A DNA stretch of 64,000 nucleotides from positions 1-64,000 of the forward strand of contig NZ_LGTQ01000009.1 in NCBI RefSeq assembly GCF_001306455.1, read 5' to 3'. Made by a program: the position numbers and the translations under genes. Shown here in pieces: positions 1-64,000 of this stretch; the stretch's first letter is position 1; every line of letters begins with the position of its first letter. The stretch is from Jiulongibacter sediminis (GTDB taxonomy: Bacteria > Bacteroidota > Bacteroidia > Cytophagales > Spirosomataceae). The notes under the pieces are model-generated. The model was not told the origin of the DNA. It was given only the letters and a program-made list of their open reading frames with translations, and did no database searches.

Positions 1-114
1 GTTGAGGTCTTTTTGCGTTTAAAGGCTTTTGAAGTTAAAAAATGGCACTATTCGTCGCACCCTGCAAAAGGCTTTTCGCTTGATAATTTAAATTTTCTAC
101 TCGTTGAATGCTAG
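1..114 (+). CDS. C-terminal end of an upstream gene, unidentified (partial)
   Basis: Frame 1 is open from the window edge to a TAG stop at 112-114, giving 37 residues ending in LNFLLVEC. A weak stem-loop with a short T run follows at 140-164, which fits the end of a gene. The fragment is too short to assign, and a chance open frame cannot be excluded. In related genomes the gene before a DnaE2-type polymerase is often imuB, but nothing visible here supports that identity. Confidence 0.35.
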   Translation, partial: VEVFLRLKAFEVKKWHYSSHPAKGFSLDNLNFLLVEC

Positions 115-139
115 AAAGTTGTTGTTGGTAATATCCACT

Positions 140-164
140 AATGCACTAAAAATTAGCATTTTTT
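140..164 (+). terminator. Weak stem-loop with T run, possible terminator
   Basis: AATGC at 140-144 pairs with GCATT at 156-160, with a possible inner TAA/TTA pairing, and the T run reaches 164. It lies just after the stop at 112-114 and before the gene at 216. The stem is short, so this is tentative. Confidence 0.3.
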
Positions 165-215
165 GCAATAAAAATTACCTATCCTTAAATTCATAGCTCA
201 CAAAATGATGAGCAT

Positions 216-785
216 ATGAAAGAACAATTAAAACTTTTTCGGGAGGAAAGAATTCGGAGGCTATTGATTCTTTTTTCTCTTCCCAAAGCATTAAGCACAG
301 ATATCTCAAAAATTAAGAAGGAGGTATTTAATAGAATGGGACCCTATATTTATTATGACTCTACCCCTCATATAACGATTTGCAAACTTCAGGTAACTGA
401 CAGCAGAATGCCTAAGATTATTGATAATCTTACTAATTGTCTTAGTCGTTTTTCATCGTTCAATATTGAGCTAAGTGGCTTCTCAACTTTTGCTGAAAGC
501 CTTACGTTTTACGCAGAAATAGGGAATCCGGAAACCTTCAAGCCGATCTTGAATGAGATTAAGCTGTTTAAATGTAGCGAGGGTTTAAGCGATAGTCTAT
601 CGATAACAGATATCCCACATGCTACTATAGGTAGGTTTAGGTCTTCATATGAGTTAGGTCAATTATGGTCTGAGTATAATAACAAAGGTTATAGGTCTGA
701 AGGCATTCTGGAGTGTGTTAAAGTTCTGGAGTGGGAAGGAATGGGGTACTCGCATGTCAACACGATTAAATTGAGGTCCTGCTAG
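216..785 (+). CDS. 2H phosphoesterase (2'-5' RNA ligase-like) protein
   Basis: A 189-residue soluble protein with the two short histidine motifs that define the 2H phosphoesterase superfamily: HITI at residues 52-55 and HATI at 135-138. Members cleave or join 2',5' or cyclic phosphodiester bonds in RNA or small nucleotides. The length matches single-domain 2'-5' RNA ligase/LigT-type proteins, and no signal peptide or membrane segment is visible. Its TAG stop at 783-785 directly abuts the GTG of the polymerase gene in the same reading frame, so the two are surely co-transcribed and probably translationally coupled. The substrate is unknown. The link to a repair polymerase is inference from position only. 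Confidence 0.75.
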   Translation: MKEQLKLFREERIRRLLILFSLPKALSTDISKIKKEVFNRMGPYIYYDSTPHITICKLQVTDSRMPKIIDNLTNCLSRFSSFNIELSGFSTFAESLTFYAEIGNPETFKPILNEIKLFKCSEGLSDSLSITDIPHATIGRFRSSYELGQLWSEYNNKGYRSEGILECVKVLEWEGMGYSHVNTIKLRSC

Positions 786-3773
786 GTGTTGTTTCTCAAT
801 TGCCACTCCTATTTCAGTTTGCGATATGGTACTTTCTCAGAGAAGGAGTTACTGGTACTGGGGAAGAAGCATGGACAACTAGTACTAGCCCTGACTGATA
901 TCAATAACACTTCAGCCTGTATGTCGTTTGTCAGACAGGCTCCAAAGTATGGTATCCGGCCGGTAGTTGGCATTGACTTCCGGAATGGGGCGAAACAGCT
1001 TTTCGTGGCTCTGGCTCAGAACAATGAGGGTTTTGAGGAGATGAATGAGTACCTCACTTTGCACAGTACAGAGAAGAAGGAGCTTCCGCCTTTGGCACCT
1101 GACTTTCAAAATGCATTCATTGTCTATCCTCTGCGTCAGGTGCAGGAGATGGGAAAAACTGATTTTCGGGAAAACGAATTCATTGGAATTGACCTTCCAG
1201 ACCTGAAATACCTGCATCGCTCAGCTTGGTTTGATCGCCTGCACCGGATGGTCTTTCTTCACCCTGTCAGTTTCAGGCATCAGCTTGATTTCAATATCCA
1301 CCGGCTTTTAAGGGCGATTGACAATAATGAATTACTAAGTCGACTTCCGCTGTCAGAAGTGGGTAGCCCTGAAGAAAAGTTTTTAGAGCCTGCTGAGGTT
1401 GAGAATGCTTTTGAGGAATATCCAGAAATTTTGAATCGTACAAAGGAACTGCTGGAGCGTTGTTGCATTCATTTTGACTTCAGTGAAAATCGGCCTCATC
1501 AAAATCTATTGAGCTATTTTGGTGACCGTAAAAAAGATAAAGAACTGATTCGAAAGCTCTGTAAAGAGGGTCTTACGAAAAGGTACGAGCAGGTTACTGA
1601 TAAGATCTTACAACGGGTAGAGAAAGAGTTGGAGATTATTGAGAGTAAAGACTATATCGCCTTTTTTTTGGTCAACTGGGACATTGTGACCTACGCCAAA
1701 AGTAAGGGCTATTATCATGTGGGCCGTGGTAGTGGAGCCAATAGTATTGTTGCTTATTTGCTTGGTATCACGGATGTTGACCCCATAGAGCTTGACTTAT
1801 ATTTTGAGCGGTTCATGAACCTCTACCGGGCTAACCCGCCAGATTTTGACATTGATTTTTCATCCCGTGATCGTGATGACGTTACCCGGCATATTTTTGA
1901 CCGTTTCGGTAAGCAAAACAGAGTTGCTTTATTAGCTACGTATAATACCTTTCAATATAGTGGAGCTGTGCGTGAGCTGGGGAAGGTATTTGGTTTACCC
2001 AAAAGTGAAATTGATGCTCTTAGTAATCTTAAGAAACCTGAAAAGAGTAGGGATCATATCCAGAAACTGATTTTCAAATATGCTGAACTGCTGATTGGCC
2101 GGCCAAATCAACTGAGTGTTCACTCCAGCGGTATCATCATTTCTGAGAAACCGTTATATTATTTTTCGGCGATGGATCTGCCACCGAAGGGCTTTTCCAC
2201 GGTACAGTTTGATATGGAAATAGCCGAGGATGTCGGACTCTTTAAATACGATATTCTGGGGCAACGGGGGCTGGGAAAGATCAAAGACAGCTTGGGTATT
2301 ATTCGGGAAAATAGGCCTGAATTGCCCCTAATTGATATTCATGATGTCAAAACATTTTTCAAAGACCCCAAGATCAATCAGCAAATCAGTGAAGCTCAGT
2401 GCATCGGATGTTTTTATGTGGAGTCGCCCGCTATGCGGATGTTGCTTCGTAAGCTGAGGGTAGATAATTATCTGGGGTTGGTGGCAGCCAGCTCTATCAT
2501 CAGGCCGGGAGTGGCTAAAAGTGGTATGATGCGGGAGTATATTCTCAGGCACCGCGATCCTCAACGAACCAAAGAACGAGCTCATAAAGTTATGCTGGAT
2601 ATTATGCCGGAAACCTACGGGGTCATGGTGTATCAGGAAGATGTGATCAAAGTGGCCCATTATTTTGCCGGACTTTCGCTTGGCGAGGCAGATCAGTTAC
2701 GTCGGGGAATGAGTGGTAAATACCGATCAAGGGAAGAGTTTGCTAAAGTCAAACAGAAGTTTATTGATAATTGCCGGCAGAAGGGTATTGAGGAGAGCAT
2801 GATTCATGAGGTATGGGCTCAGACAGAAAGCTTTGCCGGGTATGCTTTTGCCAAAGGGCACTCGGCTTCTTATGCTGTGGAGAGCTACCAGAGTCTGTAC
2901 CTGAAAACGTATTTTCCTTTGGAGTACATGGTCGCTGTTTTGAATAATGGCGGGGGGTTTTACAGGGTGGAAACCTATATACATGAAGCCCGAATGATGG
3001 GGGGAGTCATTCATGTACCACATCTGAATATCAGCCGACAGGAAACAATCATCAGAGGAAATCATATTTATCTGGGCTTTCAGCATCTCCATGGGCTAGA
3101 TACCAATATAATGAATGCTATTGTGAAAGAACGGCAGCAAAACGGCGATTATAAAAGTCTGGAAGATTTTCTGGAGCGGGTTACTATCGGGCCGGATCAG
3201 ATTGAGATTTTACTCCGCATTGGCAGTTTTGATTTTACTGGTGTTAACAAACGGGAACTGCTTTGGAAAGCCCTGTATAAATTGAACCGTGAGCCCGTTC
3301 GATCTATTCAGAATCCTCTGTTTAAGGTTAAAACCAAACAGTTTGACCTGCCCCGTATGGCTTCCTCAAAGATGGAAGATACGTTTGATCAGATCGAGCT
3401 ACTTGGTTTTCCGCTTTGTGATCCTTTTGAGTTGATTCAACAAGAGACTGAAAACGTATACACTGCAGCAGATATGCTTACTTTTATCAACCAGACAATG
3501 ACAATCTACGGCTATTTGGTCACAACCAAAAATACCAAAACGTCACAGGGTTCATCCATGCAATTTGGAACATTTCTGGATCGTACGGGTCACTGGATTG
3601 ACACAGTTCATTTCCCTCCGGTGGTAAAACGGTTTCCGTTCAGGGGTAAAGGCGTTTATAAACTTACCGGCAATGTGGTTGCTGAGTTTGATTTTCTATG
3701 TCTTGAGGTTAGCGAAATGCGTAAGCTGGATTACCTGCCTGATGCCCGTTATCAGGTTGAAGAAACAATTTAA
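786..3773 (+). CDS. dnaE2: Error-prone type DNA polymerase III alpha subunit (DnaE2-like)
   Basis: A 995-residue C-family DNA polymerase, shorter than the usual replicative DnaE (about 1,160-1,200), as in the DnaE2/ImuC branch used in damage-tolerant synthesis. An N-terminal PHP domain opens with NCHSYFSLRYGTFSE. The palm holds PDFDIDF with D353, D355 and D357, and a further acidic residue D489 in FKYDILG, matching the catalytic aspartates of the family. GTG at 786 is chosen because the PHP domain begins at once and GAGG at 773-776 is well placed as a ribosome site. The upstream neighbour is a 2H phosphoesterase rather than imuA/imuB. A separate Y-family polymerase lies at 11-12 kb. The downstream gene is convergent, 3 bases away. 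Confidence 0.87.
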   Translation: MLFLNCHSYFSLRYGTFSEKELLVLGKKHGQLVLALTDINNTSACMSFVRQAPKYGIRPVVGIDFRNGAKQLFVALAQNNEGFEEMNEYLTLHSTEKKELPPLAPDFQNAFIVYPLRQVQEMGKTDFRENEFIGIDLPDLKYLHRSAWFDRLHRMVFLHPVSFRHQLDFNIHRLLRAIDNNELLSRLPLSEVGSPEEKFLEPAEVENAFEEYPEILNRTKELLERCCIHFDFSENRPHQNLLSYFGDRKKDKELIRKLCKEGLTKRYEQVTDKILQRVEKELEIIESKDYIAFFLVNWDIVTYAKSKGYYHVGRGSGANSIVAYLLGITDVDPIELDLYFERFMNLYRANPPDFDIDFSSRDRDDVTRHIFDRFGKQNRVALLATYNTFQYSGAVRELGKVFGLPKSEIDALSNLKKPEKSRDHIQKLIFKYAELLIGRPNQLSVHSSGIIISEKPLYYFSAMDLPPKGFSTVQFDMEIAEDVGLFKYDILGQRGLGKIKDSLGIIRENRPELPLIDIHDVKTFFKDPKINQQISEAQCIGCFYVESPAMRMLLRKLRVDNYLGLVAASSIIRPGVAKSGMMREYILRHRDPQRTKERAHKVMLDIMPETYGVMVYQEDVIKVAHYFAGLSLGEADQLRRGMSGKYRSREEFAKVKQKFIDNCRQKGIEESMIHEVWAQTESFAGYAFAKGHSASYAVESYQSLYLKTYFPLEYMVAVLNNGGGFYRVETYIHEARMMGGVIHVPHLNISRQETIIRGNHIYLGFQHLHGLDTNIMNAIVKERQQNGDYKSLEDFLERVTIGPDQIEILLRIGSFDFTGVNKRELLWKALYKLNREPVRSIQNPLFKVKTKQFDLPRMASSKMEDTFDQIELLGFPLCDPFELIQQETENVYTAADMLTFINQTMTIYGYLVTTKNTKTSQGSSMQFGTFLDRTGHWIDTVHFPPVVKRFPFRGKGVYKLTGNVVAEFDFLCLEVSEMRKLDYLPDARYQVEETI

Positions 3774-3776
3774 AGT

Positions 3777-5834
3777 CTACTGAAAAAGGTTTTTGCCTTT
3801 GTCAAGAAACTCAACGAACTCTTCCTCAGAGCTATAGCCGATGGGTTCAAGAAGGGGATTGCCTTCAGAGTCAACTACCGCATAATAGGGTTGGGCATTA
3901 TTATTAAATTTGGTAATCTCCAGGTCCATATTTTTCCCTCCAACGGTTGTTTTTTTCTCGTTATCATAAGACGAGATGTAATGCTTTTCAACGGGTAAAG
4001 TAGCTTTATCGTCCACATAAAGCGAAGCTATGACAAAATCTTCGGAGAGCCTTTTCAAGACTTCCTCCTTTGGCCAAACAAATTCCTCCATTTTTCGGCA
4101 ATTCGCACAAGCATAACCAGTGAAATCAATCAAAACAGGTTTTCCTACTTCTTCTGAATAAGCCAGAGCATCATCGTAATCTTTAAAACCCTGTAAGCCA
4201 TGAGGCAAAGCTTTCATTTTTTCATGTGCCAGAGGTTTGATAGTTGCACTCACCTCTGAAGTAGGCATAGGAGGCAGTATACCGGAAAGCAGAGGCAATG
4301 ATTTATTAGCCACTCCCGGTACCATATACGCTGCAAATGCGAAGAAAATAACAGAGTAGACAATACGAGCCAGACTGAATTTCTCAACACGGTTATCCTT
4401 TGGTAAGCGTAGAAAGCCCAGAATGTAAAGACCAATAAGCACCGCAATCACTACCCATATCAGTATAAAAATATTACGGTGGATCAGGTTCCAATGATAG
4501 GCCAGATCAATATTGCTTAAAAACTTTAATGCCAAACCAAACTCCAGGAAGCCAAAAACGGCTTTCAGTTCATTCAACCATCCGCCAGATTTCGGAAGAT
4601 TTTTCAACCATTGTGGAAACATTGCCAGCGAGGTGAATACTGCTGCGAAAGGCAGGCCAAAAGCCAGCATTCCGTACAACGGTCTCAGCACCTCTCCCTG
4701 AGCGGAAAGGATAAGCAAAGAGCCCACAAAAGGTACAGTACAGGAGAAAGAAACCACCACCAAAGTAAGGGCCATGAAGAATATACCAATGATTCCACCA
4801 CGGTCAGACATCCGGTCGATTTTATTTACCGCCTCATGTGGAAGCACAATTTCAAATGCACCCAAAAGAGAGATGCCGAAAAGAATAAAGATGATAAAGA
4901 AGATCAGATTTGGAATCCAGTGCGTACTAATGAAGTTAAGAAACGGAGCTCCGAAAGCCATAGTCACCAGACCCATCACAGCAAAAATGGCCATAATGCT
5001 GAGACCGTAGAAAAAAGCCTTTGATTTACCGTTTTCCTGTTTGGTGAAAAAGCTCACCGTCATTGGCATTATAGGATAGATACAAGGCATGAAAATGCTC
5101 GCAAAGCCAGCTCCCAAAGCCAGCAAAAGAAATTTCCATAAACTCGTGACTTCCTCCTCTTTTTGAACAGGTAAGTCTGAGTTTATCACTTCGTCGTTTT
5201 CAGAGATTACAGCTTCATTATTAATGGCCTCCTCCATTGTCGGGAGCTTCGAAACGACATCTTCATCGGCTTCTTCAATCTCATCTTTAGAGGCTACAGC
5301 ATCTTTTTGTTCTTCAACAGCCGACTTCTCGATTCCAGGTTTTGCCATTTCGGCAGCAGATGAAGCAATGCCTTTAACATTGAAAGAGAAGTCTTCTTTT
5401 CCGTTGACACAGCGACCATCTACATCGGTACAAGACTGAAAGGATATTTTACCATCAACTTTGGCCTCAGGTTTTAATATCTTCACTTTTTGCAAAAATT
5501 GACCTTTACCTGTGAAGTAAGTGATGTTTCCACCCCATAAGTCATCATATTTCTTTTTAGGGTGAACGGGCACAATACCCCCGACGAGTTTATAAGAGCT
5601 ATTAGGAATAAAACTCACTTCAGTAACGATTGGCCCCAGATCAGGGTCAAAATCAGAAGAGTATAAATACCAGTCTTTTTGAATTGTAGCGTTAAACTGA
5701 AGTTCAATAATCTCCCCAACTTTTACTTCCTTTTTTGCCGGTTGAAACTTCCAGGTTGTAGGTTGTAAAATCTGGGCAAGGGAAACCTTGGAGATCAGAA
5801 GCAGCAGGATGATTAGCTTATACGATTTGCTCAT
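3777..5834 (-). CDS. dsbD: DsbD-like thiol:disulfide interchange protein
   Basis: A 685-residue membrane protein that should carry electrons from cytoplasmic thioredoxin to periplasmic thiols. After a signal peptide (residues 1-20) comes a DsbD-alpha-like periplasmic domain with a cysteine pair in CTDVDGRC. An acidic linker follows, then a multi-helix core with the membrane cysteine motifs FMPCIYPIMP and FSCTVPF, then a C-terminal thioredoxin-like domain with CANC at C576/C579. The order alpha-core-gamma is that of full-length DsbD. It is convergent with the polymerase gene and followed upstream by a cyclophilin in the same orientation. The assignment is firm at family level; the exact partner proteins are not visible. 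Confidence 0.88.
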   Translation of the reverse strand: MSKSYKLIILLLLISKVSLAQILQPTTWKFQPAKKEVKVGEIIELQFNATIQKDWYLYSSDFDPDLGPIVTEVSFIPNSSYKLVGGIVPVHPKKKYDDLWGGNITYFTGKGQFLQKVKILKPEAKVDGKISFQSCTDVDGRCVNGKEDFSFNVKGIASSAAEMAKPGIEKSAVEEQKDAVASKDEIEEADEDVVSKLPTMEEAINNEAVISENDEVINSDLPVQKEEEVTSLWKFLLLALGAGFASIFMPCIYPIMPMTVSFFTKQENGKSKAFFYGLSIMAIFAVMGLVTMAFGAPFLNFISTHWIPNLIFFIIFILFGISLLGAFEIVLPHEAVNKIDRMSDRGGIIGIFFMALTLVVVSFSCTVPFVGSLLILSAQGEVLRPLYGMLAFGLPFAAVFTSLAMFPQWLKNLPKSGGWLNELKAVFGFLEFGLALKFLSNIDLAYHWNLIHRNIFILIWVVIAVLIGLYILGFLRLPKDNRVEKFSLARIVYSVIFFAFAAYMVPGVANKSLPLLSGILPPMPTSEVSATIKPLAHEKMKALPHGLQGFKDYDDALAYSEEVGKPVLIDFTGYACANCRKMEEFVWPKEEVLKRLSEDFVIASLYVDDKATLPVEKHYISSYDNEKKTTVGGKNMDLEITKFNNNAQPYYAVVDSEGNPLLEPIGYSSEEEFVEFLDKGKNLFQ

Positions 5835-5952
5835 ATCTTATTTGGAAAACGTGGTATGTCTTATACAAACATCAAAGAGACACAAATAATTATCTCAACA
5901 TTGCAAAAATATCAATTTGCTTGCCAAAGCTCGGTGACTCACTACACAATAC

Positions 5953-5980
5953 GAAAAAAGGGAGACAAACGCCTCCCTTT
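5953..5980 (-). terminator. Intrinsic terminator of the cyclophilin gene
   Basis: AAAGGGAG at 5957-5964 pairs with CTCCCTTT at 5973-5980 around an 8-base loop. On the minus strand the stem is followed by six T. It sits 20 bases after the stop of the cyclophilin gene and before the dsbD start. Confidence 0.8.
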
Positions 5981-6002
5981 CATTGAGTTAGATAGAGTTT
6001 TT

Positions 6003-6443
6003 TTAAGCCTCTTCCAGAATTTCAATCTTTTGAATGACGTCACCCTGTCTGATATCATCAATCACATCCAGGCCATCAACCACCTTGCCGAAGCAGGTGT
6101 GGTTACGATCAAGGTGAGCTGTATTATTCCGGCTATGGCAAATGAAAAACTGGCTGCCACCGGTATCTCTGCCACGGTGGGCCATTGATAAAACACCTCT
6201 GTCGTGGTATTGGTTATCGCCATCAAGCTCACATGGAATAGTGTACCCGGGGCCACCACCGCCCGTACCAGAAGGGTCACCACCCTGAATCACGAAATCA
6301 GGAATTACACGGTGGAAAGTCACACCGTCATAATAGCCTTCTTTTGATAACTTAATGAAGTTTTCAACTGCCAGCGGGGCGTCATTGTCATAGAATTCTA
6401 TGAGCATAGTGCCCTTGTCAGTTATCATTTTTGCTTTACTCAT
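6003..6443 (-). CDS. Cyclophilin-type peptidyl-prolyl cis-trans isomerase
   Basis: A 146-residue single-domain cyclophilin catalysing proline isomerisation during protein folding. Family landmarks are FHRVIPDFVIQGGDP (residues 43-57, with the active-site Arg) and SQFFICHS. The final strand ends FGKVVDGLDVID. There is no signal peptide, so a cytoplasmic location is expected. The gene has its own terminator on the minus strand and lies alone between dsbD and the OmpA-family gene. Confidence 0.93.
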   Translation of the reverse strand: MSKAKMITDKGTMLIEFYDNDAPLAVENFIKLSKEGYYDGVTFHRVIPDFVIQGGDPSGTGGGGPGYTIPCELDGDNQYHDRGVLSMAHRGRDTGGSQFFICHSRNNTAHLDRNHTCFGKVVDGLDVIDDIRQGDVIQKIEILEEA

Positions 6444-6486
6444 TGATTGCAGTTTTCTATTAGGGCCGCAAATTAAGAAAACCGAT

Positions 6487-8133
6487 CTAGTTTTTCGTTA
6501 TCACAAACTCCACTCTACGGTTTTTCGCCTGTCCTTCCGTAGTTTCGTTCGAGGCTACCGGTCGGGTTTCACCAAGACCAACACTTGTTACCCGTTGCAT
6601 TGGAACTCCCTTGCCGGTAAGGTAATTGCGAACGGCATCAGCTCTTTGTTGAGAAAGTCTGAGGTTGACCTCGGCAGTACCCACATTATCAGTATGTCCT
6701 TGTACCTCAATGGCCATATTACGATTCTTCATCAGAACATCGGCAAGTCTGTTCAGCTCAAGGAAAGATTCTTCCTCCAGCTCTGCACTGGCAAATTTGA
6801 AGAAGATATTACTCAAAGTCACGGAAACTCCGGTTTGAATCGGAGCAAGCTCCAGATCTTCCCCCTTAATTTCTTTAAAATCTCCAGCTTGTGTCAGGTC
6901 AATAGTTTTGCCAATGGCAATAAAATCATTGGCCTCTGCTCTGATGGTATATCGTTGACCGTAAGGCAATACGATTTTATATTCACCAGTGGTTGGGTTT
7001 GTGTTGGCTACACCCACTTCTTCACCTGCCGGAAATGTCTCATATATGATTCTGGCTTCAATCGGCCTTTTCGTTTTGGTATCAATCACCTTTCCGCTAA
7101 GCATCACCACCGGGATGGCTGATGTAGCTGTGATTTCCTTCAATACCTCCTCTTCTGATTTCTCCTGATTGTTACTTTCATTTCCAGTGGTAGTTTCAGC
7201 TGTTTGAAGAGCGGCAACGCCCTCATCATCGCCCCCTAACTCGCGAAGTTTAAACCTAACGATATCGCCTTTGCCCACCGATTTATCCAGAGTACTCATG
7301 TAGGCGTATTCGCCCGAAGCGGTTATGGAGTAATGATAATCATCTTTTTCAGTGTTAATTTTTGAGCCCAGATTAATCGGCTTAGACCATTTTTTCCAGG
7401 ACCTGTCTTCTCTTTTGGTTACCCAAATATCCACGCCTCCCTGTCCACCTTTTCGGTCTGAAGCGAAATATAGCGTGTAGTCATCTGAAGCAAGAAATGG
7501 AGTGGTTTCAGTATTCTTGGTATTAATATCTTCTCCAAGGCTTTCGGGTTTTGTCCAGTTTCCGTCTTTCTCTAAAAAACTGACGTATAGGTCGTCATTG
7601 ACACCGTTTTTCTTCTCTGAGAATGAGAAGACCAGTGTTTTACCATTATTTGAAAGAAAAGCGGATAGAAACTGGCCTTTGGCCATGGTGTTCAATTTCG
7701 GGATGTCCAGTTTTTCAGGCTGAGTCCAGCCCGTACGGGTTTTAGTGCATTTTGAGATTCCTACCTCATCCCGGGATTTACGGCCGTTATGATAAACCCC
7801 TCTTATGAGTACCGTATTGCCATCAGGAGTGATGCTGAACAGGTCGTTAAATCTATCTTTATTAATGGTATTTGGCATTTTACGAGCTACCGACCACCGG
7901 CCATCTGATCGAAATTGAGAGTACCAGACGTCTATGCTCCCATCTTTACCGAAGTTATTTGAAGGGTGGCTTTCTCTTACGAAATACAAGATTTCACCAT
8001 CGGGTGAAATTATCGGGTGCATTTCATGATATTCGGTGTTAATAGCGGAGCTTATCTGTTGTCTTTCCTGTGCCTGAAGGGCAAAAACAGAGCAGAAAAG
8101 AAGAACTGTAATTTTTCTCAAGGTGAATTTCAT
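6487..8133 (-). CDS. OmpA-family outer-membrane protein with PD40 repeats
   Basis: A 548-residue envelope protein. A signal peptide starts at the ATG at 8133 (MKFTLRKITVLLFC..LQAQ). An upstream ATG at 8178 would put 15 charged residues in front of it and is less likely. WD40-like PD40 beta-propeller repeats follow (for example SPDGEILYFVRE and ASDDYTLYFASDRKGGQGGVD), then a carboxypeptidase-regulatory-like domain around residues 340-410. The C-terminal OmpA/Pal domain binds peptidoglycan, with QGHTDNVG and LSQQRADAVRNYL. This PD40-CarboxyReg-OmpA order is common in Bacteroidota, where such proteins are thought to tie the outer membrane to the wall. Exact function unknown. Confidence 0.87.
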   Translation of the reverse strand: MKFTLRKITVLLFCSVFALQAQERQQISSAINTEYHEMHPIISPDGEILYFVRESHPSNNFGKDGSIDVWYSQFRSDGRWSVARKMPNTINKDRFNDLFSITPDGNTVLIRGVYHNGRKSRDEVGISKCTKTRTGWTQPEKLDIPKLNTMAKGQFLSAFLSNNGKTLVFSFSEKKNGVNDDLYVSFLEKDGNWTKPESLGEDINTKNTETTPFLASDDYTLYFASDRKGGQGGVDIWVTKREDRSWKKWSKPINLGSKINTEKDDYHYSITASGEYAYMSTLDKSVGKGDIVRFKLRELGGDDEGVAALQTAETTTGNESNNQEKSEEEVLKEITATSAIPVVMLSGKVIDTKTKRPIEARIIYETFPAGEEVGVANTNPTTGEYKIVLPYGQRYTIRAEANDFIAIGKTIDLTQAGDFKEIKGEDLELAPIQTGVSVTLSNIFFKFASAELEEESFLELNRLADVLMKNRNMAIEVQGHTDNVGTAEVNLRLSQQRADAVRNYLTGKGVPMQRVTSVGLGETRPVASNETTEGQAKNRRVEFVITKN

Positions 8134-8247
8134 ACGAAACTGAAACGAAAATTTAGACGCTGAAAGTATCTCTTTCAATATTTAAGCCAATTCACAAAAT
8201 AATGGGAATCTTCGAGAAGCTCAGAGTCCTTTTGTAATTTTCGCCTG

Positions 8248-8571
8248 TTATGCTTCACCCATAGGGCCGCCAAAATTCATTGGGAAAGGCGTAGGCTCAG
8301 AATTTTCTCTGATATCGCCAAAGTTGTTTTCGTATTTTGAGATATTATCTTCTAAAGCCTGAAGTAGTCTTTTGGCATGCTCAGGTGTCAGGATTACTCT
8401 TGATTTAACTTTTGCCTTGGGTACACCCGGCATAAGTCTTATGAAGTCAAGAACAAATTCAGAATTGCTGTGAGCAATCATAGCAAGATTAGCGTAAACG
8501 CCCTCTGCTACTTCTTCTGAAAGTTCAATGTTGATTTGTTTATCGTCTATTTCAGCAGTTTTCTTTGCCAT
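8248..8571 (-). CDS. DUF3467 family protein
   Basis: A 107-residue soluble protein of the DUF3467 family, recognised from YANLAMIAHSNSEFVLDF and the later SRVILTPEHAKRLLQAL segment. The ATG at 8571 gives the usual start MAKKTAEIDD. An upstream ATG at 8604 would overlap the likely promoter box at 8602-8609. In many Bacteroidota the family member follows rpoC near the ribosomal-protein genes. Here it sits alone, divergent from fusA. Function unknown; family assignment is confident. Confidence 0.82.
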   Translation of the reverse strand: MAKKTAEIDDKQINIELSEEVAEGVYANLAMIAHSNSEFVLDFIRLMPGVPKAKVKSRVILTPEHAKRLLQALEDNISKYENNFGDIRENSEPTPFPMNFGGPMGEA

Positions 8572-8601
8572 AATGGTCAGTACTTTAGTCTTGAGTTTAA
8601 A

Positions 8602-8609
8602 CAAAATTA
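8602..8609 (-). promoter_or_regulatory. TAnnTTTG-type -7 box before the DUF3467 gene
   Basis: The minus strand reads TAATTTTG here, 31 bases before the ATG at 8571, matching the Bacteroidota -7 consensus. I see no convincing -33 element. Confidence 0.4.
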
Positions 8610-8740
8610 GGAAATGTTTTGGCTTAGGTTTGGCTGCTTTAAAGAATCTTATTCTAAGGTGTTATAGCCATTTTGTGGGCTTAAATCATAATCATTTGAT
8701 TAAGTGCAGGTATAAGCATAAAATTTTGTAAAAAATTAAT

Positions 8741-8748
8741 TACTTTTG
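8741..8748 (+). promoter_or_regulatory. TAnnTTTG-type -7 box before fusA
   Basis: TACTTTTG followed by CACCCC, the form often seen before translation genes in this phylum. It predicts a leader of about 95 bases before the fusA ATG. No TTTG is present at the usual -33 distance. Confidence 0.45.
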
Positions 8749-8849
8749 CACCCCGAAAATCAATTGGTGACGTAAGCGTTTTTTTATGTCTCAAAGGTGT
8801 TGGTTTTCAAGGCCTTATTTAAGTCAAAAAAGTTTAAACAAATTAATAA

Positions 8850-10955
8850 ATGGCTCGCGATTTAAAATTTACAAGAAACATTGGGATTGCCGCTCACATT
8901 GATGCCGGTAAAACCACCACTACAGAACGTATCCTCTATTATGGTGGTGTTAGCCACAAAATTGGAGAGGTACACGATGGTGCTGCTACCATGGACTGGA
9001 TGGAGCAGGAGCAGGAGAGAGGTATCACTATTACTTCAGCTGCTACTACTCTGAAATGGAATTACAAGAACGATGAGTACCATATGAATATCATTGATAC
9101 TCCTGGTCACGTGGATTTCACAGTGGAAGTAAACAGATCACTTCGTGTATTGGATGGTCTTGTTTTCTTGTTTTCTGCCGTAGATGGCGTGGAGCCTCAG
9201 TCTGAAACAAACTGGAGACTTGCAAACAATTATAACGTTGCCCGTCTTGGTTTTGTAAATAAGATGGACCGTCAGGGTGCTGACTTCCTGAATGTATGTA
9301 AGCAGGTGAAAGAGATGCTGGGCTCTAACGCAGTACCTCTTCAGTTGCCGATCGGTTCTGAAGATTCTTTCAAAGGAGTTGTTGACCTTGTATATAACAA
9401 AGGTATTGTCTGGAACGAGGAAGATATGGGTATGACTTTTACCGAAGTGCCTATTCCTGATGATATGGCTGATGAGGTAATGCAGTGGAGAGAGCAGCTT
9501 CTTGAGTCTGTGGCTTCTGTGGATGAATCGTTGATGGAGAAATTCTTCGAAGATCCGGATTCTATCTCTCCTGAAGAGATTATCGCGGCACTTCGTGTGG
9601 CTACTATTAACCTTGAGATTGTACCAATGCTTTGTGGTTCTGCCTTTAAGAACAAAGGTGTTCAGACAATGCTTGACTACGTAATGGAGCTTCTTCCTTC
9701 GCCACTTGACAGAAAGGCGATCAAAGGTACTGATCCTAACACAGGTGATCCTATTTTCAGAGAAGCAGACCCATCTCAGCCATTCTCTGCTTTGGCTTTT
9801 AAAATCGCAACTGACCCATTCGTAGGTCGTCTTTGCTTTATCCGTTCTTACTCAGGTATGTTGCCTTCTGGTTCATACGTATTGAATAACCGTTCTGGTA
9901 ATAAAGAGCGTATCTCTCGTATTTTCCAGATGCACGCGAATAAGCAAAATCAGATTGACGCCCTTCATGCAGGTGATATCGGAGCCGTAGTTGGTTTTAA
10001 AGATATTAAAACCGGTGATACACTTTCTGACGAGAAGAACCCTATCGTTCTTGAATCAATGATTTTCCCTGATCCGGTAATTGGTTATGCTATTGAGCCT
10101 AAGAAAACAGCTGATCAGGATAAATTTGGTAACGCTATCGCAAAACTTATCGAGGAAGATCCGACCCTTCAGGTTGAATCTAACGAAGAAACTGGCCAAA
10201 CCATCATCAGAGGTATGGGTGAGCTTCACCTTGATATCATCATTGACCGTATGCGTCGTGAGTTTAAGGTAGAGGTTAACCAAGGTGCTCCTCAGGTGGC
10301 TTACAAAGAGGCTCTTACTAAAGTGTTCTCTGGCCGTGAGGTTTATAAGAAGCAGTCTGGTGGTCGTGGTAAGTTTGCTGATATCGTTTTTGAAATCGGG
10401 CCACGTGATGAGCCTGAAGAAGGCAAAGAGCCAGAAACTGGTCTTCAGTTTGAAAACAAAATTGTGGGTGGTGCTATTCCTCGTGAATTCATCCCTTCAG
10501 TAGAAAAAGGTTTCAGAGAAGCAATGAAAACTGGTCCTTTGGCTGGTTATCCTGTAGACTCAATGAAAGTGAGCTTGAACCACGGTTCATTCCATGATGT
10601 CGATTCAGATTCATTCTCTTTTGAAATGGCGGCTCGTATGGCCTTCCGTAATGCTGGAAAAGAAGCTGGTGCAAGATTGATGGAGCCTATCATGGCTGTT
10701 GAGATTCTTACTCCTGATGAGTACACCGGTCCTATCACGGGTGATCTTAACCGTAGAAGAGGTTTGATGAAAGGTATGGATACCAAAGCTGGTTCTCAGG
10801 TAATTAAGGCTGATGTGCCTCTTTCTGAGCTATTCGGTTATGTAACCGACCTTAGAACAATTTCTTCTGGTAGAGCTACGGCTAACCTTACCTTCTCTCA
10901 CTATGATTTTGTTCCTCAAAACTTAGCTGATGCGGTAATTAAGAAAGAAGCTTAA
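8850..10955 (+). CDS. fusA: Translation elongation factor G
   Basis: A 701-residue canonical EF-G, the GTPase that moves tRNAs and mRNA through the ribosome. The GTP-binding motifs are [12 protein letters not shown] (G1), [11 protein letters not shown] (switch I/G2), DTPGH (G3) and NKMD (G4). Domains II-V run through to the C-terminus (for example [14 protein letters not shown] in domain IV). The start [12 protein letters not shown] is the standard one. It is not flanked by rpsL, rpsG or tuf, as it would be in a str operon. It has its own promoter-like box and a strong terminator, so it forms a single-gene unit. The sequence looks like the main housekeeping factor rather than a divergent paralogue. 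Confidence 0.96.
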
Positions 10956-10975
10956 TTATAAGTAGATATATAGGG

Positions 10976-11010
10976 AGAGCGGCTTCGAAAGAGGCCGCTC
11001 TTTTTGTTTT
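10976..11010 (+). terminator. Intrinsic terminator of fusA
   Basis: AGAGCGGC at 10976-10983 pairs with GCCGCTCT at 10994-11001, followed by a T-rich tail. It starts 21 bases after the fusA stop and reaches the 3' end of the convergent dinB gene. Confidence 0.85.
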
Positions 11011-12223
11011 ACCGGGTACGGTGTGCTAATAAAACGGGTGGTTCGCCATTAAAAGGGTTTCCCATACCACCGATCGATTTTGCTCCAAAAGTAGAGGCCC
11101 GCATTACGCTTCTGGGACCAAACTTATCTCTGATTTTATCCATGCCAATGTACAGGTGGGCTGTCTTTTCAATATCCTCAAAAATGCTTAGCTGATAACT
11201 ACCATTAATAATCTCACTAAACTTTACCCCCACCAGACGAACCAGAAGACGTTTATTGTATAAACTCTCAAAAAGTTCAAGGACTTTCGGAATCATGATG
11301 TGATCTGCTGAAGAGTAGGCAATTCTTACTTGCTTTGAGTACGTATTAAAATCTGAATACCTGATTTTGACGCTGATACAGCCCGCAATTTTACCGGCTG
11401 ACCGCAGTTGATAACTCAGTTGCTCGGCCATGGCCTCAATAGTGGTTTTCAGTTGGTTCACATCTGTGGTATCTTTTCCGAAAGTACGTTCATTGGAAAT
11501 GGATTTACGCTCGTGAAACTCAATCACGGGGCTGTTATCAATGGCATTAGCTTTCTCCCAAAGTGTTTGTCCGTTTTTACCCAGTACTGAGCTCATCATT
11601 TCCATGGGCAGTTCCTGTACATTTCTTACCCATTTAATGCCCAGGTTACATAAAGTATGATAGGTTCGCTCGCCTACCATCGGGATTCGCTTTACGGCCA
11701 AAGGAGCCAGAAAAGGCTTTTCTGTACCCAGTTCCACGTTAATCTCATTATCTGGTTTGGCTTTTCCGGTTGCTATCTTAGAAACTGTTTTATTGATTGA
11801 AAGTCCTAAAGAAATAGGTAAGCCCGTTTCTTTTTTTACAGCCTGCCGTATCTCTGAGGCATATTTATAGCAGCCAAAGTGCCTGTCCATACCGGTGAGG
11901 TCTGCATAAAACTCATCGACACTAGCTTTTTCCAGAATGGGTACACGCTCTTTGATGATTTCTGTAACTACTCTGGATTCGTCAGCATATGCTCCGGCGT
12001 TTCCTTTGATGACGATAGCCTCAGGGCAAAGCATTCGGGCCATTTTCATTGACATGCCCGAGAAAATATTAAATCGCCGGGCCTCATAGCTGGCAGCAGA
12101 TACCACACCGCGGTTTCCAGTGCCCCCAACCAGCACGGGTCTGTTCATTAAAATGCTGTTTTTTTTCCGTTCCACCGATATAAAAAAGGTGTCCAGATCC
12201 ATGTGAAGAATCGTCCTGCTCAT
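11009..12223 (-). CDS. dinB: DNA polymerase IV (Y-family translesion polymerase)
   Basis: A 404-residue Y-family polymerase for low-fidelity synthesis past DNA lesions. Catalytic residues are all present: D9 in MDLDTFF and D103/E104 in SVDEFY. The steric and fingers region SYEARRFNIFSGMSM follows the family. Near the C-terminus QLSIF is a good sliding-clamp binding motif. Intact catalytic residues argue against an ImuB-type inactive homologue. The gene has its own promoter (12287-12319), with no SOS-box-like palindrome that I can recognise. It is convergent with fusA. Confidence 0.92.
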   Translation of the reverse strand: MSRTILHMDLDTFFISVERKKNSILMNRPVLVGGTGNRGVVSAASYEARRFNIFSGMSMKMARMLCPEAIVIKGNAGAYADESRVVTEIIKERVPILEKASVDEFYADLTGMDRHFGCYKYASEIRQAVKKETGLPISLGLSINKTVSKIATGKAKPDNEINVELGTEKPFLAPLAVKRIPMVGERTYHTLCNLGIKWVRNVQELPMEMMSSVLGKNGQTLWEKANAIDNSPVIEFHERKSISNERTFGKDTTDVNQLKTTIEAMAEQLSYQLRSAGKIAGCISVKIRYSDFNTYSKQVRIAYSSADHIMIPKVLELFESLYNKRLLVRLVGVKFSEIINGSYQLSIFEDIEKTAHLYIGMDKIRDKFGPRSVMRASTFGAKSIGGMGNPFNGEPPVLLAHRTR

Positions 12224-12286
12224 TGGTCATTTGATAGTATAGTTCTCTGCCCCAAAAGGCCTGCTCAGGCTTTCGGAGTTTTTCAT

Positions 12287-12319
12287 CAAAGGTAGTTGAG
12301 AGACAAGGTCGGCTACAAT
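12287..12319 (-). promoter_or_regulatory. Promoter of dinB
   Basis: On the minus strand ATTG (12316-12319), a 21-base spacer and TACCTTTG (12287-12294) match the TTTG-N19..21-TAnnTTTG pattern. The leader to the dinB ATG is about 60 bases. Confidence 0.6.
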
Positions 12320-12349
12320 ATTTAGTGTTTATTGCTAATTATTTTAACA

Positions 12350-12382
12350 GAAAAAAGGAGCCCCATAAAATGAGACCCCTTT
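12350..12382 (-). terminator. Terminator of the division gene cluster (after ftsZ)
   Basis: Minus strand AAAGG pairs with CCTTT (12378-12382 with 12354-12358), extended inward by GC and GU pairs, then six T ending at 12351. It lies 32 bases after the ftsZ stop. Confidence 0.7.
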
Positions 12383-12414
12383 CAAGTACTAACTATGTTA
12401 TTTTTTGAGGTGTT

Positions 12415-13737
12415 TTACACCTTATTGACTAATCTGTTTTCTTCGGGAATATCATCTATGTCACCGATCTCTATGCCGTACCGCATATAAGCCGGTGTGT
12501 TTTCAATATTCTCTTTCACACTGTCATCTTTCGCAAAGGTAACAGCAGTTTCACGGAGTTTTTCTTCAGCCTCAAAAAGACCAAACTGGTTTTCTTCGTA
12601 AGGTTTTGGCTTTTTCTTTTTGGCCGTGGCAGAATTTGGACTAGCTATCCCCGGCATATTAAATGAGGCAAAAGGGCTGTCTTCCTGAGTCTCAAACTCG
12701 TTTTCAGGAGTTGTTTCTTTCTTCGTTTTTTGATTTTCAGCACCAAAATCGGTGATACCTGCAGCCACAATGGTCACTCTGATTTTATCCTCAAGAGACG
12801 TATCAATAGAATAACCATGCTTTACAATTTTTGCTTTGGTTTTGATCTGACTCTCAATAAATTTCATGATCATCGCCTGATCACTCATCTTGATCTTATA
12901 CTCCGGCTTTTCATTGGAGTATGAAATAGACACCAATAAACGCTTAGAGCCTTTAATACTGTTGCTATGCAATAAAGGTGATTTAAGAGCCTCTTCCACC
13001 GCAATTTTAGCTCTGTCAACACCAGAGGCTTCGGCTGAGCCCATCACGGCTTGTCCGGCATTTTTCAATACCGTTTTTACATCGGCGTAATCCAGATTGA
13101 TAATACCTGGTCGGGTGATCAGTTCAGCAATGCTTTTGACGCCGTTGGCAAGAATCCCGTCGGCCCTTTCAAAAGCCTCCTGAATATCCATATCATGGAA
13201 AAGGTTTTCAAGGCGGTCATTTTTTACGATCAGAACGGTATCGCAGTATTCCTTCATCCGCTCTATACCTTCCATGGCCTGTTCAATTTTCTCAGAACCT
13301 TCCCAACTGAATGGGTCAGTGACTACGCCTACTGTCAGCATGTCCTTTTCCTTTGCTATCCTGGCAATAACAGGAGCGGCACCGGTTCCTGTACCACCGC
13401 CCATACCTGCGGTAATAAAGACCATTTCGGTCGGTGGTTGAAAAAGTTTATGAATTGCGTCTTCGCTTTCCAGAGCGGCTTCTTCGCCCACTTTTGGGAT
13501 GGCACCAGCCCCAAGGCCCTTGGTAAGTTCAGCTCCAAGCTGGAGACGTGACATGCCAAGTGGCAAATCTTTAAGTACCTGAAGGTCTGTATTAGCGGCA
13601 ACAATATCTACGTCAGCAATACCCATTTTGTGAAGTGTCTTAACGGCATTACCGCCGGCACCTCCAACACCTATCACCTTGATGATATTCGGCATTTCTG
13701 AGTCGAAATCGAGTTCATAATCCTGATCGTATAACAT
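12415..13737 (-). CDS. ftsZ: Cell division protein FtsZ
   Basis: A 440-residue tubulin-like GTPase that polymerises into the division ring. The nucleotide site is visible as [10 protein letters not shown] (residues 23-32) and the signature GGGTGTG at 113-119. The T7 loop follows in [10 protein letters not shown]. Up to about residue 325 the fold is conserved. The remainder is a charged linker ([17 protein letters not shown]) and a C-terminal segment [20 protein letters not shown] that probably meets FtsA. It is the last gene of the ftsW-murG-transferase-ftsQ-ftsA-ftsZ cluster, 38 bases after ftsA, and is followed by a terminator. Confidence 0.97.
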
Positions 13738-13775
13738 AGTCTTAAGGTTTAATTAGAAAAGCACTTATCTTAAAA

Positions 13776-15128
13776 TTATTCGCCGTAGGCTCTTTTCAGT
13801 TCAGGGTCATCGAAAATATCGCGAAGTTTATTTACCAGGGGTAAACTTGAAAAAAAACCGAGAGACATCCTTCTTTTCACCGGTGCCGTCTGACCAAGTG
13901 GCATTCGCTCATCAGCGGGTTTAATTGATGCCAGCATGGTACCAATGGCTGTTGTATATTTCGGGTGAGCCAGCTCCAGTTTAGTATTGATGTCAATATT
14001 GACGGTTCCGTCTGCAATTCTTATCGCCAGTGGCGAAAAGGTCTTCTGGAAAGTCATTTTTGTCAATCCCAGTCGGGCAATCCCACCGGCCAGCATAATA
14101 CCATTTGCTAGCAAACGTGCGTAGCCACTTTCAATAACGTCAGAGGCAATAAGTGCCGCAATTTCTTTGAGACGGCTTTCAATAACTATGGCCACAGCTT
14201 TCTGCAAAAACTGCCGTGTAGGCAAGCCGTTTTTGCCTTCAATTTCCAGCACCTCGTTGATCTCAATATCTTTACTTCTTTTCTCGCCGGAGGCTCTCAT
14301 CAATCGCTCGGCCTGGGCTTCAGTGACGTTAAAGGCCTGTGAAATATCCTTAATAATGGCTTCAGAACCAATGCCGATAACACGGCTATATCGTAGCCCG
14401 AAATCTTTATAAATTGTAATTTCGGTGAGTTGTGAACCAATGTTTACCAGTAAGATACCCGCCTGTTTATCCTCGATTGTAATAGACGAAAGGGCATCTG
14501 CCACCCCATTATATACCAGTTGGTCTATGTGAACATTAAGGGTTTCTTTACTGCCTTCCACCATTTCATAGCTAACAGCATCAAAAGTCTGCATATGCTC
14601 TTCAACTTTACCTTTATCTACGTTGATGGCATTGAAAATACAGGTGAGTTTATTTCCGGTAGCTCCTTTAGGATACTTTCCAACTTTACTTTCATCAATG
14701 AAGAAATCTGTAGGCATGACGTGGAGAGTCTCTTTTGAGTTATCTCTTTTAAGTTGCTTTTTCAGATTTTGAGAAAGCTCATCCAGTTCATAATTTTTGA
14801 CAACAAATTTATTTCCGTCGTTTGTCAGGTCCTGCTTAATACTCTTCAGGCTTATCTTTTCGCTTGAGAAGTTGGTGTTGGTCAGTACAATCTCCAGATT
14901 GGTTTTCTGCGACAACTCCTGTAGCACTCTTTCAATGGCATCGGTTACGTTGCCTTTGTTCTTAGCAGCACCTTTTGACATAGCTTCATAATCGGCATCG
15001 TACACCGTTTCGGCATAGTCAAGTATGGTAATCTTACCACCCGGATCAAGTTTGCCGGCTACTGCACATACTTTTGAGTTGCCAATATCAAGGCCGACGG
15101 AGTAGGTTGGTTCTTTGTTGTCTTTCAT
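13776..15128 (-). CDS. ftsA: Cell division protein FtsA
   Basis: A 450-residue actin-like ATPase that anchors FtsZ to the membrane. The phosphate-1 loop is SVGLDIGNSKVCAVAG near the N-terminus. A second nucleotide-binding region is ILLVNIGSQLTEITIY, and the adenosine motif is LAGGIARLG. The C-terminal FFSSLPLVNKLRDIF can form an amphipathic helix, as expected for membrane targeting. It lies between ftsQ (35 bases upstream) and ftsZ in the standard order. Confidence 0.95.
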   Translation of the reverse strand: MKDNKEPTYSVGLDIGNSKVCAVAGKLDPGGKITILDYAETVYDADYEAMSKGAAKNKGNVTDAIERVLQELSQKTNLEIVLTNTNFSSEKISLKSIKQDLTNDGNKFVVKNYELDELSQNLKKQLKRDNSKETLHVMPTDFFIDESKVGKYPKGATGNKLTCIFNAINVDKGKVEEHMQTFDAVSYEMVEGSKETLNVHIDQLVYNGVADALSSITIEDKQAGILLVNIGSQLTEITIYKDFGLRYSRVIGIGSEAIIKDISQAFNVTEAQAERLMRASGEKRSKDIEINEVLEIEGKNGLPTRQFLQKAVAIVIESRLKEIAALIASDVIESGYARLLANGIMLAGGIARLGLTKMTFQKTFSPLAIRIADGTVNIDINTKLELAHPKYTTAIGTMLASIKPADERMPLGQTAPVKRRMSLGFFSSLPLVNKLRDIFDDPELKRAYGE

Positions 15129-15163
15129 TTTTTTACGGATTTATCAGGATTCACACGTTTTAT

Positions 15164-15922
15164 TTATTCGCAGACCACCTGGTTTTTATACTGCACTTTT
15201 ACGGTGGAGAATTTATCCCAACCTTTTACAGGCATAATTTGCTGGTAGTATACTTTTAGTTTATTGAGTTTTGCTTCTATGTCGGTGGCAGAGCCAAATT
15301 CGATGATATGATCTCCCAGAACCGGTACAAATCTGATTTGCCCTTTACGGTCAATATCCATTTGAGCCATCTGAGCATTCCAGAAGTCATCGTTTTTGAT
15401 AGTATGTACCAACTTCATAAGGTGTTCGTCTTCTGCACTAAGATTTGGTGCCGAATTGAAAAAACTACCCGTTAGTAGCAGTACACGCTCTGTATGTAGT
15501 TTTGAAAGAGGAAAATACCTGCCTTCTTTATCAATATACTGGTCTTTGCCATTTCCAGCAATCACCCTCGCATACGGAATAAATGGTTTGATTTTGATGT
15601 GGATATTACCCTGTAAATCACCAAAGGCTTCGCAATGTTCTACCTGCTTTATCTCGCTAACCCGTTTCTCCAAAGCGGCCAAATTTATATCGGCCAAAAG
15701 CATTCCTTTTAGTGGTTCGTTACCATTTTTGGTTACATATTTTTCAATATCCTCTTCCGAGATATAATATTGATCATTGTTATCAATGAGCTCAATTTCA
15801 ATATTTTTACAACGCTTGACCCTTGCCTTATCATCTACAAAAGCGATAAGTGAAATCACCACGGCCAGACCTAGAAATGCCAGACCGTATTCTTTGATTT
15901 TGTTTGCTTTCAGATTTTTCAT
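15164..15922 (-). CDS. ftsQ: Cell division protein FtsQ
   Basis: A 252-residue bitopic membrane protein of the divisome. A short cytoplasmic N-terminus is followed by one transmembrane helix (about residues 11-29, YGLAFLGLAVVISLIAFV), then a periplasmic POTRA-like region and the FtsQ beta domain. Sequence conservation in FtsQ is low, so the call rests on topology, length and position directly before ftsA. It starts 2 bases after the stop of the preceding transferase-like gene, so the two are tightly coupled. Confidence 0.88.
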   Translation of the reverse strand: MKNLKANKIKEYGLAFLGLAVVISLIAFVDDKARVKRCKNIEIELIDNNDQYYISEEDIEKYVTKNGNEPLKGMLLADINLAALEKRVSEIKQVEHCEAFGDLQGNIHIKIKPFIPYARVIAGNGKDQYIDKEGRYFPLSKLHTERVLLLTGSFFNSAPNLSAEDEHLMKLVHTIKNDDFWNAQMAQMDIDRKGQIRFVPVLGDHIIEFGSATDIEAKLNKLKVYYQQIMPVKGWDKFSTVKVQYKNQVVCE

Positions 15923-15924
15923 TG

Positions 15925-16701
15925 TTACAGGTCGTTAAGAAAGTTATTGGGTTCACCCATTGTCTTGAAGTGGTCAGCAGTTTTGGGGTCAAGATCAGTT
16001 TTGCAGAGTTCTTTCAGTTTTTTGGTATCGGTATTCCACTGAGTGCCGTCCCAGTATTCGAGGGCCTTGTGATCTCTGATTTTGTAAAGAGCTGCTGGTT
16101 TATAGGCTGTGCCCAGATAAACGTACTTCAACCCCTGACTCTTTGACCAATCAATAGCCTTCCACATCATGTATTTACCCAGCGAATGGGTTTTCATGTA
16201 TTCGGTATCAAAAAAAGCAAACCAGTAGTGCAGCATGTCAGACCCAACGGCTGCGAGAATGTAACCCATCGTTTTCTCCTGATTGTAAAACTTCAGGATG
16301 TGAGTTCCAATACTGCTGGCCAGGATGTAATTCCAACGCTCCACACTCATATTTTCAGACCCAATTCGCTCTGCGATATAGCTTTCGCAAAAAGATTTGA
16401 AGTCGGGATCGTTTAGGTCAAAATCACTTTTCTCAATTACCTCCAGCTTTACATTTAGTGGTTCTATCTGTCTGCAAACTCTACGGTTTTCGGAGCTGTC
16501 GGTAAAGTTATCCAGATCCACTCTAAGGCTTCTGGCCAGGTAGAAAACTTCGCTTTCTAAACCCAGATTTCCCGTATAGGGCAAAAAGCCCTTGTCATAG
16601 ATTGGTGACAGGTCTTCTCTACCCTCACGCTTCGCGTAAATGGCATACGAAAAGGTGTAGCTGCTGTAATCGACGGTATTTTCTGAGAAAAATATTTTCA
16701 T
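15925..16701 (-). CDS. Arginyl/leucyl-tRNA-protein transferase-like GNAT protein in the murC position
   Basis: A 258-residue cytoplasmic protein. Residues 160-210 (FAFFDTEYMK, SLGKYMMWKAIDW, GLKYVYLGTAY) resemble the C-terminal GNAT half of ATE1/Bpt aminoacyl-tRNA-protein transferases. Residues 36-82 resemble the N-terminal half (GFLPYTGN..FYLARSLRVDLDNF..RRVCRQ). Such enzymes add Arg or Leu to protein N-termini, creating N-degrons. The N-terminal cysteines typical of the family (CxxC and CC) are missing: the only cysteines are C76, C105 and C233. The ATG overlaps the murG stop (ATGA), and ftsQ follows after 2 bases, so it is an integral member of the division operon in the place murC usually holds. 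Acceptor and donor are unknown; an acyltransferase of another kind is possible. Confidence 0.65.
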   Translation of the reverse strand: MKIFFSENTVDYSSYTFSYAIYAKREGREDLSPIYDKGFLPYTGNLGLESEVFYLARSLRVDLDNFTDSSENRRVCRQIEPLNVKLEVIEKSDFDLNDPDFKSFCESYIAERIGSENMSVERWNYILASSIGTHILKFYNQEKTMGYILAAVGSDMLHYWFAFFDTEYMKTHSLGKYMMWKAIDWSKSQGLKYVYLGTAYKPAALYKIRDHKALEYWDGTQWNTDTKKLKELCKTDLDPKTADHFKTMGEPNNFLNDL

Positions 16702-17804
16702 TTCCCTATGATGTTTCTTACCTCTTTGACGATGTCCTGAGCCGCATTTGGCTTGGCAAACGCTTTTATATTTTGCTTTAAAGTTTTCTGTAATTGAGGG
16801 TTTTCAGCCAATTCAAGACACTGATCTATCAACTCATTATTTACCTCACTATCCTTTACCATGAGTGCAGCTTCTTTATTGACCAGGCTCAAAGCATTTT
16901 TTGTTTGATGATCCTCAGCTGCCGCCGGGAAAGGCACCAGAATAGCGGGTTTACCCGTGAGGCAAAGCTCAGATACTGACAAAGCTCCTGCTCTAGAGAT
17001 CACTAAATCTGCCGCGGCGTAAGCTTTATCCATTTCATACACAAAATCAGAAATGTAGGTATCAGTGTATCCTGCTTCTTCAGCTGCTGCCTTTGCTTTT
17101 GGCAAGAAGCGTTTACCCGTTTGCCAGATTAGCTGAAGTCCATGGTTTTTGAGTTTGTCCAAACCTTTGGCTACACCCTTATTGATACTCAATGCCCCCT
17201 GGCTACCTCCAATAACCAAAATGGTTTTCTTATCTCTTGATAAACCAAAATGAGACAGGGCGGTCTCCTGATTTTCGTCAAGCTCAATAATGTCTTTCCT
17301 CACCGGATTACCGGTAAAAACGACTTTTTCCTCAGGAAAAAACCTTCCCATTTCAGGATATGCTACGCATATTTTTGAGGCTTTCCTTGCCAGATATTTA
17401 TTGGTGATACCAGCGTAAGAGTTTTGCTCCTGCAGCAACGACTTTACCCCCAGCATATTGGCCATCAGTAATGTGGGTCCGCTGGCGTAACCACCTACAC
17501 CTATAGCGATATCGGGCTTAAACTCTTTTACTGTTTTACGAGCCATTCCCAGACTTTTAAGAAGTTTGAGAGGAAAACCAATATTCGCAAGCATGTTTGA
17601 GCGGTTAATTCCGGCAATCGGGAGCCCAACAATTTCGTATCCTGCTTTTGGTACCTTCTCCATCTCCATTTTTCCTTGTGCACCCACAAAAAGAATATTG
17701 GCCTCAGGCAGCTGAGCTTTTATCTCATTTGCTATGGCTACAGCAGGATAAATATGCCCTCCTGTGCCACCTCCACTGATAATTACGTTTACCGGCTTAC
17801 TCAT
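16698..17804 (-). CDS. murG: UDP-GlcNAc:lipid I N-acetylglucosaminyltransferase MurG
   Basis: A 368-residue GT28 glycosyltransferase making lipid II at the inner face of the cytoplasmic membrane. The N-terminal glycine loop is GGGTGGHIYPAVAIA (residues 11-25). The second loop is GGSQGALSIN, and the UDP-GlcNAc site includes SRAGALSVSEL and PAAAEDHQ. Both ends overlap neighbours by 4 bases (ATGA with ftsW upstream and with the transferase-like gene downstream), which indicates translational coupling. Confidence 0.96.
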   Translation of the reverse strand: MSKPVNVIISGGGTGGHIYPAVAIANEIKAQLPEANILFVGAQGKMEMEKVPKAGYEIVGLPIAGINRSNMLANIGFPLKLLKSLGMARKTVKEFKPDIAIGVGGYASGPTLLMANMLGVKSLLQEQNSYAGITNKYLARKASKICVAYPEMGRFFPEEKVVFTGNPVRKDIIELDENQETALSHFGLSRDKKTILVIGGSQGALSINKGVAKGLDKLKNHGLQLIWQTGKRFLPKAKAAAEEAGYTDTYISDFVYEMDKAYAAADLVISRAGALSVSELCLTGKPAILVPFPAAAEDHQTKNALSLVNKEAALMVKDSEVNNELIDQCLELAENPQLQKTLKQNIKAFAKPNAAQDIVKEVRNIIGK

Positions 17805-18991
17805 CGTGCCTTATTGGACAGGGTTTCGAACTGTTGATTTTTTGATACTGAAAGCACAATACCGATAGCAATGAATGTGAACAAAATTGAAGTTCCACCT
17901 TTACTGATCAGTGGTAATGTTTGGCCGGTTACCGGACCAAGTCCTACATTGATGAACATATGGGCCAGTGCTTGAAAAACAATGCTGAGAGTAAGACCAA
18001 TACTCAATAAACCACCAAAAGCCTGTGTAGTATTCGCAATATTCTTAAGCCCCCGGGCAAGCAGCCAAAGGTAAAGAAGCATAATAGCGACTCCACCGAC
18101 TAAACCATACTCTTCAATGATGATAGCATAAATAAAATCAGAATAAGCCTCAGCCATTCGGTGCTTGATAGCACTTTTCCCCGGCCCTACGCCAAAAATA
18201 CCACCGCGAGCTACCGCAGCGATGGCCTGATCTTGCTGCATACTTACACTACCGATTTTTCCGCCGATGAGGTCATTTCCGTCGAGATCTTTACCGATGA
18301 AAGATTCAGTGCGGTTGATGATAGTCTCTGTTCTACCGAAATTCTTATTGAAGACAATTTTAGTAAACAAACCTGCACTGAAAGCCAACACGAGACCTAA
18401 TAGGACAGAACCCGTCAGTCGAAGTATGTATTTGCGAGGCACCCGCCCGATAATCATAATCATAAAGCAGGTAAGTCCCAGAATTACCGAAGTTGAGAAG
18501 CTGGATATCGCCAATAAAAAGCAGATAATACCACACCAGATAATGATAGGCCAAAGATGTTTAAACTTATCCATGGTATTTTGCTTTTTGGCCAACATAG
18601 CTGCCAGATTGGTAATCAAAACCAATCTGACCATATCTGAGGTCTGAAATGTAAAACCTAAAAGTGAAATCCAACGCTTGGCTCCTCCTACTTCGTAACC
18701 CATCAAGAGGGTGTAAAGAAGTAGTAGTGGTGACACCCAAAGAAGAACTTTGGCCACCGGGGCTATATTCAGAAAATTGAAACGATGAATGACGTAAGTA
18801 AGAAACAGTCCGGCCAGCACAAAAAATGCATGACGAAACATGATCATTTCGGATGTTCCTGAGCTTCTGTAAGCTAATGCTGAGATAGAGCTGTATACTG
18901 CCGCAATACCGAAGAAAGAAAGGAGAAATGTAATCAACCAAATCTGAGGGTCGCCCTGCAGATGGTCTTTGAGTTTAAAACCAGTCATCAC
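17801..18991 (-). CDS. ftsW: Lipid II polymerase FtsW (SEDS family)
   Basis: A 396-residue membrane protein with about ten transmembrane helices, the septal peptidoglycan glycosyltransferase. SEDS landmarks are GGAKRWISL, FQTSDMVRL (the usual QPSE becomes QTSD), GVGPGKSAIKHRMAEAYSDFIYA and the C-terminal GQTLPLISKGGTS. It is the first gene of the cluster here. murD and murC are not found upstream: the next gene, mscL, belongs to another unit with its own terminator. A promoter is visible at 19058-19087. Confidence 0.95.
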   Translation of the reverse strand: MMTGFKLKDHLQGDPQIWLITFLLSFFGIAAVYSSISALAYRSSGTSEMIMFRHAFFVLAGLFLTYVIHRFNFLNIAPVAKVLLWVSPLLLLYTLLMGYEVGGAKRWISLLGFTFQTSDMVRLVLITNLAAMLAKKQNTMDKFKHLWPIIIWCGIICFLLAISSFSTSVILGLTCFMIMIIGRVPRKYILRLTGSVLLGLVLAFSAGLFTKIVFNKNFGRTETIINRTESFIGKDLDGNDLIGGKIGSVSMQQDQAIAAVARGGIFGVGPGKSAIKHRMAEAYSDFIYAIIIEEYGLVGGVAIMLLYLWLLARGLKNIANTTQAFGGLLSIGLTLSIVFQALAHMFINVGLGPVTGQTLPLISKGGTSILFTFIAIGIVLSVSKNQQFETLSNKAR

Positions 18992-19057
18992 ACGTATTGT
19001 TATTAGGAAGCAATTGATGCTAAGCTACTTACTTATTGGTAAATATTTTAGCATATC

Positions 19058-19087
19058 CAAAAATACATGATCTAAGCCGGCTTCAAA
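19058..19087 (-). promoter_or_regulatory. Promoter of the ftsW-ftsZ cluster
   Basis: Minus strand TTTG (19084-19087), an 18-base spacer and TATTTTTG (19058-19065), leaving a leader of roughly 60 bases before the ftsW ATG. Confidence 0.6.
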
Positions 19088-19120
19088 ACATATTTTTAAG
19101 AAAATTAGAAAGCGGTATAT

Positions 19121-19155
19121 AAAAACAGGGAGATTCGTCAAGAACCTCCCTGTTT
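19121..19155 (-). terminator. Terminator after mscL
   Basis: AAACAGGGAG (19123-19132) and CTCCCTGTTT (19146-19155) form a perfect 10-bp stem. On the minus strand it is followed by five T. It closes the sigma factor/mechanosensitive channel unit and separates it from ftsW. Confidence 0.9.
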
Positions 19156-19180
19156 GAGTTGTATACGTAAGTATGAGCTG

Positions 19181-19588
19181 CTATTTCTTCAAAGCGTCTC
19201 TGATTTCAGTCAATAAATCAATCTCAGTCGGTCCTTTTGGAGCTTCTTCAACCACAGGCTCCGGCTTTTTGGTTTTATTATATGCCTTCACAATTGCAAA
19301 TAGCACTAAGCCAACAGTAATCAAATTAATGATGGCATTAATCCATGCACCATACCGTATAGCATTTTCAGGTTTTTCAACAGTTCCGTCAGCTGCTACT
19401 ACAGCCGGATCAAGCACAACTTTGAGGTCTGCGAAGTCCAAACCACCTGCAAAATGTCCCACAATCGGCATGGCAATGTCTGAAACAAATCCGTTAACAA
19501 CCAGGCCAACAGCCCCAGCAAGAATAACCGCTACGGCAAGGTCTATGACATTGCCGGTCATAATGAACGCTTTAAATTCTTTAAACAT
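19181..19588 (-). CDS. mscL: Large-conductance mechanosensitive channel MscL
   Basis: A 135-residue inner-membrane channel that opens under strong membrane tension and releases solutes on osmotic downshift. TM1 holds GNVIDLAVAVILAGAVG, TM2 is AIINLITVGLVLFAIVKAY, and the C-terminal bundle ends LLTEIRDALKK. The periplasmic loop is long (residues about 45-78). It lies 33 bases after the DUF3078 gene and before a strong terminator, so it is likely the last gene of the unit started by the ECF sigma factor at 22174. Confidence 0.95.
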   Translation of the reverse strand: MFKEFKAFIMTGNVIDLAVAVILAGAVGLVVNGFVSDIAMPIVGHFAGGLDFADLKVVLDPAVVAADGTVEKPENAIRYGAWINAIINLITVGLVLFAIVKAYNKTKKPEPVVEEAPKGPTEIDLLTEIRDALKK

Positions 19589-19621
19589 AATATTGATAAT
19601 TAAGGGTTTGAAAAAAAGGTT

Positions 19622-20527
19622 TTATAAAGCTAATGAGAAGCCGGCTGAAAGCCCCTGACTTATCTGGAATTTCTCGACCTGATCTGCGTCGTAAATTCCA
19701 ATTAGTGAAAAGTTTACATTAAAATACTTCCCGATTTTCGAAGTGGCAATCAGGTTAATGTTATGATCAATAGGCTTGGTTTCAGGAGCATAAGCCAGGA
19801 ACCCCTGATATCTCCATTTCAGGTTGAGGCTCTCTGTTAGGTTTTTATCAAAAGCCGCTACGGCTTGAAGACCCATTTCATTTAGCAGACTTTTTCCACG
19901 TTCCACACCATAAGAGCGGTCAATCCCTTCAACATCTTTGAATGTATTTTCAAAAACGGTTTCATTACCCACAAATGTCTGACGAATGGTAGCACCACCG
20001 AGCTGTACGACAAAATAGTCAATAGGCTTATACTCAACACCTACACCTTCTGAAAGAAATGCGGGAGCAAAGAGATTTGAAATCATATTACCACGGTCAC
20101 CATTATTCTCAAAGTTATAACCTGCAGAGAATTGTGTGAGCAGATTAACACCGGCAAACCAATTAAGTTTAGGAGTAATTGAACTCGCATACTTTGATTC
20201 GGCAAAAAGGCGGTCAACACTCTTACGAAGATCAAGGCCTTTATTTCTTAAGAAACCGTACTGAAATTGGATATCGTTTGTCCAGACTCCCTTGCCTTTG
20301 TGCTTAACAGCAAGGTTGTTAAAGAGGAAGCCAAGAGCAAAATTATTTACGCCGCCACCTTGCCATGGGTCATTAAATGATGCTTGTGAAAAATTAACGG
20401 CCAGCTGTGTGTTTCTATCCCACCAGCCCACACGAAGGGAATCTTCGCGATTTTGAAGTACGACTTCCTGGGCGGAGACTTGATATGCCATCAGGCTGAT
20501 AAAGAGAAAGGAAAACAAACGTTTCAT
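19622..20527 (-). CDS. DUF3078 family outer-membrane protein
   Basis: A 301-residue protein with a signal peptide (MKRLFSFLFISLMAYQVSAQ), followed by alternating amphipathic strands ending in a terminal hydrophobic residue (AGFSLAL), as in outer-membrane beta-barrels. The segment NFSQASFNDPWQGGGVNNFALG is characteristic of the Bacteroidota DUF3078 family. It starts 18 bases after the MscS-like gene, which suggests a role in the same envelope or osmotic response. Molecular function unknown. Confidence 0.82.
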   Translation of the reverse strand: MKRLFSFLFISLMAYQVSAQEVVLQNREDSLRVGWWDRNTQLAVNFSQASFNDPWQGGGVNNFALGFLFNNLAVKHKGKGVWTNDIQFQYGFLRNKGLDLRKSVDRLFAESKYASSITPKLNWFAGVNLLTQFSAGYNFENNGDRGNMISNLFAPAFLSEGVGVEYKPIDYFVVQLGGATIRQTFVGNETVFENTFKDVEGIDRSYGVERGKSLLNEMGLQAVAAFDKNLTESLNLKWRYQGFLAYAPETKPIDHNINLIATSKIGKYFNVNFSLIGIYDADQVEKFQISQGLSAGFSLAL

Positions 20528-20545
20528 AAATAAAAATTATCGGTT

Positions 20546-21376
20546 TTATGATTTGTGAATGATGATTTTTTCAGATTGTAATACTCTTAACGGAAACACG
20601 GTTTCGGTCTCATCACTTTTGAGAGTAATTGAGGTATTATCAACTTTTATAACTTCACCTTTTACCTCTTTAATTTCAAGAATTTGCCCCTCATTATAAC
20701 GGTTTTTTGAATAAAAGGAGCTAATGATATTCAGTAGGATTTCTTTCGAGGCAAAGCCATAACCAATAGAGAAAGAGAGAATTATACCTGCAATAAGAAT
20801 ATTGAAACTACTTTCAAGCAAAGTAGTATTAATGCCGGCCTGACCCAATGCTGCAATGATCACAATAATGATCAGGAAAAAGAAAACGGCCATTCCTATC
20901 AACTTCCCGGAAGCGATATTGAAAGACTCACAAAGGCCTACAACAAACGACTTTACCGCATCAGCCAAAAGAAGACCAGCAAGTATCATAATGGCCGCAG
21001 AAATAACCTTAGGGATAAATTCTACCACCATAGCAAACATGTTAGAAATGGCCGGAACCCCCAGTGTATCTGCTGCTGTAATCAGGAAAAACAGGAAGAT
21101 AAAGAAGTAGACGATTTTTGAGACGATCTTGCTGAGCTTGATATCAAGGTCAAACTTTTTAATGGCATCAATCTCATTGATTTTCTCACCAAGTTTATCT
21201 ATTCCTAGTTTTGAGAAGATATTCTTGAGAACTGTACTCGCAATTTTGGCCGTGAGCCAGCCTACCAGAATTACGACTAATGCTCCGATAAAATTTGATG
21301 TAAACTCACTGAAATTTGTAATGAGGTTATCAAAAGTTCTGATTAAAATGTCTTTCAGGTTAGGTAGCTTATTCAT
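20546..21376 (-). CDS. Mechanosensitive ion channel family protein (MscS-like)
   Basis: A 276-residue inner-membrane protein with about five hydrophobic segments (near residues 28-50, 88-108, 125-145, 158-180, 188-208) of the conserved TM-helix repeat type. A short MscS-like beta domain follows: NRYNEGQILEIKEVKGEVIKVD. The conserved pore region FSIGYGFASKEILLNI precedes it. Such channels respond to membrane tension. It overlaps the preceding 67-residue gene by 8 bases and is followed by DUF3078 and mscL, giving two mechanosensitive channels in one apparent operon. Confidence 0.87.
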   Translation of the reverse strand: MNKLPNLKDILIRTFDNLITNFSEFTSNFIGALVVILVGWLTAKIASTVLKNIFSKLGIDKLGEKINEIDAIKKFDLDIKLSKIVSKIVYFFIFLFFLITAADTLGVPAISNMFAMVVEFIPKVISAAIMILAGLLLADAVKSFVVGLCESFNIASGKLIGMAVFFFLIIIVIIAALGQAGINTTLLESSFNILIAGIILSFSIGYGFASKEILLNIISSFYSKNRYNEGQILEIKEVKGEVIKVDNTSITLKSDETETVFPLRVLQSEKIIIHKS

Positions 21377-21572
21377 TTGGAGTCAGGGGTTTACTTGGTT
21401 GTAGTTCTTCCAATAGTTTCATGCCTATGCGGAAAGGCTCTCCCATAAACATATTGGCCATGACCATGGTGTCTCTAATGATGTCAATTTCAGAAACCAA
21501 TTGTTTTTTTACCCGATCTGATCGTTCAAAACGGTCATTGGGGTTTAAATCGAAAACATTGTCTTTTTCCAT
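21369..21572 (-). CDS. Small hypothetical protein coupled to the ECF sigma factor
   Basis: A 67-residue soluble protein without membrane segment or cysteine. It has a charged N-terminus (FDLNPNDRFERSDRVKKQLVSEID) and a methionine-rich middle (TMVMANMFMGE). Its ATG overlaps the sigma-factor stop by one base (TAATG), and its end overlaps the MscS-like gene by 8 bases, so it is a genuine coupled gene. Position suggests a regulator of the sigma factor, but nothing in the sequence resembles a known anti-sigma domain. Confidence 0.65.
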   Translation of the reverse strand: MEKDNVFDLNPNDRFERSDRVKKQLVSEIDIIRDTMVMANMFMGEPFRIGMKLLEELQPSKPLTPNE

Positions 21573-22174
21573 TATTTTCTAAATAAAAGTAATATTTTGA
21601 GTACAAAGAGACTGATAAGAATGACGTGCTCCAGATACAGTTTCTTCATTTTTTCTTTCGTTCTGAGTAACCTCATTTTGGTGGCACTTTCAGAGATTTG
21701 AAATGTTTGAGCAATCTCTTTAATGCTGAACTCATCCTGATATTTCATCAAAAGCATGGCTTTTTCATCAGGAGATATTTCTTCGAGGCTTTTCTGTAAG
21801 CCTTCTTTTTTCATACTCAGGAGCTCGTGATCTACGTTCTCTTCTACAAACTCCATAGGCTCCTCGAGGCTATCCTCCTGTAACCTCTTTTGTTTTCTCA
21901 ACATATCCATACAGTAGTTATATGTTATGGAGTACAGCCAGGTAGAGAATCTTGCACTTTCTTTGAAGGTGCCTATTTTGGTAATCACCTTTAGGAAGAT
22001 ATCATGTGTAAAATCTTCGGCTTTAGCCTGATCTTTTACAAAGGATAAGCACTTGCGGTACACTTTTTCTGAGTACCGCTCATATAACTCTTCAAAATAG
22101 AGGTTTTTCTGTGAGGAAACGTATAGCCTCACAAGTTCTTCATCCTTCAAAGTTCCGGGTTCCTGGTTGTTCAT
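21572..22174 (-). CDS. ECF-type RNA polymerase sigma factor with hydrophobic C-terminal tail
   Basis: A 200-residue sigma-70 family factor of the extracytoplasmic-function group. Region 2 covers about residues 25-95 (AEDFTHDIFLKVITKIGTF, ARFSTWLYSITYNYCMDMLR). Region 4 covers about 125-180 (ISPDEKAMLLMKYQDEFSIKE, SATKMRLLRTKEKMKK). The last 18 residues contain the hydrophobic stretch VILISLFVLKILLLF, long enough to touch or cross the membrane, which is unusual for a sigma factor. It heads an overlapping gene series: 67-residue protein, MscS-like channel, DUF3078, MscL. Autoregulation is likely but I cannot define the promoter. Confidence 0.88.
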   Translation of the reverse strand: MNNQEPGTLKDEELVRLYVSSQKNLYFEELYERYSEKVYRKCLSFVKDQAKAEDFTHDIFLKVITKIGTFKESARFSTWLYSITYNYCMDMLRKQKRLQEDSLEEPMEFVEENVDHELLSMKKEGLQKSLEEISPDEKAMLLMKYQDEFSIKEIAQTFQISESATKMRLLRTKEKMKKLYLEHVILISLFVLKILLLFRK

Positions 22175-22377
22175 TTAAGACAGGATTATGCATAAAAAGT
22201 AACACCACAGTTGAAAAAATATGGTATTTTTTTGGGGTAAAGATCAGAAAAAATATTTCCTAAGAGACAATTGGCCCATAAAATCGGTGATTTGTGATTT
22301 TTAAAATGAGCGAGCAGGTGAGAAACTTAAATGTAGGGAAAGTTTTATCTTTACCCTTTAAGAACAAACCAACAAAC

Positions 22378-22686
22378 ATGACAGCAAAAGAATTTTTAGA
22401 AACTGTGCCACCGAAGGTAAATCCCGAGGAAAATAAAGACTTAAACACCGCTCTTCACTTTGATTTGGAAGATGAGCAATACACTATTACTGTAAAAGAA
22501 GGCGTTGCAGAATTATCTGAGGGCCTGGTAGGGGAGTCAGAGGTTACGCTTAAAGCCAGCCCTGATAATTTTGTAAAGATTGCCTCAGGGGAAATGAACC
22601 CTATGACGGCCATGATGTTCGGGAAGCTAAAAGTATCTAACCCGGGAGCGATGATGAAGTACGCTAAACTACTGGGCTTTATGTAG
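22378..22686 (+). CDS. SCP2 sterol-binding domain protein
   Basis: A 102-residue single SCP2-like domain, a small lipid-binding fold. Landmarks are ALHFDLEDEQYTITVKEG and PDNFVKIASGEMNPMTAMMFGKLK, typical of bacterial SCP2 proteins. ATG at 22378 gives MTAKEFLETVPP. An upstream ATG at 22294 is in frame but adds 28 residues not expected for the family, and TATCTTTA at 22348 looks like a -7 box. It is divergent from the sigma factor and convergent with nuoB. Ligand unknown. Confidence 0.8.
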   Translation: MTAKEFLETVPPKVNPEENKDLNTALHFDLEDEQYTITVKEGVAELSEGLVGESEVTLKASPDNFVKIASGEMNPMTAMMFGKLKVSNPGAMMKYAKLLGFM

Positions 22687-22709
22687 TAGTCGTTGAGATC
22701 AAAGGGAGT

Positions 22710-23222
22710 CTACATCTTAATGGTTTTAAGGCTCTCTTTGGTTTTGATTTTTTCCTGAAGTTTTAATATTCCACCAATTAGGGCCTCAGGTCTTGGAGGG
22801 CAGCCCGGCACATACACATCTACGGGAATAACCCTGTCAACACCTTTCACCACATGGTAGCCATGCTCCCAGTAGGGCCCGCCACAGTTTGAGCAGCTAC
22901 CCATTGAGATTACATATTTAGGATCTGCCATTTGCTCGTAAAGACGTTTGATACGATCTGCCATTTTGAAAGTTACCGTACCGGAAATAATCATCAGGTC
23001 AGCCTGCCTGGGAGAGTTTCTTGGGAATATTCCAAAACGTTCAAGGTCATAATTTGAGGCCATAGAAGCCATCATTTCTATAGCACAACAGGCCAACCCA
23101 AAGCCGAGAGGCCACAGTGAGTTTGCACGGGCCCAATTAGCCAGCTCATCAAGGTTAGTTAGAATAACCTCGCCCCCGCCGTCTTTGATATGTTCGCTTT
23201 TTTCCAGAGACTCGAAACTCAT
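22710..23222 (-). CDS. nuoB: NADH-quinone oxidoreductase subunit B
   Basis: A 170-residue peripheral-arm subunit of complex I holding the N2 iron-sulfur cluster, the last step before quinone. The four ligands are visible: two adjacent cysteines in [11 protein letters not shown], one in [13 protein letters not shown], one in [11 protein letters not shown]. Its ATG overlaps the nuoA stop (ATGA). nuoC does not follow. The next gene is a convergent SCP2-like gene, so nuoAB stand apart from the rest of the complex. Confidence 0.96.
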
Positions 23223-23722
23223 GAGTACTTCTTATTAATCTTATCGTAGGCCTCCAGAGGCACTTCAGCCTTAAAGTTACTTTCTATCTGTTCAGATTTT
23301 ATCCAGTCAAGATGCCCCTCTCTCCACGCGTAAACAAGCCCTAGAGCCAAAATGCCAATAAAAACGAACATTTCTGTAATGGCGTACCAGGCCCAATTTC
23401 CATTCGTCTCTTCAATTAGATCGGCGTTGCCAAAAACCGTTCCCCAAGGAAAAAGAAAGACCAGCTCCACCTCAAAAAGAAGGAAAATGAGAGCAATGAT
23501 GTAGAACCGGATATTAAAACTAATAACGGCGTCGCCAGCTGCCTCTTCACCGGACTCGTATGTACTATCTTTTTCAGGATTAGGCTTTGTGGGGCGTAAG
23601 AGCTTGGCAATCATCAGAATGACAGTAAGCATCAGAAAGCCTCCGAGCACGAAGAGAAATATGAAAAAGAAATTTCTGGCCATGAGATACAAACCTACGA
23701 CAGTGTTTTCAAAAAACTGCAC
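23219..23722 (-). CDS. nuoA: NADH-quinone oxidoreductase subunit A
   Basis: A 167-residue membrane subunit of complex I with three helices (about residues 20-42, 74-95, 112-132). The conserved loop and second helix read [20 protein letters not shown] and [14 protein letters not shown], with the functionally important acidic residues. The protein is longer than the usual 120-150 residues at both ends. It is coupled to nuoB by a 4-base overlap; no other complex I gene is adjacent. Confidence 0.95.
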
Positions 23723-23841
23723 TTATGTCTCCTTGTTTTGCGACTGATTCCAATATCTTCGTTCTTCAGTGAGTTAGTTTAAGTGTGAGATTTCTCAATA
23801 TCAAAGCATCTTTTTTGCTTTATCAGTCGTAATACTTTTTG

Positions 23842-25086
23842 ATGTTTTTGAAGCCTTCAATTTTTCTTTTCTGTCTTTCTTTTTTGCTTTCTGAAGCTGC
23901 TTGGGCTCAGATCTCTGCAATTCCTGAACCTCAGGTTTGCTATGCTTCAGAAATTGATGTGAATTCGAGCATGATAAGTCGGTCGGGCAGAAATCTCAAA
24001 ACTGAAGCAACAAGTGCCATTGAGGTAACATATACCGATTTCCCGGCTGTGGCGAAAACAGCATTTGAGGAGGCGGCTAAAATCTGGGAGTCAATTCTCA
24101 TTTCAAGACAAACCATCAAAATCAATGCAACCTGGGAAAGCCTGCCCGGTACAACCTTGGCCTATTCAGGAGCTACCCGTATTTTCCGAAATTTTGATAA
24201 TGTACCCTATTTTGATGTATGGTATGTCGTGTCTTTGGCAGAAGCGATTTCAGGGAAAGATTTAAACCCTGGAGAGTTTGATATCAATATCACCCTAAAT
24301 AGTAATATTAACTGGTCATATGCCACCAACGGTACTTCTTTCAGCGGCAAATATGATCTTATGACCATCGCCCTCCATGAAATAGCTCATGGTTTAGGTT
24401 TCTCATCTTCAATGAAACTGATTAATAATGATAGCGAAGGCCAGTGGGGTCAAACGGGCTACCCATATATCTATGATGTTTTTGTTCAGGATAACTCGGC
24501 TCACCAACTGATTAACAAAACTAATTTTGTTAATCCTTCAGCATCTCTAAAAAATGCTATGGAAAGTGGAAGTCTGTTTTTCCAGATTTCCAATGAAAAA
24601 TATGCCAACGATCTGCCTCAGGTGCATTCACCCAGTCCTTTTAAATCGGGTGGCAGTATCTCTCATCTTGATGAACAGAAATATCCTTCCGGCTCAATGC
24701 ATTCACTGATGTCACCAACCGTGCGATCAGGTGAGGTGATTCATGATCCGGGAGAGCTTATCCTGAGCATGATGAACGAAATTGGCTGGCCGGTCAATAA
24801 TCTTGCAAGCTTTACAGTCCTTTCTCAGGAAAAAGAAAGTCCGGTGCTAGTTTACCCTAATCCTATTGCTCAGAGAGTCTCTGTTGCTCTACCAACTGAA
24901 AGCCGGTCTTTTGAGACTACTTTTGAGTTTTTCTCTTCTGCAGGGCAACAGGTAAAAGCAATAATTGAGAATACAATTGAGGTTCCAACAACTGTTTTTG
25001 ACCTCACCGATTTTAATTCCGGAATCTATTTTCTACGCATCAAAACTCCCAAAGGCTTTGTTACAAAGAGGCTGGTGAAGCTTTAG
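23842..25086 (+). CDS. Secreted zinc metalloprotease with type IX sorting domain
   Basis: A 414-residue protein exported by Sec (signal peptide through about residue 23, SEAAWAQ) and probably released by the type IX system. The C-terminal 75 residues form a Por-type sorting domain (VLVYPNPIAQRVSV ending GIYFLRIKTP..FVTKRLVKL). HEIAHGLGF (H179, E180, H183) is a zincin site. The residue where metzincins place the third histidine is serine (S189), so the third ligand must lie elsewhere. ATG 23842 is used; a TTG at 23839 is also in frame. The last 26 bases overlap the convergent symporter gene. The natural substrate is unknown. Confidence 0.8.
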   Translation: MFLKPSIFLFCLSFLLSEAAWAQISAIPEPQVCYASEIDVNSSMISRSGRNLKTEATSAIEVTYTDFPAVAKTAFEEAAKIWESILISRQTIKINATWESLPGTTLAYSGATRIFRNFDNVPYFDVWYVVSLAEAISGKDLNPGEFDINITLNSNINWSYATNGTSFSGKYDLMTIALHEIAHGLGFSSSMKLINNDSEGQWGQTGYPYIYDVFVQDNSAHQLINKTNFVNPSASLKNAMESGSLFFQISNEKYANDLPQVHSPSPFKSGGSISHLDEQKYPSGSMHSLMSPTVRSGEVIHDPGELILSMMNEIGWPVNNLASFTVLSQEKESPVLVYPNPIAQRVSVALPTESRSFETTFEFFSSAGQQVKAIIENTIEVPTTVFDLTDFNSGIYFLRIKTPKGFVTKRLVKL

Positions 25087-26545
25087 AGCTTTTGAAAATC
25101 ATCAGGCCAATCATGGTGATCAGTCCATTGAGTAATAAATTCTCAAAGCCGAATTTATACGACGTATAGTTCTCAATCAGATAAACCAGAATGTAGGTCA
25201 AAACCGGAGCAGCAATGCAAATCCACGGTACGGCCTTATCCATCACACCTCTTTTAGTGAAAATGCCGTAAGCAAAAAGCCCCAGAAGTGGCCCGTAGGT
25301 ATAGCTGGCTATTTTGTAAATGGCAGTGATGAGATCAGAGCTGTTGACTGCGTGAAAAAGGAGTATGACCACGAAGAAAACAAAAGAAAAGCCAAGGTGT
25401 GTTCTGTTTTTCAGTTTTAACCTTTCACTTTCTTTTTTCTTCTCTACATTCAGAAAGTCAATACAAAACGCTGTAGTTAGAGCCGTAAGAGCCGAGTCGG
25501 AACTGGCATAGGTAGCCGCTGTAATTCCAATCAAAAAAGTAACAGAAACAATAACTCCGCCTGTACCCAAATCAAAGTTGCCAAAATGTTTCAGAGCCAT
25601 AAGCGGGTAGAAGTCATCTGTTTTGGTGGGTAGCTCAAAGCCGATTTGATCGGCATAAACATACATAAGGGCTCCCAGACCCAGGAAAAGGAGGTTGACA
25701 AACACGAGTACTACGGTAAACCAGAGCATGTTTTTTTGAGCTTCGCCAATATTTTTACAAGTCAGATTTTTCTGCATTAAATCCTGATCCATACCGGTCA
25801 TGACGATGGCAATGAATGCTCCGCTGAAAAAGAGTTTAAAGAAGTTTTTGGCGTCAGCCCAGCCGCCTTCGAAGAAGAATGTTTGTGAATAGGCACTTTC
25901 AGAAATAGTATTCACCATCTCTTTCAGTCCCAGATTCATTTCTTTGCCAATCAGTAAAATGGTGAGAACAACAGCTGAAACCAAAAAGAAGGTTTGCAGC
26001 GTATCGGTGATAACAATGGTTTTTATACCACCTTTAAATGTGTATACATATATGAGACCTATGGTAATCAGCACCGAAAGCCAAAACGGGACTCCCAAAG
26101 GATCATAAATGGCGATTTGTAATACTTGAGCTGCAACATACAGACGAACTGCCGAGCCAAGCGTGCGGCTGAGCAAAAAGTAAGCAGAGGCCGTTTTATA
26201 AGACCACCAGCCAAACCTACTCTCAAAATACCCGTAAATAGAAATGAGATTCATGCGATAATACAGAGGCATGAGTACGGTGGCTATAAACAAATAACCG
26301 AGCGTGAAGCCCAGAACCATTTGAAAGTAGGAGAATGAACTATTTAGAACAGCCCCTGGTACCGAAATAAAGGTAACGCCTGAAATAGATGTGCCTATCA
26401 TTCCAAAGGCTACCAGATACCACGGTACCTGCCTGTCAGCCGTAAAAAAGCTGTTGGTATCAGCTCCCTGAGAGGTTTTTATGGAAATTATAACAAGGAC
26501 AAGAAAGTAAAGAATAAGGATAGTAATCGCTAATCCGGCTGACAT
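25061..26545 (-). CDS. Sodium:solute symporter family protein
   Basis: A 494-residue inner-membrane transporter of the SSS family, with about 13 hydrophobic helices. Recognisable segments are SFFTADRQVPWYLVAFGMIGTS near the N-terminus, the GGIKTIVITDTLQTFFL loop and ITAATYASSDSALTALTTAF. These proteins move sugars, amino acids or other small solutes with sodium, and the substrate cannot be read from sequence. Its 3' end overlaps the convergent protease gene by 26 bases. It is divergent from clpS with a -7-like box TATCTTTG at 26566-26573 on its strand. Confidence 0.9.
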   Translation of the reverse strand: MSAGLAITILILYFLVLVIISIKTSQGADTNSFFTADRQVPWYLVAFGMIGTSISGVTFISVPGAVLNSSFSYFQMVLGFTLGYLFIATVLMPLYYRMNLISIYGYFESRFGWWSYKTASAYFLLSRTLGSAVRLYVAAQVLQIAIYDPLGVPFWLSVLITIGLIYVYTFKGGIKTIVITDTLQTFFLVSAVVLTILLIGKEMNLGLKEMVNTISESAYSQTFFFEGGWADAKNFFKLFFSGAFIAIVMTGMDQDLMQKNLTCKNIGEAQKNMLWFTVVLVFVNLLFLGLGALMYVYADQIGFELPTKTDDFYPLMALKHFGNFDLGTGGVIVSVTFLIGITAATYASSDSALTALTTAFCIDFLNVEKKKESERLKLKNRTHLGFSFVFFVVILLFHAVNSSDLITAIYKIASYTYGPLLGLFAYGIFTKRGVMDKAVPWICIAAPVLTYILVYLIENYTSYKFGFENLLLNGLITMIGLMIFKSSKASPASL

Positions 26546-26565
26546 AAGGTATCATAAATTTGTGC

Positions 26566-26573
26566 CAAAGATA
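26566..26573 (-). promoter_or_regulatory. -7 box of the symporter gene
   Basis: The minus strand reads TATCTTTG, an exact TAnnTTTG match, 20 bases before the ATG at 26545. No -33 partner is evident. Confidence 0.4.
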
Positions 26574-26577
26574 ATGA

Positions 26578-26608
26578 TTTACCTGAACGGCTTTTTTTGG
26601 TATTTTTG
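26578..26608 (+). promoter_or_regulatory. Promoter of clpS
   Basis: TTTA (26578-26581), a 19-base spacer and TATTTTTG (26601-26608). The expected transcription start falls at or very near the ATG at 26613, so the message is either leaderless or translation begins at the ATGATG at 26628-26633. Confidence 0.55.
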
Positions 26609-26612
26609 CAAA

Positions 26613-26924
26613 ATGAAAGAAGCATTGATGATGAACATACAAGAGAACCCCGAAATTGAAATTCAGGAAGTGATTGAGGAGGTAATTGAGAATGTAAAAT
26701 TGTGGAGTTTGGTGGTATTTAATGATGATGTCAATACTTTTGATCATGTGATAGATACACTGGTGGATGTATGCGACCATGAACCGGCTCAGGCTGAGCA
26801 ATGTGCCTGGATTATCCATTTGAAAGGAAAATGCGGTGTAAAAAATGGTGACTATGACGATCTGGTAGCCAAAAGAAATGAGATATGTCGCCGAGGCCTC
26901 TCTGCCGAGGTTATGATGAAATAG
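26613..26924 (+). CDS. clpS: ClpS adaptor protein for N-degron substrates
   Basis: A protein of about 100 residues that delivers proteins with destabilising N-terminal residues to ClpA/ClpC-type proteases. The core is LWSLVVFNDDVNTFDHVID, matching the ClpS motif that begins the substrate pocket. It is followed by the helix with AEQCAWIIHLKGKC and the C-terminal strand RRGLSAEV. The start is uncertain: ATG 26613 gives MKEALMM, while ATG 26628 or 26631 would fit better behind the promoter box at 26601-26608. It is followed by recR after 17 bases, probably in the same transcript. Confidence 0.9.
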   Translation: MKEALMMNIQENPEIEIQEVIEEVIENVKLWSLVVFNDDVNTFDHVIDTLVDVCDHEPAQAEQCAWIIHLKGKCGVKNGDYDDLVAKRNEICRRGLSAEVMMK

Positions 26925-26941
26925 CTTAATATTCAAAGCCA

Positions 26942-27559
26942 TTGAATTACCCTTCAAAATTAATAGAGGAAGCCGTCAATGAGATTTCGAAACTTCCGGG
27001 AATCGGGAAGAAATCGGCCCTAAGATTGGCTTTACACCTACTGAAATCTGACCAGAGTCAAACGGAATTTCTTACGCGTGCCCTGACAGACCTCAGAACT
27101 AAGACTCGCTATTGCAGGCAGTGTCATAATATCTCGGATGCTGAATTGTGCCAGATTTGCTCATCAGTCAACAGAGACGAAAGTCTTTTATGTGTGGTAC
27201 AGGACACTCGTGATGTGCTAGCCATTGAAAACACAGCTCAATATCAGGGGCACTACCATATTCTTGGTGGGGTTATTTCGCCTATTGCAGGTATTGGGCC
27301 TACCGATTTGCATATTGAAAGTCTGGTTAGTCGTGTACGTCAAAACCCGGAAATCAAAGAGATTATACTTGCTTTGGCTCCGACAATGGAAGGCGATACT
27401 ACAGCCTTTTATATTCAGAAAAAGCTGGCTGATTTTGAGGTGACCATCAGTACCATAGCCAGAGGCATTCCAATAGGCGGGGATCTTGAGTATACCGATG
27501 AAATCACCCTTGGCCGAAGCATTATGAGCCGGACTATAAGTCATACCAAGGGAAATTGA
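26942..27559 (+). CDS. recR: Recombination mediator RecR
   Basis: A 205-residue DNA-binding protein of the RecFOR pathway, which loads RecA at gaps. The helix-hairpin-helix SKLPGIGKKSALRLA is at residues 16-30, the four-cysteine zinc finger CRQCHNISDAELCQIC at 58-73, and the Toprim domain after that (VVQDTRDVLAIE, HILGGVISPIAGIGP). The start is TTG at 26942: no ATG or GTG lies closer to the conserved N-terminus, and MNYPSKLIEEAV is the expected beginning. Probably co-transcribed with clpS. Confidence 0.95.
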   Translation: MNYPSKLIEEAVNEISKLPGIGKKSALRLALHLLKSDQSQTEFLTRALTDLRTKTRYCRQCHNISDAELCQICSSVNRDESLLCVVQDTRDVLAIENTAQYQGHYHILGGVISPIAGIGPTDLHIESLVSRVRQNPEIKEIILALAPTMEGDTTAFYIQKKLADFEVTISTIARGIPIGGDLEYTDEITLGRSIMSRTISHTKGN

Positions 27560-27613
27560 TCAAATTGCTCTATGAATGCGTCCCGTTCCTGAAATCTCAT
27601 CTTTCTCAAATGC

Positions 27614-27646
27614 ATTGCTTTTGATGAAAGGAAACTCGTATTTTTG
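27614..27646 (+). promoter_or_regulatory. Promoter of the 2OG oxygenase gene
   Basis: ATTG (27614-27617), 21 bases, TATTTTTG (27639-27646). The transcription start would be about 15-18 bases before the ATG at 27669. Confidence 0.55.
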
Positions 27647-27668
27647 ACTGAACTGAACCTTTTTTACA

Positions 27669-28628
27669 ATGACTCAACAAACACTTCTGGATTCAATTCC
27701 CTCCGTAGACCTAGCCGAATTTACAAGTGGAGATCCGGCCCTCAAGCAAAAATTCGTCAATGAAATAGGTGCCGCTTTTACCAATATTGGTTTCGTGGCT
27801 GTAAAAAATCATGGACTAAGCGACGAATTGCGAGAGAAACTTTATGCCGCAGTACAAAAGTTCTTTTATCAGGATGACGAACTCAAAATCAAATATGAGT
27901 TCCCGGAATTAAGCGGTCAACGGGGCTACATTGGCAAAAACAAAGAAACGGCCAAGGGTTTTAAAAAGCCTGATTTGAAAGAGTTTTATCATGTGGGTCA
28001 GCTTAACCCGCGTGAAGGTATGCCTGAGAATATTTTCCCGGCGGAGGTTCCTGAGTTTGAGAAGTATACGAAAGAGACTTTTGAAACCTTTGAGAATACG
28101 GGTAAAACCTTACTTCAGGCGATTGCCTTGTATCTTGATTTGCCTGAGGATTATTTTGATGCCAAGGTTTATCAGGGAGACAGTATTCTTCGGGCATTGC
28201 ATTATTTCCCTATTGAAAACCCCGAATTATTGGAAGAAGGGGCTGTAAGAGCTGCTGCTCATGGAGATATTAATCTCATTACACTTTTGATGGGGGCTTC
28301 AGCTGATGGGCTCCAGGTACTCCGTGCTGATGGCGAGTGGATTTCCGTAACTGCTTTGCCTGATCAAATTGTGATTAATGTGGGAGACATGCTTGACAGA
28401 CTTACAAATCATAAATTAAAATCAACAATTCACAGAGTGGTAAATCCACCGGTTGGGAAAATGCGAACTTCACGCTTCAGTATTCCGTTCTTCATGCATC
28501 CCAGAGCCGAGATGGATCTTACCTGTTTGGAATCATGTGTGACGTCGGAGAATCCGAAAAAGTATGTGGATATGACTGCCGGCGAATTTTTAGACGAAAG
28601 ATTGAAAGAATTAGGACTTAAAAAATAA
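27669..28628 (+). CDS. Isopenicillin N synthase-family 2OG-Fe(II) oxygenase
   Basis: A 319-residue cytoplasmic dioxygenase. The N-terminal DIOX_N region includes GFVAVKNHGL. The iron triad is H198 and D200 (AAHGD) and H255 (STIHRVVNP), with R269-x-S271 for the 2-oxoglutarate carboxylate. The family includes many oxidative tailoring enzymes; the arginine motif argues for 2-oxoglutarate use rather than isopenicillin synthase activity. It is followed after 13 bases by a YceI-like lipoprotein, so the two probably share a transcript. Substrate unknown. Confidence 0.85.
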   Translation: MTQQTLLDSIPSVDLAEFTSGDPALKQKFVNEIGAAFTNIGFVAVKNHGLSDELREKLYAAVQKFFYQDDELKIKYEFPELSGQRGYIGKNKETAKGFKKPDLKEFYHVGQLNPREGMPENIFPAEVPEFEKYTKETFETFENTGKTLLQAIALYLDLPEDYFDAKVYQGDSILRALHYFPIENPELLEEGAVRAAAHGDINLITLLMGASADGLQVLRADGEWISVTALPDQIVINVGDMLDRLTNHKLKSTIHRVVNPPVGKMRTSRFSIPFFMHPRAEMDLTCLESCVTSENPKKYVDMTAGEFLDERLKELGLKK

Positions 28629-28641
28629 ACAAATCAAAACT

Positions 28642-29196
28642 ATGCAAAAACTACTTATGGCCCTTTTAGCTGCCGCTTTTCTAACCTCTTGTAGCAGTTC
28701 ATCAGAAAACAGTGACGAAACCGATATGGTCTCTGAAGCCACCGCCTATTCTTTTGATACAAATAATACAAAATTGACCTGGACAGCTTTCAAGACACCA
28801 GAGAAAGTAGGTGTGCCGGGTACTTTTGATGATATCAGCATCGATGGCAATTCGTTTGTTATCAATACTTATTCTGTAAACTCAGGAGTGCCAGACAGAG
28901 ATATGAAAATCAAAGAGTTTTTCTTCGGAAACCTTAGTGATTCTTTGATTACAGGTTCTTACGGCACGGCTGTAGATGGTAAAATCCCGGTGACGTTAAA
29001 GATGAATGGCGTAGAAAAGACCTTTGATTTTGATTTGGCAGAAACAGATTCAACAACAGTGGTTTCCGGTACCATTGATATTATTTCAGACTTCAGCGGA
29101 AATGCTGCTTTGGAAGGTATTCACGAAGCATGTAAAGAGTTACATATGGGCAAAACATGGTCTGATGTTACTTTGAGCGTAGTTCAGTCAAAATAA
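28642..29196 (+). CDS. YceI-like lipoprotein
   Basis: A 184-residue lipoprotein: signal peptide with lipobox LTSC at residues 14-17, then a low-complexity serine/acidic linker and one YceI-like domain (KLTWTAFKTPEKVGVPGTF, VPDRDMKIKEFFF). YceI proteins form a lipocalin-like barrel that binds isoprenoid or amide lipids in the periplasm. It follows the oxygenase gene closely and ends before a strong terminator. Confidence 0.83.
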   Translation: MQKLLMALLAAAFLTSCSSSSENSDETDMVSEATAYSFDTNNTKLTWTAFKTPEKVGVPGTFDDISIDGNSFVINTYSVNSGVPDRDMKIKEFFFGNLSDSLITGSYGTAVDGKIPVTLKMNGVEKTFDFDLAETDSTTVVSGTIDIISDFSGNAALEGIHEACKELHMGKTWSDVTLSVVQSK

Positions 29197-29215
29197 ATTG
29201 AGTGATAACTCATTT

Positions 29216-29254
29216 AAAAAAGGATTGGCCCCATAAAGGTCAATCCTTTTTTTT
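29216..29254 (+). terminator. Intrinsic terminator after the YceI-like gene
   Basis: AAAGGATTGGCC (29219-29230) pairs with GGTCAATCCTTT (29238-29249), one GU pair, followed by T to 29254. An A run precedes the stem, so it can work in both directions. Confidence 0.9.
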
Positions 29255-29286
29255 ATTAGATTGTGAATTGATATTAACCCCTTTTC

Positions 29287-30471
29287 TTGAGAAAGACTCG
29301 TCAGATACGCTATTTCATCTTTTTGAGAGATGTGCTGGCCATAGCCGTAACAGGCTTTGGCGGCCCTAATGTGCATCTGACCATGTTTATCAAAAGATTT
29401 GTAATTCGCCATGGCTATCTTACGGAAGCCGAGTTAATGGAACTTCAGGCCCTTTGTCAGATTTTACCCGGGCCTACCTCCACTCAAACTCTCACGGCAA
29501 TTGGTTTCAAACTCGGTGGTCCTCTACTCGCTTATCTTACACTCCTTGTCTGGATATTTCCGGCTACAGTAGTTATGGCGGTGGCCGCTTTAGCCGTTAC
29601 CTATATTGACAGTGAGTATCTTTTGAAGATCACCTTCTTTATCAAACCCATGGGTATTGCCTTTATTTTTTATGCAGCCTATGTTATTGGCCGAAAGGTG
29701 ATTCAGACAAAAACCAGCTGGGTTTTAATGGTAGCCGGTGCGGGCCTTGCTTTTTTATACCGTTCGCCATACATCACTCCTTTGGTAATTTTGATGGGAG
29801 GGGTAATTGCGGCCTTTAAATATGATAAGCAGGAAAAACTGGAAAAACATCCGCTCCACGTAGACTGGGGAAATTTTTTGCTTTGGGCCGGAGTTTTCGG
29901 GGCGGCCATTGCCATTGGTTCCATTACCCAAAATCTTCCGGTAAGACTTTTTGAGAATTTTTACAGAAACGGAAGCCTCGCTTTTGGCGGCGGGCATATC
30001 ATGAAGCCTTTACTCTTCAATGAGTTCGTTGAATTTAAGAATTACCTTACCGCTGATGAGTTTCTTTCGGGTATTGCAATCTCTGAGTTGGTGCCCGGAC
30101 CCACTTTTTCAATAGCCTCTTTTGTAGGATCACTATCTATGCGTGAGTGGGGGGTGAGTGGACAGTTTTTAGGGGCAGCTATTGCGGCCTTCGGAATATT
30201 TCTGCCTGGTATTCTGATGATTTTTTTTGTGGTTCGCTTCTGGAATCAGTTGAAGCAATACCGTGCCATCAGAGCTTCTCTGGAGGGCATTAACGCCTCA
30301 AGTACAGGGCTTACGATTGCAGCTGGTATTTCTCTTTTTGAACCAATGGCTGATAATATGATCTCGGTCTGGACCGCTTTCGTTACATTTATCATATTAA
30401 TAACCACCAAGGTCCCGTCTTATGCCTTAATTCTTGGTGGACTTTTACTGGGAGTACTACTTAATCTATAA
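29287..30471 (+). CDS. Chromate transporter (CHR) family protein
   Basis: A 394-residue inner-membrane protein made of two related halves, each with the CHR signature: VTGFGGPNVHL with ILPGPTSTQ in the first, SLAFGGGHIMKPLL with ELVPGPTFSIASFVG in the second. About ten to twelve hydrophobic helices are visible. The start is TTG at 29287 (MRKTRQIRYFIFLRDVL), as I find no better one before the first helix. CHR proteins export or exchange chromate/sulfate; the physiological ion is not certain. ridA follows after 3 bases. Confidence 0.85.
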   Translation: MRKTRQIRYFIFLRDVLAIAVTGFGGPNVHLTMFIKRFVIRHGYLTEAELMELQALCQILPGPTSTQTLTAIGFKLGGPLLAYLTLLVWIFPATVVMAVAALAVTYIDSEYLLKITFFIKPMGIAFIFYAAYVIGRKVIQTKTSWVLMVAGAGLAFLYRSPYITPLVILMGGVIAAFKYDKQEKLEKHPLHVDWGNFLLWAGVFGAAIAIGSITQNLPVRLFENFYRNGSLAFGGGHIMKPLLFNEFVEFKNYLTADEFLSGIAISELVPGPTFSIASFVGSLSMREWGVSGQFLGAAIAAFGIFLPGILMIFFVVRFWNQLKQYRAIRASLEGINASSTGLTIAAGISLFEPMADNMISVWTAFVTFIILITTKVPSYALILGGLLLGVLLNL

Positions 30472-30474
30472 GCG

Positions 30475-30861
30475 ATGCGAAAAAATCTTTTTTCAGGTAC
30501 AAAATGGGAAGACCAAATGGGGTATTCCCGTGCAGTCAAAATTGGAAATACCATTGAGGTGAGCGGAACAGTTTCTGTAACCAATAGTGGCGAAATTGTG
30601 GGAGAAAATGATGCCTATCTGCAAACCCGATTTATTTTGATGAGAATTCAAAATGCTCTTGAGTCATTGGGAGCCAATATTGAAGACGTTATCAGAACCC
30701 GCGTCTATGTTAAAAACATGGCCGACTGGGAAAAGGTAGGAAAGGCCCATCAGGAGTTTTTTAGCGAGATAAAGCCGGCCAATTCTTTAATTGCAGTGGC
30801 CGGTATGATAGATGAGTCTTATCTTGTTGAAATTGAGGCTTCGGCCGTTGTCCTAAATTGA
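30475..30861 (+). CDS. RidA/YjgF family protein
   Basis: A 128-residue member of the RidA family, whose best-known members hydrolyse reactive enamine/imine intermediates from amino acid metabolism. Motifs are GYSRAVKIGNTIEVSGTVS, the arginine in DVIRTRVYVKNM and the C-terminal LVEIEASAVV. It starts 3 bases after the chromate transporter stop and so is likely co-transcribed. The last 9 bases overlap the convergent response regulator gene. Confidence 0.9.
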   Translation: MRKNLFSGTKWEDQMGYSRAVKIGNTIEVSGTVSVTNSGEIVGENDAYLQTRFILMRIQNALESLGANIEDVIRTRVYVKNMADWEKVGKAHQEFFSEIKPANSLIAVAGMIDESYLVEIEASAVVLN

Positions 30862-31515
30862 AATCAGGTCATTTTTAATGGCAAAAGCCACCAGGCTTGC
30901 GGTATTATGTACCCCTAACTTTTCCATGATGCGGGTTCGGTGACCATCCACTGTTCGTGGGCTTAGGCATACTTTATCGGCGATCTCTGCAGTAGTGAAA
31001 CCTTCGCAAATAAGGCCCAAAACTTCCAATTCTCTCTCTGAAAGATCTGTTTTGTAATTGAAGAACTTACCTGACCGTTGCCGGGTTTTGATAGTTGCTT
31101 TATTGAGCATTACACGACTAACAAAATCGGTGAAGTAAATTCCCTTTTCGTATACCTTTTTAATTGCCTCTTCCAGCTCGTCAGGGTCGGTGTCTTTAAG
31201 TAAATAACCGTTTGCACCGATCTCGAGCAAATGAAGAATAAACTGGTCTTCATCATGCATTGAAAGGATGATGATTTTAGGGTCTTGCTGGCCGTCTTTC
31301 CGCAGTTTTTCAGTGACTTCAATACCATTGAGATCTGGCATGTCAACATCCAGCAATATCACGTCAATTTCTGTGGAAGATAATTTTGTAAGAAACTCTC
31401 TTCCGTCAGTAGCTTCCAAAACTACCTCCAAATCGTCAGACTGATTGAGGATTTGTACCAAACCTGCTCTGAAAAGGTTATGATCATCAACAACGGCTAA
31501 TTTTATTTTATTCAT
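30853..31515 (-). CDS. NarL/LuxR-type response regulator
   Basis: A 220-residue two-component regulator: receiver domain residues 1-125 with acidic pocket D10-D11 and phospho-acceptor D56 (LLDVDMPDLNG), then a LuxR-type DNA-binding helix-turn-helix (residues about 152-215, LSERELEVLGLICEGFTTAE, LSPRTVDGHRTRIMEKL). It lies 12 bases after the histidine kinase, its evident partner. Target genes are not visible. Confidence 0.93.
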   Translation of the reverse strand: MNKIKLAVVDDHNLFRAGLVQILNQSDDLEVVLEATDGREFLTKLSSTEIDVILLDVDMPDLNGIEVTEKLRKDGQQDPKIIILSMHDEDQFILHLLEIGANGYLLKDTDPDELEEAIKKVYEKGIYFTDFVSRVMLNKATIKTRQRSGKFFNYKTDLSERELEVLGLICEGFTTAEIADKVCLSPRTVDGHRTRIMEKLGVHNTASLVAFAIKNDLISI

Positions 31516-31527
31516 GGCTGTATATTC

Positions 31528-32331
31528 TTAAATCGGAATCTCAATGTCTACTTGGGTGCCATTTCCTGAGGAAGAGGCAAACTGGCAGCTTCCGTTTATT
31601 ACGTTAACTCTTGAGATGATATTGTCAAGGCCCAGGCCTGAGTTTATATCGTTTTTGGTTTCCTCATAGTTGAAACCTACTCCATCATCTTTATATTCTA
31701 ATGTAATCAAATTTGATTTTTTATCGAGCTTAAAATCTATGTGATTTGCCTTCGCATGCTTTAGTGCATTATTCACCAGTTCTTGTACTACACGGTAAAG
31801 AGTTAGTTCTATTCCAGAATCGATTCTGTCTTTTGATTCCAAACCATTAATGCTCAGGTTAATACTGGTTTCAGAGGCATGATTCATTTTATCGGCAAAT
31901 TCGTATAGTGCATCTACGAGGCCAAAGTTTTCCAGTGTCCTGGGTGTCAGATCTTTTGATAAACTCCTTACCTGGGCCAGTGCTTCGGTCACAAGCTCTT
32001 TTGTGCTTTCTGCCTGAGCCAAAACCTCAGGACTGTTTTTGAGGTTTCTGCCAAGAGACTGGATACTTAACTTAGTCGCGGATAGCAGTCCACCTATATC
32101 ATCATGAAGGTCCTTAGAGATTTTTCTTCTCTCGGCCTCTTGTACTTCCAGAGAGTTTTTCAAAAGCTGACGCTGGGTTGCAGCTTCAATTTCCTGAAGC
32201 TCGGCCTGTTGTTTTAACTGTAGGTTGAATTGTTTTCGTTGGTAGAAAACAATGAACCCTATGAGAGCCACGGCCATCAAAAACAGCACCGCAGTAGCAA
32301 TAAGTATAGAAATTGCGTCTGAGCTATTCAT
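31528..32331 (-). CDS. Sensor histidine kinase (NarX/HisKA_3 type)
   Basis: A 267-residue kinase with one N-terminal transmembrane helix (about residues 8-29), a coiled linker, a HisKA_3 domain with phospho-acceptor H76 (RRKISKDLHDDIGG) and an ATPase domain (VVQELVNNALKHAKA, YKDDGVGFN, GLGLDNI). There is almost no extracytoplasmic part, so sensing probably comes from the adjacent seven-helix membrane protein, whose gene overlaps this one by 8 bases. It pairs with the response regulator at 30853-31515. Confidence 0.93.
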   Translation of the reverse strand: MNSSDAISILIATAVLFLMAVALIGFIVFYQRKQFNLQLKQQAELQEIEAATQRQLLKNSLEVQEAERRKISKDLHDDIGGLLSATKLSIQSLGRNLKNSPEVLAQAESTKELVTEALAQVRSLSKDLTPRTLENFGLVDALYEFADKMNHASETSINLSINGLESKDRIDSGIELTLYRVVQELVNNALKHAKANHIDFKLDKKSNLITLEYKDDGVGFNYEETKNDINSGLGLDNIISRVNVINGSCQFASSSGNGTQVDIEIPI

Positions 32332-32989
32332 TGAACCGATATTTACTTACCCAAAAACCGATACCAATCATGATGGTGAAAATAATTTTAAGAACATCAA
32401 TCAGGTTGCTGTAGAAAAAAAACACGTCGTCCGCCGCATTCGAATAAGATACTGTTATTTCTTCAAAAATAAAGATAAGTGTGGTTCCACACGCCATCAA
32501 CATCATGCCGCTGACAATCCAAAAAGCCGGGTAGTGTAATATATTTTTTACCTTCAGATCGTTTAAAACCCGAAAATAGAAATAGAAACTAAGTCCGATA
32601 TAGATAACCCTATGGATCACTTTTGTCCATGAAGAAAAAGTGTCAAACTTGAAATTGTAAATAGCTGTTACGGTGGAAAAGATCATACAAACTACAATCA
32701 ACAAAACCGGCGGTCTTTCTTTGAGCCAGAGAAACGATAGAATGAGAATCCAACTGACCGCAATTTCCTGGATGTTAGCCCAGTAATAATTATTCTGTTT
32801 AAGAAGTGCCCCATGCCATAGCGGAATATCTAATAAGAGATAAACCAGACATACCAGCCAGATTATTTTGAGATACCGATAGAAATATTCCCATCTGAGA
32901 AGACCGATGACCAGAGGTAACAGAACACAGAAGCTCTCAAATGGGCTTAGTGGATAGCGGTGGATAAACTCAAAAAAACGATGGAGCAC
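32324..32989 (-). CDS. Multi-helix membrane protein of a two-component operon
   Basis: A 221-residue integral membrane protein with about seven hydrophobic helices (near 18-35, 40-56, 73-89, 93-111, 125-141, 155-174, 193-213) and little outside the membrane. I do not recognise a named family. The architecture resembles 7TM sensory modules. It overlaps the histidine kinase gene by 8 bases and starts 9 bases after the 115-residue gene, so it is likely the sensory or accessory part of that kinase. This role is inference from operon structure. Confidence 0.7.
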   Translation of the reverse strand: MLHRFFEFIHRYPLSPFESFCVLLPLVIGLLRWEYFYRYLKIIWLVCLVYLLLDIPLWHGALLKQNNYYWANIQEIAVSWILILSFLWLKERPPVLLIVVCMIFSTVTAIYNFKFDTFSSWTKVIHRVIYIGLSFYFYFRVLNDLKVKNILHYPAFWIVSGMMLMACGTTLIFIFEEITVSYSNAADDVFFFYSNLIDVLKIIFTIMIGIGFWVSKYRFNE

Positions 32990-32998
32990 TTCTTAATT

Positions 32999-33346
32999 TT
33001 AACAGGTTTTAGGGCATCTGGGGCCATCAGCACCGTGGTCACTGGCGTCAGGCATATCTTTCAAACCTGAGGTATTTTCCACCAGATTTTTGCCGTAAGC
33101 GTCAGTTGGAACCAAAACCAGACTGGGATCTCCGTTTTCATCCATACCGTGGTAGATTCGGATACCCATCGCCCCTTTTTTGTTTAACATTTTTCTCAGG
33201 AACTCCTTCCCAAAAAACTGAGCTCTAATGGGCTCTTCCTTTCCTTGTTCTTTGGCGGTAAACAGGTATCTCTCCTGAAGGCGGGCTGCAGCAGCGGCAG
33301 TAACAAATGCTCCTTCATTGCCTTTAAAAACAATCTTGTCTTCCAT
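32999..33346 (-). CDS. Conserved-looking hypothetical protein with C-terminal CPKTC
   Basis: A 115-residue soluble protein I do not recognise. The N-terminal half is a helical, alanine-rich region (AFVTAAAAARLQERYLF), followed by IRIYHGMDENGDPSLVLVPTD, which looks like a compact alpha/beta unit. The tail has D/H/G-rich residues and a closing CPKTC with C111 and C115, a possible metal or redox site. It is the first gene of the series with the membrane protein, kinase and regulator, 9 bases before the next. A role as signal-binding or output protein of that system is conceivable but unproved. Confidence 0.65.
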   Translation of the reverse strand: MEDKIVFKGNEGAFVTAAAAARLQERYLFTAKEQGKEEPIRAQFFGKEFLRKMLNKKGAMGIRIYHGMDENGDPSLVLVPTDAYGKNLVENTSGLKDMPDASDHGADGPRCPKTC

Positions 33347-33559
33347 AGGTGTTGGGTCTTAATGATTAATTTTTTAAAAAATGAAGTTAGGAAATCCTTC
33401 TCTGAATCAATAATAGTTTGATTCTTTACCTTTTCCAACGTGTTGAAAATCAGAATTTTAAATGTAGTTAAATGTTATTTTTACTTGTCAATGCCCGTAA
33501 AAATACCTAAAAGTCAAATGGCCTGAACAAGGTTTTTTAAAGGATAAATCTGTTTTCTT

Positions 33560-33592
33560 TTTGACAAAAAATGGTGGAAATTTGTACTTTCG
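33560..33592 (+). promoter_or_regulatory. Promoter of the PspC gene
   Basis: TTTG (33560-33563), 21 bases, TACTTTCG (33585-33592), one mismatch to TAnnTTTG. The leader to the ATG at 33629 is about 30 bases. Confidence 0.5.
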
Positions 33593-33628
33593 TCTGATTG
33601 GCTATTAGTCACATAACGATCATTAGCA

Positions 33629-33850
33629 ATGCAAAAGGTAAAATATCTGGTAGAAAGCCGCCTCTTTGGGGTGTGTTCTAAAATTGGAGAAAAGCTTAAT
33701 TTTTCGGCCAGTAGTATCAGGCTATACTTTATTTACGCATCATTTTTTACCCTTGGCTCTCCCATCATTATTTACTTAGTTCTTGCTTTTTGGATGGAAA
33801 TCAGAAAGCATCTTAGACGGCATCAGAATCCCACGGTTTGGGAGTTGTAA
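33629..33850 (+). CDS. PspC domain membrane protein
   Basis: A 73-residue protein with one PspC domain: RLFGVCSKIGEKLNFSASSI followed by a hydrophobic segment (residues 30-57, IRLYFIYASFFTLGSPIIIY). PspC domains act in membrane-stress responses and can interact with regulators, but short single-domain forms are poorly understood. The downstream esterase begins 10 bases after its stop. Confidence 0.85.
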   Translation: MQKVKYLVESRLFGVCSKIGEKLNFSASSIRLYFIYASFFTLGSPIIIYLVLAFWMEIRKHLRRHQNPTVWEL

Positions 33851-33860
33851 GATTAAACGC

Positions 33861-35732
33861 TTGAAAGCTCAAGGTTTATTATTCTACCTCCTCCTATTGT
33901 CGATTTCAGCCAAAGGGCAAATTGAACTCTCCGGTTTTCCGGCAGACTATCAGCTCATTGGAAGATCAGTTGAAACGGGTTTTGGTTCAATAACTTTTGA
34001 GGTATCTTTTACCGATGAATTTCAGTCTGTCAAGGCACTTTTATATAATGGACCGAATGTAGTATACGCAGAAACAAAAAATTACTCCGGTTCGGTTGAC
34101 AGTCACACTTTTAATCTTCCCGTTCAGGCCGGTCTGCAGGAATACGACCTTAAAGTCTATGGCTTTAGAAGTAGCTTAGATTCTGTGTTGGTTAAAGAGT
34201 CCAAAGATTTGGTTTGTGGTGATGTTATTGTGATATACGGGCAGTCTAATTGTTTTGGTTACAGCTCTATTTATCGGGTTAATCCCGATCCGCGTATGCG
34301 AACAGCTCTGCTGGGTAATAACAATCAATCGCTTGTTTGGGATAAGGCAATCAACAGAAAGTACGACCTGGGTGAGTTCGGCATTTTAATGGGAGATTCA
34401 TTGATCAAACAGCTTGGAGTTGCGGTCTGTGTTGTCAACAGGGGTGCCAGCGGACGGAACATTGATTATTTAAAACAACGAAACGAAAATAACCCTTTTG
34501 ATACCGGGACATGGTATGGTCAGACTCTGGGACTTTTAGAAATGTCTGAGCTGCTAAATTTTACGACTGCCTTTATTTTTCGTCAGGGAGAAAGCGAGGC
34601 CATGACAAAATATCAGCCTGTTTTTGATTCTTATTATGGTAAACTTGAGGAGTTTATCTCAAATCTAAAGATCGATTTGCCGGCCCTTAAAAAAATCTAT
34701 CTCACGCAACTCAATGTTCTGTATTCTCCTGATTTTGATTTGTTTGCAGGCAGTACAATAAGGGAGGCTCAGAGAAAAGCAGGAGAAATTGAAAATGTGG
34801 AGGTTATATCTACACACAGTTTACAGAACGAATTTGATGGGGCACATTTCTCTTTTGATGGTCATGCTCATATCAGTGGCTGGATCAGTCGGCTGATAAA
34901 AGAACAGATTCACAGAGAACCTTTAGAAATCAATATCAAGTCAGAAAGTATCAGGAGAGCTTATTTCGCAAATGCCATTCACGATAGTTTGGTTCTTGAG
35001 TTTGAACCTGCTCAGAATTTGGTTGCCGAGCCGGAAAGAAACGGAAAACAAATTCAAAACTATTTTTATCTGGAAGATGGCAAGGGAATTAAAAAAGTAT
35101 CGGCTTTGGGAAACCAGGTTTTTATTGAATTGTGGGATCCTTCACAGAGTAGTTTTATCTCCTACTTACCCTCAGCCGTACAGGATATTTACGGTTATAA
35201 TGGGCCATTAATGAAAAATGAAGCTGGTTTGGCCGCATTGAGTTTTTATAGATTTCCGATTACCGAGGTGCCTCTATCTCTACCTGAGAATCTTCAGGCG
35301 ATCTTTGTTAATGGTGCCATACATTTGAGTTGGCAGAATACAGAGAGTAGGAATCATACATTGCTTTTGGAGAAAAAAATAAACGGAAATCTTATTGAAG
35401 AAATTCCCTTAAATCAAAACACAGAAAACTACACAGATGGAGCCGCACAGGTTATCTCGGGCAGAGTATATACTTATGAGTTATATCTGGTTTATGAGTC
35501 TGTGTCTTCAGCTCGCGTAAAGGTGGATTATCATATTTGTCCCTCTGAAGTTGAGCAGCCGAGTTCGTGTGTAGAGTGTTCGCTTTATCAAAGTTCCGAG
35601 CTTCATCTTTCAGAACCTTTAAACCCTCAGAAAGTAGACTATTTTGTGCCATCAGCTTTGTTAGAGCCAGGTTTTTCTACTTTGTCGAATTCAGTATTTA
35701 AAGTTGAAATTTTTCAATGCGAGTCGGAATAG
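33861..35732 (+). CDS. Secreted SGNH-type esterase (sialate O-acetylesterase-like)
   Basis: A 623-residue secreted protein. TTG at 33861 starts a clean signal peptide (LKAQGLLFYLLLLSISAKGQ). The longer frame back to 33783 overlaps pspC and places charged residues in front, so it is not used. The catalytic domain shows VIYGQSNCFGY with the nucleophile serine, VNRGASGRN, FRQGESEAM and the Asp/His pair in HFSFDGHAHIS, matching carbohydrate esterases of the sialate acetylesterase group. A fibronectin-like part (residues about 500-575) follows, then a cysteine-containing tail with LLEPGFSTLSNSVFKVEI, a motif common in secreted Bacteroidota proteins. Substrate unknown. Confidence 0.7.
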   Translation: MKAQGLLFYLLLLSISAKGQIELSGFPADYQLIGRSVETGFGSITFEVSFTDEFQSVKALLYNGPNVVYAETKNYSGSVDSHTFNLPVQAGLQEYDLKVYGFRSSLDSVLVKESKDLVCGDVIVIYGQSNCFGYSSIYRVNPDPRMRTALLGNNNQSLVWDKAINRKYDLGEFGILMGDSLIKQLGVAVCVVNRGASGRNIDYLKQRNENNPFDTGTWYGQTLGLLEMSELLNFTTAFIFRQGESEAMTKYQPVFDSYYGKLEEFISNLKIDLPALKKIYLTQLNVLYSPDFDLFAGSTIREAQRKAGEIENVEVISTHSLQNEFDGAHFSFDGHAHISGWISRLIKEQIHREPLEINIKSESIRRAYFANAIHDSLVLEFEPAQNLVAEPERNGKQIQNYFYLEDGKGIKKVSALGNQVFIELWDPSQSSFISYLPSAVQDIYGYNGPLMKNEAGLAALSFYRFPITEVPLSLPENLQAIFVNGAIHLSWQNTESRNHTLLLEKKINGNLIEEIPLNQNTENYTDGAAQVISGRVYTYELYLVYESVSSARVKVDYHICPSEVEQPSSCVECSLYQSSELHLSEPLNPQKVDYFVPSALLEPGFSTLSNSVFKVEIFQCESE

Positions 35733-35733
35733 C

Positions 35734-36948
35734 TTACCTATCCACTTCACCCATTACCACGTCAATTGAACCCATGATGGCCATGAGATCAGCTATCATC
35801 CAGCCTTTTGAGAGTTCTGCCAGTACGGAGAGATTATTGAAAGAGCAAGCTCGGGCTTTGGCCCTAAGGGGGATATCAGATTTACCATCGGTTTTAAAGA
35901 AAAAGCCAAGCTCACCTTTTGGGTTTTCAGCCCTGCAATAGAAATCCATGGCTTTGGGTCTTATTTTCTTTGGAACTACGGCCTGAGGATCAAAATCACG
36001 GTCACGTTTATGCTCTTTGGTTAGCTTTTCCAGGCATTGGTCAATGATTTTCAATGACTCCCAGCATTCCTGAACTCTGACATAGTTTCTGTCCCAGCAG
36101 TCGCCCACAGTACCTACTTTACCTTCACCCACGATTACTTCAAAATCCAGTTCAGGATAAACGGAATAGGCGTCTACCCGGCGAAGGTCATACTTCAATC
36201 CACTTCCTCTTAAAACAGGACCCGTACAGCCATAGTTGACAGCCATTTGAAGAGGTAGAACGCCCACATTGGCGGTTCGATTGATAAAAATATGGTTGTC
36301 AATAATGATGTCTTGGAGCTCTTTGAGTTTAGGCCTGAGATAGGCTGTGAATTCAGCACATCTTTCCTCAAATCCCACGGGAAGGTCATAAAAAAGGCCG
36401 CCAACCCAAATATAATTATAGAGCATACGGGCTCCACTTGCCCATTCCAGCATTCGCATGATGGTTTCCCTGTCTCTGAACAGCCAAAGAAATGGTGTGG
36501 CAGCTCCAATATCTAATCCGTAGGTACCGATAGCGATAAAGTGAGAAGCGATTCTGTTCAGCTCAGCCACAAGAACCCTGATATATTCCACCCTTTTCGG
36601 AATGTCATTTTCAATACCAAGCATTTTTTCAATCCCCATAGCCCAGGCGTGTTCTGAATTCATTGCTGCTACGTAGTCCAATCGATCTACGAAAGGTATA
36701 GCCTGATTAAAGGGAACAGACTCTGCATGTTTTTCAAAACAGCGATGAAGATAACCCATATGAGGTATCACATCCTTGATCACTTCTCCGTCAGTAAGAA
36801 CCTCAAGACGCAAAACGCCGTGTGTAGAGGGGTGCTGCGGACCAATATTGATCAGCATATCCTCAGATTTTAACTCTGAGGGAGAATACACCGTGGGTTC
36901 TGATACGGTTAAATATTCTGATTGATATTTTGCACTGGCTACAGACAT
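35734..36948 (-). CDS. nuoD: NADH-quinone oxidoreductase subunit D
   Basis: A 404-residue peripheral-arm subunit of complex I that forms the quinone cavity with NuoB. Landmarks are NIGPQHPSTHGVLRLEV (quinone-site histidine), DVIPHMGYLHRCFEKHAE and the C-terminal VMGEVDR. It stands alone: the neighbours are a convergent esterase (1 base between stops) and a divergent receptor. nuoA and nuoB are about 12 kb away in this window and nuoC is not seen, so the complex I genes are scattered in this organism. Confidence 0.96.
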   Translation of the reverse strand: MSVASAKYQSEYLTVSEPTVYSPSELKSEDMLINIGPQHPSTHGVLRLEVLTDGEVIKDVIPHMGYLHRCFEKHAESVPFNQAIPFVDRLDYVAAMNSEHAWAMGIEKMLGIENDIPKRVEYIRVLVAELNRIASHFIAIGTYGLDIGAATPFLWLFRDRETIMRMLEWASGARMLYNYIWVGGLFYDLPVGFEERCAEFTAYLRPKLKELQDIIIDNHIFINRTANVGVLPLQMAVNYGCTGPVLRGSGLKYDLRRVDAYSVYPELDFEVIVGEGKVGTVGDCWDRNYVRVQECWESLKIIDQCLEKLTKEHKRDRDFDPQAVVPKKIRPKAMDFYCRAENPKGELGFFFKTDGKSDIPLRAKARACSFNNLSVLAELSKGWMIADLMAIMGSIDVVMGEVDR

Positions 36949-37191
36949 GGGTCGTAAAGTTAGCTGTCAATTGAATGATGACGAAGTAAAACGGAAATTT
37001 TGATTGTCGCTTTTGACCTTAAAGAAAGGATTTGAAAATTGAAATGCCCTGTTGGTACAAAAAAATGGAATTGAATACCTGCTAAAAAATCAATTTATCG
37101 ATAAAATCCCCCGAAACTTCGATTGAAGCTCTTCATAATGAACGAATTAGCTGCGTAGTCCATTGGGTTAGTATACAATCCGTCGTAATTA

Positions 37192-39579
37192 ATGAGAAAA
37201 CTATTATTCATCTTACTCCTTTTAAGTCAGTATACCATAGCACAAGAGGTTACCATAAGTGGTAAAGCTTTAGACAAAGAGAATGGAGAACCTCTGCCCT
37301 TTGCAACAGTTATTTTTTACCAGCTGCCCGATACGACTACAGCGTTTGCAGGGTTAACTGAAGACGACGGCTCATTCAAAGCTCAGCTGACTACTGGGAA
37401 AAGCTATTTCGGAGCGATAGAATACATTGGTTATGGCAGTATGCTGATCAATAATGGTGAGTTAAGACCACTAAATCAAAACCTTAATATTGGAGAAATC
37501 GGTTTGTCAAGCGGCACCATTTCACTGGATGCTGTGGAAGTTAGGGCTGAGAAAAGTCAGATGGAATTTGAGCTTGATAAGCGTGTATTTAATGTAGGTA
37601 AAGACCTGACCAATGCCGGAAATACCGCAGCAGATATTCTGGACCGTGTTCCTTCGGTCAATGTCGATCCTGAGGGAAACCTTACCCTTCGTGGAAGCTC
37701 AGGTGTACAAATTCTGATCGATGGCAAACCTTCAGGTCTGCTGAGTTCGGGTGATACAGAGGCTTTGATGCGGATGCAGGGAGATATTATCGATAAAATC
37801 GAAGTGATTACGAACCCATCTGCCCGTTATGAAGCTGAAGGTGAGGCTGGGATTATTAATATTATTATGAAGAAGAATCAGGAGAAAGGATTCAACGGTT
37901 CTTTTGGCCTTAACACAGGTGCACCGCATAATCATGGGGCTTCTTACAACCTCAACTACCGTAAAAAGGACTTTAATTTCTTTTCCAATTTCGGGATTGA
38001 CTACCGCCGCTCTCCGGGGTATGGCTTCTCCACTCAGGACTTCTTTGAAGGCAATAACCTGATTTCCTCTTATACCGTAGATACCGATCAGAAACGCGGA
38101 GGTATCGGGGGATACGTACAGTTTGGGACAGATTGGAATATCAATGATTATAACCTTTTGACTGGTTCGGTTTTGTTACGCCGTGGGCGGGATAAGAACA
38201 TCGCTACGGTTATTTATGAAGACTTTGATGGCCTGAATACTGAGAAAACCATCAGAGATGTAGATGAGACCGAGGAGGAGCGGAATATTGAGTCGTCCAT
38301 CAACTATAAAAAGACGTTTGAGGGTTCTAAAAGGGAGTTTAATTTAACCTTTAAATACATTTTTGATAAAGAGTTGGAGCTTGCTGACTACGAGCAATTC
38401 ATTGGTAACCGGGGCGAAAATCCACTCATACAATACTCCAGTAATACTGAGGATGAAACCAATACGTTGATTCAGGCCGATTATGTGCATCCGTTTAACA
38501 AAGACAGTAAAATAGAGACGGGTGTGAGAGCTGCTTTGCGTACTATCGATAACGTTTTTACGGTGGAAGAGCAGCAAAGTGGGGTGATGGTTACTTTACC
38601 TGATTTTGATGATAATCTCGCTTATCAGGAGAATATATATGCCGCTTATTTTATTGGTGCTCATAAATTTAGACGTATGAGTCTTCAGGCCGGTTTGAGG
38701 GCAGAGCTCTCTGATATCAATGCTCAGTTACAGAAATCAGGGCAGAATAACGATCAGAATTATTTTAGCCTTTTCCCGAGTTCAACATTTTCCTATGAAC
38801 TAAACAAGGAGAATCAGCTGCAGGTGAGTTACAGCCGAAGACTTTCGCGACCTTATTTCAGACGCTTGCTGCCATTCTCTAACTTTAACAATCCCCGGAA
38901 TAACTCAATTGGAAACCCTGGTCTGAGACCGGAGTTTACCAACTCTACGGAGATGGGATATCTGAGATATACTCAAAACGGGACTTTTTTGAGTAGTGTT
39001 TATTACCGACATACTACGGGAGTTATTGAGCAAATTGTTATTCCTTCAGATGATGGTACCACCATTCGCTATCCGGTCAATCTGGCCCAGCGAAATGCCT
39101 ATGGTTTAGAAATGAACTATACCACAAATCCATACAAATGGCTTGATATTACCAGTGATATCAATTTTTACAGAGCCTTGGTATCCGGTAGCTTTGAAGG
39201 GCAGGATTTATCGAGCGATACTTATTCCATGAATGGTCGGATCAGCTCCAAGTTTACTATGGGAGAGCGATCTCAAATACAGGTTACCTACGATTATGAT
39301 GCTCCGCGAAACACTACGCAAGGCCGAGTGCTCTCCATGTCGTCCTTTGATGCTGCGGGCTCTTTAGATGTATTTAAAGGAAAGGGTACCTTGACACTTT
39401 CGGTACGAGATCTTTTCAATACCCGTAAAAGAAGAACGGTCACTGATTTGCCTGATTTTAAATCAGAAAGTGTTTTTCAATGGAGAAGAGCACGGTCATT
39501 CGTTTTAAGTCTCAATTACCGTCTGAATCAGGAAAAACGCCATGGTGATCTGCTCGATGGTGAGCGGGGAGATGAGTAA
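37192..39579 (+). CDS. TonB-receptor-like outer-membrane beta-barrel protein
   Basis: A 795-residue outer-membrane protein: signal peptide (MRKLLFILLLLSQYTIAQ), carboxypeptidase-regulatory-like beta-sandwich (residues about 20-105), plug-like domain (NTAADILDRVPSVNVDPEGN, GVQILIDGKPSG), and a long barrel with aromatic strands. It fits the OMP_b-brl_3 group of TonB-receptor-like proteins. No obvious TonB box and no SusD partner gene are visible, so the substrate and energy coupling are open. It is followed by carbohydrate-active genes after about 200 bases. Confidence 0.85.
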   Translation: MRKLLFILLLLSQYTIAQEVTISGKALDKENGEPLPFATVIFYQLPDTTTAFAGLTEDDGSFKAQLTTGKSYFGAIEYIGYGSMLINNGELRPLNQNLNIGEIGLSSGTISLDAVEVRAEKSQMEFELDKRVFNVGKDLTNAGNTAADILDRVPSVNVDPEGNLTLRGSSGVQILIDGKPSGLLSSGDTEALMRMQGDIIDKIEVITNPSARYEAEGEAGIINIIMKKNQEKGFNGSFGLNTGAPHNHGASYNLNYRKKDFNFFSNFGIDYRRSPGYGFSTQDFFEGNNLISSYTVDTDQKRGGIGGYVQFGTDWNINDYNLLTGSVLLRRGRDKNIATVIYEDFDGLNTEKTIRDVDETEEERNIESSINYKKTFEGSKREFNLTFKYIFDKELELADYEQFIGNRGENPLIQYSSNTEDETNTLIQADYVHPFNKDSKIETGVRAALRTIDNVFTVEEQQSGVMVTLPDFDDNLAYQENIYAAYFIGAHKFRRMSLQAGLRAELSDINAQLQKSGQNNDQNYFSLFPSSTFSYELNKENQLQVSYSRRLSRPYFRRLLPFSNFNNPRNNSIGNPGLRPEFTNSTEMGYLRYTQNGTFLSSVYYRHTTGVIEQIVIPSDDGTTIRYPVNLAQRNAYGLEMNYTTNPYKWLDITSDINFYRALVSGSFEGQDLSSDTYSMNGRISSKFTMGERSQIQVTYDYDAPRNTTQGRVLSMSSFDAAGSLDVFKGKGTLTLSVRDLFNTRKRRTVTDLPDFKSESVFQWRRARSFVLSLNYRLNQEKRHGDLLDGERGDE

Positions 39580-39736
39580 GTTTACAGAATAGATAAATCC
39601 ATGTTTCCTAGGTTAGAAATGGGCATCATTCGATAAAATATCGAGAACATTTCACTTAAACTCAGAAATAGGAATTACGGTTGTACTCTGTTATCTTTTG
39701 TCGAGAAATCGGTTGCATTAGCAACTAACAATAGTA

Positions 39737-39757
39737 TAATTGTTAAATTGACAATTA
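39737..39757 (+). promoter_or_regulatory. Inverted repeat before the esterase/deacetylase gene, possible operator
   Basis: TAATTGT at 39737-39743 and ACAATTA at 39751-39757 are a perfect 7-base inverted repeat around a 7-base centre, 26 bases before the ATG at 39783. It may be a regulator site; the AT-rich sequence means chance is possible. Confidence 0.35.
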
Positions 39758-39782
39758 AAGTACGACACCTATTCTTATTGAA

Positions 39783-42434
39783 ATGAACTACCTGATCAGA
39801 ACGCTCTTTCTTTTCTTCTTAACCCTAGGTATTGGATCACTTAATGCCCAGATACGTCTTCCTAAGTTGGTGAGCGATGGTATGGTTTTACAGCGAAATG
39901 AACCTCTTAAAATATGGGGTTGGGCTTCTGCCAAAGAAAGAATTACGGTCACTTTTAATGGAGAAAACTTCAAAACCCGTGCTGATGAAAACGGAGATTG
40001 GAGTGTGCAGATTTCGCCTCAAATGGCGGGTGGCCCGTATCAAATGACCTTAAAGGGCAAAAATGAAGTAAAGGTCAGTAACATATTGATTGGTGATGTT
40101 TGGTTGGCCTCGGGCCAAAGCAATATGGTGCATCAGATGCAACATCATGACGTGACGTACTCAAATGATATTGCCACCGCGGATAACTCAAAAATCAGAC
40201 AGTTTCTAATTCCAACAACCCCGGTGCTTGATAGCCCGGCGGCTGATTTTAAAGAAACAGCATGGAGAGAGGCCAATCCCGAGAACGTGAGGTACTTCTC
40301 CGCCGTGGCCTATTTTTTTGCACTCAAAATATTTGAGGAAGAATTAGTGCCAATCGGCATTATCAATGCCAGTGTTGGCGGTACGCCTATTGAGGCCTGG
40401 ACCAGCGAGGAAGGCCTGGCTGATTTCGAGGATTTAATGGCCAGGATTACAAAAAATAAAGACACAACCTACGTCAATAGCTTCAGAAGAACCGCACCTT
40501 CCGCACCGCCAGTTGTAAAAGACAAGGGTCTATTGGACGATGAGAAATGGTATTCCTCCGAATATGAACCTAAGGGTTGGAGGCCCATCAATGTACCGGG
40601 TTATTGGGAAGACCAAAGCCTTAAAGAGCTCAACGGTACAGTTTGGTACAGAAAGGAGGTGGAGGTTTCAGCAAGTCTGGCGGCCTCACCGGCAAAAATT
40701 TTTGCAGGACGAATTATTGATGCCGATGAGGTCTATATCAATGGCACCAAAGTCGGTGGCCGTACCTATCAGTACCCTCAAAGAATTTATGAAATACCTG
40801 ATGGCGTTTTGAAGTCAGGTAAAAATCTAGTTGTCATAAAAGTGACGAATTACGGTGGTAAAGGCGGGTTTGTTCCTGATAAACCCTATTTTATTGCTTC
40901 TGCAAAAGATACTGTTAGCCTTTTGGGTCAATGGGCATATAAGGTCGGTGAGGTGTTCCCGCCAAGACGATTTAGCGGTTACGGCTTTTCGGCTCAAAAT
41001 CAGCCAACGGCTTTATACAATGGTATGATTGCTCCGGCAACCTCCTACAAAATCAAAGGCGTTTTATGGTATCAGGGAGAGAGTAATGCAGGTAGGCCTG
41101 AGCAATATGCTCAATTACAACCGGCCCAGATTTATGACTGGCGAAACCAGTTTGGTAACTCTGAGCTACCTTTCATTTATGTTCAGTTGCCTAATTTCAT
41201 GGACTACACCTTTCAGCCTGTTGAAAGTAACTGGGCTCATTTAAGGGAGTCTCAAAGAAAAGCTCTTTCGGTGCCCAATACGGCTATGGCAGTAGGTATA
41301 GATTTAGGCGAGTGGAACGACATTCACCCGGATAACAAGAAAAGTGTCGGAGAGCGAATGGCCTTAGCTGCACTTAACCTGGCATATGGAAAAGACATTG
41401 TAAGCTCGGGACCTATGGTGAATAAAGCTGTGAAGGAAGGAAAACAAATTCGTTTGACCTTTGATCATGTAGGCGGCGGTTTACAGAGTCTTGATAATGA
41501 GGCATTGAGAGAGTTTGCTCTGGCAGGATATGATAAGAAGTTTGTTTGGGCTGATGCACGAATAGATGGTAATGAGATTGAAGTTAGAAGCGAGGAGATT
41601 GATAATCCGAAATTTGTAAGGTATGCCTGGGCTGATAATCCAGATGTCAATTTGTATAATATGGAGGGTCTCCCGGCATCACCTTTTGAAATGATTATTG
41701 ATGAGCCCGAGCAGCTTTGGCATGGCAAAAAAGCGGCCGTTGTTCTTACCTATGATGATGCTCTGAATGTTCATCTTGATAATGCGATTCCTGAGCTTGA
41801 TGCCCGGGGGCTCAAAGGCTCGTTTTACCTATCAGCTGCTTTTCCCGGAAGTCAGGAGCGTATTGAAGATTGGAGAAGAGCTGCGGCCAATGGTCATGAG
41901 TTGGGCAATCATACACTTTATCACCCTTGCGATGCTTCAAAGCCGGGCCGCTCCTGGGTATCATCCGAACGGGATTTGAGTAAGTACACCACTGAAAGAA
42001 TTGTGAATGAAATAAAAATGACCAACATTTTTCTGGAGGCTTTAGATGGCAAAACTGAACGAACTTTTGCGTATACCTGTGGTGATACGGAGACGGGTGA
42101 CGGGTCTTTCATTCCGGCCATAAAAGATGATTTTGTTGCCTTGAGAGGTGTACGGGGTCAATTGAATGAAATTGGTAAAATCAATCTTCAAAATGTCGAC
42201 TGTTTCGGAGTCAATGGCGAGAAGGGCAGTGAATTGATTGCCTGGGTTAAAAATGCAATGGAACAAAACGCACTCATCACTATTCTTTTTCACGGAGTAG
42301 GAGGAGAGCATGACCTCAATGTTTCATTAGAAGCTCATGAAGAGTTATTGGATTTCCTCAAAGAAAATGAAAAAGATGTTTGGGTGACCACCATGTTAGA
42401 GGCTGCCCGGCACGTCAAAGAACAACAGAAATAA
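39783..42434 (+). CDS. Sialate O-acetylesterase / polysaccharide deacetylase fusion
   Basis: An 883-residue secreted two-enzyme protein. After the signal peptide (through LNAQ, residue 23) comes an SGNH acetylesterase domain with S113 in ASGQSNM, WYQGESNAG and the Asp/His pair near WNDIHPDNKK. It is interrupted around residues 255-370 by a jelly-roll insert of the galactose-binding type (GTVWYRKEVEV, DEVYINGTKVGG). From residue about 648 a NodB-type deacetylase follows: TYDDAL with D658/D659, and H710 and H714 in GNHTLYH. Both halves look catalytically complete. It should remove O-acetyl and N- or O-acetyl groups from a polysaccharide. A CE15-type esterase gene follows after 25 bases. Confidence 0.85.
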   Translation: MNYLIRTLFLFFLTLGIGSLNAQIRLPKLVSDGMVLQRNEPLKIWGWASAKERITVTFNGENFKTRADENGDWSVQISPQMAGGPYQMTLKGKNEVKVSNILIGDVWLASGQSNMVHQMQHHDVTYSNDIATADNSKIRQFLIPTTPVLDSPAADFKETAWREANPENVRYFSAVAYFFALKIFEEELVPIGIINASVGGTPIEAWTSEEGLADFEDLMARITKNKDTTYVNSFRRTAPSAPPVVKDKGLLDDEKWYSSEYEPKGWRPINVPGYWEDQSLKELNGTVWYRKEVEVSASLAASPAKIFAGRIIDADEVYINGTKVGGRTYQYPQRIYEIPDGVLKSGKNLVVIKVTNYGGKGGFVPDKPYFIASAKDTVSLLGQWAYKVGEVFPPRRFSGYGFSAQNQPTALYNGMIAPATSYKIKGVLWYQGESNAGRPEQYAQLQPAQIYDWRNQFGNSELPFIYVQLPNFMDYTFQPVESNWAHLRESQRKALSVPNTAMAVGIDLGEWNDIHPDNKKSVGERMALAALNLAYGKDIVSSGPMVNKAVKEGKQIRLTFDHVGGGLQSLDNEALREFALAGYDKKFVWADARIDGNEIEVRSEEIDNPKFVRYAWADNPDVNLYNMEGLPASPFEMIIDEPEQLWHGKKAAVVLTYDDALNVHLDNAIPELDARGLKGSFYLSAAFPGSQERIEDWRRAAANGHELGNHTLYHPCDASKPGRSWVSSERDLSKYTTERIVNEIKMTNIFLEALDGKTERTFAYTCGDTETGDGSFIPAIKDDFVALRGVRGQLNEIGKINLQNVDCFGVNGEKGSELIAWVKNAMEQNALITILFHGVGGEHDLNVSLEAHEELLDFLKENEKDVWVTTMLEAARHVKEQQK

Positions 42435-42459
42435 TACCTGAATTTTAAGCCTTACTGAA

Positions 42460-43977
42460 ATGAAAAAATTGAATTTAACTCTGCTATGCCTGTTCATAGC
42501 TCTGGCGTCTTTTGGACAAAAGAAATACCCGGAACCGGTGACTTTCACAAACGAGCAGGATCATGATGATATGATGATGCAGCTTGGTATCACTGAACTG
42601 AGACCTGGCCCAAGCGGCAACCCTGATGCTCCCAATGCGGCAAACTATGATGAGTCCATCGCCAATCCGTGCCCGGAGTTACCTCCTTTGCTAATTGCTC
42701 AAGATGGCACCAAAATAGATAGTCCGGCCGACTGGTGGAATAAACGCAGGCCTGAAATCAGAGATTTAGTTGAGGAGGAGATTTATGGCAAGATCCCGGA
42801 AAATGTTCCTTCGGTGAGTTGGGAGGTTAAAGTAGAAGACAGAGAGTTTGTTGGCCGTACTCCGGTCATTGCCAAGCAACTCATCGGTCACGTTGATAAT
42901 AGTTCTTACCCTTTGATTGATGTCAATATTGAGATGATGTTGGTAGTGCCTACCAATGTTGAAGGCCCTGTTCCTGTCTTGATGATGTTTGGTCGCCCGG
43001 CTTTCCCGGCTCCGGCTCAGCCAAGCGATGAGGATTATACAAAACTCAATGATGTCTTTCGAAAAATGATGGCCGAGTATGATCCTTCGATTAAAGAAAC
43101 CTTGGAAAAGTACCCCGCATATTCTCCACTCGACAGACTTCCGCAAACCCGCTGGTGGGCTAGCCCACCAGTAGATGGCAATTCACCTTCTACGGAGCAA
43201 CTATTAGCCGCTGGTTGGGGATACTGTACTATTTTACCTTCCAGTATTCAGGCGGATAATCATGCCGGAATTACCAGAGGAATCATCGGTTTAGTGAACA
43301 AGGGTCAGCCACGTTCACCGAAAGATTGGGGTGCTTTAAGGGCCTGGGCCTGGGGTGCTGCAAGAGGATTGGATTATCTGGAAACCGACGCTTTGGTGGA
43401 TGCCAAAAAAGTGGGCATTGAGGGTGTTTCAAGGTATGGAAAAGCGGCTTTGGTGACGATGGCCTTTGAGCCTCGTTTTGCCATTGGCCTTATTGGTTCG
43501 TCAGGTAAAGGAGGAACTACACTTCACCGCCGGGTTTTTGGTGAAGCCGTGGAAAGCCTCACAGGAGGTGAAAATTACTGGATGGCCGGAAACTACATGA
43601 GATTTGGTGCTGAAAAATCAAGTTTCGGTCGCATGACAGGTTGTGACCTGTCAGTTGATTCGCATGATGTGATTGCATTATGTGCCCCAAGACCTCTGTT
43701 TATCAGTTATGGAATTCCGGAAAAAGGAGATGCAAAATGGCTGGATCAAAAAGGAAGTTATATGGCGACGATAGCTGCCGGATCGGTTTACAAACTTTTA
43801 GGAGCCAAAGATTTGGGTGTTTCCAATGATTACATGAAAGAAGAGATGCCTCCTATGTTAACCGATATGTTAGACGGGCAGCTGGCCTGGCGTCAGCATG
43901 ATGGCGGTCATACCGATCAGCCCAATGTTCAACACTTTATTCCTTGGGCAAATCGGGAGCTGGGGTATCAGAAGTAG
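42460..43977 (+). CDS. CE15-type (glucuronoyl esterase-like) secreted hydrolase
   Basis: A 505-residue secreted alpha/beta hydrolase with a signal peptide ending at LASFGQ. The nucleophile motif GVSRYGKAA (S324) and the catalytic histidine H484 in HDGGHTDQPN are those of CE15 enzymes, which cleave esters between glucuronic acid units and lignin alcohols or act on related uronate esters. SGKGGTTLHRR and RPLFISYG are further family segments. It is 25 bases downstream of the acetylesterase/deacetylase fusion, so the two likely act on the same plant or algal polysaccharide. Confidence 0.85.
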   Translation: MKKLNLTLLCLFIALASFGQKKYPEPVTFTNEQDHDDMMMQLGITELRPGPSGNPDAPNAANYDESIANPCPELPPLLIAQDGTKIDSPADWWNKRRPEIRDLVEEEIYGKIPENVPSVSWEVKVEDREFVGRTPVIAKQLIGHVDNSSYPLIDVNIEMMLVVPTNVEGPVPVLMMFGRPAFPAPAQPSDEDYTKLNDVFRKMMAEYDPSIKETLEKYPAYSPLDRLPQTRWWASPPVDGNSPSTEQLLAAGWGYCTILPSSIQADNHAGITRGIIGLVNKGQPRSPKDWGALRAWAWGAARGLDYLETDALVDAKKVGIEGVSRYGKAALVTMAFEPRFAIGLIGSSGKGGTTLHRRVFGEAVESLTGGENYWMAGNYMRFGAEKSSFGRMTGCDLSVDSHDVIALCAPRPLFISYGIPEKGDAKWLDQKGSYMATIAAGSVYKLLGAKDLGVSNDYMKEEMPPMLTDMLDGQLAWRQHDGGHTDQPNVQHFIPWANRELGYQK

Positions 43978-44198
43978 AGATGAATGGCTCGTGCCTTTGG
44001 CACTTTCATACTTTACAGGTTCTTCGTTAGCCAGCCAGCTGGTTGAAACCCGCTTTTACAAAATATGTTGGGTCTATGACCCTTGGATAGGAGTTTTACA
44101 TAAAGATGCATCGCATCACTTGGTATAGTAAGGTTAGGTTTCAACTCGGCCGAAAAAACGTGAACTTTTCATGCCAAAAACGTCTTTATAAGACCTGT
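43978..44198 (+). repeat. Non-coding stretch with three short perfect hairpins
   Basis: Three perfect 5-3-5 palindromes occur within 130 bases: GTGCC-TTT-GGCAC (43991-44003), GGGTC-TAT-GACCC (44070-44082) and GATGC-ATC-GCATC (44105-44117). CCAGCTGG (44034-44041, after CAG) lies between them. One plus-strand frame stays open across it without resembling a protein I know. This looks like an intergenic repeat element or a decayed mobile sequence; no second copy is recognisable in this window. Confidence 0.4.
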
Positions 44199-44786
44199 AT
44201 GCATGAGATAGAACCTTACGACAACTGGCAAAAGTATTACCGGGCCGAGCGGGATATGAGATCTCCTTTTTATGGGCGGGAGTATGGTATTTATTATGAA
44301 GATGACGTCTACGGGTATTATATAGACCCAAGATGGGATGCCATCGGTTCTGAGACCCTTTATTGCAAAATTCTCTATGCAGACTATGCCCTCAGTGCCT
44401 GCATCATTGAGCTTTTTGGAGAGTGGAACGATACTTTGCATAACGATAGCATGCATTTTAAGCGAAATGTGATCGACCGCTTGCTACTCAATGGAATCAG
44501 TAAATACATCCTGATCTCTGAAAACCTTCTCCAGTTTCATGGGGGTGACACAGATTACTACGAAGAATGGTTTGAGGAAATTGAGGAAGTCAATGAAGCT
44601 TCCGGCCCGGGCTGGATAGCCATTTTAAATCAAAGAAGACATATTGAGGAAGAAATGACCAAATATGGGATTGATTATTATATCAATATGGGAGGTACCT
44701 TACAAATTGAAAATTGGCGTACTGCTAAGCCTAAACAATTGATTGCCGTGGTTGACCAGTTAATGAATCGCAGACTTGGAGCCTGA
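44199..44786 (+). CDS. Hypothetical protein, unrecognised
   Basis: A 195-residue soluble acidic protein, rich in Tyr, Glu and Asp (YYRAERDMRSPFYGREY, YEDDVYGYYIDPRWDAIG). The middle part, KILYADYALSACIIELFGEWNDTLHND followed by NVIDRLLLNGISKYILISENLL, suggests an alpha/beta fold, and TAKPKQLIAVVDQLMNRRL ends the protein. The ATG at 44199 is preferred: an in-frame ATG at 44106 lies inside a palindromic non-coding stretch and its translation is unlike the rest. It ends 1 base before the convergent FAD oxidoreductase. I do not know the family. Confidence 0.6.
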   Translation: MHEIEPYDNWQKYYRAERDMRSPFYGREYGIYYEDDVYGYYIDPRWDAIGSETLYCKILYADYALSACIIELFGEWNDTLHNDSMHFKRNVIDRLLLNGISKYILISENLLQFHGGDTDYYEEWFEEIEEVNEASGPGWIAILNQRRHIEEEMTKYGIDYYINMGGTLQIENWRTAKPKQLIAVVDQLMNRRLGA

Positions 44787-44787
44787 T

Positions 44788-46425
44788 TTATTTTTTCTCC
44801 AAAATTTGGCCGTCAGCCTCCAACTCTGCTCTCAGTAGCTCAAAAGGTAAGTCCTGAACCGAACTTTTGTTTTTTATGCTTAAAATGGCGGCAGTAGCAG
44901 CAGATTCCCCCAAAATCATAAAGACAGGCTCCATTCTTATAGAACCAAAAGCCGTATGGGAGGCCGAGAGGCAGACGGGAACCAGCAGATTTTGGGATTC
45001 CTCTGCTTTAGGGATAATTGAACCATAATCAATGGAATATGGCTTTTTGGGGTGAACCCCAATGTCTCCCTCATTTTGAACAAAGCCCTCTTCGGTGACA
45101 TACCGCTGTGCATTATGGGAGTCCAGAGAGTAGGAGCCCATCCCAATTGGTCTGATAACAGGTCTCTCTGAAAGTGTATGGCCTTCCGTCATGACGAAAT
45201 CACTAACCATTCGGCGGGCTTCGCGGATGTATAATTGAGAAGGCCAATTCTCTGTGTCTATAAATTCATCTTTAGCAAGACCCCATTCCTGTATTTGGTC
45301 ATGCATAAGCTGGGGAACAGAGGGATCATTTTGAAGAAAGTAAAGCAGGCCCATCTGGTATTGTTTATGATCCTCAATGATATCAGCTCTTCTTTCATAG
45401 CTGGCCTCAGGGTAGTCATAGTTTTTACCGATGTAGTCAGAGCTGAATGGACCGTGGTTATTGGTATCAGTCTTTCGATTTGGGAGCATGTCAAATTTCT
45501 CAAAGAGTTCGTTCCATCCGGTTTCAAAAACCCTTTTCATCAGCTCATACCTTGAAGGGTTATAATTTTGAGGTTTAGGAAAGGGAACCCTGTTCTCAGG
45601 ATGATTGCTCATGCAAAGACGGAAACAGTAGGCTTGAATTCGGTCGTCACCTTCGCCATTTTCACCTGGAGGCTGACCAGAGATTTCGGGGAGCAGGCCG
45701 CTTGTGGCATCTCCGGGTACGACATACGGGTCTACCTGAGTTTTAAAGTAATGACGGTGATGCTTTACATCTTTCTGAACACCATTCCATTTTTCGTCAT
45801 AGAGACTATTGGCCTCACGGCCAACCGTATAACTCACTCCGGCCAAAGCCATCAAATCACCTTCATAAGTGGCGTCAATGAATATTTTACCCTTGTAAGT
45901 ATTTCCGCTAAGTGTTTGAAATGATTTGATTTTTCCCTTTTCCTTTTTTAGTCCTTCGGGCTTGCGTAAAAGCCATTGATCCCGATGAACAGTGATCTCA
46001 TTCTCCCTGATAAAATCTTTAAAGACGGCCTCAGCCACAGACGGTTCAAAAAGCCACATGCTGCCTGTTTGGGAGTCCAGGGCTACTGTTCCCTGACCCT
46101 TATTTCCGAAATCCTCCTTTTTCTCCCATTTCCAGGCCTCAGTCTTTTGATAATGGCGGTATAATCGCTCGTAAAAGTTTTTTGAGAGACCCCCAATCAC
46201 CGTTTTGTCTCCGGAATCGGTAAAGCCTAAGCCGCCGGAGGATAGGCCTCCAAGGTGCTTGTCAGGCGATACTATTATTACGGAGTGATTCATTCGTTTC
46301 ACCTGAACCGCCGCTGTTATGGCAGCAGAAGTACCTCCGTATATTATGACGTCTGCTTTATAGTTTTTTTGAGCCGAAAGGCTGTGACAATACACTGCAA
46401 CAAGTAGAAAGAGTATTTTTTTCAT
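44788..46425 (-). CDS. Secreted FAD-dependent oxidoreductase
   Basis: A 545-residue protein with a signal peptide (MKKILFLLVAVYCHSLSAQ) and an FAD-binding Rossmann start DVIIYGGTSAAITAAVQVKR in place of the usual GxGxxG. Other family segments are HLGGLSSGGLGFTDSG, FIDATYEGDLMALAGV and MGSYSLDSHN. The type is PF12831-like, often found next to glycoside hydrolases in Bacteroidota. Substrate unknown; it lies in a carbohydrate-processing region, next to a GH106-type gene with the small membrane gene between. Confidence 0.82.
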   Translation of the reverse strand: MKKILFLLVAVYCHSLSAQKNYKADVIIYGGTSAAITAAVQVKRMNHSVIIVSPDKHLGGLSSGGLGFTDSGDKTVIGGLSKNFYERLYRHYQKTEAWKWEKKEDFGNKGQGTVALDSQTGSMWLFEPSVAEAVFKDFIRENEITVHRDQWLLRKPEGLKKEKGKIKSFQTLSGNTYKGKIFIDATYEGDLMALAGVSYTVGREANSLYDEKWNGVQKDVKHHRHYFKTQVDPYVVPGDATSGLLPEISGQPPGENGEGDDRIQAYCFRLCMSNHPENRVPFPKPQNYNPSRYELMKRVFETGWNELFEKFDMLPNRKTDTNNHGPFSSDYIGKNYDYPEASYERRADIIEDHKQYQMGLLYFLQNDPSVPQLMHDQIQEWGLAKDEFIDTENWPSQLYIREARRMVSDFVMTEGHTLSERPVIRPIGMGSYSLDSHNAQRYVTEEGFVQNEGDIGVHPKKPYSIDYGSIIPKAEESQNLLVPVCLSASHTAFGSIRMEPVFMILGESAATAAILSIKNKSSVQDLPFELLRAELEADGQILEKK

Positions 46426-46472
46426 AAGAGAGGGTTGAGTACACCAATTTACTAATGAATTGGGAAACCTCT

Positions 46473-46592
46473 TTATTCTCCCTCCATCTTGTTTTCAGAA
46501 GGTTTCGCTGTACTAATCTTATATACTAAATACCCGATGCCTGCCACAAAATGAAGGAGCACAATTAACGCGACGATATAGGCAAAACTCAT
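46473..46592 (-). CDS. 39-residue membrane peptide
   Basis: A short gene missed by usual length cut-offs: ATG at 46590-46592, stop TAA at 46473-46475. The first 24 residues form one clean hydrophobic helix (FAYIVALIVLLHFVAGIGYLV) and the remaining 15 are polar and charged (STAKPSENKMEGE), the pattern of a single-pass membrane peptide with a cytoplasmic or periplasmic tail. It occupies most of the 230-base gap between the FAD oxidoreductase and the GH106-type gene, on their strand. Role unknown; position downstream of the rhamnosidase suggests co-transcription. Confidence 0.6.
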   Translation of the reverse strand: MSFAYIVALIVLLHFVAGIGYLVYKISTAKPSENKMEGE

Positions 46593-46657
46593 GAGCTTTT
46601 TTCTTTCGAAGCAAGCTGATAAACACTTACCAAACTATGACTTTGGTTACAGAAGAC

Positions 46658-49327
46658 TCAGAGCTTTTTGGTTTGCAAGGGAACGAGCTTGATTTTACCA
46701 ATCAATCCTGAAGGCATTGGTTTCCAAATAGTAGCATCAAACTTCTGATAATCTTTATTCACCATATTGATTTCATAGAAGATTTTCCATTCTTCGCCAC
46801 GCATCTCCTTAGCTCTTATACGATTGGCGGCCAGATTAGTGACTTCTATTTCAAGCAGGTTGTTTTTCTTTTTTAGTTCCGGTAGCTGAATCTCAAAGGG
46901 GTTGGCCCACAAAGTGCCTACTTCAAAACCATTGAGACGAATTCGGGCACTTTCCCGAACATCTGGCAACTGAAGTAGCCATTTCTTTGCCTTGGCAGGT
47001 CGATTGAATTTGACCGAATAAACGGCCGTACCAGAGAAATTTTCAGCATCCTGATTAAGTTCTGTCCACGATCTTAGCTCAGTTAACTTTTCATCTTGTG
47101 GTAGTCTCGGACCACCTTCTAAAAAGGTGAGCTGAAAAGGACCTTCCAGCTCAAACGCTTCATTACTTACCTCGGTATAAGCCCATGGCTGGAGAGTATC
47201 CTTTTTTTGAGTTTCTAAAATGATGGCATCTCCTGCTTTGAGCTGTAAATAGACCCGATCAGATTCTGCTTTAGCCAAGCCCTTTTCTCCGGTCTTTGGA
47301 TCAAAAAGCATAACATTTTCAGCGGAGGTTTGTAGGTCAATCCAGTTGTCAAAATCATTTGCCGTATGATTGACGACATAATAGATTTTTTGATTGCCAT
47401 TTTGTCTGCGAATAAACTTCAAGCCGCTTTTGACCAAAGTTTCGGGGTCAATATTGCGGCTGTGCAAGGCATTGAGAATTTCACCAAAAGATCGAGAGGA
47501 AAGCTCTGTGTTCAGTTTTCTCAAAGCTTCTTCTCTTTCATTCAAGTTGTGGAGTCCAGGTACCGTGGCAGGAAGACTTTCAAAATAGATCTGGGCTCCA
47601 TCTTTTTTCAAGGAGATCAACTTCTGAAGTGTTCTCAACGGCATATGCTCCGTTTCCGGAATGATAAGAGCTTTGTAAGAGCCACCGGGCAAAACTAGAA
47701 TGCCATTTTCTACCTTGGCTTTTTCAATAAATTCGTCAGAGAAGAAATCAACAGAATAGCCCACATTCATCAGGCTTTTGCTGGTTTTGTAGAAAGGAGT
47801 ATGCAACAACCATTCATCCAGCGAGTGAATTTTGAACTGGAAAAAGAGTTGCCCTTTCAGGTATTGGCTATAGGTATCATAGATCGGCCAGTATACTCCA
47901 ATTTCATTGTCCGGTAATCCTTTGCGGAGGTACTCCTGACAGTTTTCGATATATGAAAATAAGGCAGGGGCCTCTTTCCAAATGGTCATTTGCGGACTGA
48001 AATTCACCGAGGCATAGAATTTCCAGCCTGGCCATTCGGCCTCAGGTGGAGAGTATGTTGAGCCATGCAGGAAAACGTGGTTAACACCATTGAGAAGCAG
48101 TTCTTCCAGTTCAGGTTTACACTGAGAAACGGCAGTCTTAAAATGGTCACGTAGCCAGGTAAACGACTCTGATGAAATCAGAGGCTTACCCATCACATGA
48201 CCGGCTGAGGAGGAAAATTTCAGCATCACAGGGTCAGCGTCGCCCTGTCGAATATCTTCAGCCTCGCGTCTTAAACCCGGAATGTCAAAAGGCATAGAAC
48301 CGAAAGTCTCGCATTCCGGAATATCTGCTGAAGCATACATATCGAGTAGATTGCCAGGCGAGCCATGAGCCTGCAGTTTGGTTTGGTAGCCTTTTGCATT
48401 TGCCCAGGCCGTCCAGGGCCGGTTAAAGTCTTCTTTGAGCAAATCGGATAAAGTTTCACGGTAATCGCTTCTCACTCGATTCGCTATTTCAGAATCTTCT
48501 TTTTCTATCAGTGATGGTAAAAAAGGCTTTAGATCATATCCTCTCCTTTTCTCAAATTCTTTCAGAAAATTAGGTGTAAAATCGGTTTCGTAAACTTCAT
48601 AGCTGTCATTAAAGATAGCTCGTACAGGAACCGTTAAATGCTCATCAAACGGTTTTAGATAATCTTGAAGAGCGGCATTTGAATAGTGATCTACCGTATA
48701 ACCCTCCCCGCCTGGTGCGGCCCGCTTTACTTTTTGCCCAGTTTGTCCACGGTAAATGACATAGATTTTCCCGTCTACCTTTGAAAGCCATTGAGCTTGT
48801 TTTTTCTGTAAATCTGCGGTGATATCCTCTGTTTTGCCTGAGGCATCTTTGACGAGAATACACTGTAAAACAGCATCAGGTGAAGGCTTTTCAAAAGAGA
48901 AGTCAATGACATCCCCTTTGCTGATTTCGTGAATGGTGTAGGTCAGTTTAGAAGCCGCAAATTCAGGTTCTACTTGCGGACCGCCATAAGGCCAACCGGT
49001 GCCCAAAACCATATCGACAGCCATTCCAAGACTGTCTGCCACTTTTGTGGTATAGTCCAAAACTTCAAGATATTCAGGAGAAAGAAATGGTAAGAAATTA
49101 CCCTCCTGTCCTTTGACTCCATAAATGGGGGTTATTTCCACACCGCCAAGACCGGCTTTATGAAATTCCTCCAGATTGTATTTTACACCTTCTTTAGTAA
49201 TGGCATTGCCCATCCACCACCATCGGGTAAAAGGCTTTGAGGAAATTTGAGTAGATTTCTGAGCAAAACCGATATTGGAAGCGACCAAAAAAAGGCCGCA
49301 AAGAAGGAATTTTAAACGCATTATCAT
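46658..49327 (-). CDS. GH106-type alpha-L-rhamnosidase, secreted
   Basis: An 889-residue secreted glycoside hydrolase. After the signal peptide (ending NIGFAQ), the N-terminal segment KPFTRWWWMGNAITKEGVKY and LGGVEITPIYGVKGQEGN is the hallmark of the GH106 family of alpha-L-rhamnosidases. The catalytic barrel spans the middle, and a galactose-binding-like domain with VRESARIRLNGFEVGTLWAN lies at the C-terminus. Such enzymes remove terminal L-rhamnose from pectin side chains or other rhamnose-rich glycans. Two ATG codons (49327 and 49321) are possible starts. Confidence 0.87.
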   Translation of the reverse strand: MIMRLKFLLCGLFLVASNIGFAQKSTQISSKPFTRWWWMGNAITKEGVKYNLEEFHKAGLGGVEITPIYGVKGQEGNFLPFLSPEYLEVLDYTTKVADSLGMAVDMVLGTGWPYGGPQVEPEFAASKLTYTIHEISKGDVIDFSFEKPSPDAVLQCILVKDASGKTEDITADLQKKQAQWLSKVDGKIYVIYRGQTGQKVKRAAPGGEGYTVDHYSNAALQDYLKPFDEHLTVPVRAIFNDSYEVYETDFTPNFLKEFEKRRGYDLKPFLPSLIEKEDSEIANRVRSDYRETLSDLLKEDFNRPWTAWANAKGYQTKLQAHGSPGNLLDMYASADIPECETFGSMPFDIPGLRREAEDIRQGDADPVMLKFSSSAGHVMGKPLISSESFTWLRDHFKTAVSQCKPELEELLLNGVNHVFLHGSTYSPPEAEWPGWKFYASVNFSPQMTIWKEAPALFSYIENCQEYLRKGLPDNEIGVYWPIYDTYSQYLKGQLFFQFKIHSLDEWLLHTPFYKTSKSLMNVGYSVDFFSDEFIEKAKVENGILVLPGGSYKALIIPETEHMPLRTLQKLISLKKDGAQIYFESLPATVPGLHNLNEREEALRKLNTELSSRSFGEILNALHSRNIDPETLVKSGLKFIRRQNGNQKIYYVVNHTANDFDNWIDLQTSAENVMLFDPKTGEKGLAKAESDRVYLQLKAGDAIILETQKKDTLQPWAYTEVSNEAFELEGPFQLTFLEGGPRLPQDEKLTELRSWTELNQDAENFSGTAVYSVKFNRPAKAKKWLLQLPDVRESARIRLNGFEVGTLWANPFEIQLPELKKKNNLLEIEVTNLAANRIRAKEMRGEEWKIFYEINMVNKDYQKFDATIWKPMPSGLIGKIKLVPLQTKKL

Positions 49328-49390
49328 TTCAAATAGGATTGTACCTCAAATAACGGCAATCTTCGTTCAAAACTGTCCTAGTCTTATACG

Positions 49391-49420
49391 CAAAAGGCCA
49401 CCCCTGGAGGTGACCTTTTG
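49391..49420 (-). terminator. Terminator after the Dabb lipoprotein gene
   Basis: CAAAAGGCCACC (49391-49402) and GGTGACCTTTTG (49409-49420) form a 12-bp stem with one GU pair. The minus-strand T run is short (TTTTG), so termination may be partial. It lies between the Dabb gene and the rhamnosidase gene. Confidence 0.65.
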
Positions 49421-49439
49421 TAAAATGTAGAGATGAATT

Positions 49440-49871
49440 TTATTCACCAATACTGTCATAAACTTTTACGGTACTCCATAAATGACCGTAGTCTTCAATA
49501 AATTTCAAATGAATCGGGTCTTTCTGATACATTTCTTCTTCTTCCAGATTTTTAAAGAAGCACATCCAGCTTACCTGATAGTCTTTCACAATAACCTCAC
49601 GGTCTGTAGATGCAGGAAAACCAATATAATGAGCCTGAATAGTTTCCACTTCAGCCAGCTTGTTTAGACCTTCTACCAGTTTGTCACGATCTTCCTTGCT
49701 TTCTGGATTATTCAGATAGAAGTAAACATGATGGATAAAAGGGTTGATTTCTGCCGGTTCTGTGATAGGGTTAGCTTCGGACGTTGCTTCGGTTTCAACC
49801 TCCTGGCTTTCTTCTTTTGGTGAACAGGCAAAGGCAATAGCGGCAAGGAATAGAATACTTAGTTTTTTCAT
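49440..49871 (-). CDS. Dabb-domain lipoprotein
   Basis: A 143-residue lipoprotein. ATG at 49871 starts MKKLSILFLAAIAFAC with a lipobox cysteine at residue 16. The region upstream to 49937 is open but would place a second non-signal segment before it. After an acidic linker comes a stress-responsive A/B barrel (Dabb) domain: NPFIHHVYFYLNNPESKEDRDKLVE, VSWMCFFKNLEEEEMYQKDP. Dabb domains form small dimeric barrels, with roles in stress or small-molecule turnover. It ends before a hairpin at 49391-49420. Confidence 0.82.
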   Translation of the reverse strand: MKKLSILFLAAIAFACSPKEESQEVETEATSEANPITEPAEINPFIHHVYFYLNNPESKEDRDKLVEGLNKLAEVETIQAHYIGFPASTDREVIVKDYQVSWMCFFKNLEEEEMYQKDPIHLKFIEDYGHLWSTVKVYDSIGE

Positions 49872-49898
49872 TTTATAATTCAAATTATGGTTAATGTT

Positions 49899-49975
49899 TT
49901 TTGGAACAAGGAATATGGAGAAAGGATAACGGGACAAGAAGTTCTAAAAGTTCTTTCTCCGTTCTCCTTGTTCCG
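49899..49975. repeat. Imperfect long inverted repeat
   Basis: A 22-base left arm beginning GGAACAAGGA and containing GGAGAAAG is matched by the right arm CTTTCTCC...TCCTTGTTCC, with only four central mismatches. The loop is about 30 bases. It lies between an aldo/keto reductase end and the Dabb start. A related C/T-rich string recurs near 51125-51150. Confidence 0.5.
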
Positions 49976-49987
49976 TTCTTCAAAAAA

Positions 49988-50977
49988 TTACTTCAAAATC
50001 TTCTCAATCTCTTCTAATTCACCATTTGAGAAATCTTTATTATCAAGAGCTCCAAGTGAGTTCTCCAACTGAGAAACACGGGAGGCTCCGATAAGCACAG
50101 TTGTTATTCTTTCATCTTTCAAGAGCCATGCGATGGCCATTTGTGCCAAAGATTGGCCACGTTTTTCAGCGAGATTATTTAGCGATTTTAATTTATCAAC
50201 CAGTTGGTCATTTATCTCGTCTTTTTGAAGGAAACCATGCTCTAAATCTGCTCTTGAGCCTTCAGGAATACCATTGAGATATTTGCCTGTCAAAAGTCCT
50301 TGTGCTAGCGGAGAGAAAGGAATACAACCCACACCTTCATCGCCAAGAACATCGAGAAGACCCTCTTCAGGATCACGTACCAGCATGCTGTATTTCGGCT
50401 GATGAATCAGGCATGGAGTGCCCAAATCTTTCAGAATAGTGAGAGCCTCTTTGGTTTGCTCGGGGTTATAATTACTCAAACCAGCATATAAAGCCTTACC
50501 TGAGCGTACAATTTGGTCTAAAGCTCCCATGGTTTCTTCCATCGGTGTATCAGGGTCGGGGCGGTGAGAATAGAAGATGTCTACATACTCGAGCCCCATT
50601 CTTTTGAGCGACTGATCACAGCTTGAAATCAGGTATTTTCTGGAACCCCACTCACCGTATGGCCCGGGCCACATGTGGTAGCCTGCTTTTGAAGAGATAA
50701 TCAGCTCATCACGATAAGGTAGGAAATCTTTTTTAAGTATTACACCAAAATTCTCTTCAGCAGAACCCGGAGGAGGTCCGTAATTATTTGCCAGATCAAA
50801 ATGAGTGATGCCGGCGTCAAATGCAGTTCTGAGGATGGCCCTGTAATTCTCAAAAGTGTCAACACCTCCGAAATTATGCCAAAGGCCCAAAGAAATCTCA
50901 GGTAACCTGATGCCGCTTTTCCCACAGCGGCGGTAAGTCATTTTATCGTATCGGGAAGGGTTTGCTATATATGTCAT
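49988..50977 (-). CDS. gpr: Aldo/keto reductase, L-glyceraldehyde 3-phosphate reductase (YghZ) type
   Basis: A 329-residue NADPH-dependent reductase closely following the YghZ/Gpr pattern: RRCGKSGIRLPEISLGLWHN, THFDLANNYGPPPGSAEENFG, KAGYHMWPGPYGEWGSRKYL. The catalytic tetrad is D61, Y66, K97 and H138. The E. coli homologue reduces L-glyceraldehyde 3-phosphate and methylglyoxal. A second, more distant aldo/keto reductase of the same length lies 240 bases upstream on the same strand. The region between holds short repeats. Confidence 0.9.
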   Translation of the reverse strand: MTYIANPSRYDKMTYRRCGKSGIRLPEISLGLWHNFGGVDTFENYRAILRTAFDAGITHFDLANNYGPPPGSAEENFGVILKKDFLPYRDELIISSKAGYHMWPGPYGEWGSRKYLISSCDQSLKRMGLEYVDIFYSHRPDPDTPMEETMGALDQIVRSGKALYAGLSNYNPEQTKEALTILKDLGTPCLIHQPKYSMLVRDPEEGLLDVLGDEGVGCIPFSPLAQGLLTGKYLNGIPEGSRADLEHGFLQKDEINDQLVDKLKSLNNLAEKRGQSLAQMAIAWLLKDERITTVLIGASRVSQLENSLGALDNKDFSNGELEEIEKILK

Positions 50978-51027
50978 GTTTTTAAATGATTAGAAGTTAG
51001 GTGTCGGGCGTTTGATATTTTTTTGAC

Positions 51028-51062
51028 GGATGACGGATGACGGATGACCGGTGACCGGTGTT
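51028..51062. repeat. Short tandem 7-base repeats
   Basis: GACGGAT occurs three times in a row, then GACCGGT twice, between the two aldo/keto reductase genes. The surrounding 240 bases are non-coding. No obvious function. Confidence 0.6.
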
Positions 51063-51198
51063 TTCTTTTGTTTGGGGTAAGAGGTCAGAAGTCCGATTTT
51101 TGAAGTTGACCTAAAAGACTCCATGTTCCGTTCTCCCTTCTCCCTGTTCTGAAATAATTGAGTCTTTTATCTTACGTCTTTAATCTAATGTCTTGATC

Positions 51199-51223
51199 GG
51201 TGAGTGAGCCTGTCGAACTCACC
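51199..51223. repeat. REP-like hairpin GGTGAGT...ACTCACC
   Basis: GGTGAGT (51199-51205) pairs with ACTCACC (51217-51223) around an 11-base loop GAGCCTGTCGA. The form (GAGCCTGTCGAAC) resembles short intergenic palindromes repeated in many Bacteroidota genomes. It overlaps the stop codon of the aldo/keto reductase gene at 51219. Confidence 0.5.
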
Positions 51224-52208
51224 ACAACTGATGCACCTGCGGTTTAATATATTTGTCATAAACCCCTTTAATCGCAATAATTTGCTCGGGGCGAAGGTTC
51301 GGAGAGTTAAGAGCACCAATGTTTGATTCCACCTGCTCGGGGTGACTAGCCCCAGGGATTACACAACTGATGGCGTCAAAATCCAGAATCCAACGAAGGG
51401 CCATTTGAGCCATGTTTTTTTCTTTGAAAACCGTTTTTAATTCTTCTACCGCCTGTAAGCCTGTTTCATAATCGATGCCTGAGAAGGTTTCGCCTTTGTC
51501 GAACATCTCACCGTTTCTGTTGAAAAACCTATGGTCGTTTTGACCAAAACTTGACTCTTTTGAGAACTTGCCTGTCAATAGGCCGCTTGCCAAAGGAACT
51601 CTGGCTAAAATGCCAATATTTTTCTTTTTGGCCTGTTCAAAAAATAGCTCAGAAGGTCGCTGACGAAACATGTTGAAGATAATTTGCACTGTGCAAACAT
51701 TCTCAAACTCAATTCCCTTCAAAGCCTCTTCCACTTTCTCTACGCTGATGCCTAGGTTCTGTATTTTGCCTTCGTCTTTAAGTTTGTCAAATTCCTCAAA
51801 AATCTCTGGTCGGTAATAGACTTCGGTAGGCGGGCAGTGGAGTTGAATCAGGTCAATAGTGTCAAGACCCATTCTAGTCAGGCTGTCTTCCACATATTTT
51901 CGCAGGATTTTCGGTTGGTACCCTTCATTCACGTGCGGATTAATCTGGCGGCCGCACTTGGTGGCTATATAAATTTTTTCTGACCTGCTTTTGACAAAAC
52001 GTCCAACAGCTGTCTCACTTTGACCAATTTCATTACCATAAACATCTGCGGTATCAATGAAATTGACGCCACCATCTACGGCTTTGTTGAGAATTTGCTC
52101 TGCATTTTTAAAATCAAAAGGGTCACCCCATTTGCCACCAACCTGCCATGTGCCTAGGCTTATTTCAGATATTTTCAGATTGGTTTTACCAAGAGTTCTG
52201 TAATTCAC
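51219..52208 (-). CDS. Aldo/keto reductase
   Basis: A 329-residue reductase with catalytic residues D52, Y57 (DTADVYGNE), K84 (IATKCGR) and H124 (IQLHCPP). The start is taken at GTG 52208, which gives MNYRTLGKTNLKISEISLGT, the normal family beginning. The open frame extends further upstream, but those 45 residues are unlike the family and run into the hemE promoter region. Substrate unknown. It is divergent from hemE. Confidence 0.87.
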   Translation of the reverse strand: MNYRTLGKTNLKISEISLGTWQVGGKWGDPFDFKNAEQILNKAVDGGVNFIDTADVYGNEIGQSETAVGRFVKSRSEKIYIATKCGRQINPHVNEGYQPKILRKYVEDSLTRMGLDTIDLIQLHCPPTEVYYRPEIFEEFDKLKDEGKIQNLGISVEKVEEALKGIEFENVCTVQIIFNMFRQRPSELFFEQAKKKNIGILARVPLASGLLTGKFSKESSFGQNDHRFFNRNGEMFDKGETFSGIDYETGLQAVEELKTVFKEKNMAQMALRWILDFDAISCVIPGASHPEQVESNIGALNSPNLRPEQIIAIKGVYDKYIKPQVHQLW

Positions 52209-52343
52209 GGGTAAGGGGTTTTGTATAATGTTTTGAAACTCAAAAATCAGGTTTGTGATCGGGATAAACAAGTCAGAGGTGATGATATCAAAAAGGATGT
52301 CGATAAAAAACTCAGACGATGTTACGGAAGCGTCGATAAACAC

Positions 52344-52351
52344 TATTTTTG
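52344..52351 (+). promoter_or_regulatory. -7 box of hemE, adjacent to the start codon
   Basis: TATTTTTG ends only 4 bases before the ATG at 52356. The predicted transcription start coincides with the start codon, so a leaderless message is likely. No clear -33 motif. Confidence 0.45.
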
Positions 52352-52355
52352 CGGC

Positions 52356-53375
52356 ATGAATTTGAAAAATGATCTGTTATTGCGTGCTGCCCGTGGAGAA
52401 GAGGTAGAGCGTGCACCAGTCTGGACGATGCGTCAGGCGGGTAGAATACTCAAAGAATACCGTGAAGTAAGAGCTAAGGCTGGCAGTTTTATTAACCTGG
52501 CGAAAAGTCCTGAAATGGCTGCTGAGGTGACCATTCAGCCGGTTGATATCCTTGGAGTGGATGCCGCAATCATTTTTTCAGATATTCTGGTGGTGCCTGA
52601 GGCCATGGATCTGCCCTATGAAATGGTAGAGAAGAAAGGCCCTTATTTCCCGAAGACCGTAAAAAGCAAGGCAGATATTGATGCATTAAATGTCAACGAT
52701 ATTGAAGATCGCTTGAGTTATGTTATAGAAGCGATTAAACTGACCAAAGAGGGTTTGGGCGGACGTGTTCCTTTAATTGGTTTTGCTGGTGCTCCATTTA
52801 CCATTTTCTGTTACATGATTGAGGGAAACGGCTCTAAAACCTTCTCTAAAGCAAAGAAAATGCTTTACACTCAGCCAGAGCTTTCTCATGCATTGTTGCA
52901 GAAAATTACAGACGTCACCATTACTTACCTGAAAGCTCAGATTAATGCCGGAGCTAACCTTATTCAGGTCTTTGATAGCTGGGCTGGTATATTATCTCCT
53001 GCTCAATATTCAGAATTTGCCACTCCATACATTGGTCAGATATGTGAAGCCATTCAGCAAGTTCCGATCACGGTTTTTGCCAAGGGAGCCTATTTTGCAC
53101 GAGAAGAGATCGGTAAGCTGGACTGCCAGGTTGTTGGGCTTGATTGGAACATGGATATTGCCGAATCGCGACTGTTGATTCCAAATAAAACGTTGCAAGG
53201 TAATCTTGATCCTTGCGTGCTTTACGCTGAGAAACCAGAGATAAAAAAGAATGTGGAGGCTATGTTGAGGGCTTTTGGTAAGCAAAAGTATATTGCCAAT
53301 CTAGGCCATGGAGTTTACCCCGACACCGAGCCCGATAAGGTGAAGTATTTCATTGATCTGGTGAAGTCATCCTGA
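52356..53375 (+). CDS. hemE: Uroporphyrinogen decarboxylase
   Basis: A 339-residue cytoplasmic enzyme converting uroporphyrinogen III to coproporphyrinogen III in heme synthesis. The substrate-binding signature [10 protein letters not shown] is at residues 21-30. [29 protein letters not shown] and [10 protein letters not shown] are family segments, and [12 protein letters not shown] closes the protein. ATG 52356 is preferred: 45 further residues upstream are open but unlike the family and lie across the -7 box. It appears to be transcribed alone. Confidence 0.95.
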
Positions 53376-53494
53376 TTGATAGAGCGATTTGAAACTCCTT
53401 CTTAAAATACGGTTGAATAAAAAGGGGATATTTTCGTTGTTTGGTTGAGTTGATTCAGAGTCAATTCGATTCATAAAAACAAAAATGAATTCGC

Positions 53495-54112
53495 ATGAAA
53501 AAGCTACTTGCTCTTCTTTCAATTGTTTTTTTAGTTTCCTGTCAATCTCAGGTGCCATTCAGTGGTGAGAATGCCTCTTTGGCAACACAGCATCAAAAGC
53601 TGGCCATATTACCATTTAAGGTAACTTTTAACGAAGAATACAAGCAGAGACCACAAAGATTCAACGCCAGACCTGAAGCCGAGTACTGGCGTGAGCAGGA
53701 GCGACTTGCCGGATTAGATATGCAGAAGGAGCTTTTTATGCAGATGGCTCATCAGGTGGAAAGAGGACGTTATGAACGAGTAATTCAGGATTTCAATACC
53801 ACTAACCAGCTGCTCGAGCAGGCTGGTGTTCGTTTTTACGATATTCAGGGGGCGGCGAAAGGTAACCTGGCAAGAATGCTGGGCGTAGACGCTCTAATTT
53901 ATGGAGAAACGGAGATTGTGGTTACCCCGCCAATGATGGGATTTAGTAACTCAAGAGATGGGGCCTATTCAGCGATTGTTATTTACGATGCCGGCAGCGG
54001 GCAGCCTGTTTGGCAGGAACACGTTTCTCAAAGACCTTCTAACCAGATGGACACCCCTAAGCGACTGGCAGATGATACTGCAAGATCATTGGCTAAGATG
54101 TTGCCGTATTGA
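53495..54112 (+). CDS. Lipoprotein of the CsgG/LpoB-like type
   Basis: A 205-residue lipoprotein with lipobox VSC (cysteine at residue 16). The domain after it begins LAILPFKVTFNEEY and continues with a helix rich in Q and M (LDMQKELFMQMAHQVERG), then the conserved-looking NLARMLGVDALIYGETEIV and VIYDAGSGQPVWQE. This pattern (a conserved strand-helix-strand, then GxDALIxG) is that of CsgG/LpoB/DUF799-type envelope proteins. The exact family is uncertain. The neighbours give no functional hint. Confidence 0.6.
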   Translation: MKKLLALLSIVFLVSCQSQVPFSGENASLATQHQKLAILPFKVTFNEEYKQRPQRFNARPEAEYWREQERLAGLDMQKELFMQMAHQVERGRYERVIQDFNTTNQLLEQAGVRFYDIQGAAKGNLARMLGVDALIYGETEIVVTPPMMGFSNSRDGAYSAIVIYDAGSGQPVWQEHVSQRPSNQMDTPKRLADDTARSLAKMLPY

Positions 54113-54243
54113 TTAGGCGGTCAGCTTTCGGAGGTTGGCTTTCAGCTTTCTAAATTATTCAATTCTTATTACTGTGAGAGTAAGTTGTTATTCAGCGTTT
54201 AATAAAGATTACTCCACTCTTGGATAGTGATATCAAGTATTGT

Positions 54244-54849
54244 TCACTCTAAGAAGGCAACTTTTGCGACTGGAATTATTTCACCTTTTTCCAAATATGA
54301 TTTGGATGTAGACCATTTTATCCCATTCTGTGATGTGTCTTCTATTGAAGTAATAATAAACCCGTTTTTCACGCTTATTTTTATCGGGTCTGAGAAAAAC
54401 CGTCCAAAATCTTTACCGACGTAATGGTCGATTTTTAAAGAGTCTTTTCTTAGAAATTCAAACTCACCGAAAGCATCCAGAAAGATAAAGTCTCTGTCGG
54501 GGATAATTGTGTTGAAATCAAATTTTGTCCTTGATCCAATCTCTCGTTTCAAATAAGGTAGAAAACAAATGGTATCGTCAATTTCTTTGCCTATGTAGGT
54601 AATTGAGTCTCTTGAAGCCAAATAATAGAAATTTTCAATCTTGATAGTGTCAAATTCAATACTCCTTTTCGTAAAGTAAATATTTTGAAGGCTAGTTGGA
54701 AAATAAGAGTATTTGAACTGTATGGTCTTATTATCAAAACTGACTTCAGAGGATTTCAATTCAGTGTGTAGAATGTCACCTTCACTTTTACAGTTCGTCA
54801 AAAGCAGGCCGATTCCAATCAATATGTAAAGAGATTTTTGGAAGCTCAC
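54244..54849 (-). CDS. Hypothetical lipoprotein
   Basis: A 201-residue protein. GTG at 54849 starts SFQKSLYILIGIGLLLTNC, a lipoprotein signal with cysteine 20. A TTG at 54903 overlapping the fmt stop is an alternative, but it adds hydrophobic residues that do not look like a signal. The rest is rich in beta strands (YSYFPTSLQNIYFTKRSIEF, RDFIFLDAFGEFEFLRKDSL) and matches nothing I recognise. It follows fmt on the same strand. Function unknown. Confidence 0.55.
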   Translation of the reverse strand: MSFQKSLYILIGIGLLLTNCKSEGDILHTELKSSEVSFDNKTIQFKYSYFPTSLQNIYFTKRSIEFDTIKIENFYYLASRDSITYIGKEIDDTICFLPYLKREIGSRTKFDFNTIIPDRDFIFLDAFGEFEFLRKDSLKIDHYVGKDFGRFFSDPIKISVKNGFIITSIEDTSQNGIKWSTSKSYLEKGEIIPVAKVAFLE

Positions 54850-54899
54850 GGCAATTTCAATAAGGATAAAAGTGAATTGGTAGCAAATGTAGATTTGAG

Positions 54900-55835
54900 T
54901 CAAAACCGAAAACCCCTCAAGAATTCCTCCGTTGTCATTCGTCTTTTTCCTTCCAATTGTAGTTCGGTTATGCCAAGCCAGCCATCGGCAGTTTTAAAGG
55001 CCAAAAGGTCCTTTCCATTAGAAATAACTTCCGTTAAGCTTGAATCTACCAGATCACCTTCAGGTTTTTCGTTCAGCTTTTGGGTCTGATAGATTTTCAA
55101 TGTTTTCTCCTGAAGAGTTGTCCAGGCAGCAGGGTAGGGGCTGAGGCCACGAATCAGGTTGTAGAGACTTTCTGTTTCTTTTGACCAGTCAATCTCACAG
55201 GTTTCTTTAAAAATCTTCGGTGCCGGTTTTAGCTCGTCTTCACTATTGAAAAGCTCGCTTTGAGGAATTTGCGGATAGTCATCGGCTTCAATGGCCCTCA
55301 CCGTTTTCAAGACCAGATTGGCTCCCAGTACCATCATTTCGTCATGAAGCTCACCGGCGGACATATCCTCTCGAATCGGCAGTTTCTCCGAAAACATAAT
55401 ATGGCCTGTGTCAATCTCTTTCTCAATGAAAAAGGTGGTCACACCTGTTTCTTTTTCACCGTTTATAATAGCCCAGTTAATAGGAGCAGCACCGCGGTAT
55501 TGCGGCAGCAGTGAGCCGTGGAGGTTGAACGTGCCTTTTGTCGGCATATTCCATACCATTTCAGGTAACATTCTAAACGCTACTACCACCTGTAAATCAG
55601 CTTTGTATGAGGCTAGTTCTTCCAAAAAATCAGGACTTTTCAGGCGGGTAGGCTGAAGTACCGGAATTCCCTGCTCAACAGCATATTTTTTAACAGGAGT
55701 CTCCCTCAGCTTTTGCCCTCGTCCAGCTGGTTTATCCGGTGCAGTGATTACGGCGACAACATTGACCTTATTTTCGACCAAAGTTTTGAGGGTTTCAACC
55801 GCAAAATCGGGAGTACCCATGAAAATTATTCGCAT
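54900..55835 (-). CDS. fmt: Methionyl-tRNA formyltransferase
   Basis: A 311-residue enzyme that formylates initiator Met-tRNA. The N-terminal Rossmann domain has IIFMGTPDFAVETLKTL. The catalytic region contains FNLHGSLLPQYRGAAPINWA with the conserved SLLPxYRG motif. A C-terminal anticodon-binding-like domain follows (PYPAAWTTLQEKTLKIY). It is divergent from greA, with a -7-like box at 55856-55863. Its stop region overlaps the possible TTG of the downstream lipoprotein gene. Confidence 0.95.
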   Translation of the reverse strand: MRIIFMGTPDFAVETLKTLVENKVNVVAVITAPDKPAGRGQKLRETPVKKYAVEQGIPVLQPTRLKSPDFLEELASYKADLQVVVAFRMLPEMVWNMPTKGTFNLHGSLLPQYRGAAPINWAIINGEKETGVTTFFIEKEIDTGHIMFSEKLPIREDMSAGELHDEMMVLGANLVLKTVRAIEADDYPQIPQSELFNSEDELKPAPKIFKETCEIDWSKETESLYNLIRGLSPYPAAWTTLQEKTLKIYQTQKLNEKPEGDLVDSSLTEVISNGKDLLAFKTADGWLGITELQLEGKRRMTTEEFLRGFRF

Positions 55836-55855
55836 ATAGAAGCTGTATTTTGCTG

Positions 55856-55863
55856 CAAAACTA
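55856..55863 (-). promoter_or_regulatory. -7 box of fmt
   Basis: The minus strand reads TAGTTTTG, an exact TAnnTTTG match, 20 bases before the fmt ATG. No -33 partner is clear. Confidence 0.4.
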
Positions 55864-55897
55864 TGAAATATTGCGTCTTATATTCTTTTTTAAGCAT

Positions 55898-55928
55898 ATT
55901 GCGATGCCAAGATTAATTTGTAATTTTG
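55898..55928 (+). promoter_or_regulatory. Promoter of the greA leader
   Basis: ATTG (55898-55901), 19 bases, TAATTTTG (55921-55928): a close match to the Bacteroidota consensus. It predicts a transcript start near 55934, about 184 bases before the greA ATG. Confidence 0.6.
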
Positions 55929-55933
55929 ATTCT

Positions 55934-56054
55934 CAAATAAGTTAAATGATAAACAGAACGCACATTTATCTCGACCGTCAGCGACACTGATACAGTTTCA
56001 TGATATCTGATTAAGATTCAATGGAACGGTCGATTATCGCCGTTCTTTTTTTTT
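55934..56054 (+). ncRNA. greA leader RNA with short ORF and antiterminator/terminator pair
   Basis: Predicted transcript of about 120 nt from the promoter at 55898-55928 to the terminator at 56024-56054. It contains a 14-codon ORF (55946-55990, MINRTHIYLDRQRH). Segment TCGACCGT (55971-55978, inside that ORF) is perfectly complementary to ACGGTCGA (56026-56033), which is also the left arm of the terminator, so the two pairings exclude each other. This is the arrangement of an attenuator. In E. coli greA, a leader terminator produces the small RNA GraL; here a comparable product could exist. Inference from sequence only. Confidence 0.5.
56024..56054 (+). terminator. First terminator in the greA leader
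   Basis: GAACGG (56024-56029) pairs with CCGTTC (56040-56045), with inner CGA/TCG, followed by nine T. It lies 63 bases before the greA start, so greA transcription from the upstream promoter must pass it. Confidence 0.8.
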
Positions 56055-56057
56055 CTA

Positions 56058-56089
56058 CCCTTGGCAAAATGCTGAGGGCAATTTTTTTT
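56058..56089 (+). terminator. Second terminator-like hairpin in the greA leader
   Basis: CCCTTGGC (56058-56065) pairs with GCTGAGGG (56071-56078), two GU pairs, five-base loop, then CAA and eight T. It follows the first terminator after 3 bases and precedes the greA ATG by 28 bases. Confidence 0.6.
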
Positions 56090-56117
56090 CAAGTACGAAG
56101 ATTAATACATACTTAAT

Positions 56118-56591
56118 ATGTCAAAGTATCAATATTACACCCAGGAGGGGTATGATAAACTGAAGAATAAACTTCAGGATATGAAAACCAAGGGGCGTCA
56201 GGATATCGCCCGCCAGATCGCCGAAGCCAGAGATAAGGGCGACCTCTCAGAAAATGCAGAATATGATGCTGCAAAAGATGCCCAGGGGCTGCTTGAAACT
56301 GAGATTTCAAAGCTTGAAAACACCATGGCAAACGCCCGTATTCTGGACGAATCGGCTATTGATAATTCAAAGGTTTCATTGCTTAACAAGGTCACAATTA
56401 AAAATGTGAAGAACGGAGCCAAAATGACCTATACTCTTGTGGCTGAAGAAGAGGCGAATCTGAAAGAAGGTAAAATCTCTGTCAATTCACCGTTTGCAAA
56501 AGGTCTGCTTGGTAAGGCACTTGGAGATAAAGCCGAAATCCAGACTCCCGGTGGTATTGTAGAGGTGGAGGTGATGGAAATCAGTATGTAA
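56118..56591 (+). CDS. greA: Transcript cleavage factor GreA
   Basis: A 157-residue factor that enters the RNA polymerase secondary channel and stimulates cleavage of backtracked transcripts. The N-terminal coiled coil (residues 1-75) carries the tip GDLSENAEYDAAKDAQ with the catalytic acidic pair (D42 and E45). The C-terminal FKBP-like domain holds VNSPFAKGLLGKALGDK. Control by two terminator-like structures in its own leader is indicated by the sequence. A HIT-family gene follows after one base. Confidence 0.96.
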   Translation: MSKYQYYTQEGYDKLKNKLQDMKTKGRQDIARQIAEARDKGDLSENAEYDAAKDAQGLLETEISKLENTMANARILDESAIDNSKVSLLNKVTIKNVKNGAKMTYTLVAEEEANLKEGKISVNSPFAKGLLGKALGDKAEIQTPGGIVEVEVMEISM

Positions 56592-56592
56592 T

Positions 56593-56982
56593 ATGGCTTC
56601 GATATTTTCAAAAATAGTAGCAGGTGAAATCCCTTGCCATAAAATAGCCGAGAACGATGACTTCTTGGCTTTTTTGGATGTATTTCCATGTGCAAAAGGT
56701 CATACGCTGGTGATTCCTAAGAAGGAAGTAGACTATATCTTTGACGTTGATGAGGAAACTTACATGGGTCTTATGGCTTTTGCCCGACAAATAGAACCGG
56801 CTATCAAAAAGGCTATACCATGTAAAAGAATAGGAGTGGCTGTGATAGGTCTTGAAGTACCTCACACGCATGTTCACCTGATTCCGATGAACAGCATGGC
56901 CGATATGAATTTTAATAGCAAGCTGAAACTCTCTCAGGATGAGTTAATAGAAATTGCAGAGCGTATTCGCTCGTATATTTAA
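56593..56982 (+). CDS. HIT family hydrolase
   Basis: A 129-residue histidine-triad protein. The nucleotide-binding start is FSKIVAGEIPCHKIAEND, and the active-site triad is HTHVHL at residues 95-100. HIT proteins hydrolyse nucleoside phosphoramidates and similar compounds. It is 1 base after greA, so both are translated from the same message. The substrate is not determined. Confidence 0.93.
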   Translation: MASIFSKIVAGEIPCHKIAENDDFLAFLDVFPCAKGHTLVIPKKEVDYIFDVDEETYMGLMAFARQIEPAIKKAIPCKRIGVAVIGLEVPHTHVHLIPMNSMADMNFNSKLKLSQDELIEIAERIRSYI

Positions 56983-57050
56983 TTGGGAATTGGGCTGAAA
57001 AGGCTGTACATTGAAATTGTAATTTTCAATTCACTAAAAACAACAAAATT

Positions 57051-57251
57051 ATGGTAGTTAAAGTAATAGAACTGATCGCATCATCTGATAAAAGCATCGA
57101 AGACGCCATGCAGAAAGCAGTGTCTGAAGCTTCAAAAACCATCAAAAATATTGATTCGGTTTATGTGAAAGATATCAAGGCTCATGTAGAAGATGGTAAA
57201 ATCACAACTTATGGTGTGATCTGTAACCTATCCTTCAGAGTGGGTGCTTAA
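57051..57251 (+). CDS. Dodecin, flavin-binding protein
   Basis: A 66-residue dodecin: MVVKVIELIASSDKSIEDAM, then KNIDSVYVKDIKAHVEDGKI, the usual beta-alpha-beta-beta unit. Dodecins form hollow 12-mers that bind flavin and buffer it. It has no gene partner apart from the greA-HIT pair upstream. Its stop overlaps that of the convergent gpsA by 4 bases, and a terminator for its strand lies inside gpsA (57275-57300). Confidence 0.93.
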   Translation: MVVKVIELIASSDKSIEDAMQKAVSEASKTIKNIDSVYVKDIKAHVEDGKITTYGVICNLSFRVGA

Positions 57252-58237
57252 AACAGACTGTTTTTTAAAGAATTAAACTCCTTCTTAAGGGAGTTTTTTT
57301 CGTATAAAACAGCGTGGGCAAATCGTGTGATGGGCATGTCAATCTGCCACTGCTCATTCAGCTTAGCTATGCTTTTAACTGCATAGTAGCCTTCTGCAAT
57401 CATGTTCATTTCAAGCTGTGCCGTTTTTACGGAATATCCACGCCCAATCATATTTCCAAAAGAGCGGTTTCTGCTGAATTGTGAATAAGCCGTGACCAAT
57501 AAATCGCCCAAATAGGCCGAAGCGTTCAGCTCTCTTTCTGCCGGAGCAACAGCACTGAGAAGACGTTTGATTTCAAGCATGGCGTTTGAGACCATAACCG
57601 CCTGAAAATTATCTCCGGCACCCAAACCATGGGTTATTCCGCAAGCCAGAGCTACAATATTCTTCATTACAGCAGTATACTCTACTCCGTACAAATCTGA
57701 AATGGCAGAGGTTCTCACATACCGACAGTTCATGAGGTCTGCAAAGTTTTCAGCCAAACTAATGTCCGGGGAGGCAATTGTGAGGTAAGAGTTTTTTTCA
57801 AAAGCGACTTCCTCTGCATGGCAGGGCCCTGCAATGGCTGCCTGACGTTCTAAAGGCACCTGATACTTCTCTTTGATAAAGTCAGTCACGAGCTGATGCG
57901 TTTCAGGAATCATCCCCTTTATGGCCGAAATGACCGCTTTGTTTTCAAAGTGTTTTAATGAAAGGTCATTTAAAGATTCAGCAAGAAAAGCTGCGGGTAC
58001 AGCAAGTATGATGATTTCTGAGCCTTTAACAGCATCTTTGATTTTGTGGTAAGCTTTTACTTTTGAAGGGTGAAACTCAACACTACTCAGGTATTTGGGG
58101 TTATGGTGAAGCTTTCTGATATGCTCCACAGCATCGGCATTTCGCATCCACCACCTTATGTTGATGCGGCTATTTTCTGAGAGAATTTTAACAATGGCTG
58201 TAGCCCAGCTACCACCGCCTATTACACTAACCTTCAT
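57248..58237 (-). CDS. gpsA: NAD(P)H-dependent glycerol-3-phosphate dehydrogenase
   Basis: A 329-residue cytosolic enzyme reducing dihydroxyacetone phosphate to sn-glycerol 3-phosphate for phospholipid synthesis. The nucleotide site is VIGGGSWATAIVKIL near the N-terminus. AIKGMIPE, IAGPCHAEEVAFEKNSYL and EYTAVMKNIVALACGITHGLGAGDN (split here at the catalytic lysine) mark the family. The last 22 residues are encoded across the dodecin terminator stem. A minus-strand terminator separates it from the efflux genes upstream. Confidence 0.94.
   Translation of the reverse strand: MKVSVIGGGSWATAIVKILSENSRINIRWWMRNADAVEHIRKLHHNPKYLSSVEFHPSKVKAYHKIKDAVKGSEIIILAVPAAFLAESLNDLSLKHFENKAVISAIKGMIPETHQLVTDFIKEKYQVPLERQAAIAGPCHAEEVAFEKNSYLTIASPDISLAENFADLMNCRYVRTSAISDLYGVEYTAVMKNIVALACGITHGLGAGDNFQAVMVSNAMLEIKRLLSAVAPAERELNASAYLGDLLVTAYSQFSRNRSFGNMIGRGYSVKTAQLEMNMIAEGYYAVKSIAKLNEQWQIDMPITRFAHAVLYEKNSLKKEFNSLKNSLF
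57275..57300 (+). terminator. Terminator of dodecin, inside gpsA coding sequence
   Basis: AAACTCC (57275-57281) pairs with GGAGTTT (57290-57296), followed by four more T. It lies 24 bases after the dodecin stop and encodes part of the gpsA C-terminus on the other strand. Confidence 0.55.
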
Positions 58238-58248
58238 TCTTCAAAGAT

Positions 58249-58278
58249 AAAAAGAAAGGAGACCCTGAGGCCTCCTTT
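58249..58278 (-). terminator. Terminator after the efflux adaptor gene
   Basis: Minus strand AAAGGAG pairs with CTCCTTT (58272-58278 with 58255-58261), then CTTTTT. It lies between the adaptor gene stop (58303) and the gpsA start (58237). Confidence 0.7.
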
Positions 58279-58302
58279 TCAAAAAACAATATGTTTGGAC
58301 TG

Positions 58303-59685
58303 CTATTCTTTTTCAGGCTTTTCCTCTTCCTTTTTAGCGATAACCGCCTTTCCATCTTTCAGACGTTTAGAAACCTCAATATATGGACCGGAGATAATCT
58401 CTTCTCCGGCTTCAAGTCCTTCAAGAATTTCAATAGTACCAGCCTGTGTATCGGTTATGCCAGTCTTAACCTCCTTGATTTTGGCCTTGCCGCCTTCGTT
58501 GACAAATACAATTTCTTTGACCTCAACTTCGGCCTCTGGTGCACTTTCTTCCACGGCTCCCAATCCCATTCCATTCTCATTTTCGTCAGAGTTGCCCCCG
58601 TCACCGCTTCTGGTGGTGACAGCCGCGATTGGTACTGTTAAAACATTATTTTTTCTTTCTGTAATAATATCTACAGTCGCTGTCATACCCGGCTTAAATG
58701 GATATCTTCTTTCGGCCAACAGATCGCTGTAAGATTCAGGGAGAATGTTAATTCTTACTTCAAACTCAGTTACAGCCTCGGTAGAGTTAGCATTTGCCGT
58801 TAAATCACTGCCACTGCCGTTGGCGGTATTTGCAATCTGTGTTATTACACCTTTAAAAGTTTTATCCAGACTGCTGTAGGCGTCTACATCAATGATGGCA
58901 GTATCGCCACGCTGTACCCTAACAATATCATTTTCATTGACATTGACCCTCACTTCCATATTGTTGAGGTTTGCGATACGAAGCATTTCTGTACCCGCCA
59001 TTTGCGAAGTTCCTACTACTCTTTCACCCAGCTCTACGTCGAGTTTTGAAACAATACCACTCATTGGAGCATAGATATTGGTTTTTCTGAGGTTTTCGCT
59101 CGCGTCTTTGAGGCTGGCCTCAGCACTTCTGATGGCGTATTCAGCGGCATTATAATTTGCCTTTGCAGCTTCCAGATCTTGTTTTGCAATTCTGTAATTT
59201 GTTTCGGCGACCTCAAAATCAGATTGAGAAATCACCTTATCAGCCAATAATTTCTGCTGTCTTTTAAAGTCAAGTTCAGATCTCAATAATTGCGATTCAG
59301 CACGGGCAATCTGTGATTTTGACTGCTCGGCACTGGCTTTGGCCTGATTTACCCCTGCTCTGAAACGCTCAACCACTGAAATGTAGTTTTCAGGCTGAAT
59401 GCGTAGCAATAGCTGGCCTTTTTGAACGGAGTCACCTTCTTCGATGAACAAACCGATGATTTCACCCGGAACATCCGGTGATATTTTCACTTCCAGTTCA
59501 GGTTGAATTTTTCCTGAGGCAGAAACAGTTTCTACGAGGTCAGTTTTTGCTACTGTCGTAAATTCTACCTCAGAGGCCTCTTCTTTGCCGATCCAGCCCA
59601 TTTTCTTCCCGACAAGCAGAAAGGCTACGAATGCCAGAGCAACGGCTCCTATAATATACCAGGTCTTGTTTGACTTCTTTTTCAT
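58303..59685 (-). CDS. Efflux pump periplasmic adaptor (HlyD/RND type)
   Basis: A 460-residue membrane-fusion protein: one N-terminal transmembrane helix (about residues 8-27), a lipoyl-like half (VSASGKIQPELEVKISPDVP, then VKISPDVPGEIIGLFIEEGD), a long alpha-helical hairpin (about residues 100-200) and the second lipoyl half (TNIYAPMSGIVSKLDVELGE). The C-terminal 60 residues form the membrane-proximal domain. It should bridge an inner-membrane pump to the outer-membrane channel, whose gene lies 11 bases upstream. No pump gene is in the window, and a terminator follows, so the partner is encoded elsewhere. Confidence 0.9.
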   Translation of the reverse strand: MKKKSNKTWYIIGAVALAFVAFLLVGKKMGWIGKEEASEVEFTTVAKTDLVETVSASGKIQPELEVKISPDVPGEIIGLFIEEGDSVQKGQLLLRIQPENYISVVERFRAGVNQAKASAEQSKSQIARAESQLLRSELDFKRQQKLLADKVISQSDFEVAETNYRIAKQDLEAAKANYNAAEYAIRSAEASLKDASENLRKTNIYAPMSGIVSKLDVELGERVVGTSQMAGTEMLRIANLNNMEVRVNVNENDIVRVQRGDTAIIDVDAYSSLDKTFKGVITQIANTANGSGSDLTANANSTEAVTEFEVRINILPESYSDLLAERRYPFKPGMTATVDIITERKNNVLTVPIAAVTTRSGDGGNSDENENGMGLGAVEESAPEAEVEVKEIVFVNEGGKAKIKEVKTGITDTQAGTIEILEGLEAGEEIISGPYIEVSKRLKDGKAVIAKKEEEKPEKE

Positions 59686-59696
59686 GTATTTAAGTG

Positions 59697-61157
59697 TTAG
59701 AATTCAAGAGGTTTGTTTTGGTAGAAATCCAGAATTTTAATTCGGAAAATATAATCGTATTTCGCCTGAACTAGATTGGCCTGAGCCTGATCAAGCTGTG
59801 TACGGGCAAGATTGTAGTCTACATAATTAGAGGCCCCGGCATTATAACTGGCTTCAGCAGCTTCAAAGGCTCTTTGCAATGCATCTACCTGAACCTGATT
59901 GGCTGAGTATGCCTTGGCGGCATTTTGCATATTGATGTAGGCCTGATCAATGTTTTGACGAATTCCCAAAAGCGTATTCTCTGTATTCAACTCCGATTGC
60001 AATTGCTGTATTTTGGCTGATTGCATCTGGTATTTTTTATTGAATCCGTTGAAAATAGGAATCTGCATAGAAATACCGAGGTTCATGTTTTGGTTATTAC
60101 CCAATTGATTGAAGTAGGGGATGCCCACCTGATCATACGACGGCTGTTGAAAATCTACGGTAAAAGGTACTGTTTCACCCTGAAAGACAGTTGTGGCAGT
60201 CACAGTTTGTGTATCAAAGCCGTTCGGGATAAGGTTTTTGGCTGCTGTAGAATAGGCTGTACCCCAGTTTCCGTTTACCATAACCGTTGGCAGGCCAACA
60301 GATTTGGCAATCTGAATATTTTTTACCGCCATCTGTTCTCTGATGTCTGAAGCTTTAATCTCGGGGAGGTAATTGATGGCTGCCTCGTAAACCTGACCTG
60401 CAGACTCAGGGTAAAGTTGAATTGACGGGTTAGGAACATCAATGCGGCTAACAGTAAATGGTCTGTTATCCGTGAGGTTCATGGCTTGTTTTAGTGTCAG
60501 AATCGCAGTTTCGTACTGATTTTGGCTGTTAACCAATTGAAGTTCATTATTAGCCAATTGGGCATTGAGGTTAAAAATGTTGGTCTCAGGCAATGATCCG
60601 GCCTGAACCATCTTCTCAGTTCTTTCAAGTTGTAAGCGGGTAACCTCCACATTTTTCTCAGCAACGGTGATCATATCCTGAGCTGAAAGAACATTGACAT
60701 AGGCCACGGCAATTTGCAGAGAGATATTGTTTTTCTGAGCAGCCAAATCCATTCTTGAAGCTTCTAGGTCGAGTGTGCTACGGTCAATTGTATTCTTTAT
60801 ACGAAGGCCGTTATAGAGGATATAATTTGCTCCCACTCCCATCGAGTTGGTAGCAATTGTAGACGTCACAATATCGTTTGAGAATGGGTCAATGTTACGG
60901 CCGAAGTTCGAGTTTAGTCCAAATTGACCATTGGCTGACGGCAATCTGTCAGCTCTGGCCTGATTCAGAGCATTCAGACTATTTTCAATAGCGAGTTCGC
61001 TTTGTCTCAGGGCTATATTGTGACTAAGTGCGTAATCTATACACTCTTTGAGGGTATAGCCAGGTGTCTCTTCAGCACCTGAAAGCCGGGTTTGTGCATT
61101 TGATACTAACACGGCTGATAAAAAGACAAAAGTGAAGGCCAGTAATATTTTTTTCAT
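59697..61157 (-). CDS. TolC-family outer-membrane efflux protein
   Basis: A 486-residue outer-membrane channel protein: signal peptide (ending SNAQ), then two TolC-type halves. The first has YTLKECIDYALSHNIALRQSEL, the second helices rich in A, Q and N (AAKAYSANQVQVDALQRAFE). SYNAGASNYVDYNLARTQLDQ is the typical closing motif. It starts the two-gene efflux unit with the adaptor 11 bases downstream. Confidence 0.93.
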   Translation of the reverse strand: MKKILLAFTFVFLSAVLVSNAQTRLSGAEETPGYTLKECIDYALSHNIALRQSELAIENSLNALNQARADRLPSANGQFGLNSNFGRNIDPFSNDIVTSTIATNSMGVGANYILYNGLRIKNTIDRSTLDLEASRMDLAAQKNNISLQIAVAYVNVLSAQDMITVAEKNVEVTRLQLERTEKMVQAGSLPETNIFNLNAQLANNELQLVNSQNQYETAILTLKQAMNLTDNRPFTVSRIDVPNPSIQLYPESAGQVYEAAINYLPEIKASDIREQMAVKNIQIAKSVGLPTVMVNGNWGTAYSTAAKNLIPNGFDTQTVTATTVFQGETVPFTVDFQQPSYDQVGIPYFNQLGNNQNMNLGISMQIPIFNGFNKKYQMQSAKIQQLQSELNTENTLLGIRQNIDQAYINMQNAAKAYSANQVQVDALQRAFEAAEASYNAGASNYVDYNLARTQLDQAQANLVQAKYDYIFRIKILDFYQNKPLEF

Positions 61158-61373
61158 AAGGGATTGGCAGTTTCAGGAACAATATTAGTTAACATTTGGC
61201 AGTCTGCTTCATTGAAAATGGATAAGCGGCAGATTAGCTAAATGAAAAGGTTTTATTTGATGTCTTGACCAGATGTGTATTATCTGACTTTGCCAATTTG
61301 GGGAAGAGTTACTGTTGATTTATGGAGGTCTTTTATGATTATTTGGTCTTTTCTTTTTCCGTTAGTGGATTTG

Positions 61374-61404
61374 TTTGTGCCTGAGATTTTCATTTCTATT
61401 TTTG
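61374..61404 (+). promoter_or_regulatory. Promoter of the NhaD-type antiporter gene
   Basis: TTTG (61374-61377), 19 bases, TATTTTTG (61397-61404): a full match to the Bacteroidota consensus. It predicts a leader of about 30 bases before the ATG at 61439. Confidence 0.7.
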
Positions 61405-61438
61405 CACCGCTTTACAAACGTATAAAACATTTTCTGTT

Positions 61439-62707
61439 ATGATAGCACTCCTGGTCTTGGTATTTGTAGTCGGTTATTTGGGCATTGTGCTTGAGCACAA
61501 TATTTCAATTGACAAGTCATCTTCGGCTCTTTTAACCGGGGCATTGTGCTGGACGGTTGTTGCTTTTACGACGCACGATCCTGAGCACATGAATGAGGAG
61601 CTGCTTCACCATTTGAGTGAAATCGCAAGCATTCTATTCTTTTTGATGGGTGCTATGACTATTGTGGAGTTGATAGATACTTACGATGGTTTTGATATCA
61701 TCACAGATAGAATAACCACCAGAAGCCAGACAAAACTGCTCTGGATTATCTGTATTCTGACGTTTTTCCTTTCAGCATTATTGGATAACCTGACCACTAC
61801 TATTGTAATGGTGACTTTGGTTAAAAAGCTGATTGAGGGGGAAAAACTGCGTCTCTTGTTTGTCGGTATTATAGTAGTGGCAGCTAATGCAGGTGGAGCT
61901 TGGTCTCCGATGGGTGACGTTACTACCACTATGCTATGGATTGGTGGTCAGATTACAGCGGTGAACATTATTAAGACATTAATTCTGCCGAGTTTGGTAT
62001 GTATGCTTGTTCCGCTAATTGTGCTCGCTCCTTCCATCAAGGGTATGTTGCCAAAGAAGCTTTTCAGCGATGATGGTGAGACGCATCATACCAAGCAAGA
62101 GAAGTATGTGATTTTCTTCACCGGTATCGGTGGCTTGATTTCGGTTCCAATTTTCAAAACGGTTACTCATTTGCCTCCTTTTATGGGAATGCTATTGGCT
62201 CTTGGAGTGCTTTGGATGGTGACCGAGCTTCTTTTAAAAGATAAAGAAGAGCATTTCAGAAATAACTATTCAGTGTACAAGGCTCTCGAAAAAGTTGATA
62301 TGCCTTCTGTACTTTTCTTTCTGGGTATTCTCCTGGCGGTTTCGGCCTTACAAACCGAAGGTGTTTTAAGAGGTTTAGCCGGTTGGTTATCTGATAATAT
62401 CAGCAGCCAAACGGTAATTGTAACGCTGATTGGTTTGCTTTCGTCGGTGGTTGATAACGTTCCTCTAGTAGCAGCCTCAATGGGTATGTATGACCTAAGC
62501 CAGTTCCCTACAGACGACCGTTTCTGGGAGCTTCTTGCCTACTGTGCCGGTACGGGTGGATCGGCTCTGATCATTGGCTCGGCTGCGGGAGTTGCTGCTA
62601 TGGGTATGGAGAAAATCAACTTCTTCTGGTATGTGAAGAAAATATCCTGGTTGGCCTTGATTGGTTATTTTGCCGGTATTGGGGTATTTCTTTTGTTGTT
62701 CCCTTAA
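61439..62707 (+). CDS. nhaD: NhaD-type sodium/proton antiporter
   Basis: A 422-residue inner-membrane antiporter with about 12 helices. Family segments are the acidic helix FFLMGAMTIVELIDTYDGFD, the pore half FFLSALLDNLTTTIVMVTLV, and AANAGGAWSPMGDVTTTMLW. The second half repeats this pattern (GLLSSVVDNVPLVAASMGMY). It exports Na+ (or Li+) in exchange for H+, consistent with a marine or saline habitat. It has its own promoter and terminator. Confidence 0.93.
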   Translation: MIALLVLVFVVGYLGIVLEHNISIDKSSSALLTGALCWTVVAFTTHDPEHMNEELLHHLSEIASILFFLMGAMTIVELIDTYDGFDIITDRITTRSQTKLLWIICILTFFLSALLDNLTTTIVMVTLVKKLIEGEKLRLLFVGIIVVAANAGGAWSPMGDVTTTMLWIGGQITAVNIIKTLILPSLVCMLVPLIVLAPSIKGMLPKKLFSDDGETHHTKQEKYVIFFTGIGGLISVPIFKTVTHLPPFMGMLLALGVLWMVTELLLKDKEEHFRNNYSVYKALEKVDMPSVLFFLGILLAVSALQTEGVLRGLAGWLSDNISSQTVIVTLIGLLSSVVDNVPLVAASMGMYDLSQFPTDDRFWELLAYCAGTGGSALIIGSAAGVAAMGMEKINFFWYVKKISWLALIGYFAGIGVFLLLFP

Positions 62708-62733
62708 TACGTTTAAGAAATAAATTTGAATTT

Positions 62734-62761
62734 AAATCCCTGACATCGGTTGGGGATTTTT
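62734..62761 (+). terminator. Terminator of the antiporter gene
   Basis: AAATCCC (62734-62740) pairs with GGGATTT (62753-62759), followed by further T. It lies 27 bases after the nhaD stop. Confidence 0.65.
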
Positions 62762-62927
62762 AGTTTGTACCCGGACAAAAATGCCCCCTGCGTTTTAAGT
62801 CTTTTTCATAAGATCATGGTTTATTCAATCTTCTTGTTGAAGGTATTTTGGGTCTACTCTTACCATGAAATAAAAGTTTTTTCGTTTTAGGACATGCTCT
62901 TTGTAACTTTCAAAAAAAGAGATAGCT

Positions 62928-63644
62928 ATGAAAGGTTTACTGTTAGGCCTAGTCCTGTTTTTTGGTGTACAAATTGCCGAAGCTCAGTCGGGTTTGGTAT
63001 TACCAAATGGTATTAAAGTTCCGGAAGTAGAAAGCCTGGCTGATGTAACTTCTCCTCACGAAGGTATGATCGTTTATGAAACTGATCAGAAGTCTCTTTT
63101 TCTGAGACGAGAGGGCTCATGGGAAGCATTGTCAGAACCGGTACCCAATAATGAGCCTCACATTTTTGTAGAGTTTAGCGGGGCTCCAACCATAGTGCCC
63201 GGCGATGTCGAAAACACGGGAATTCACGGTTCTCAGTCAAGAGTTCTTCATCTGGATTTTAATATTTTCTCAACACTTGGAACCGGGCGTTCTGTTGGTG
63301 TGGCTGAATATGACTTTAAGTTCAAAAAGAAATTAGGGAAGAGTTCTCCGCTTTTGAACAAGGCTCTTTTAAGAAGAGAAAGTTTTACGGATGTCATTTT
63401 TACGTTTTATATTCAGACCACTAAAGATGATGTGCCCTACTACAGTTATCATTTGGAGAATGTCAACTTGCTAAGCATGAGAACTGTGGGACCTCACTCC
63501 GAGCTAACGACACTCCTTGATGCCACGAATAACCTTTCTGCTAAAAGTATGATCGAGGAGATACAGCTTGTTTTTGAGCAGATTACAATAAAAGACCATA
63601 TCCATAATACAGAGGTTACTCATTCTTTCAACACCAATGAGTAA
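62928..63644 (+). CDS. Secreted Hcp-fold (type VI tube-like) protein
   Basis: A 238-residue secreted protein with a signal peptide (ending AEAQ). Residues 20-70 hold the short motif HEGMIVYETDQKSLFLRREGSW, common in Bacteroidota tail-fibre or surface proteins. The rest resembles the type VI tube protein Hcp: FVEFSGAP, then GVAEYDFKFKKKLGKSSPLL, FTDVIFTFYI and YSYHLENVNLLSMRTVG, in the strand order of Hcp. A Sec signal is unusual, because true Hcp is cytoplasmic. No other type VI gene is nearby. Function unknown; annotation by resemblance. Confidence 0.6.
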   Translation: MKGLLLGLVLFFGVQIAEAQSGLVLPNGIKVPEVESLADVTSPHEGMIVYETDQKSLFLRREGSWEALSEPVPNNEPHIFVEFSGAPTIVPGDVENTGIHGSQSRVLHLDFNIFSTLGTGRSVGVAEYDFKFKKKLGKSSPLLNKALLRRESFTDVIFTFYIQTTKDDVPYYSYHLENVNLLSMRTVGPHSELTTLLDATNNLSAKSMIEEIQLVFEQITIKDHIHNTEVTHSFNTNE

Positions 63645-63711
63645 CTTTTAAAACATAGTTGGGGTACGGGATTACCATTTTTATCTTAGATTAGAGATAA
63701 AACCTTGCCCT

Positions 63712-64000
63712 ATGAAATCGTTTAAAGTCCCATTTTCTCTGCCTTTGTTTCTTTTGGTGGTTGTTTTCTCCTGTCAAAAGAAAGAAGAGACTAAGCCTAA
63801 CATCATTTACATACTTGCTGATGATCTGGGAATAGGTGACGTTTCGGCATTTAATGATTCCTCACTTATTAAAACAACAAATATTGATCGATTAGCCACC
63901 GAGGGGGTAAGGTTTACAGATGCACACTCGGGCTCTGCTGTTTGTACACCTACCCGATACGGTATTCTGACTGGTCGCTACAGCTGGCGAGGAGTGTTGA
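63712..64000 (+). CDS. Sulfatase, N-terminal part (runs off the window)
   Basis: ATG at 63712 opens a frame of at least 96 residues that continues past the window end. A lipoprotein-type signal (LVVVFSC) is followed by NIIYILADDLGIGDVSAF with the first metal-binding aspartates. The sulfatase active-site motif CTPTR comes next, where the cysteine is converted to formylglycine, followed by YGILTGRYSW. It should remove sulfate from a carbohydrate or related ester. Incomplete here, so length and class are undetermined. Confidence 0.87.
   Translation, partial: MKSFKVPFSLPLFLLVVVFSCQKKEETKPNIIYILADDLGIGDVSAFNDSSLIKTTNIDRLATEGVRFTDAHSGSAVCTPTRYGILTGRYSWRGVL

Follow-up and report, generated by a model that had tools for sequence, protein, structure and literature searches.

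What does a gene resembling aminoacyl-tRNA-protein transferases do in the division cluster of Jiulongibacter sediminis, at the very place where relatives encode MurC? In standard accounts of cell-wall synthesis, MurC and MurD carry out essential steps found in nearly all bacteria, and both have long been drug targets; the question bears on how this bacterium makes the first part of its peptidoglycan stem. The cluster was analysed within a stretch of 64,000 nucleotides (the window) and compared with genomes sampled across the phylum.

On the minus strand of the window the order of genes is sigma-70, mscS, OMP-type, mscL, ftsW, murG, the ATE-like gene, ftsQ, ftsA and ftsZ (Table 1). The initial annotation had described a 258-residue gene between murG and ftsQ at 15922-16701, overlapping murG by 4 bases, lying 2 bases from ftsQ and belonging to the operon. 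The minus-strand open reading frame and both junctions, read letter by letter, bear out the gene; its end at 16701 stands, while the other boundary was 3 bases off and lies at 15925. The stop codon of murG and the ATG of the ATE-like gene are shared as ATGA at positions 16698-16701, and the TAA of the ATE-like gene is separated from the ATG of ftsQ by CA, so by placement the gene is a member of the division-cluster operon. The neighbouring ftsQ scores 20.1 bits against the Pfam FtsQ model, for which the cut-off is 21, and automatic annotation may leave it unnamed.

Table 1 Features of the division-cluster region, in window coordinates
Feature	Position	Strand	Evidence
ATE-like aminoacyl-tRNA transferase gene, 258 aa	15925..16701	-	ORF, Pfam and NCBIfam profile matches, structure model, family alignments
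murG, 4-base overlap with ATE-like gene	16698..17804	-	ORF and Pfam
ftsQ, 2 bases downstream of ATE-like gene	15164..15922	-	ORF, weak Pfam FtsQ match
ftsW, 4-base overlap with murG	17801..18991	-	ORF, Pfam, locus comparison
ftsA	13776..15128	-	ORF and Pfam
ftsZ	12415..13737	-	ORF and locus comparison
mscL	19181..19588	-	Locus comparison of the window with L160
Conserved upstream block (OMP-like, mscS, sigma-70)	19622..22174	-	Collinear with relatives keeping murC and murD

Profile searches relate the protein to arginyltransferases. Pfam ATE_C (PF04377) covers residues 105-197 (39.2 bits, cut-off 25; E 1.2e-9), and NCBIfam arginyltransferase models match at E 3e-14, the best with 52.9 bits, far under the cut-off of 170. 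Pfam gave no match to the ATE_N domain, whose CxxC...CC zinc cysteines are strictly conserved in ATE1 (PMC10115844). Neither a CxxC nor a CC motif was found in the 258 residues, where the three cysteines are at positions 76, 105 and 233, in agreement with the initial annotation, which had reported the N-terminal cysteines of the family as absent. No FemAB-family profile matched the protein at E up to 1, and searches for Mur ligase domains, with their ATP-binding GKT motif, gave no Mur ligase profile match. Alignments A1 and A2 of the ATE-like family contain 43 invariant columns over 25 members.

Because searches of PDB sequences with the protein or its profile returned only weak or irrelevant matches, a comparison of structures was needed. 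A first model built with 19 close relatives (pLDDT 72) was superseded by an AlphaFold2 model built with a wider set of 25 relatives (pLDDT 89.4, pTM 0.86). The top PDB structural match of this model is human ATE1, aligned over nearly the whole chain (278 alignment columns, query-normalised TM 0.61), followed by yeast ATE1, E. coli LFT, FemX, MprF, L-PGS, A-PGS, and the aminoacyl-tRNA-dependent peptide synthases Sba18 and Sbb17. Since all 50 of the listed structural matches are aminoacyl-tRNA transferases or domains of these, the modelled fold identifies the protein as an aminoacyl-tRNA-dependent transferase and not an ordinary acetyltransferase. Both ATE halves are present in the model, so that the two-part pattern read from the sequence at the outset is recovered in the ATE_C match and across the whole chain of ATE1, and a plain GNAT protein devoid of the ATE half was not seen. 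By itself, the predicted fold match fixes neither the donor amino acid nor the acceptor.

The place of the gene in the cluster was then compared with that in relatives. In G004, a genome of the same family that lacks the ATE-like gene, the order is sigma, mscS, OMP, mscL, murD, ftsW, murG, murC, ftsQ, ftsA and ftsZ, and murC likewise lies between murG and ftsQ in the sister genomes G017, G027 and G075, none of which carries the ATE-like gene. In such relatives murD is found directly upstream of ftsW, which in G004 means between mscL and ftsW. The J. sediminis block is collinear with this order except that murD is gone and the ATE-like gene has taken the place of murC. The gene is thus in the murC position, as first stated, with murC in exactly that slot in relatives lacking it. 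The initial annotation had also counted the presence of murC at this spot in such relatives as evidence against its reading; taken literally the comparison goes against it, yet the pattern found, murC in the same slot, fits gene replacement. The ATE-like gene occupies the murC slot, with murD excised, in families f1 and f4, and sits elsewhere in f21, f6, f8 and Saprospiraceae MAGs. Named carriers include several Emticicia species and one Lacihabitans strain, in which murG, the ATE-like gene and ftsQ stand in a row and no murC or murD occurs within the segment examined.

Both missing genes were also sought throughout the J. sediminis genome (4.47 Mb, 99.92% complete). A profile search of the whole genome found MurC absent, the best match to the MurC model being Mpl with 217 bits against 335, and MurD had no match at cut-off; the remaining matches recovered were MurE, MurF, MurF-Alr and FolC. 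Since these genome-wide searches find neither ligase, murC and murD did not relocate. Among 39 relatives, eight genomes have a strong homologue of the ATE-like protein (E below 1e-50), and these are 8 of the 9 that lack MurC and MurD. A profile built from A1 was searched against 392 genomes of the phylum, where it gave 2 clear matches, and against samples of 251 genomes from the order and 180 from another order; true members scored over about 160 bits and all other matches under 50 bits.

MurC and MurD are both absent from 18 of the 19 genomes with the ATE-like gene, which belong to families f1, f4, f6, f8, f21 and f88. Among genomes of the order sample at least 90% complete, all 7 carriers lack both ligases, compared with 3 of the 205 non-carriers (Fisher p 3e-11, with no correction for relatedness). 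Carriers in f1 have five Mur-ligase matches per genome compared with mostly seven otherwise; being exactly two fewer, these counts indicate that no extra ligase fills in. In f1, f4 and f21, sister genomes that do not carry the ATE-like gene have retained both ligases, encoded within the division cluster or, in G483, at another place, and because of these contrasts the link is not the history of one clade. The f1, f4 and f8 sequences form separate groups in the gene tree, several forks of which are poorly supported. In these comparisons, presence of the ATE-like gene tracks absence of both ligases across lineages, and the gene is the sign of a form of cell-wall synthesis that does without MurC and MurD.

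It is very improbable that the two ligases instead escape detection through divergence or gaps in the assemblies, the correlation being an artefact of a few related genomes. Many of the genomes are MAGs, relatedness accounts for part of the correlation, and the searches over 180-251 genomes scored the best 6-10 candidates per genome; the MurC result in G458, G533, f21 and f8 except G031 comes solely from these (in many of these genomes the best 6-10 were all candidates). However, MurC and MurD in the 39 relatives and MurD in all carriers come from smaller searches in which all or nearly all candidates were scored, and the searches for the two ligases recover the more distant Mpl, MurE, MurF and FolC. 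In addition, the f1, f4, f6 and f21 genomes are 95-100% complete, contrasts between sister genomes are seen in three families, and an otherwise collinear cluster has lost murC and murD.

The same distribution bears on another reading, in which the protein acts in the N-end rule as a genuine Bpt/ATE-like aminoacyl-tRNA-protein transferase, adds a tag to a division or wall protein, and lies in the cluster by chance. The ATE_C and arginyltransferase profile matches and the ATE1 structural match would be expected of such an enzyme, but the protein has no ATE_N domain and no zinc cysteines and scores far under the family cut-offs. Tagging also leaves the exact murC-slot position and the MurC/MurD loss in 18 of 19 carriers unexplained, as well as the retention of the family even in genomes of 1.1-1.6 Mb, and we consider it unlikely. 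The initial annotation had listed two options: addition of an N-terminal amino acid to a division or wall protein, which fails to account for the genome-wide absence of MurC and MurD, and changed chemistry as a peptidoglycan-precursor transferase, which agrees with the murC slot and the MurC/MurD loss. It did not mention the loss of the two ligases, a part played by Mpl or a connection with the epimerase, and the finding is accordingly wider than first described.

We therefore propose, as the best and probably correct explanation in its general outline, that the ATE-like enzyme and Mpl, with an epimerase where L-Glu is used, replace MurC and MurD. A transferase of the ATE/LFT/FemX fold, soluble, located in the cytoplasm and dependent on aminoacyl-tRNA, would take over the work of both ligases together by moving L-alanine from Ala-tRNA onto the alpha-amino group of free glutamate to give L-Ala-Glu. 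If the acceptor is L-Glu, the resulting L-Ala-L-Glu would be turned into L-Ala-D-Glu by an L-Ala-D/L-Glu epimerase of the enolase superfamily, and in MurI-keeping genomes D-Glu may be the direct acceptor. Mpl would join the dipeptide to UDP-MurNAc, and MurE and MurF would then complete the pentapeptide. With L-Ala-D-Glu ready made, MurC and MurD would both become superfluous if a ligase attaches the dipeptide to UDP-MurNAc, and because Mpl can attach such a dipeptide, their joint loss would be explained without a further enzyme.

Enzymes of this fold take an aminoacyl group from tRNA and pass it to an amine. Free Glu is a plausible acceptor because it resembles the N-terminal Asp or Glu whose amino group is acylated by ATE and Bpt enzymes. 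An alanyl-tRNA:glutamate transferase is the best-supported function, although the exact donor and acceptor are less sure than the general route; we infer the donor (Ala-tRNA), the acceptor (Glu), the product and a de novo biosynthetic role of Mpl. It appears reasonably likely that the pathway is an essential de novo route in which a tRNA-dependent L-Ala-Glu synthase acts first, the D configuration is introduced by the epimerase, and the finished dipeptide is joined to UDP-MurNAc by Mpl. Literature searches found no description of this MurC/MurD-free route; its components come from known superfamilies and its end product is the usual precursor, but the route, if confirmed, would be one for which we found no described precedent.

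Two other assignments were considered and rejected. Action of the ATE-like enzyme directly on UDP-MurNAc was ruled out, the lactyl carboxylate being no amine and unable to accept an aminoacyl group to form an amide. The J. sediminis genome has two MurF-type genes (L003, L004), and a second MurF-type ligase was evaluated as a stand-in for MurD; relatives with MurC and MurD also have MurF-type matches, and the f1 carriers are two ligases short.

Mpl is normally a recycling enzyme. It is kept with intact motifs in all 14 of the carriers aligned, and its sequences broadly follow species groups with no obvious shift between carriers and MurC/MurD genomes. Mpl from P. aeruginosa slowly accepts L-Ala-D-Glu, with low activity, and uses L-Ala weakly, while an E. 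coli murC mutant is rescued by overexpression of mpl (PMC3060825). The low activity on the dipeptide and the lack of a sequence shift speak against the proposed role of Mpl. The use of L-Ala, the rescue of the murC mutant and the presence of Mpl in all genomes checked would also suit an arrangement in which Mpl substitutes for MurC using free L-Ala, an unrecognised enzyme replaces MurD, and the ATE-like enzyme acts elsewhere in wall synthesis, for example in modification of the stem or of lipid II. That arrangement is improbable: Mpl is equally present and unchanged in genomes with MurC, a replacement for MurD is still required although the f1 carriers have lost two Mur ligases and gained none, and there would be no reason for both genes to vanish together when the ATE-like gene appears.

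For the dipeptide route, evidence on the epimerase comes chiefly from G199, a 100% complete genome without MurC, MurD or MurI, in which the ATE-like gene overlaps a gene for an enolase-superfamily dipeptide epimerase. The best PDB match of the G199 epimerase is the protein of entries 3iji, 3ijl and 3ijq, which we take to be a Bacteroides L-Ala-D/L-Glu epimerase, followed by named dipeptide epimerases; NCBIfam models for L-Ala-D/L-Glu epimerase and N-acetyl-D-Glu racemase are both listed for it, neither above cut-off. The two genes adjoin only in G199 and are apart in most carriers. An epimerase homologue occurs in 16 of the 18 carriers without MurC and MurD, with a fragment in G016 and none found in G498 (79% complete). 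All 14 of the aligned sequences from these carriers retain the two catalytic lysines as well as DxD, a motif that marks dipeptide epimerases. As many genomes that keep MurC and MurD also encode the epimerase, which would serve recycling there, the overlap in G199 is the only strong epimerase evidence.

The configuration of the acceptor can be approached through MurI, which reaches cut-off in 5 of the 18 carriers (J. sediminis and four other f1 genomes), while a match over cut-off is missing in 13, including three at 100% completeness. Because so few carriers have MurI, L-Glu as acceptor with later epimerisation is favoured, at least outside f1. The J. sediminis genome contains both MurI and an epimerase (L201), so for this organism either order, L-Glu followed by epimerisation or direct use of D-Glu, is compatible with the gene content. 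A sub-version of the same dipeptide route, in which the acceptor is D-Glu everywhere, from MurI or another source, and the epimerase serves recycling only, is possible but doubtful: it accommodates MurI in the five f1 carriers and the epimerase in MurC/MurD genomes, and has against it the 13 carriers without a MurI match over cut-off and the overlapping genes of G199.

Several further observations concern epimerase-like genes. Five genomes that keep MurC and MurD (G005, G009, G027, G433 and G075) have no MurI match over cut-off; each of the five has an epimerase homologue. In reduced f8 genomes, at L202:7122-9270 on the minus strand and at matching loci, a gene resembling the epimerase is next to a DUF1611 gene or overlaps it, followed by a gene of beta-lactamase fold; this pair may be an N-acetyl-Glu racemase system rather than a dipeptide epimerase, and the retention of this second type of epimerase in f8 was discounted as evidence on account of its position beside DUF1611. 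Two neighbours of the ATE-like gene considered as epimerases were also discarded: the ORF of ~343 aa in Saprospiraceae MAGs turned out to encode an MreB-type protein (L020, L021), and reading of the neighbour in G745 showed no epimerase.

The one exception among the 19 carriers is G734, a Bacteroidota MAG (83% complete, 850 contigs) with the ATE-like gene, MurC in the division cluster and a MurL-MurD2 fusion. The fusion is a 910-aa frame at L149:6263-8992 (minus strand) matching the MurL-like model NF041275 with 262 bits, under cut-off, and the MurD model TIGR01087 with 359 bits; no MurI match was found in this genome, whose gene content may reflect chimeric binning or an intermediate state. 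A separate observation concerns the reduced genome G498, in which the ATE-like gene appears split over two frames with stops (L127, L109), through decay or sequencing error.

Conversely, no MurC, MurD or ATE-like gene was found in G471 (100% complete) or G036 (93%), and the same holds for many of the reduced f8 genomes and for some of the partial MAGs. In G036 (1.6 Mb) the cluster at L159:1-8697 reads murE-mraY-ftsW-murG-ftsQ-ftsA-ftsZ, with the murC and murD slots empty. In G471, where no clear MurI was found either, mraY is followed by ftsW with no murD in between at L142:12537-19900, and beyond ftsW the cluster is interrupted, the next gene being that of proline dehydrogenase. Since G036 and G471 keep Mpl and the epimerase, these genomes may have a second, unrelated dipeptide synthase or a diverged member missed by the profile, and the ATE-like gene may not be the sole solution to MurC/MurD loss.

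If the proposed route is correct, a lineage that uses a tRNA-dependent transferase and a recycling ligase in place of MurC and MurD would change the near-universal picture of this pathway, and Mpl and the dipeptide epimerase would become biosynthetic enzymes. Wall synthesis would be tied directly to tRNA charging, the first cell-wall peptide bond being drawn from translation's charged tRNA, and such bacteria are predicted to be indifferent to MurC or MurD inhibitors. The route would also explain the gene labelled 'arginyltransferase' by profile models at the murC place in Emticicia-like bacteria.

In relation to known systems, the ATE-like protein shares with Bpt and ATE1 the two-part fold of a mixed beta sheet and a GNAT domain, the ATE_C profile and a near-whole-chain match to ATE1. 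Unlike them, it lacks ATE_N and CxxC...CC, falls far under the NCBIfam cut-offs and lies in the murC slot, and its proposed acceptor is free glutamate rather than a protein. FemX uses charged tRNA to add Ala to a peptidoglycan precursor, and FemX/MurM-type enzymes and alanyl-PG synthase are likewise GNAT-fold aminoacyl-tRNA transferases; however, only part of the Fem fold matches the ATE-like protein (FemX, TM about 0.41), and Fem enzymes add a side branch to the finished stem, whereas the ATE-like enzyme is proposed to form the first stem bond before attachment to UDP-MurNAc. The ATE-like protein is of a fold unrelated to that of MurC and MurD, has no ATP-binding Mur domain and would draw its energy from the aminoacyl ester. 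In the Xanthomonas MurD2/MurL pathway, L-Glu is incorporated first and epimerised afterwards, so that D-Glu is not needed (PMC5808125). The proposed route resembles it in using L-Glu first with later epimerisation, and differs in that the epimerase would act on the free dipeptide and that MurC and MurD are both gone. Finally, as in Mpl recycling, a preformed peptide would be ligated to UDP-MurNAc, but known Mpl salvages old wall peptides alongside MurC, whereas here it is proposed to be an essential de novo ligase.
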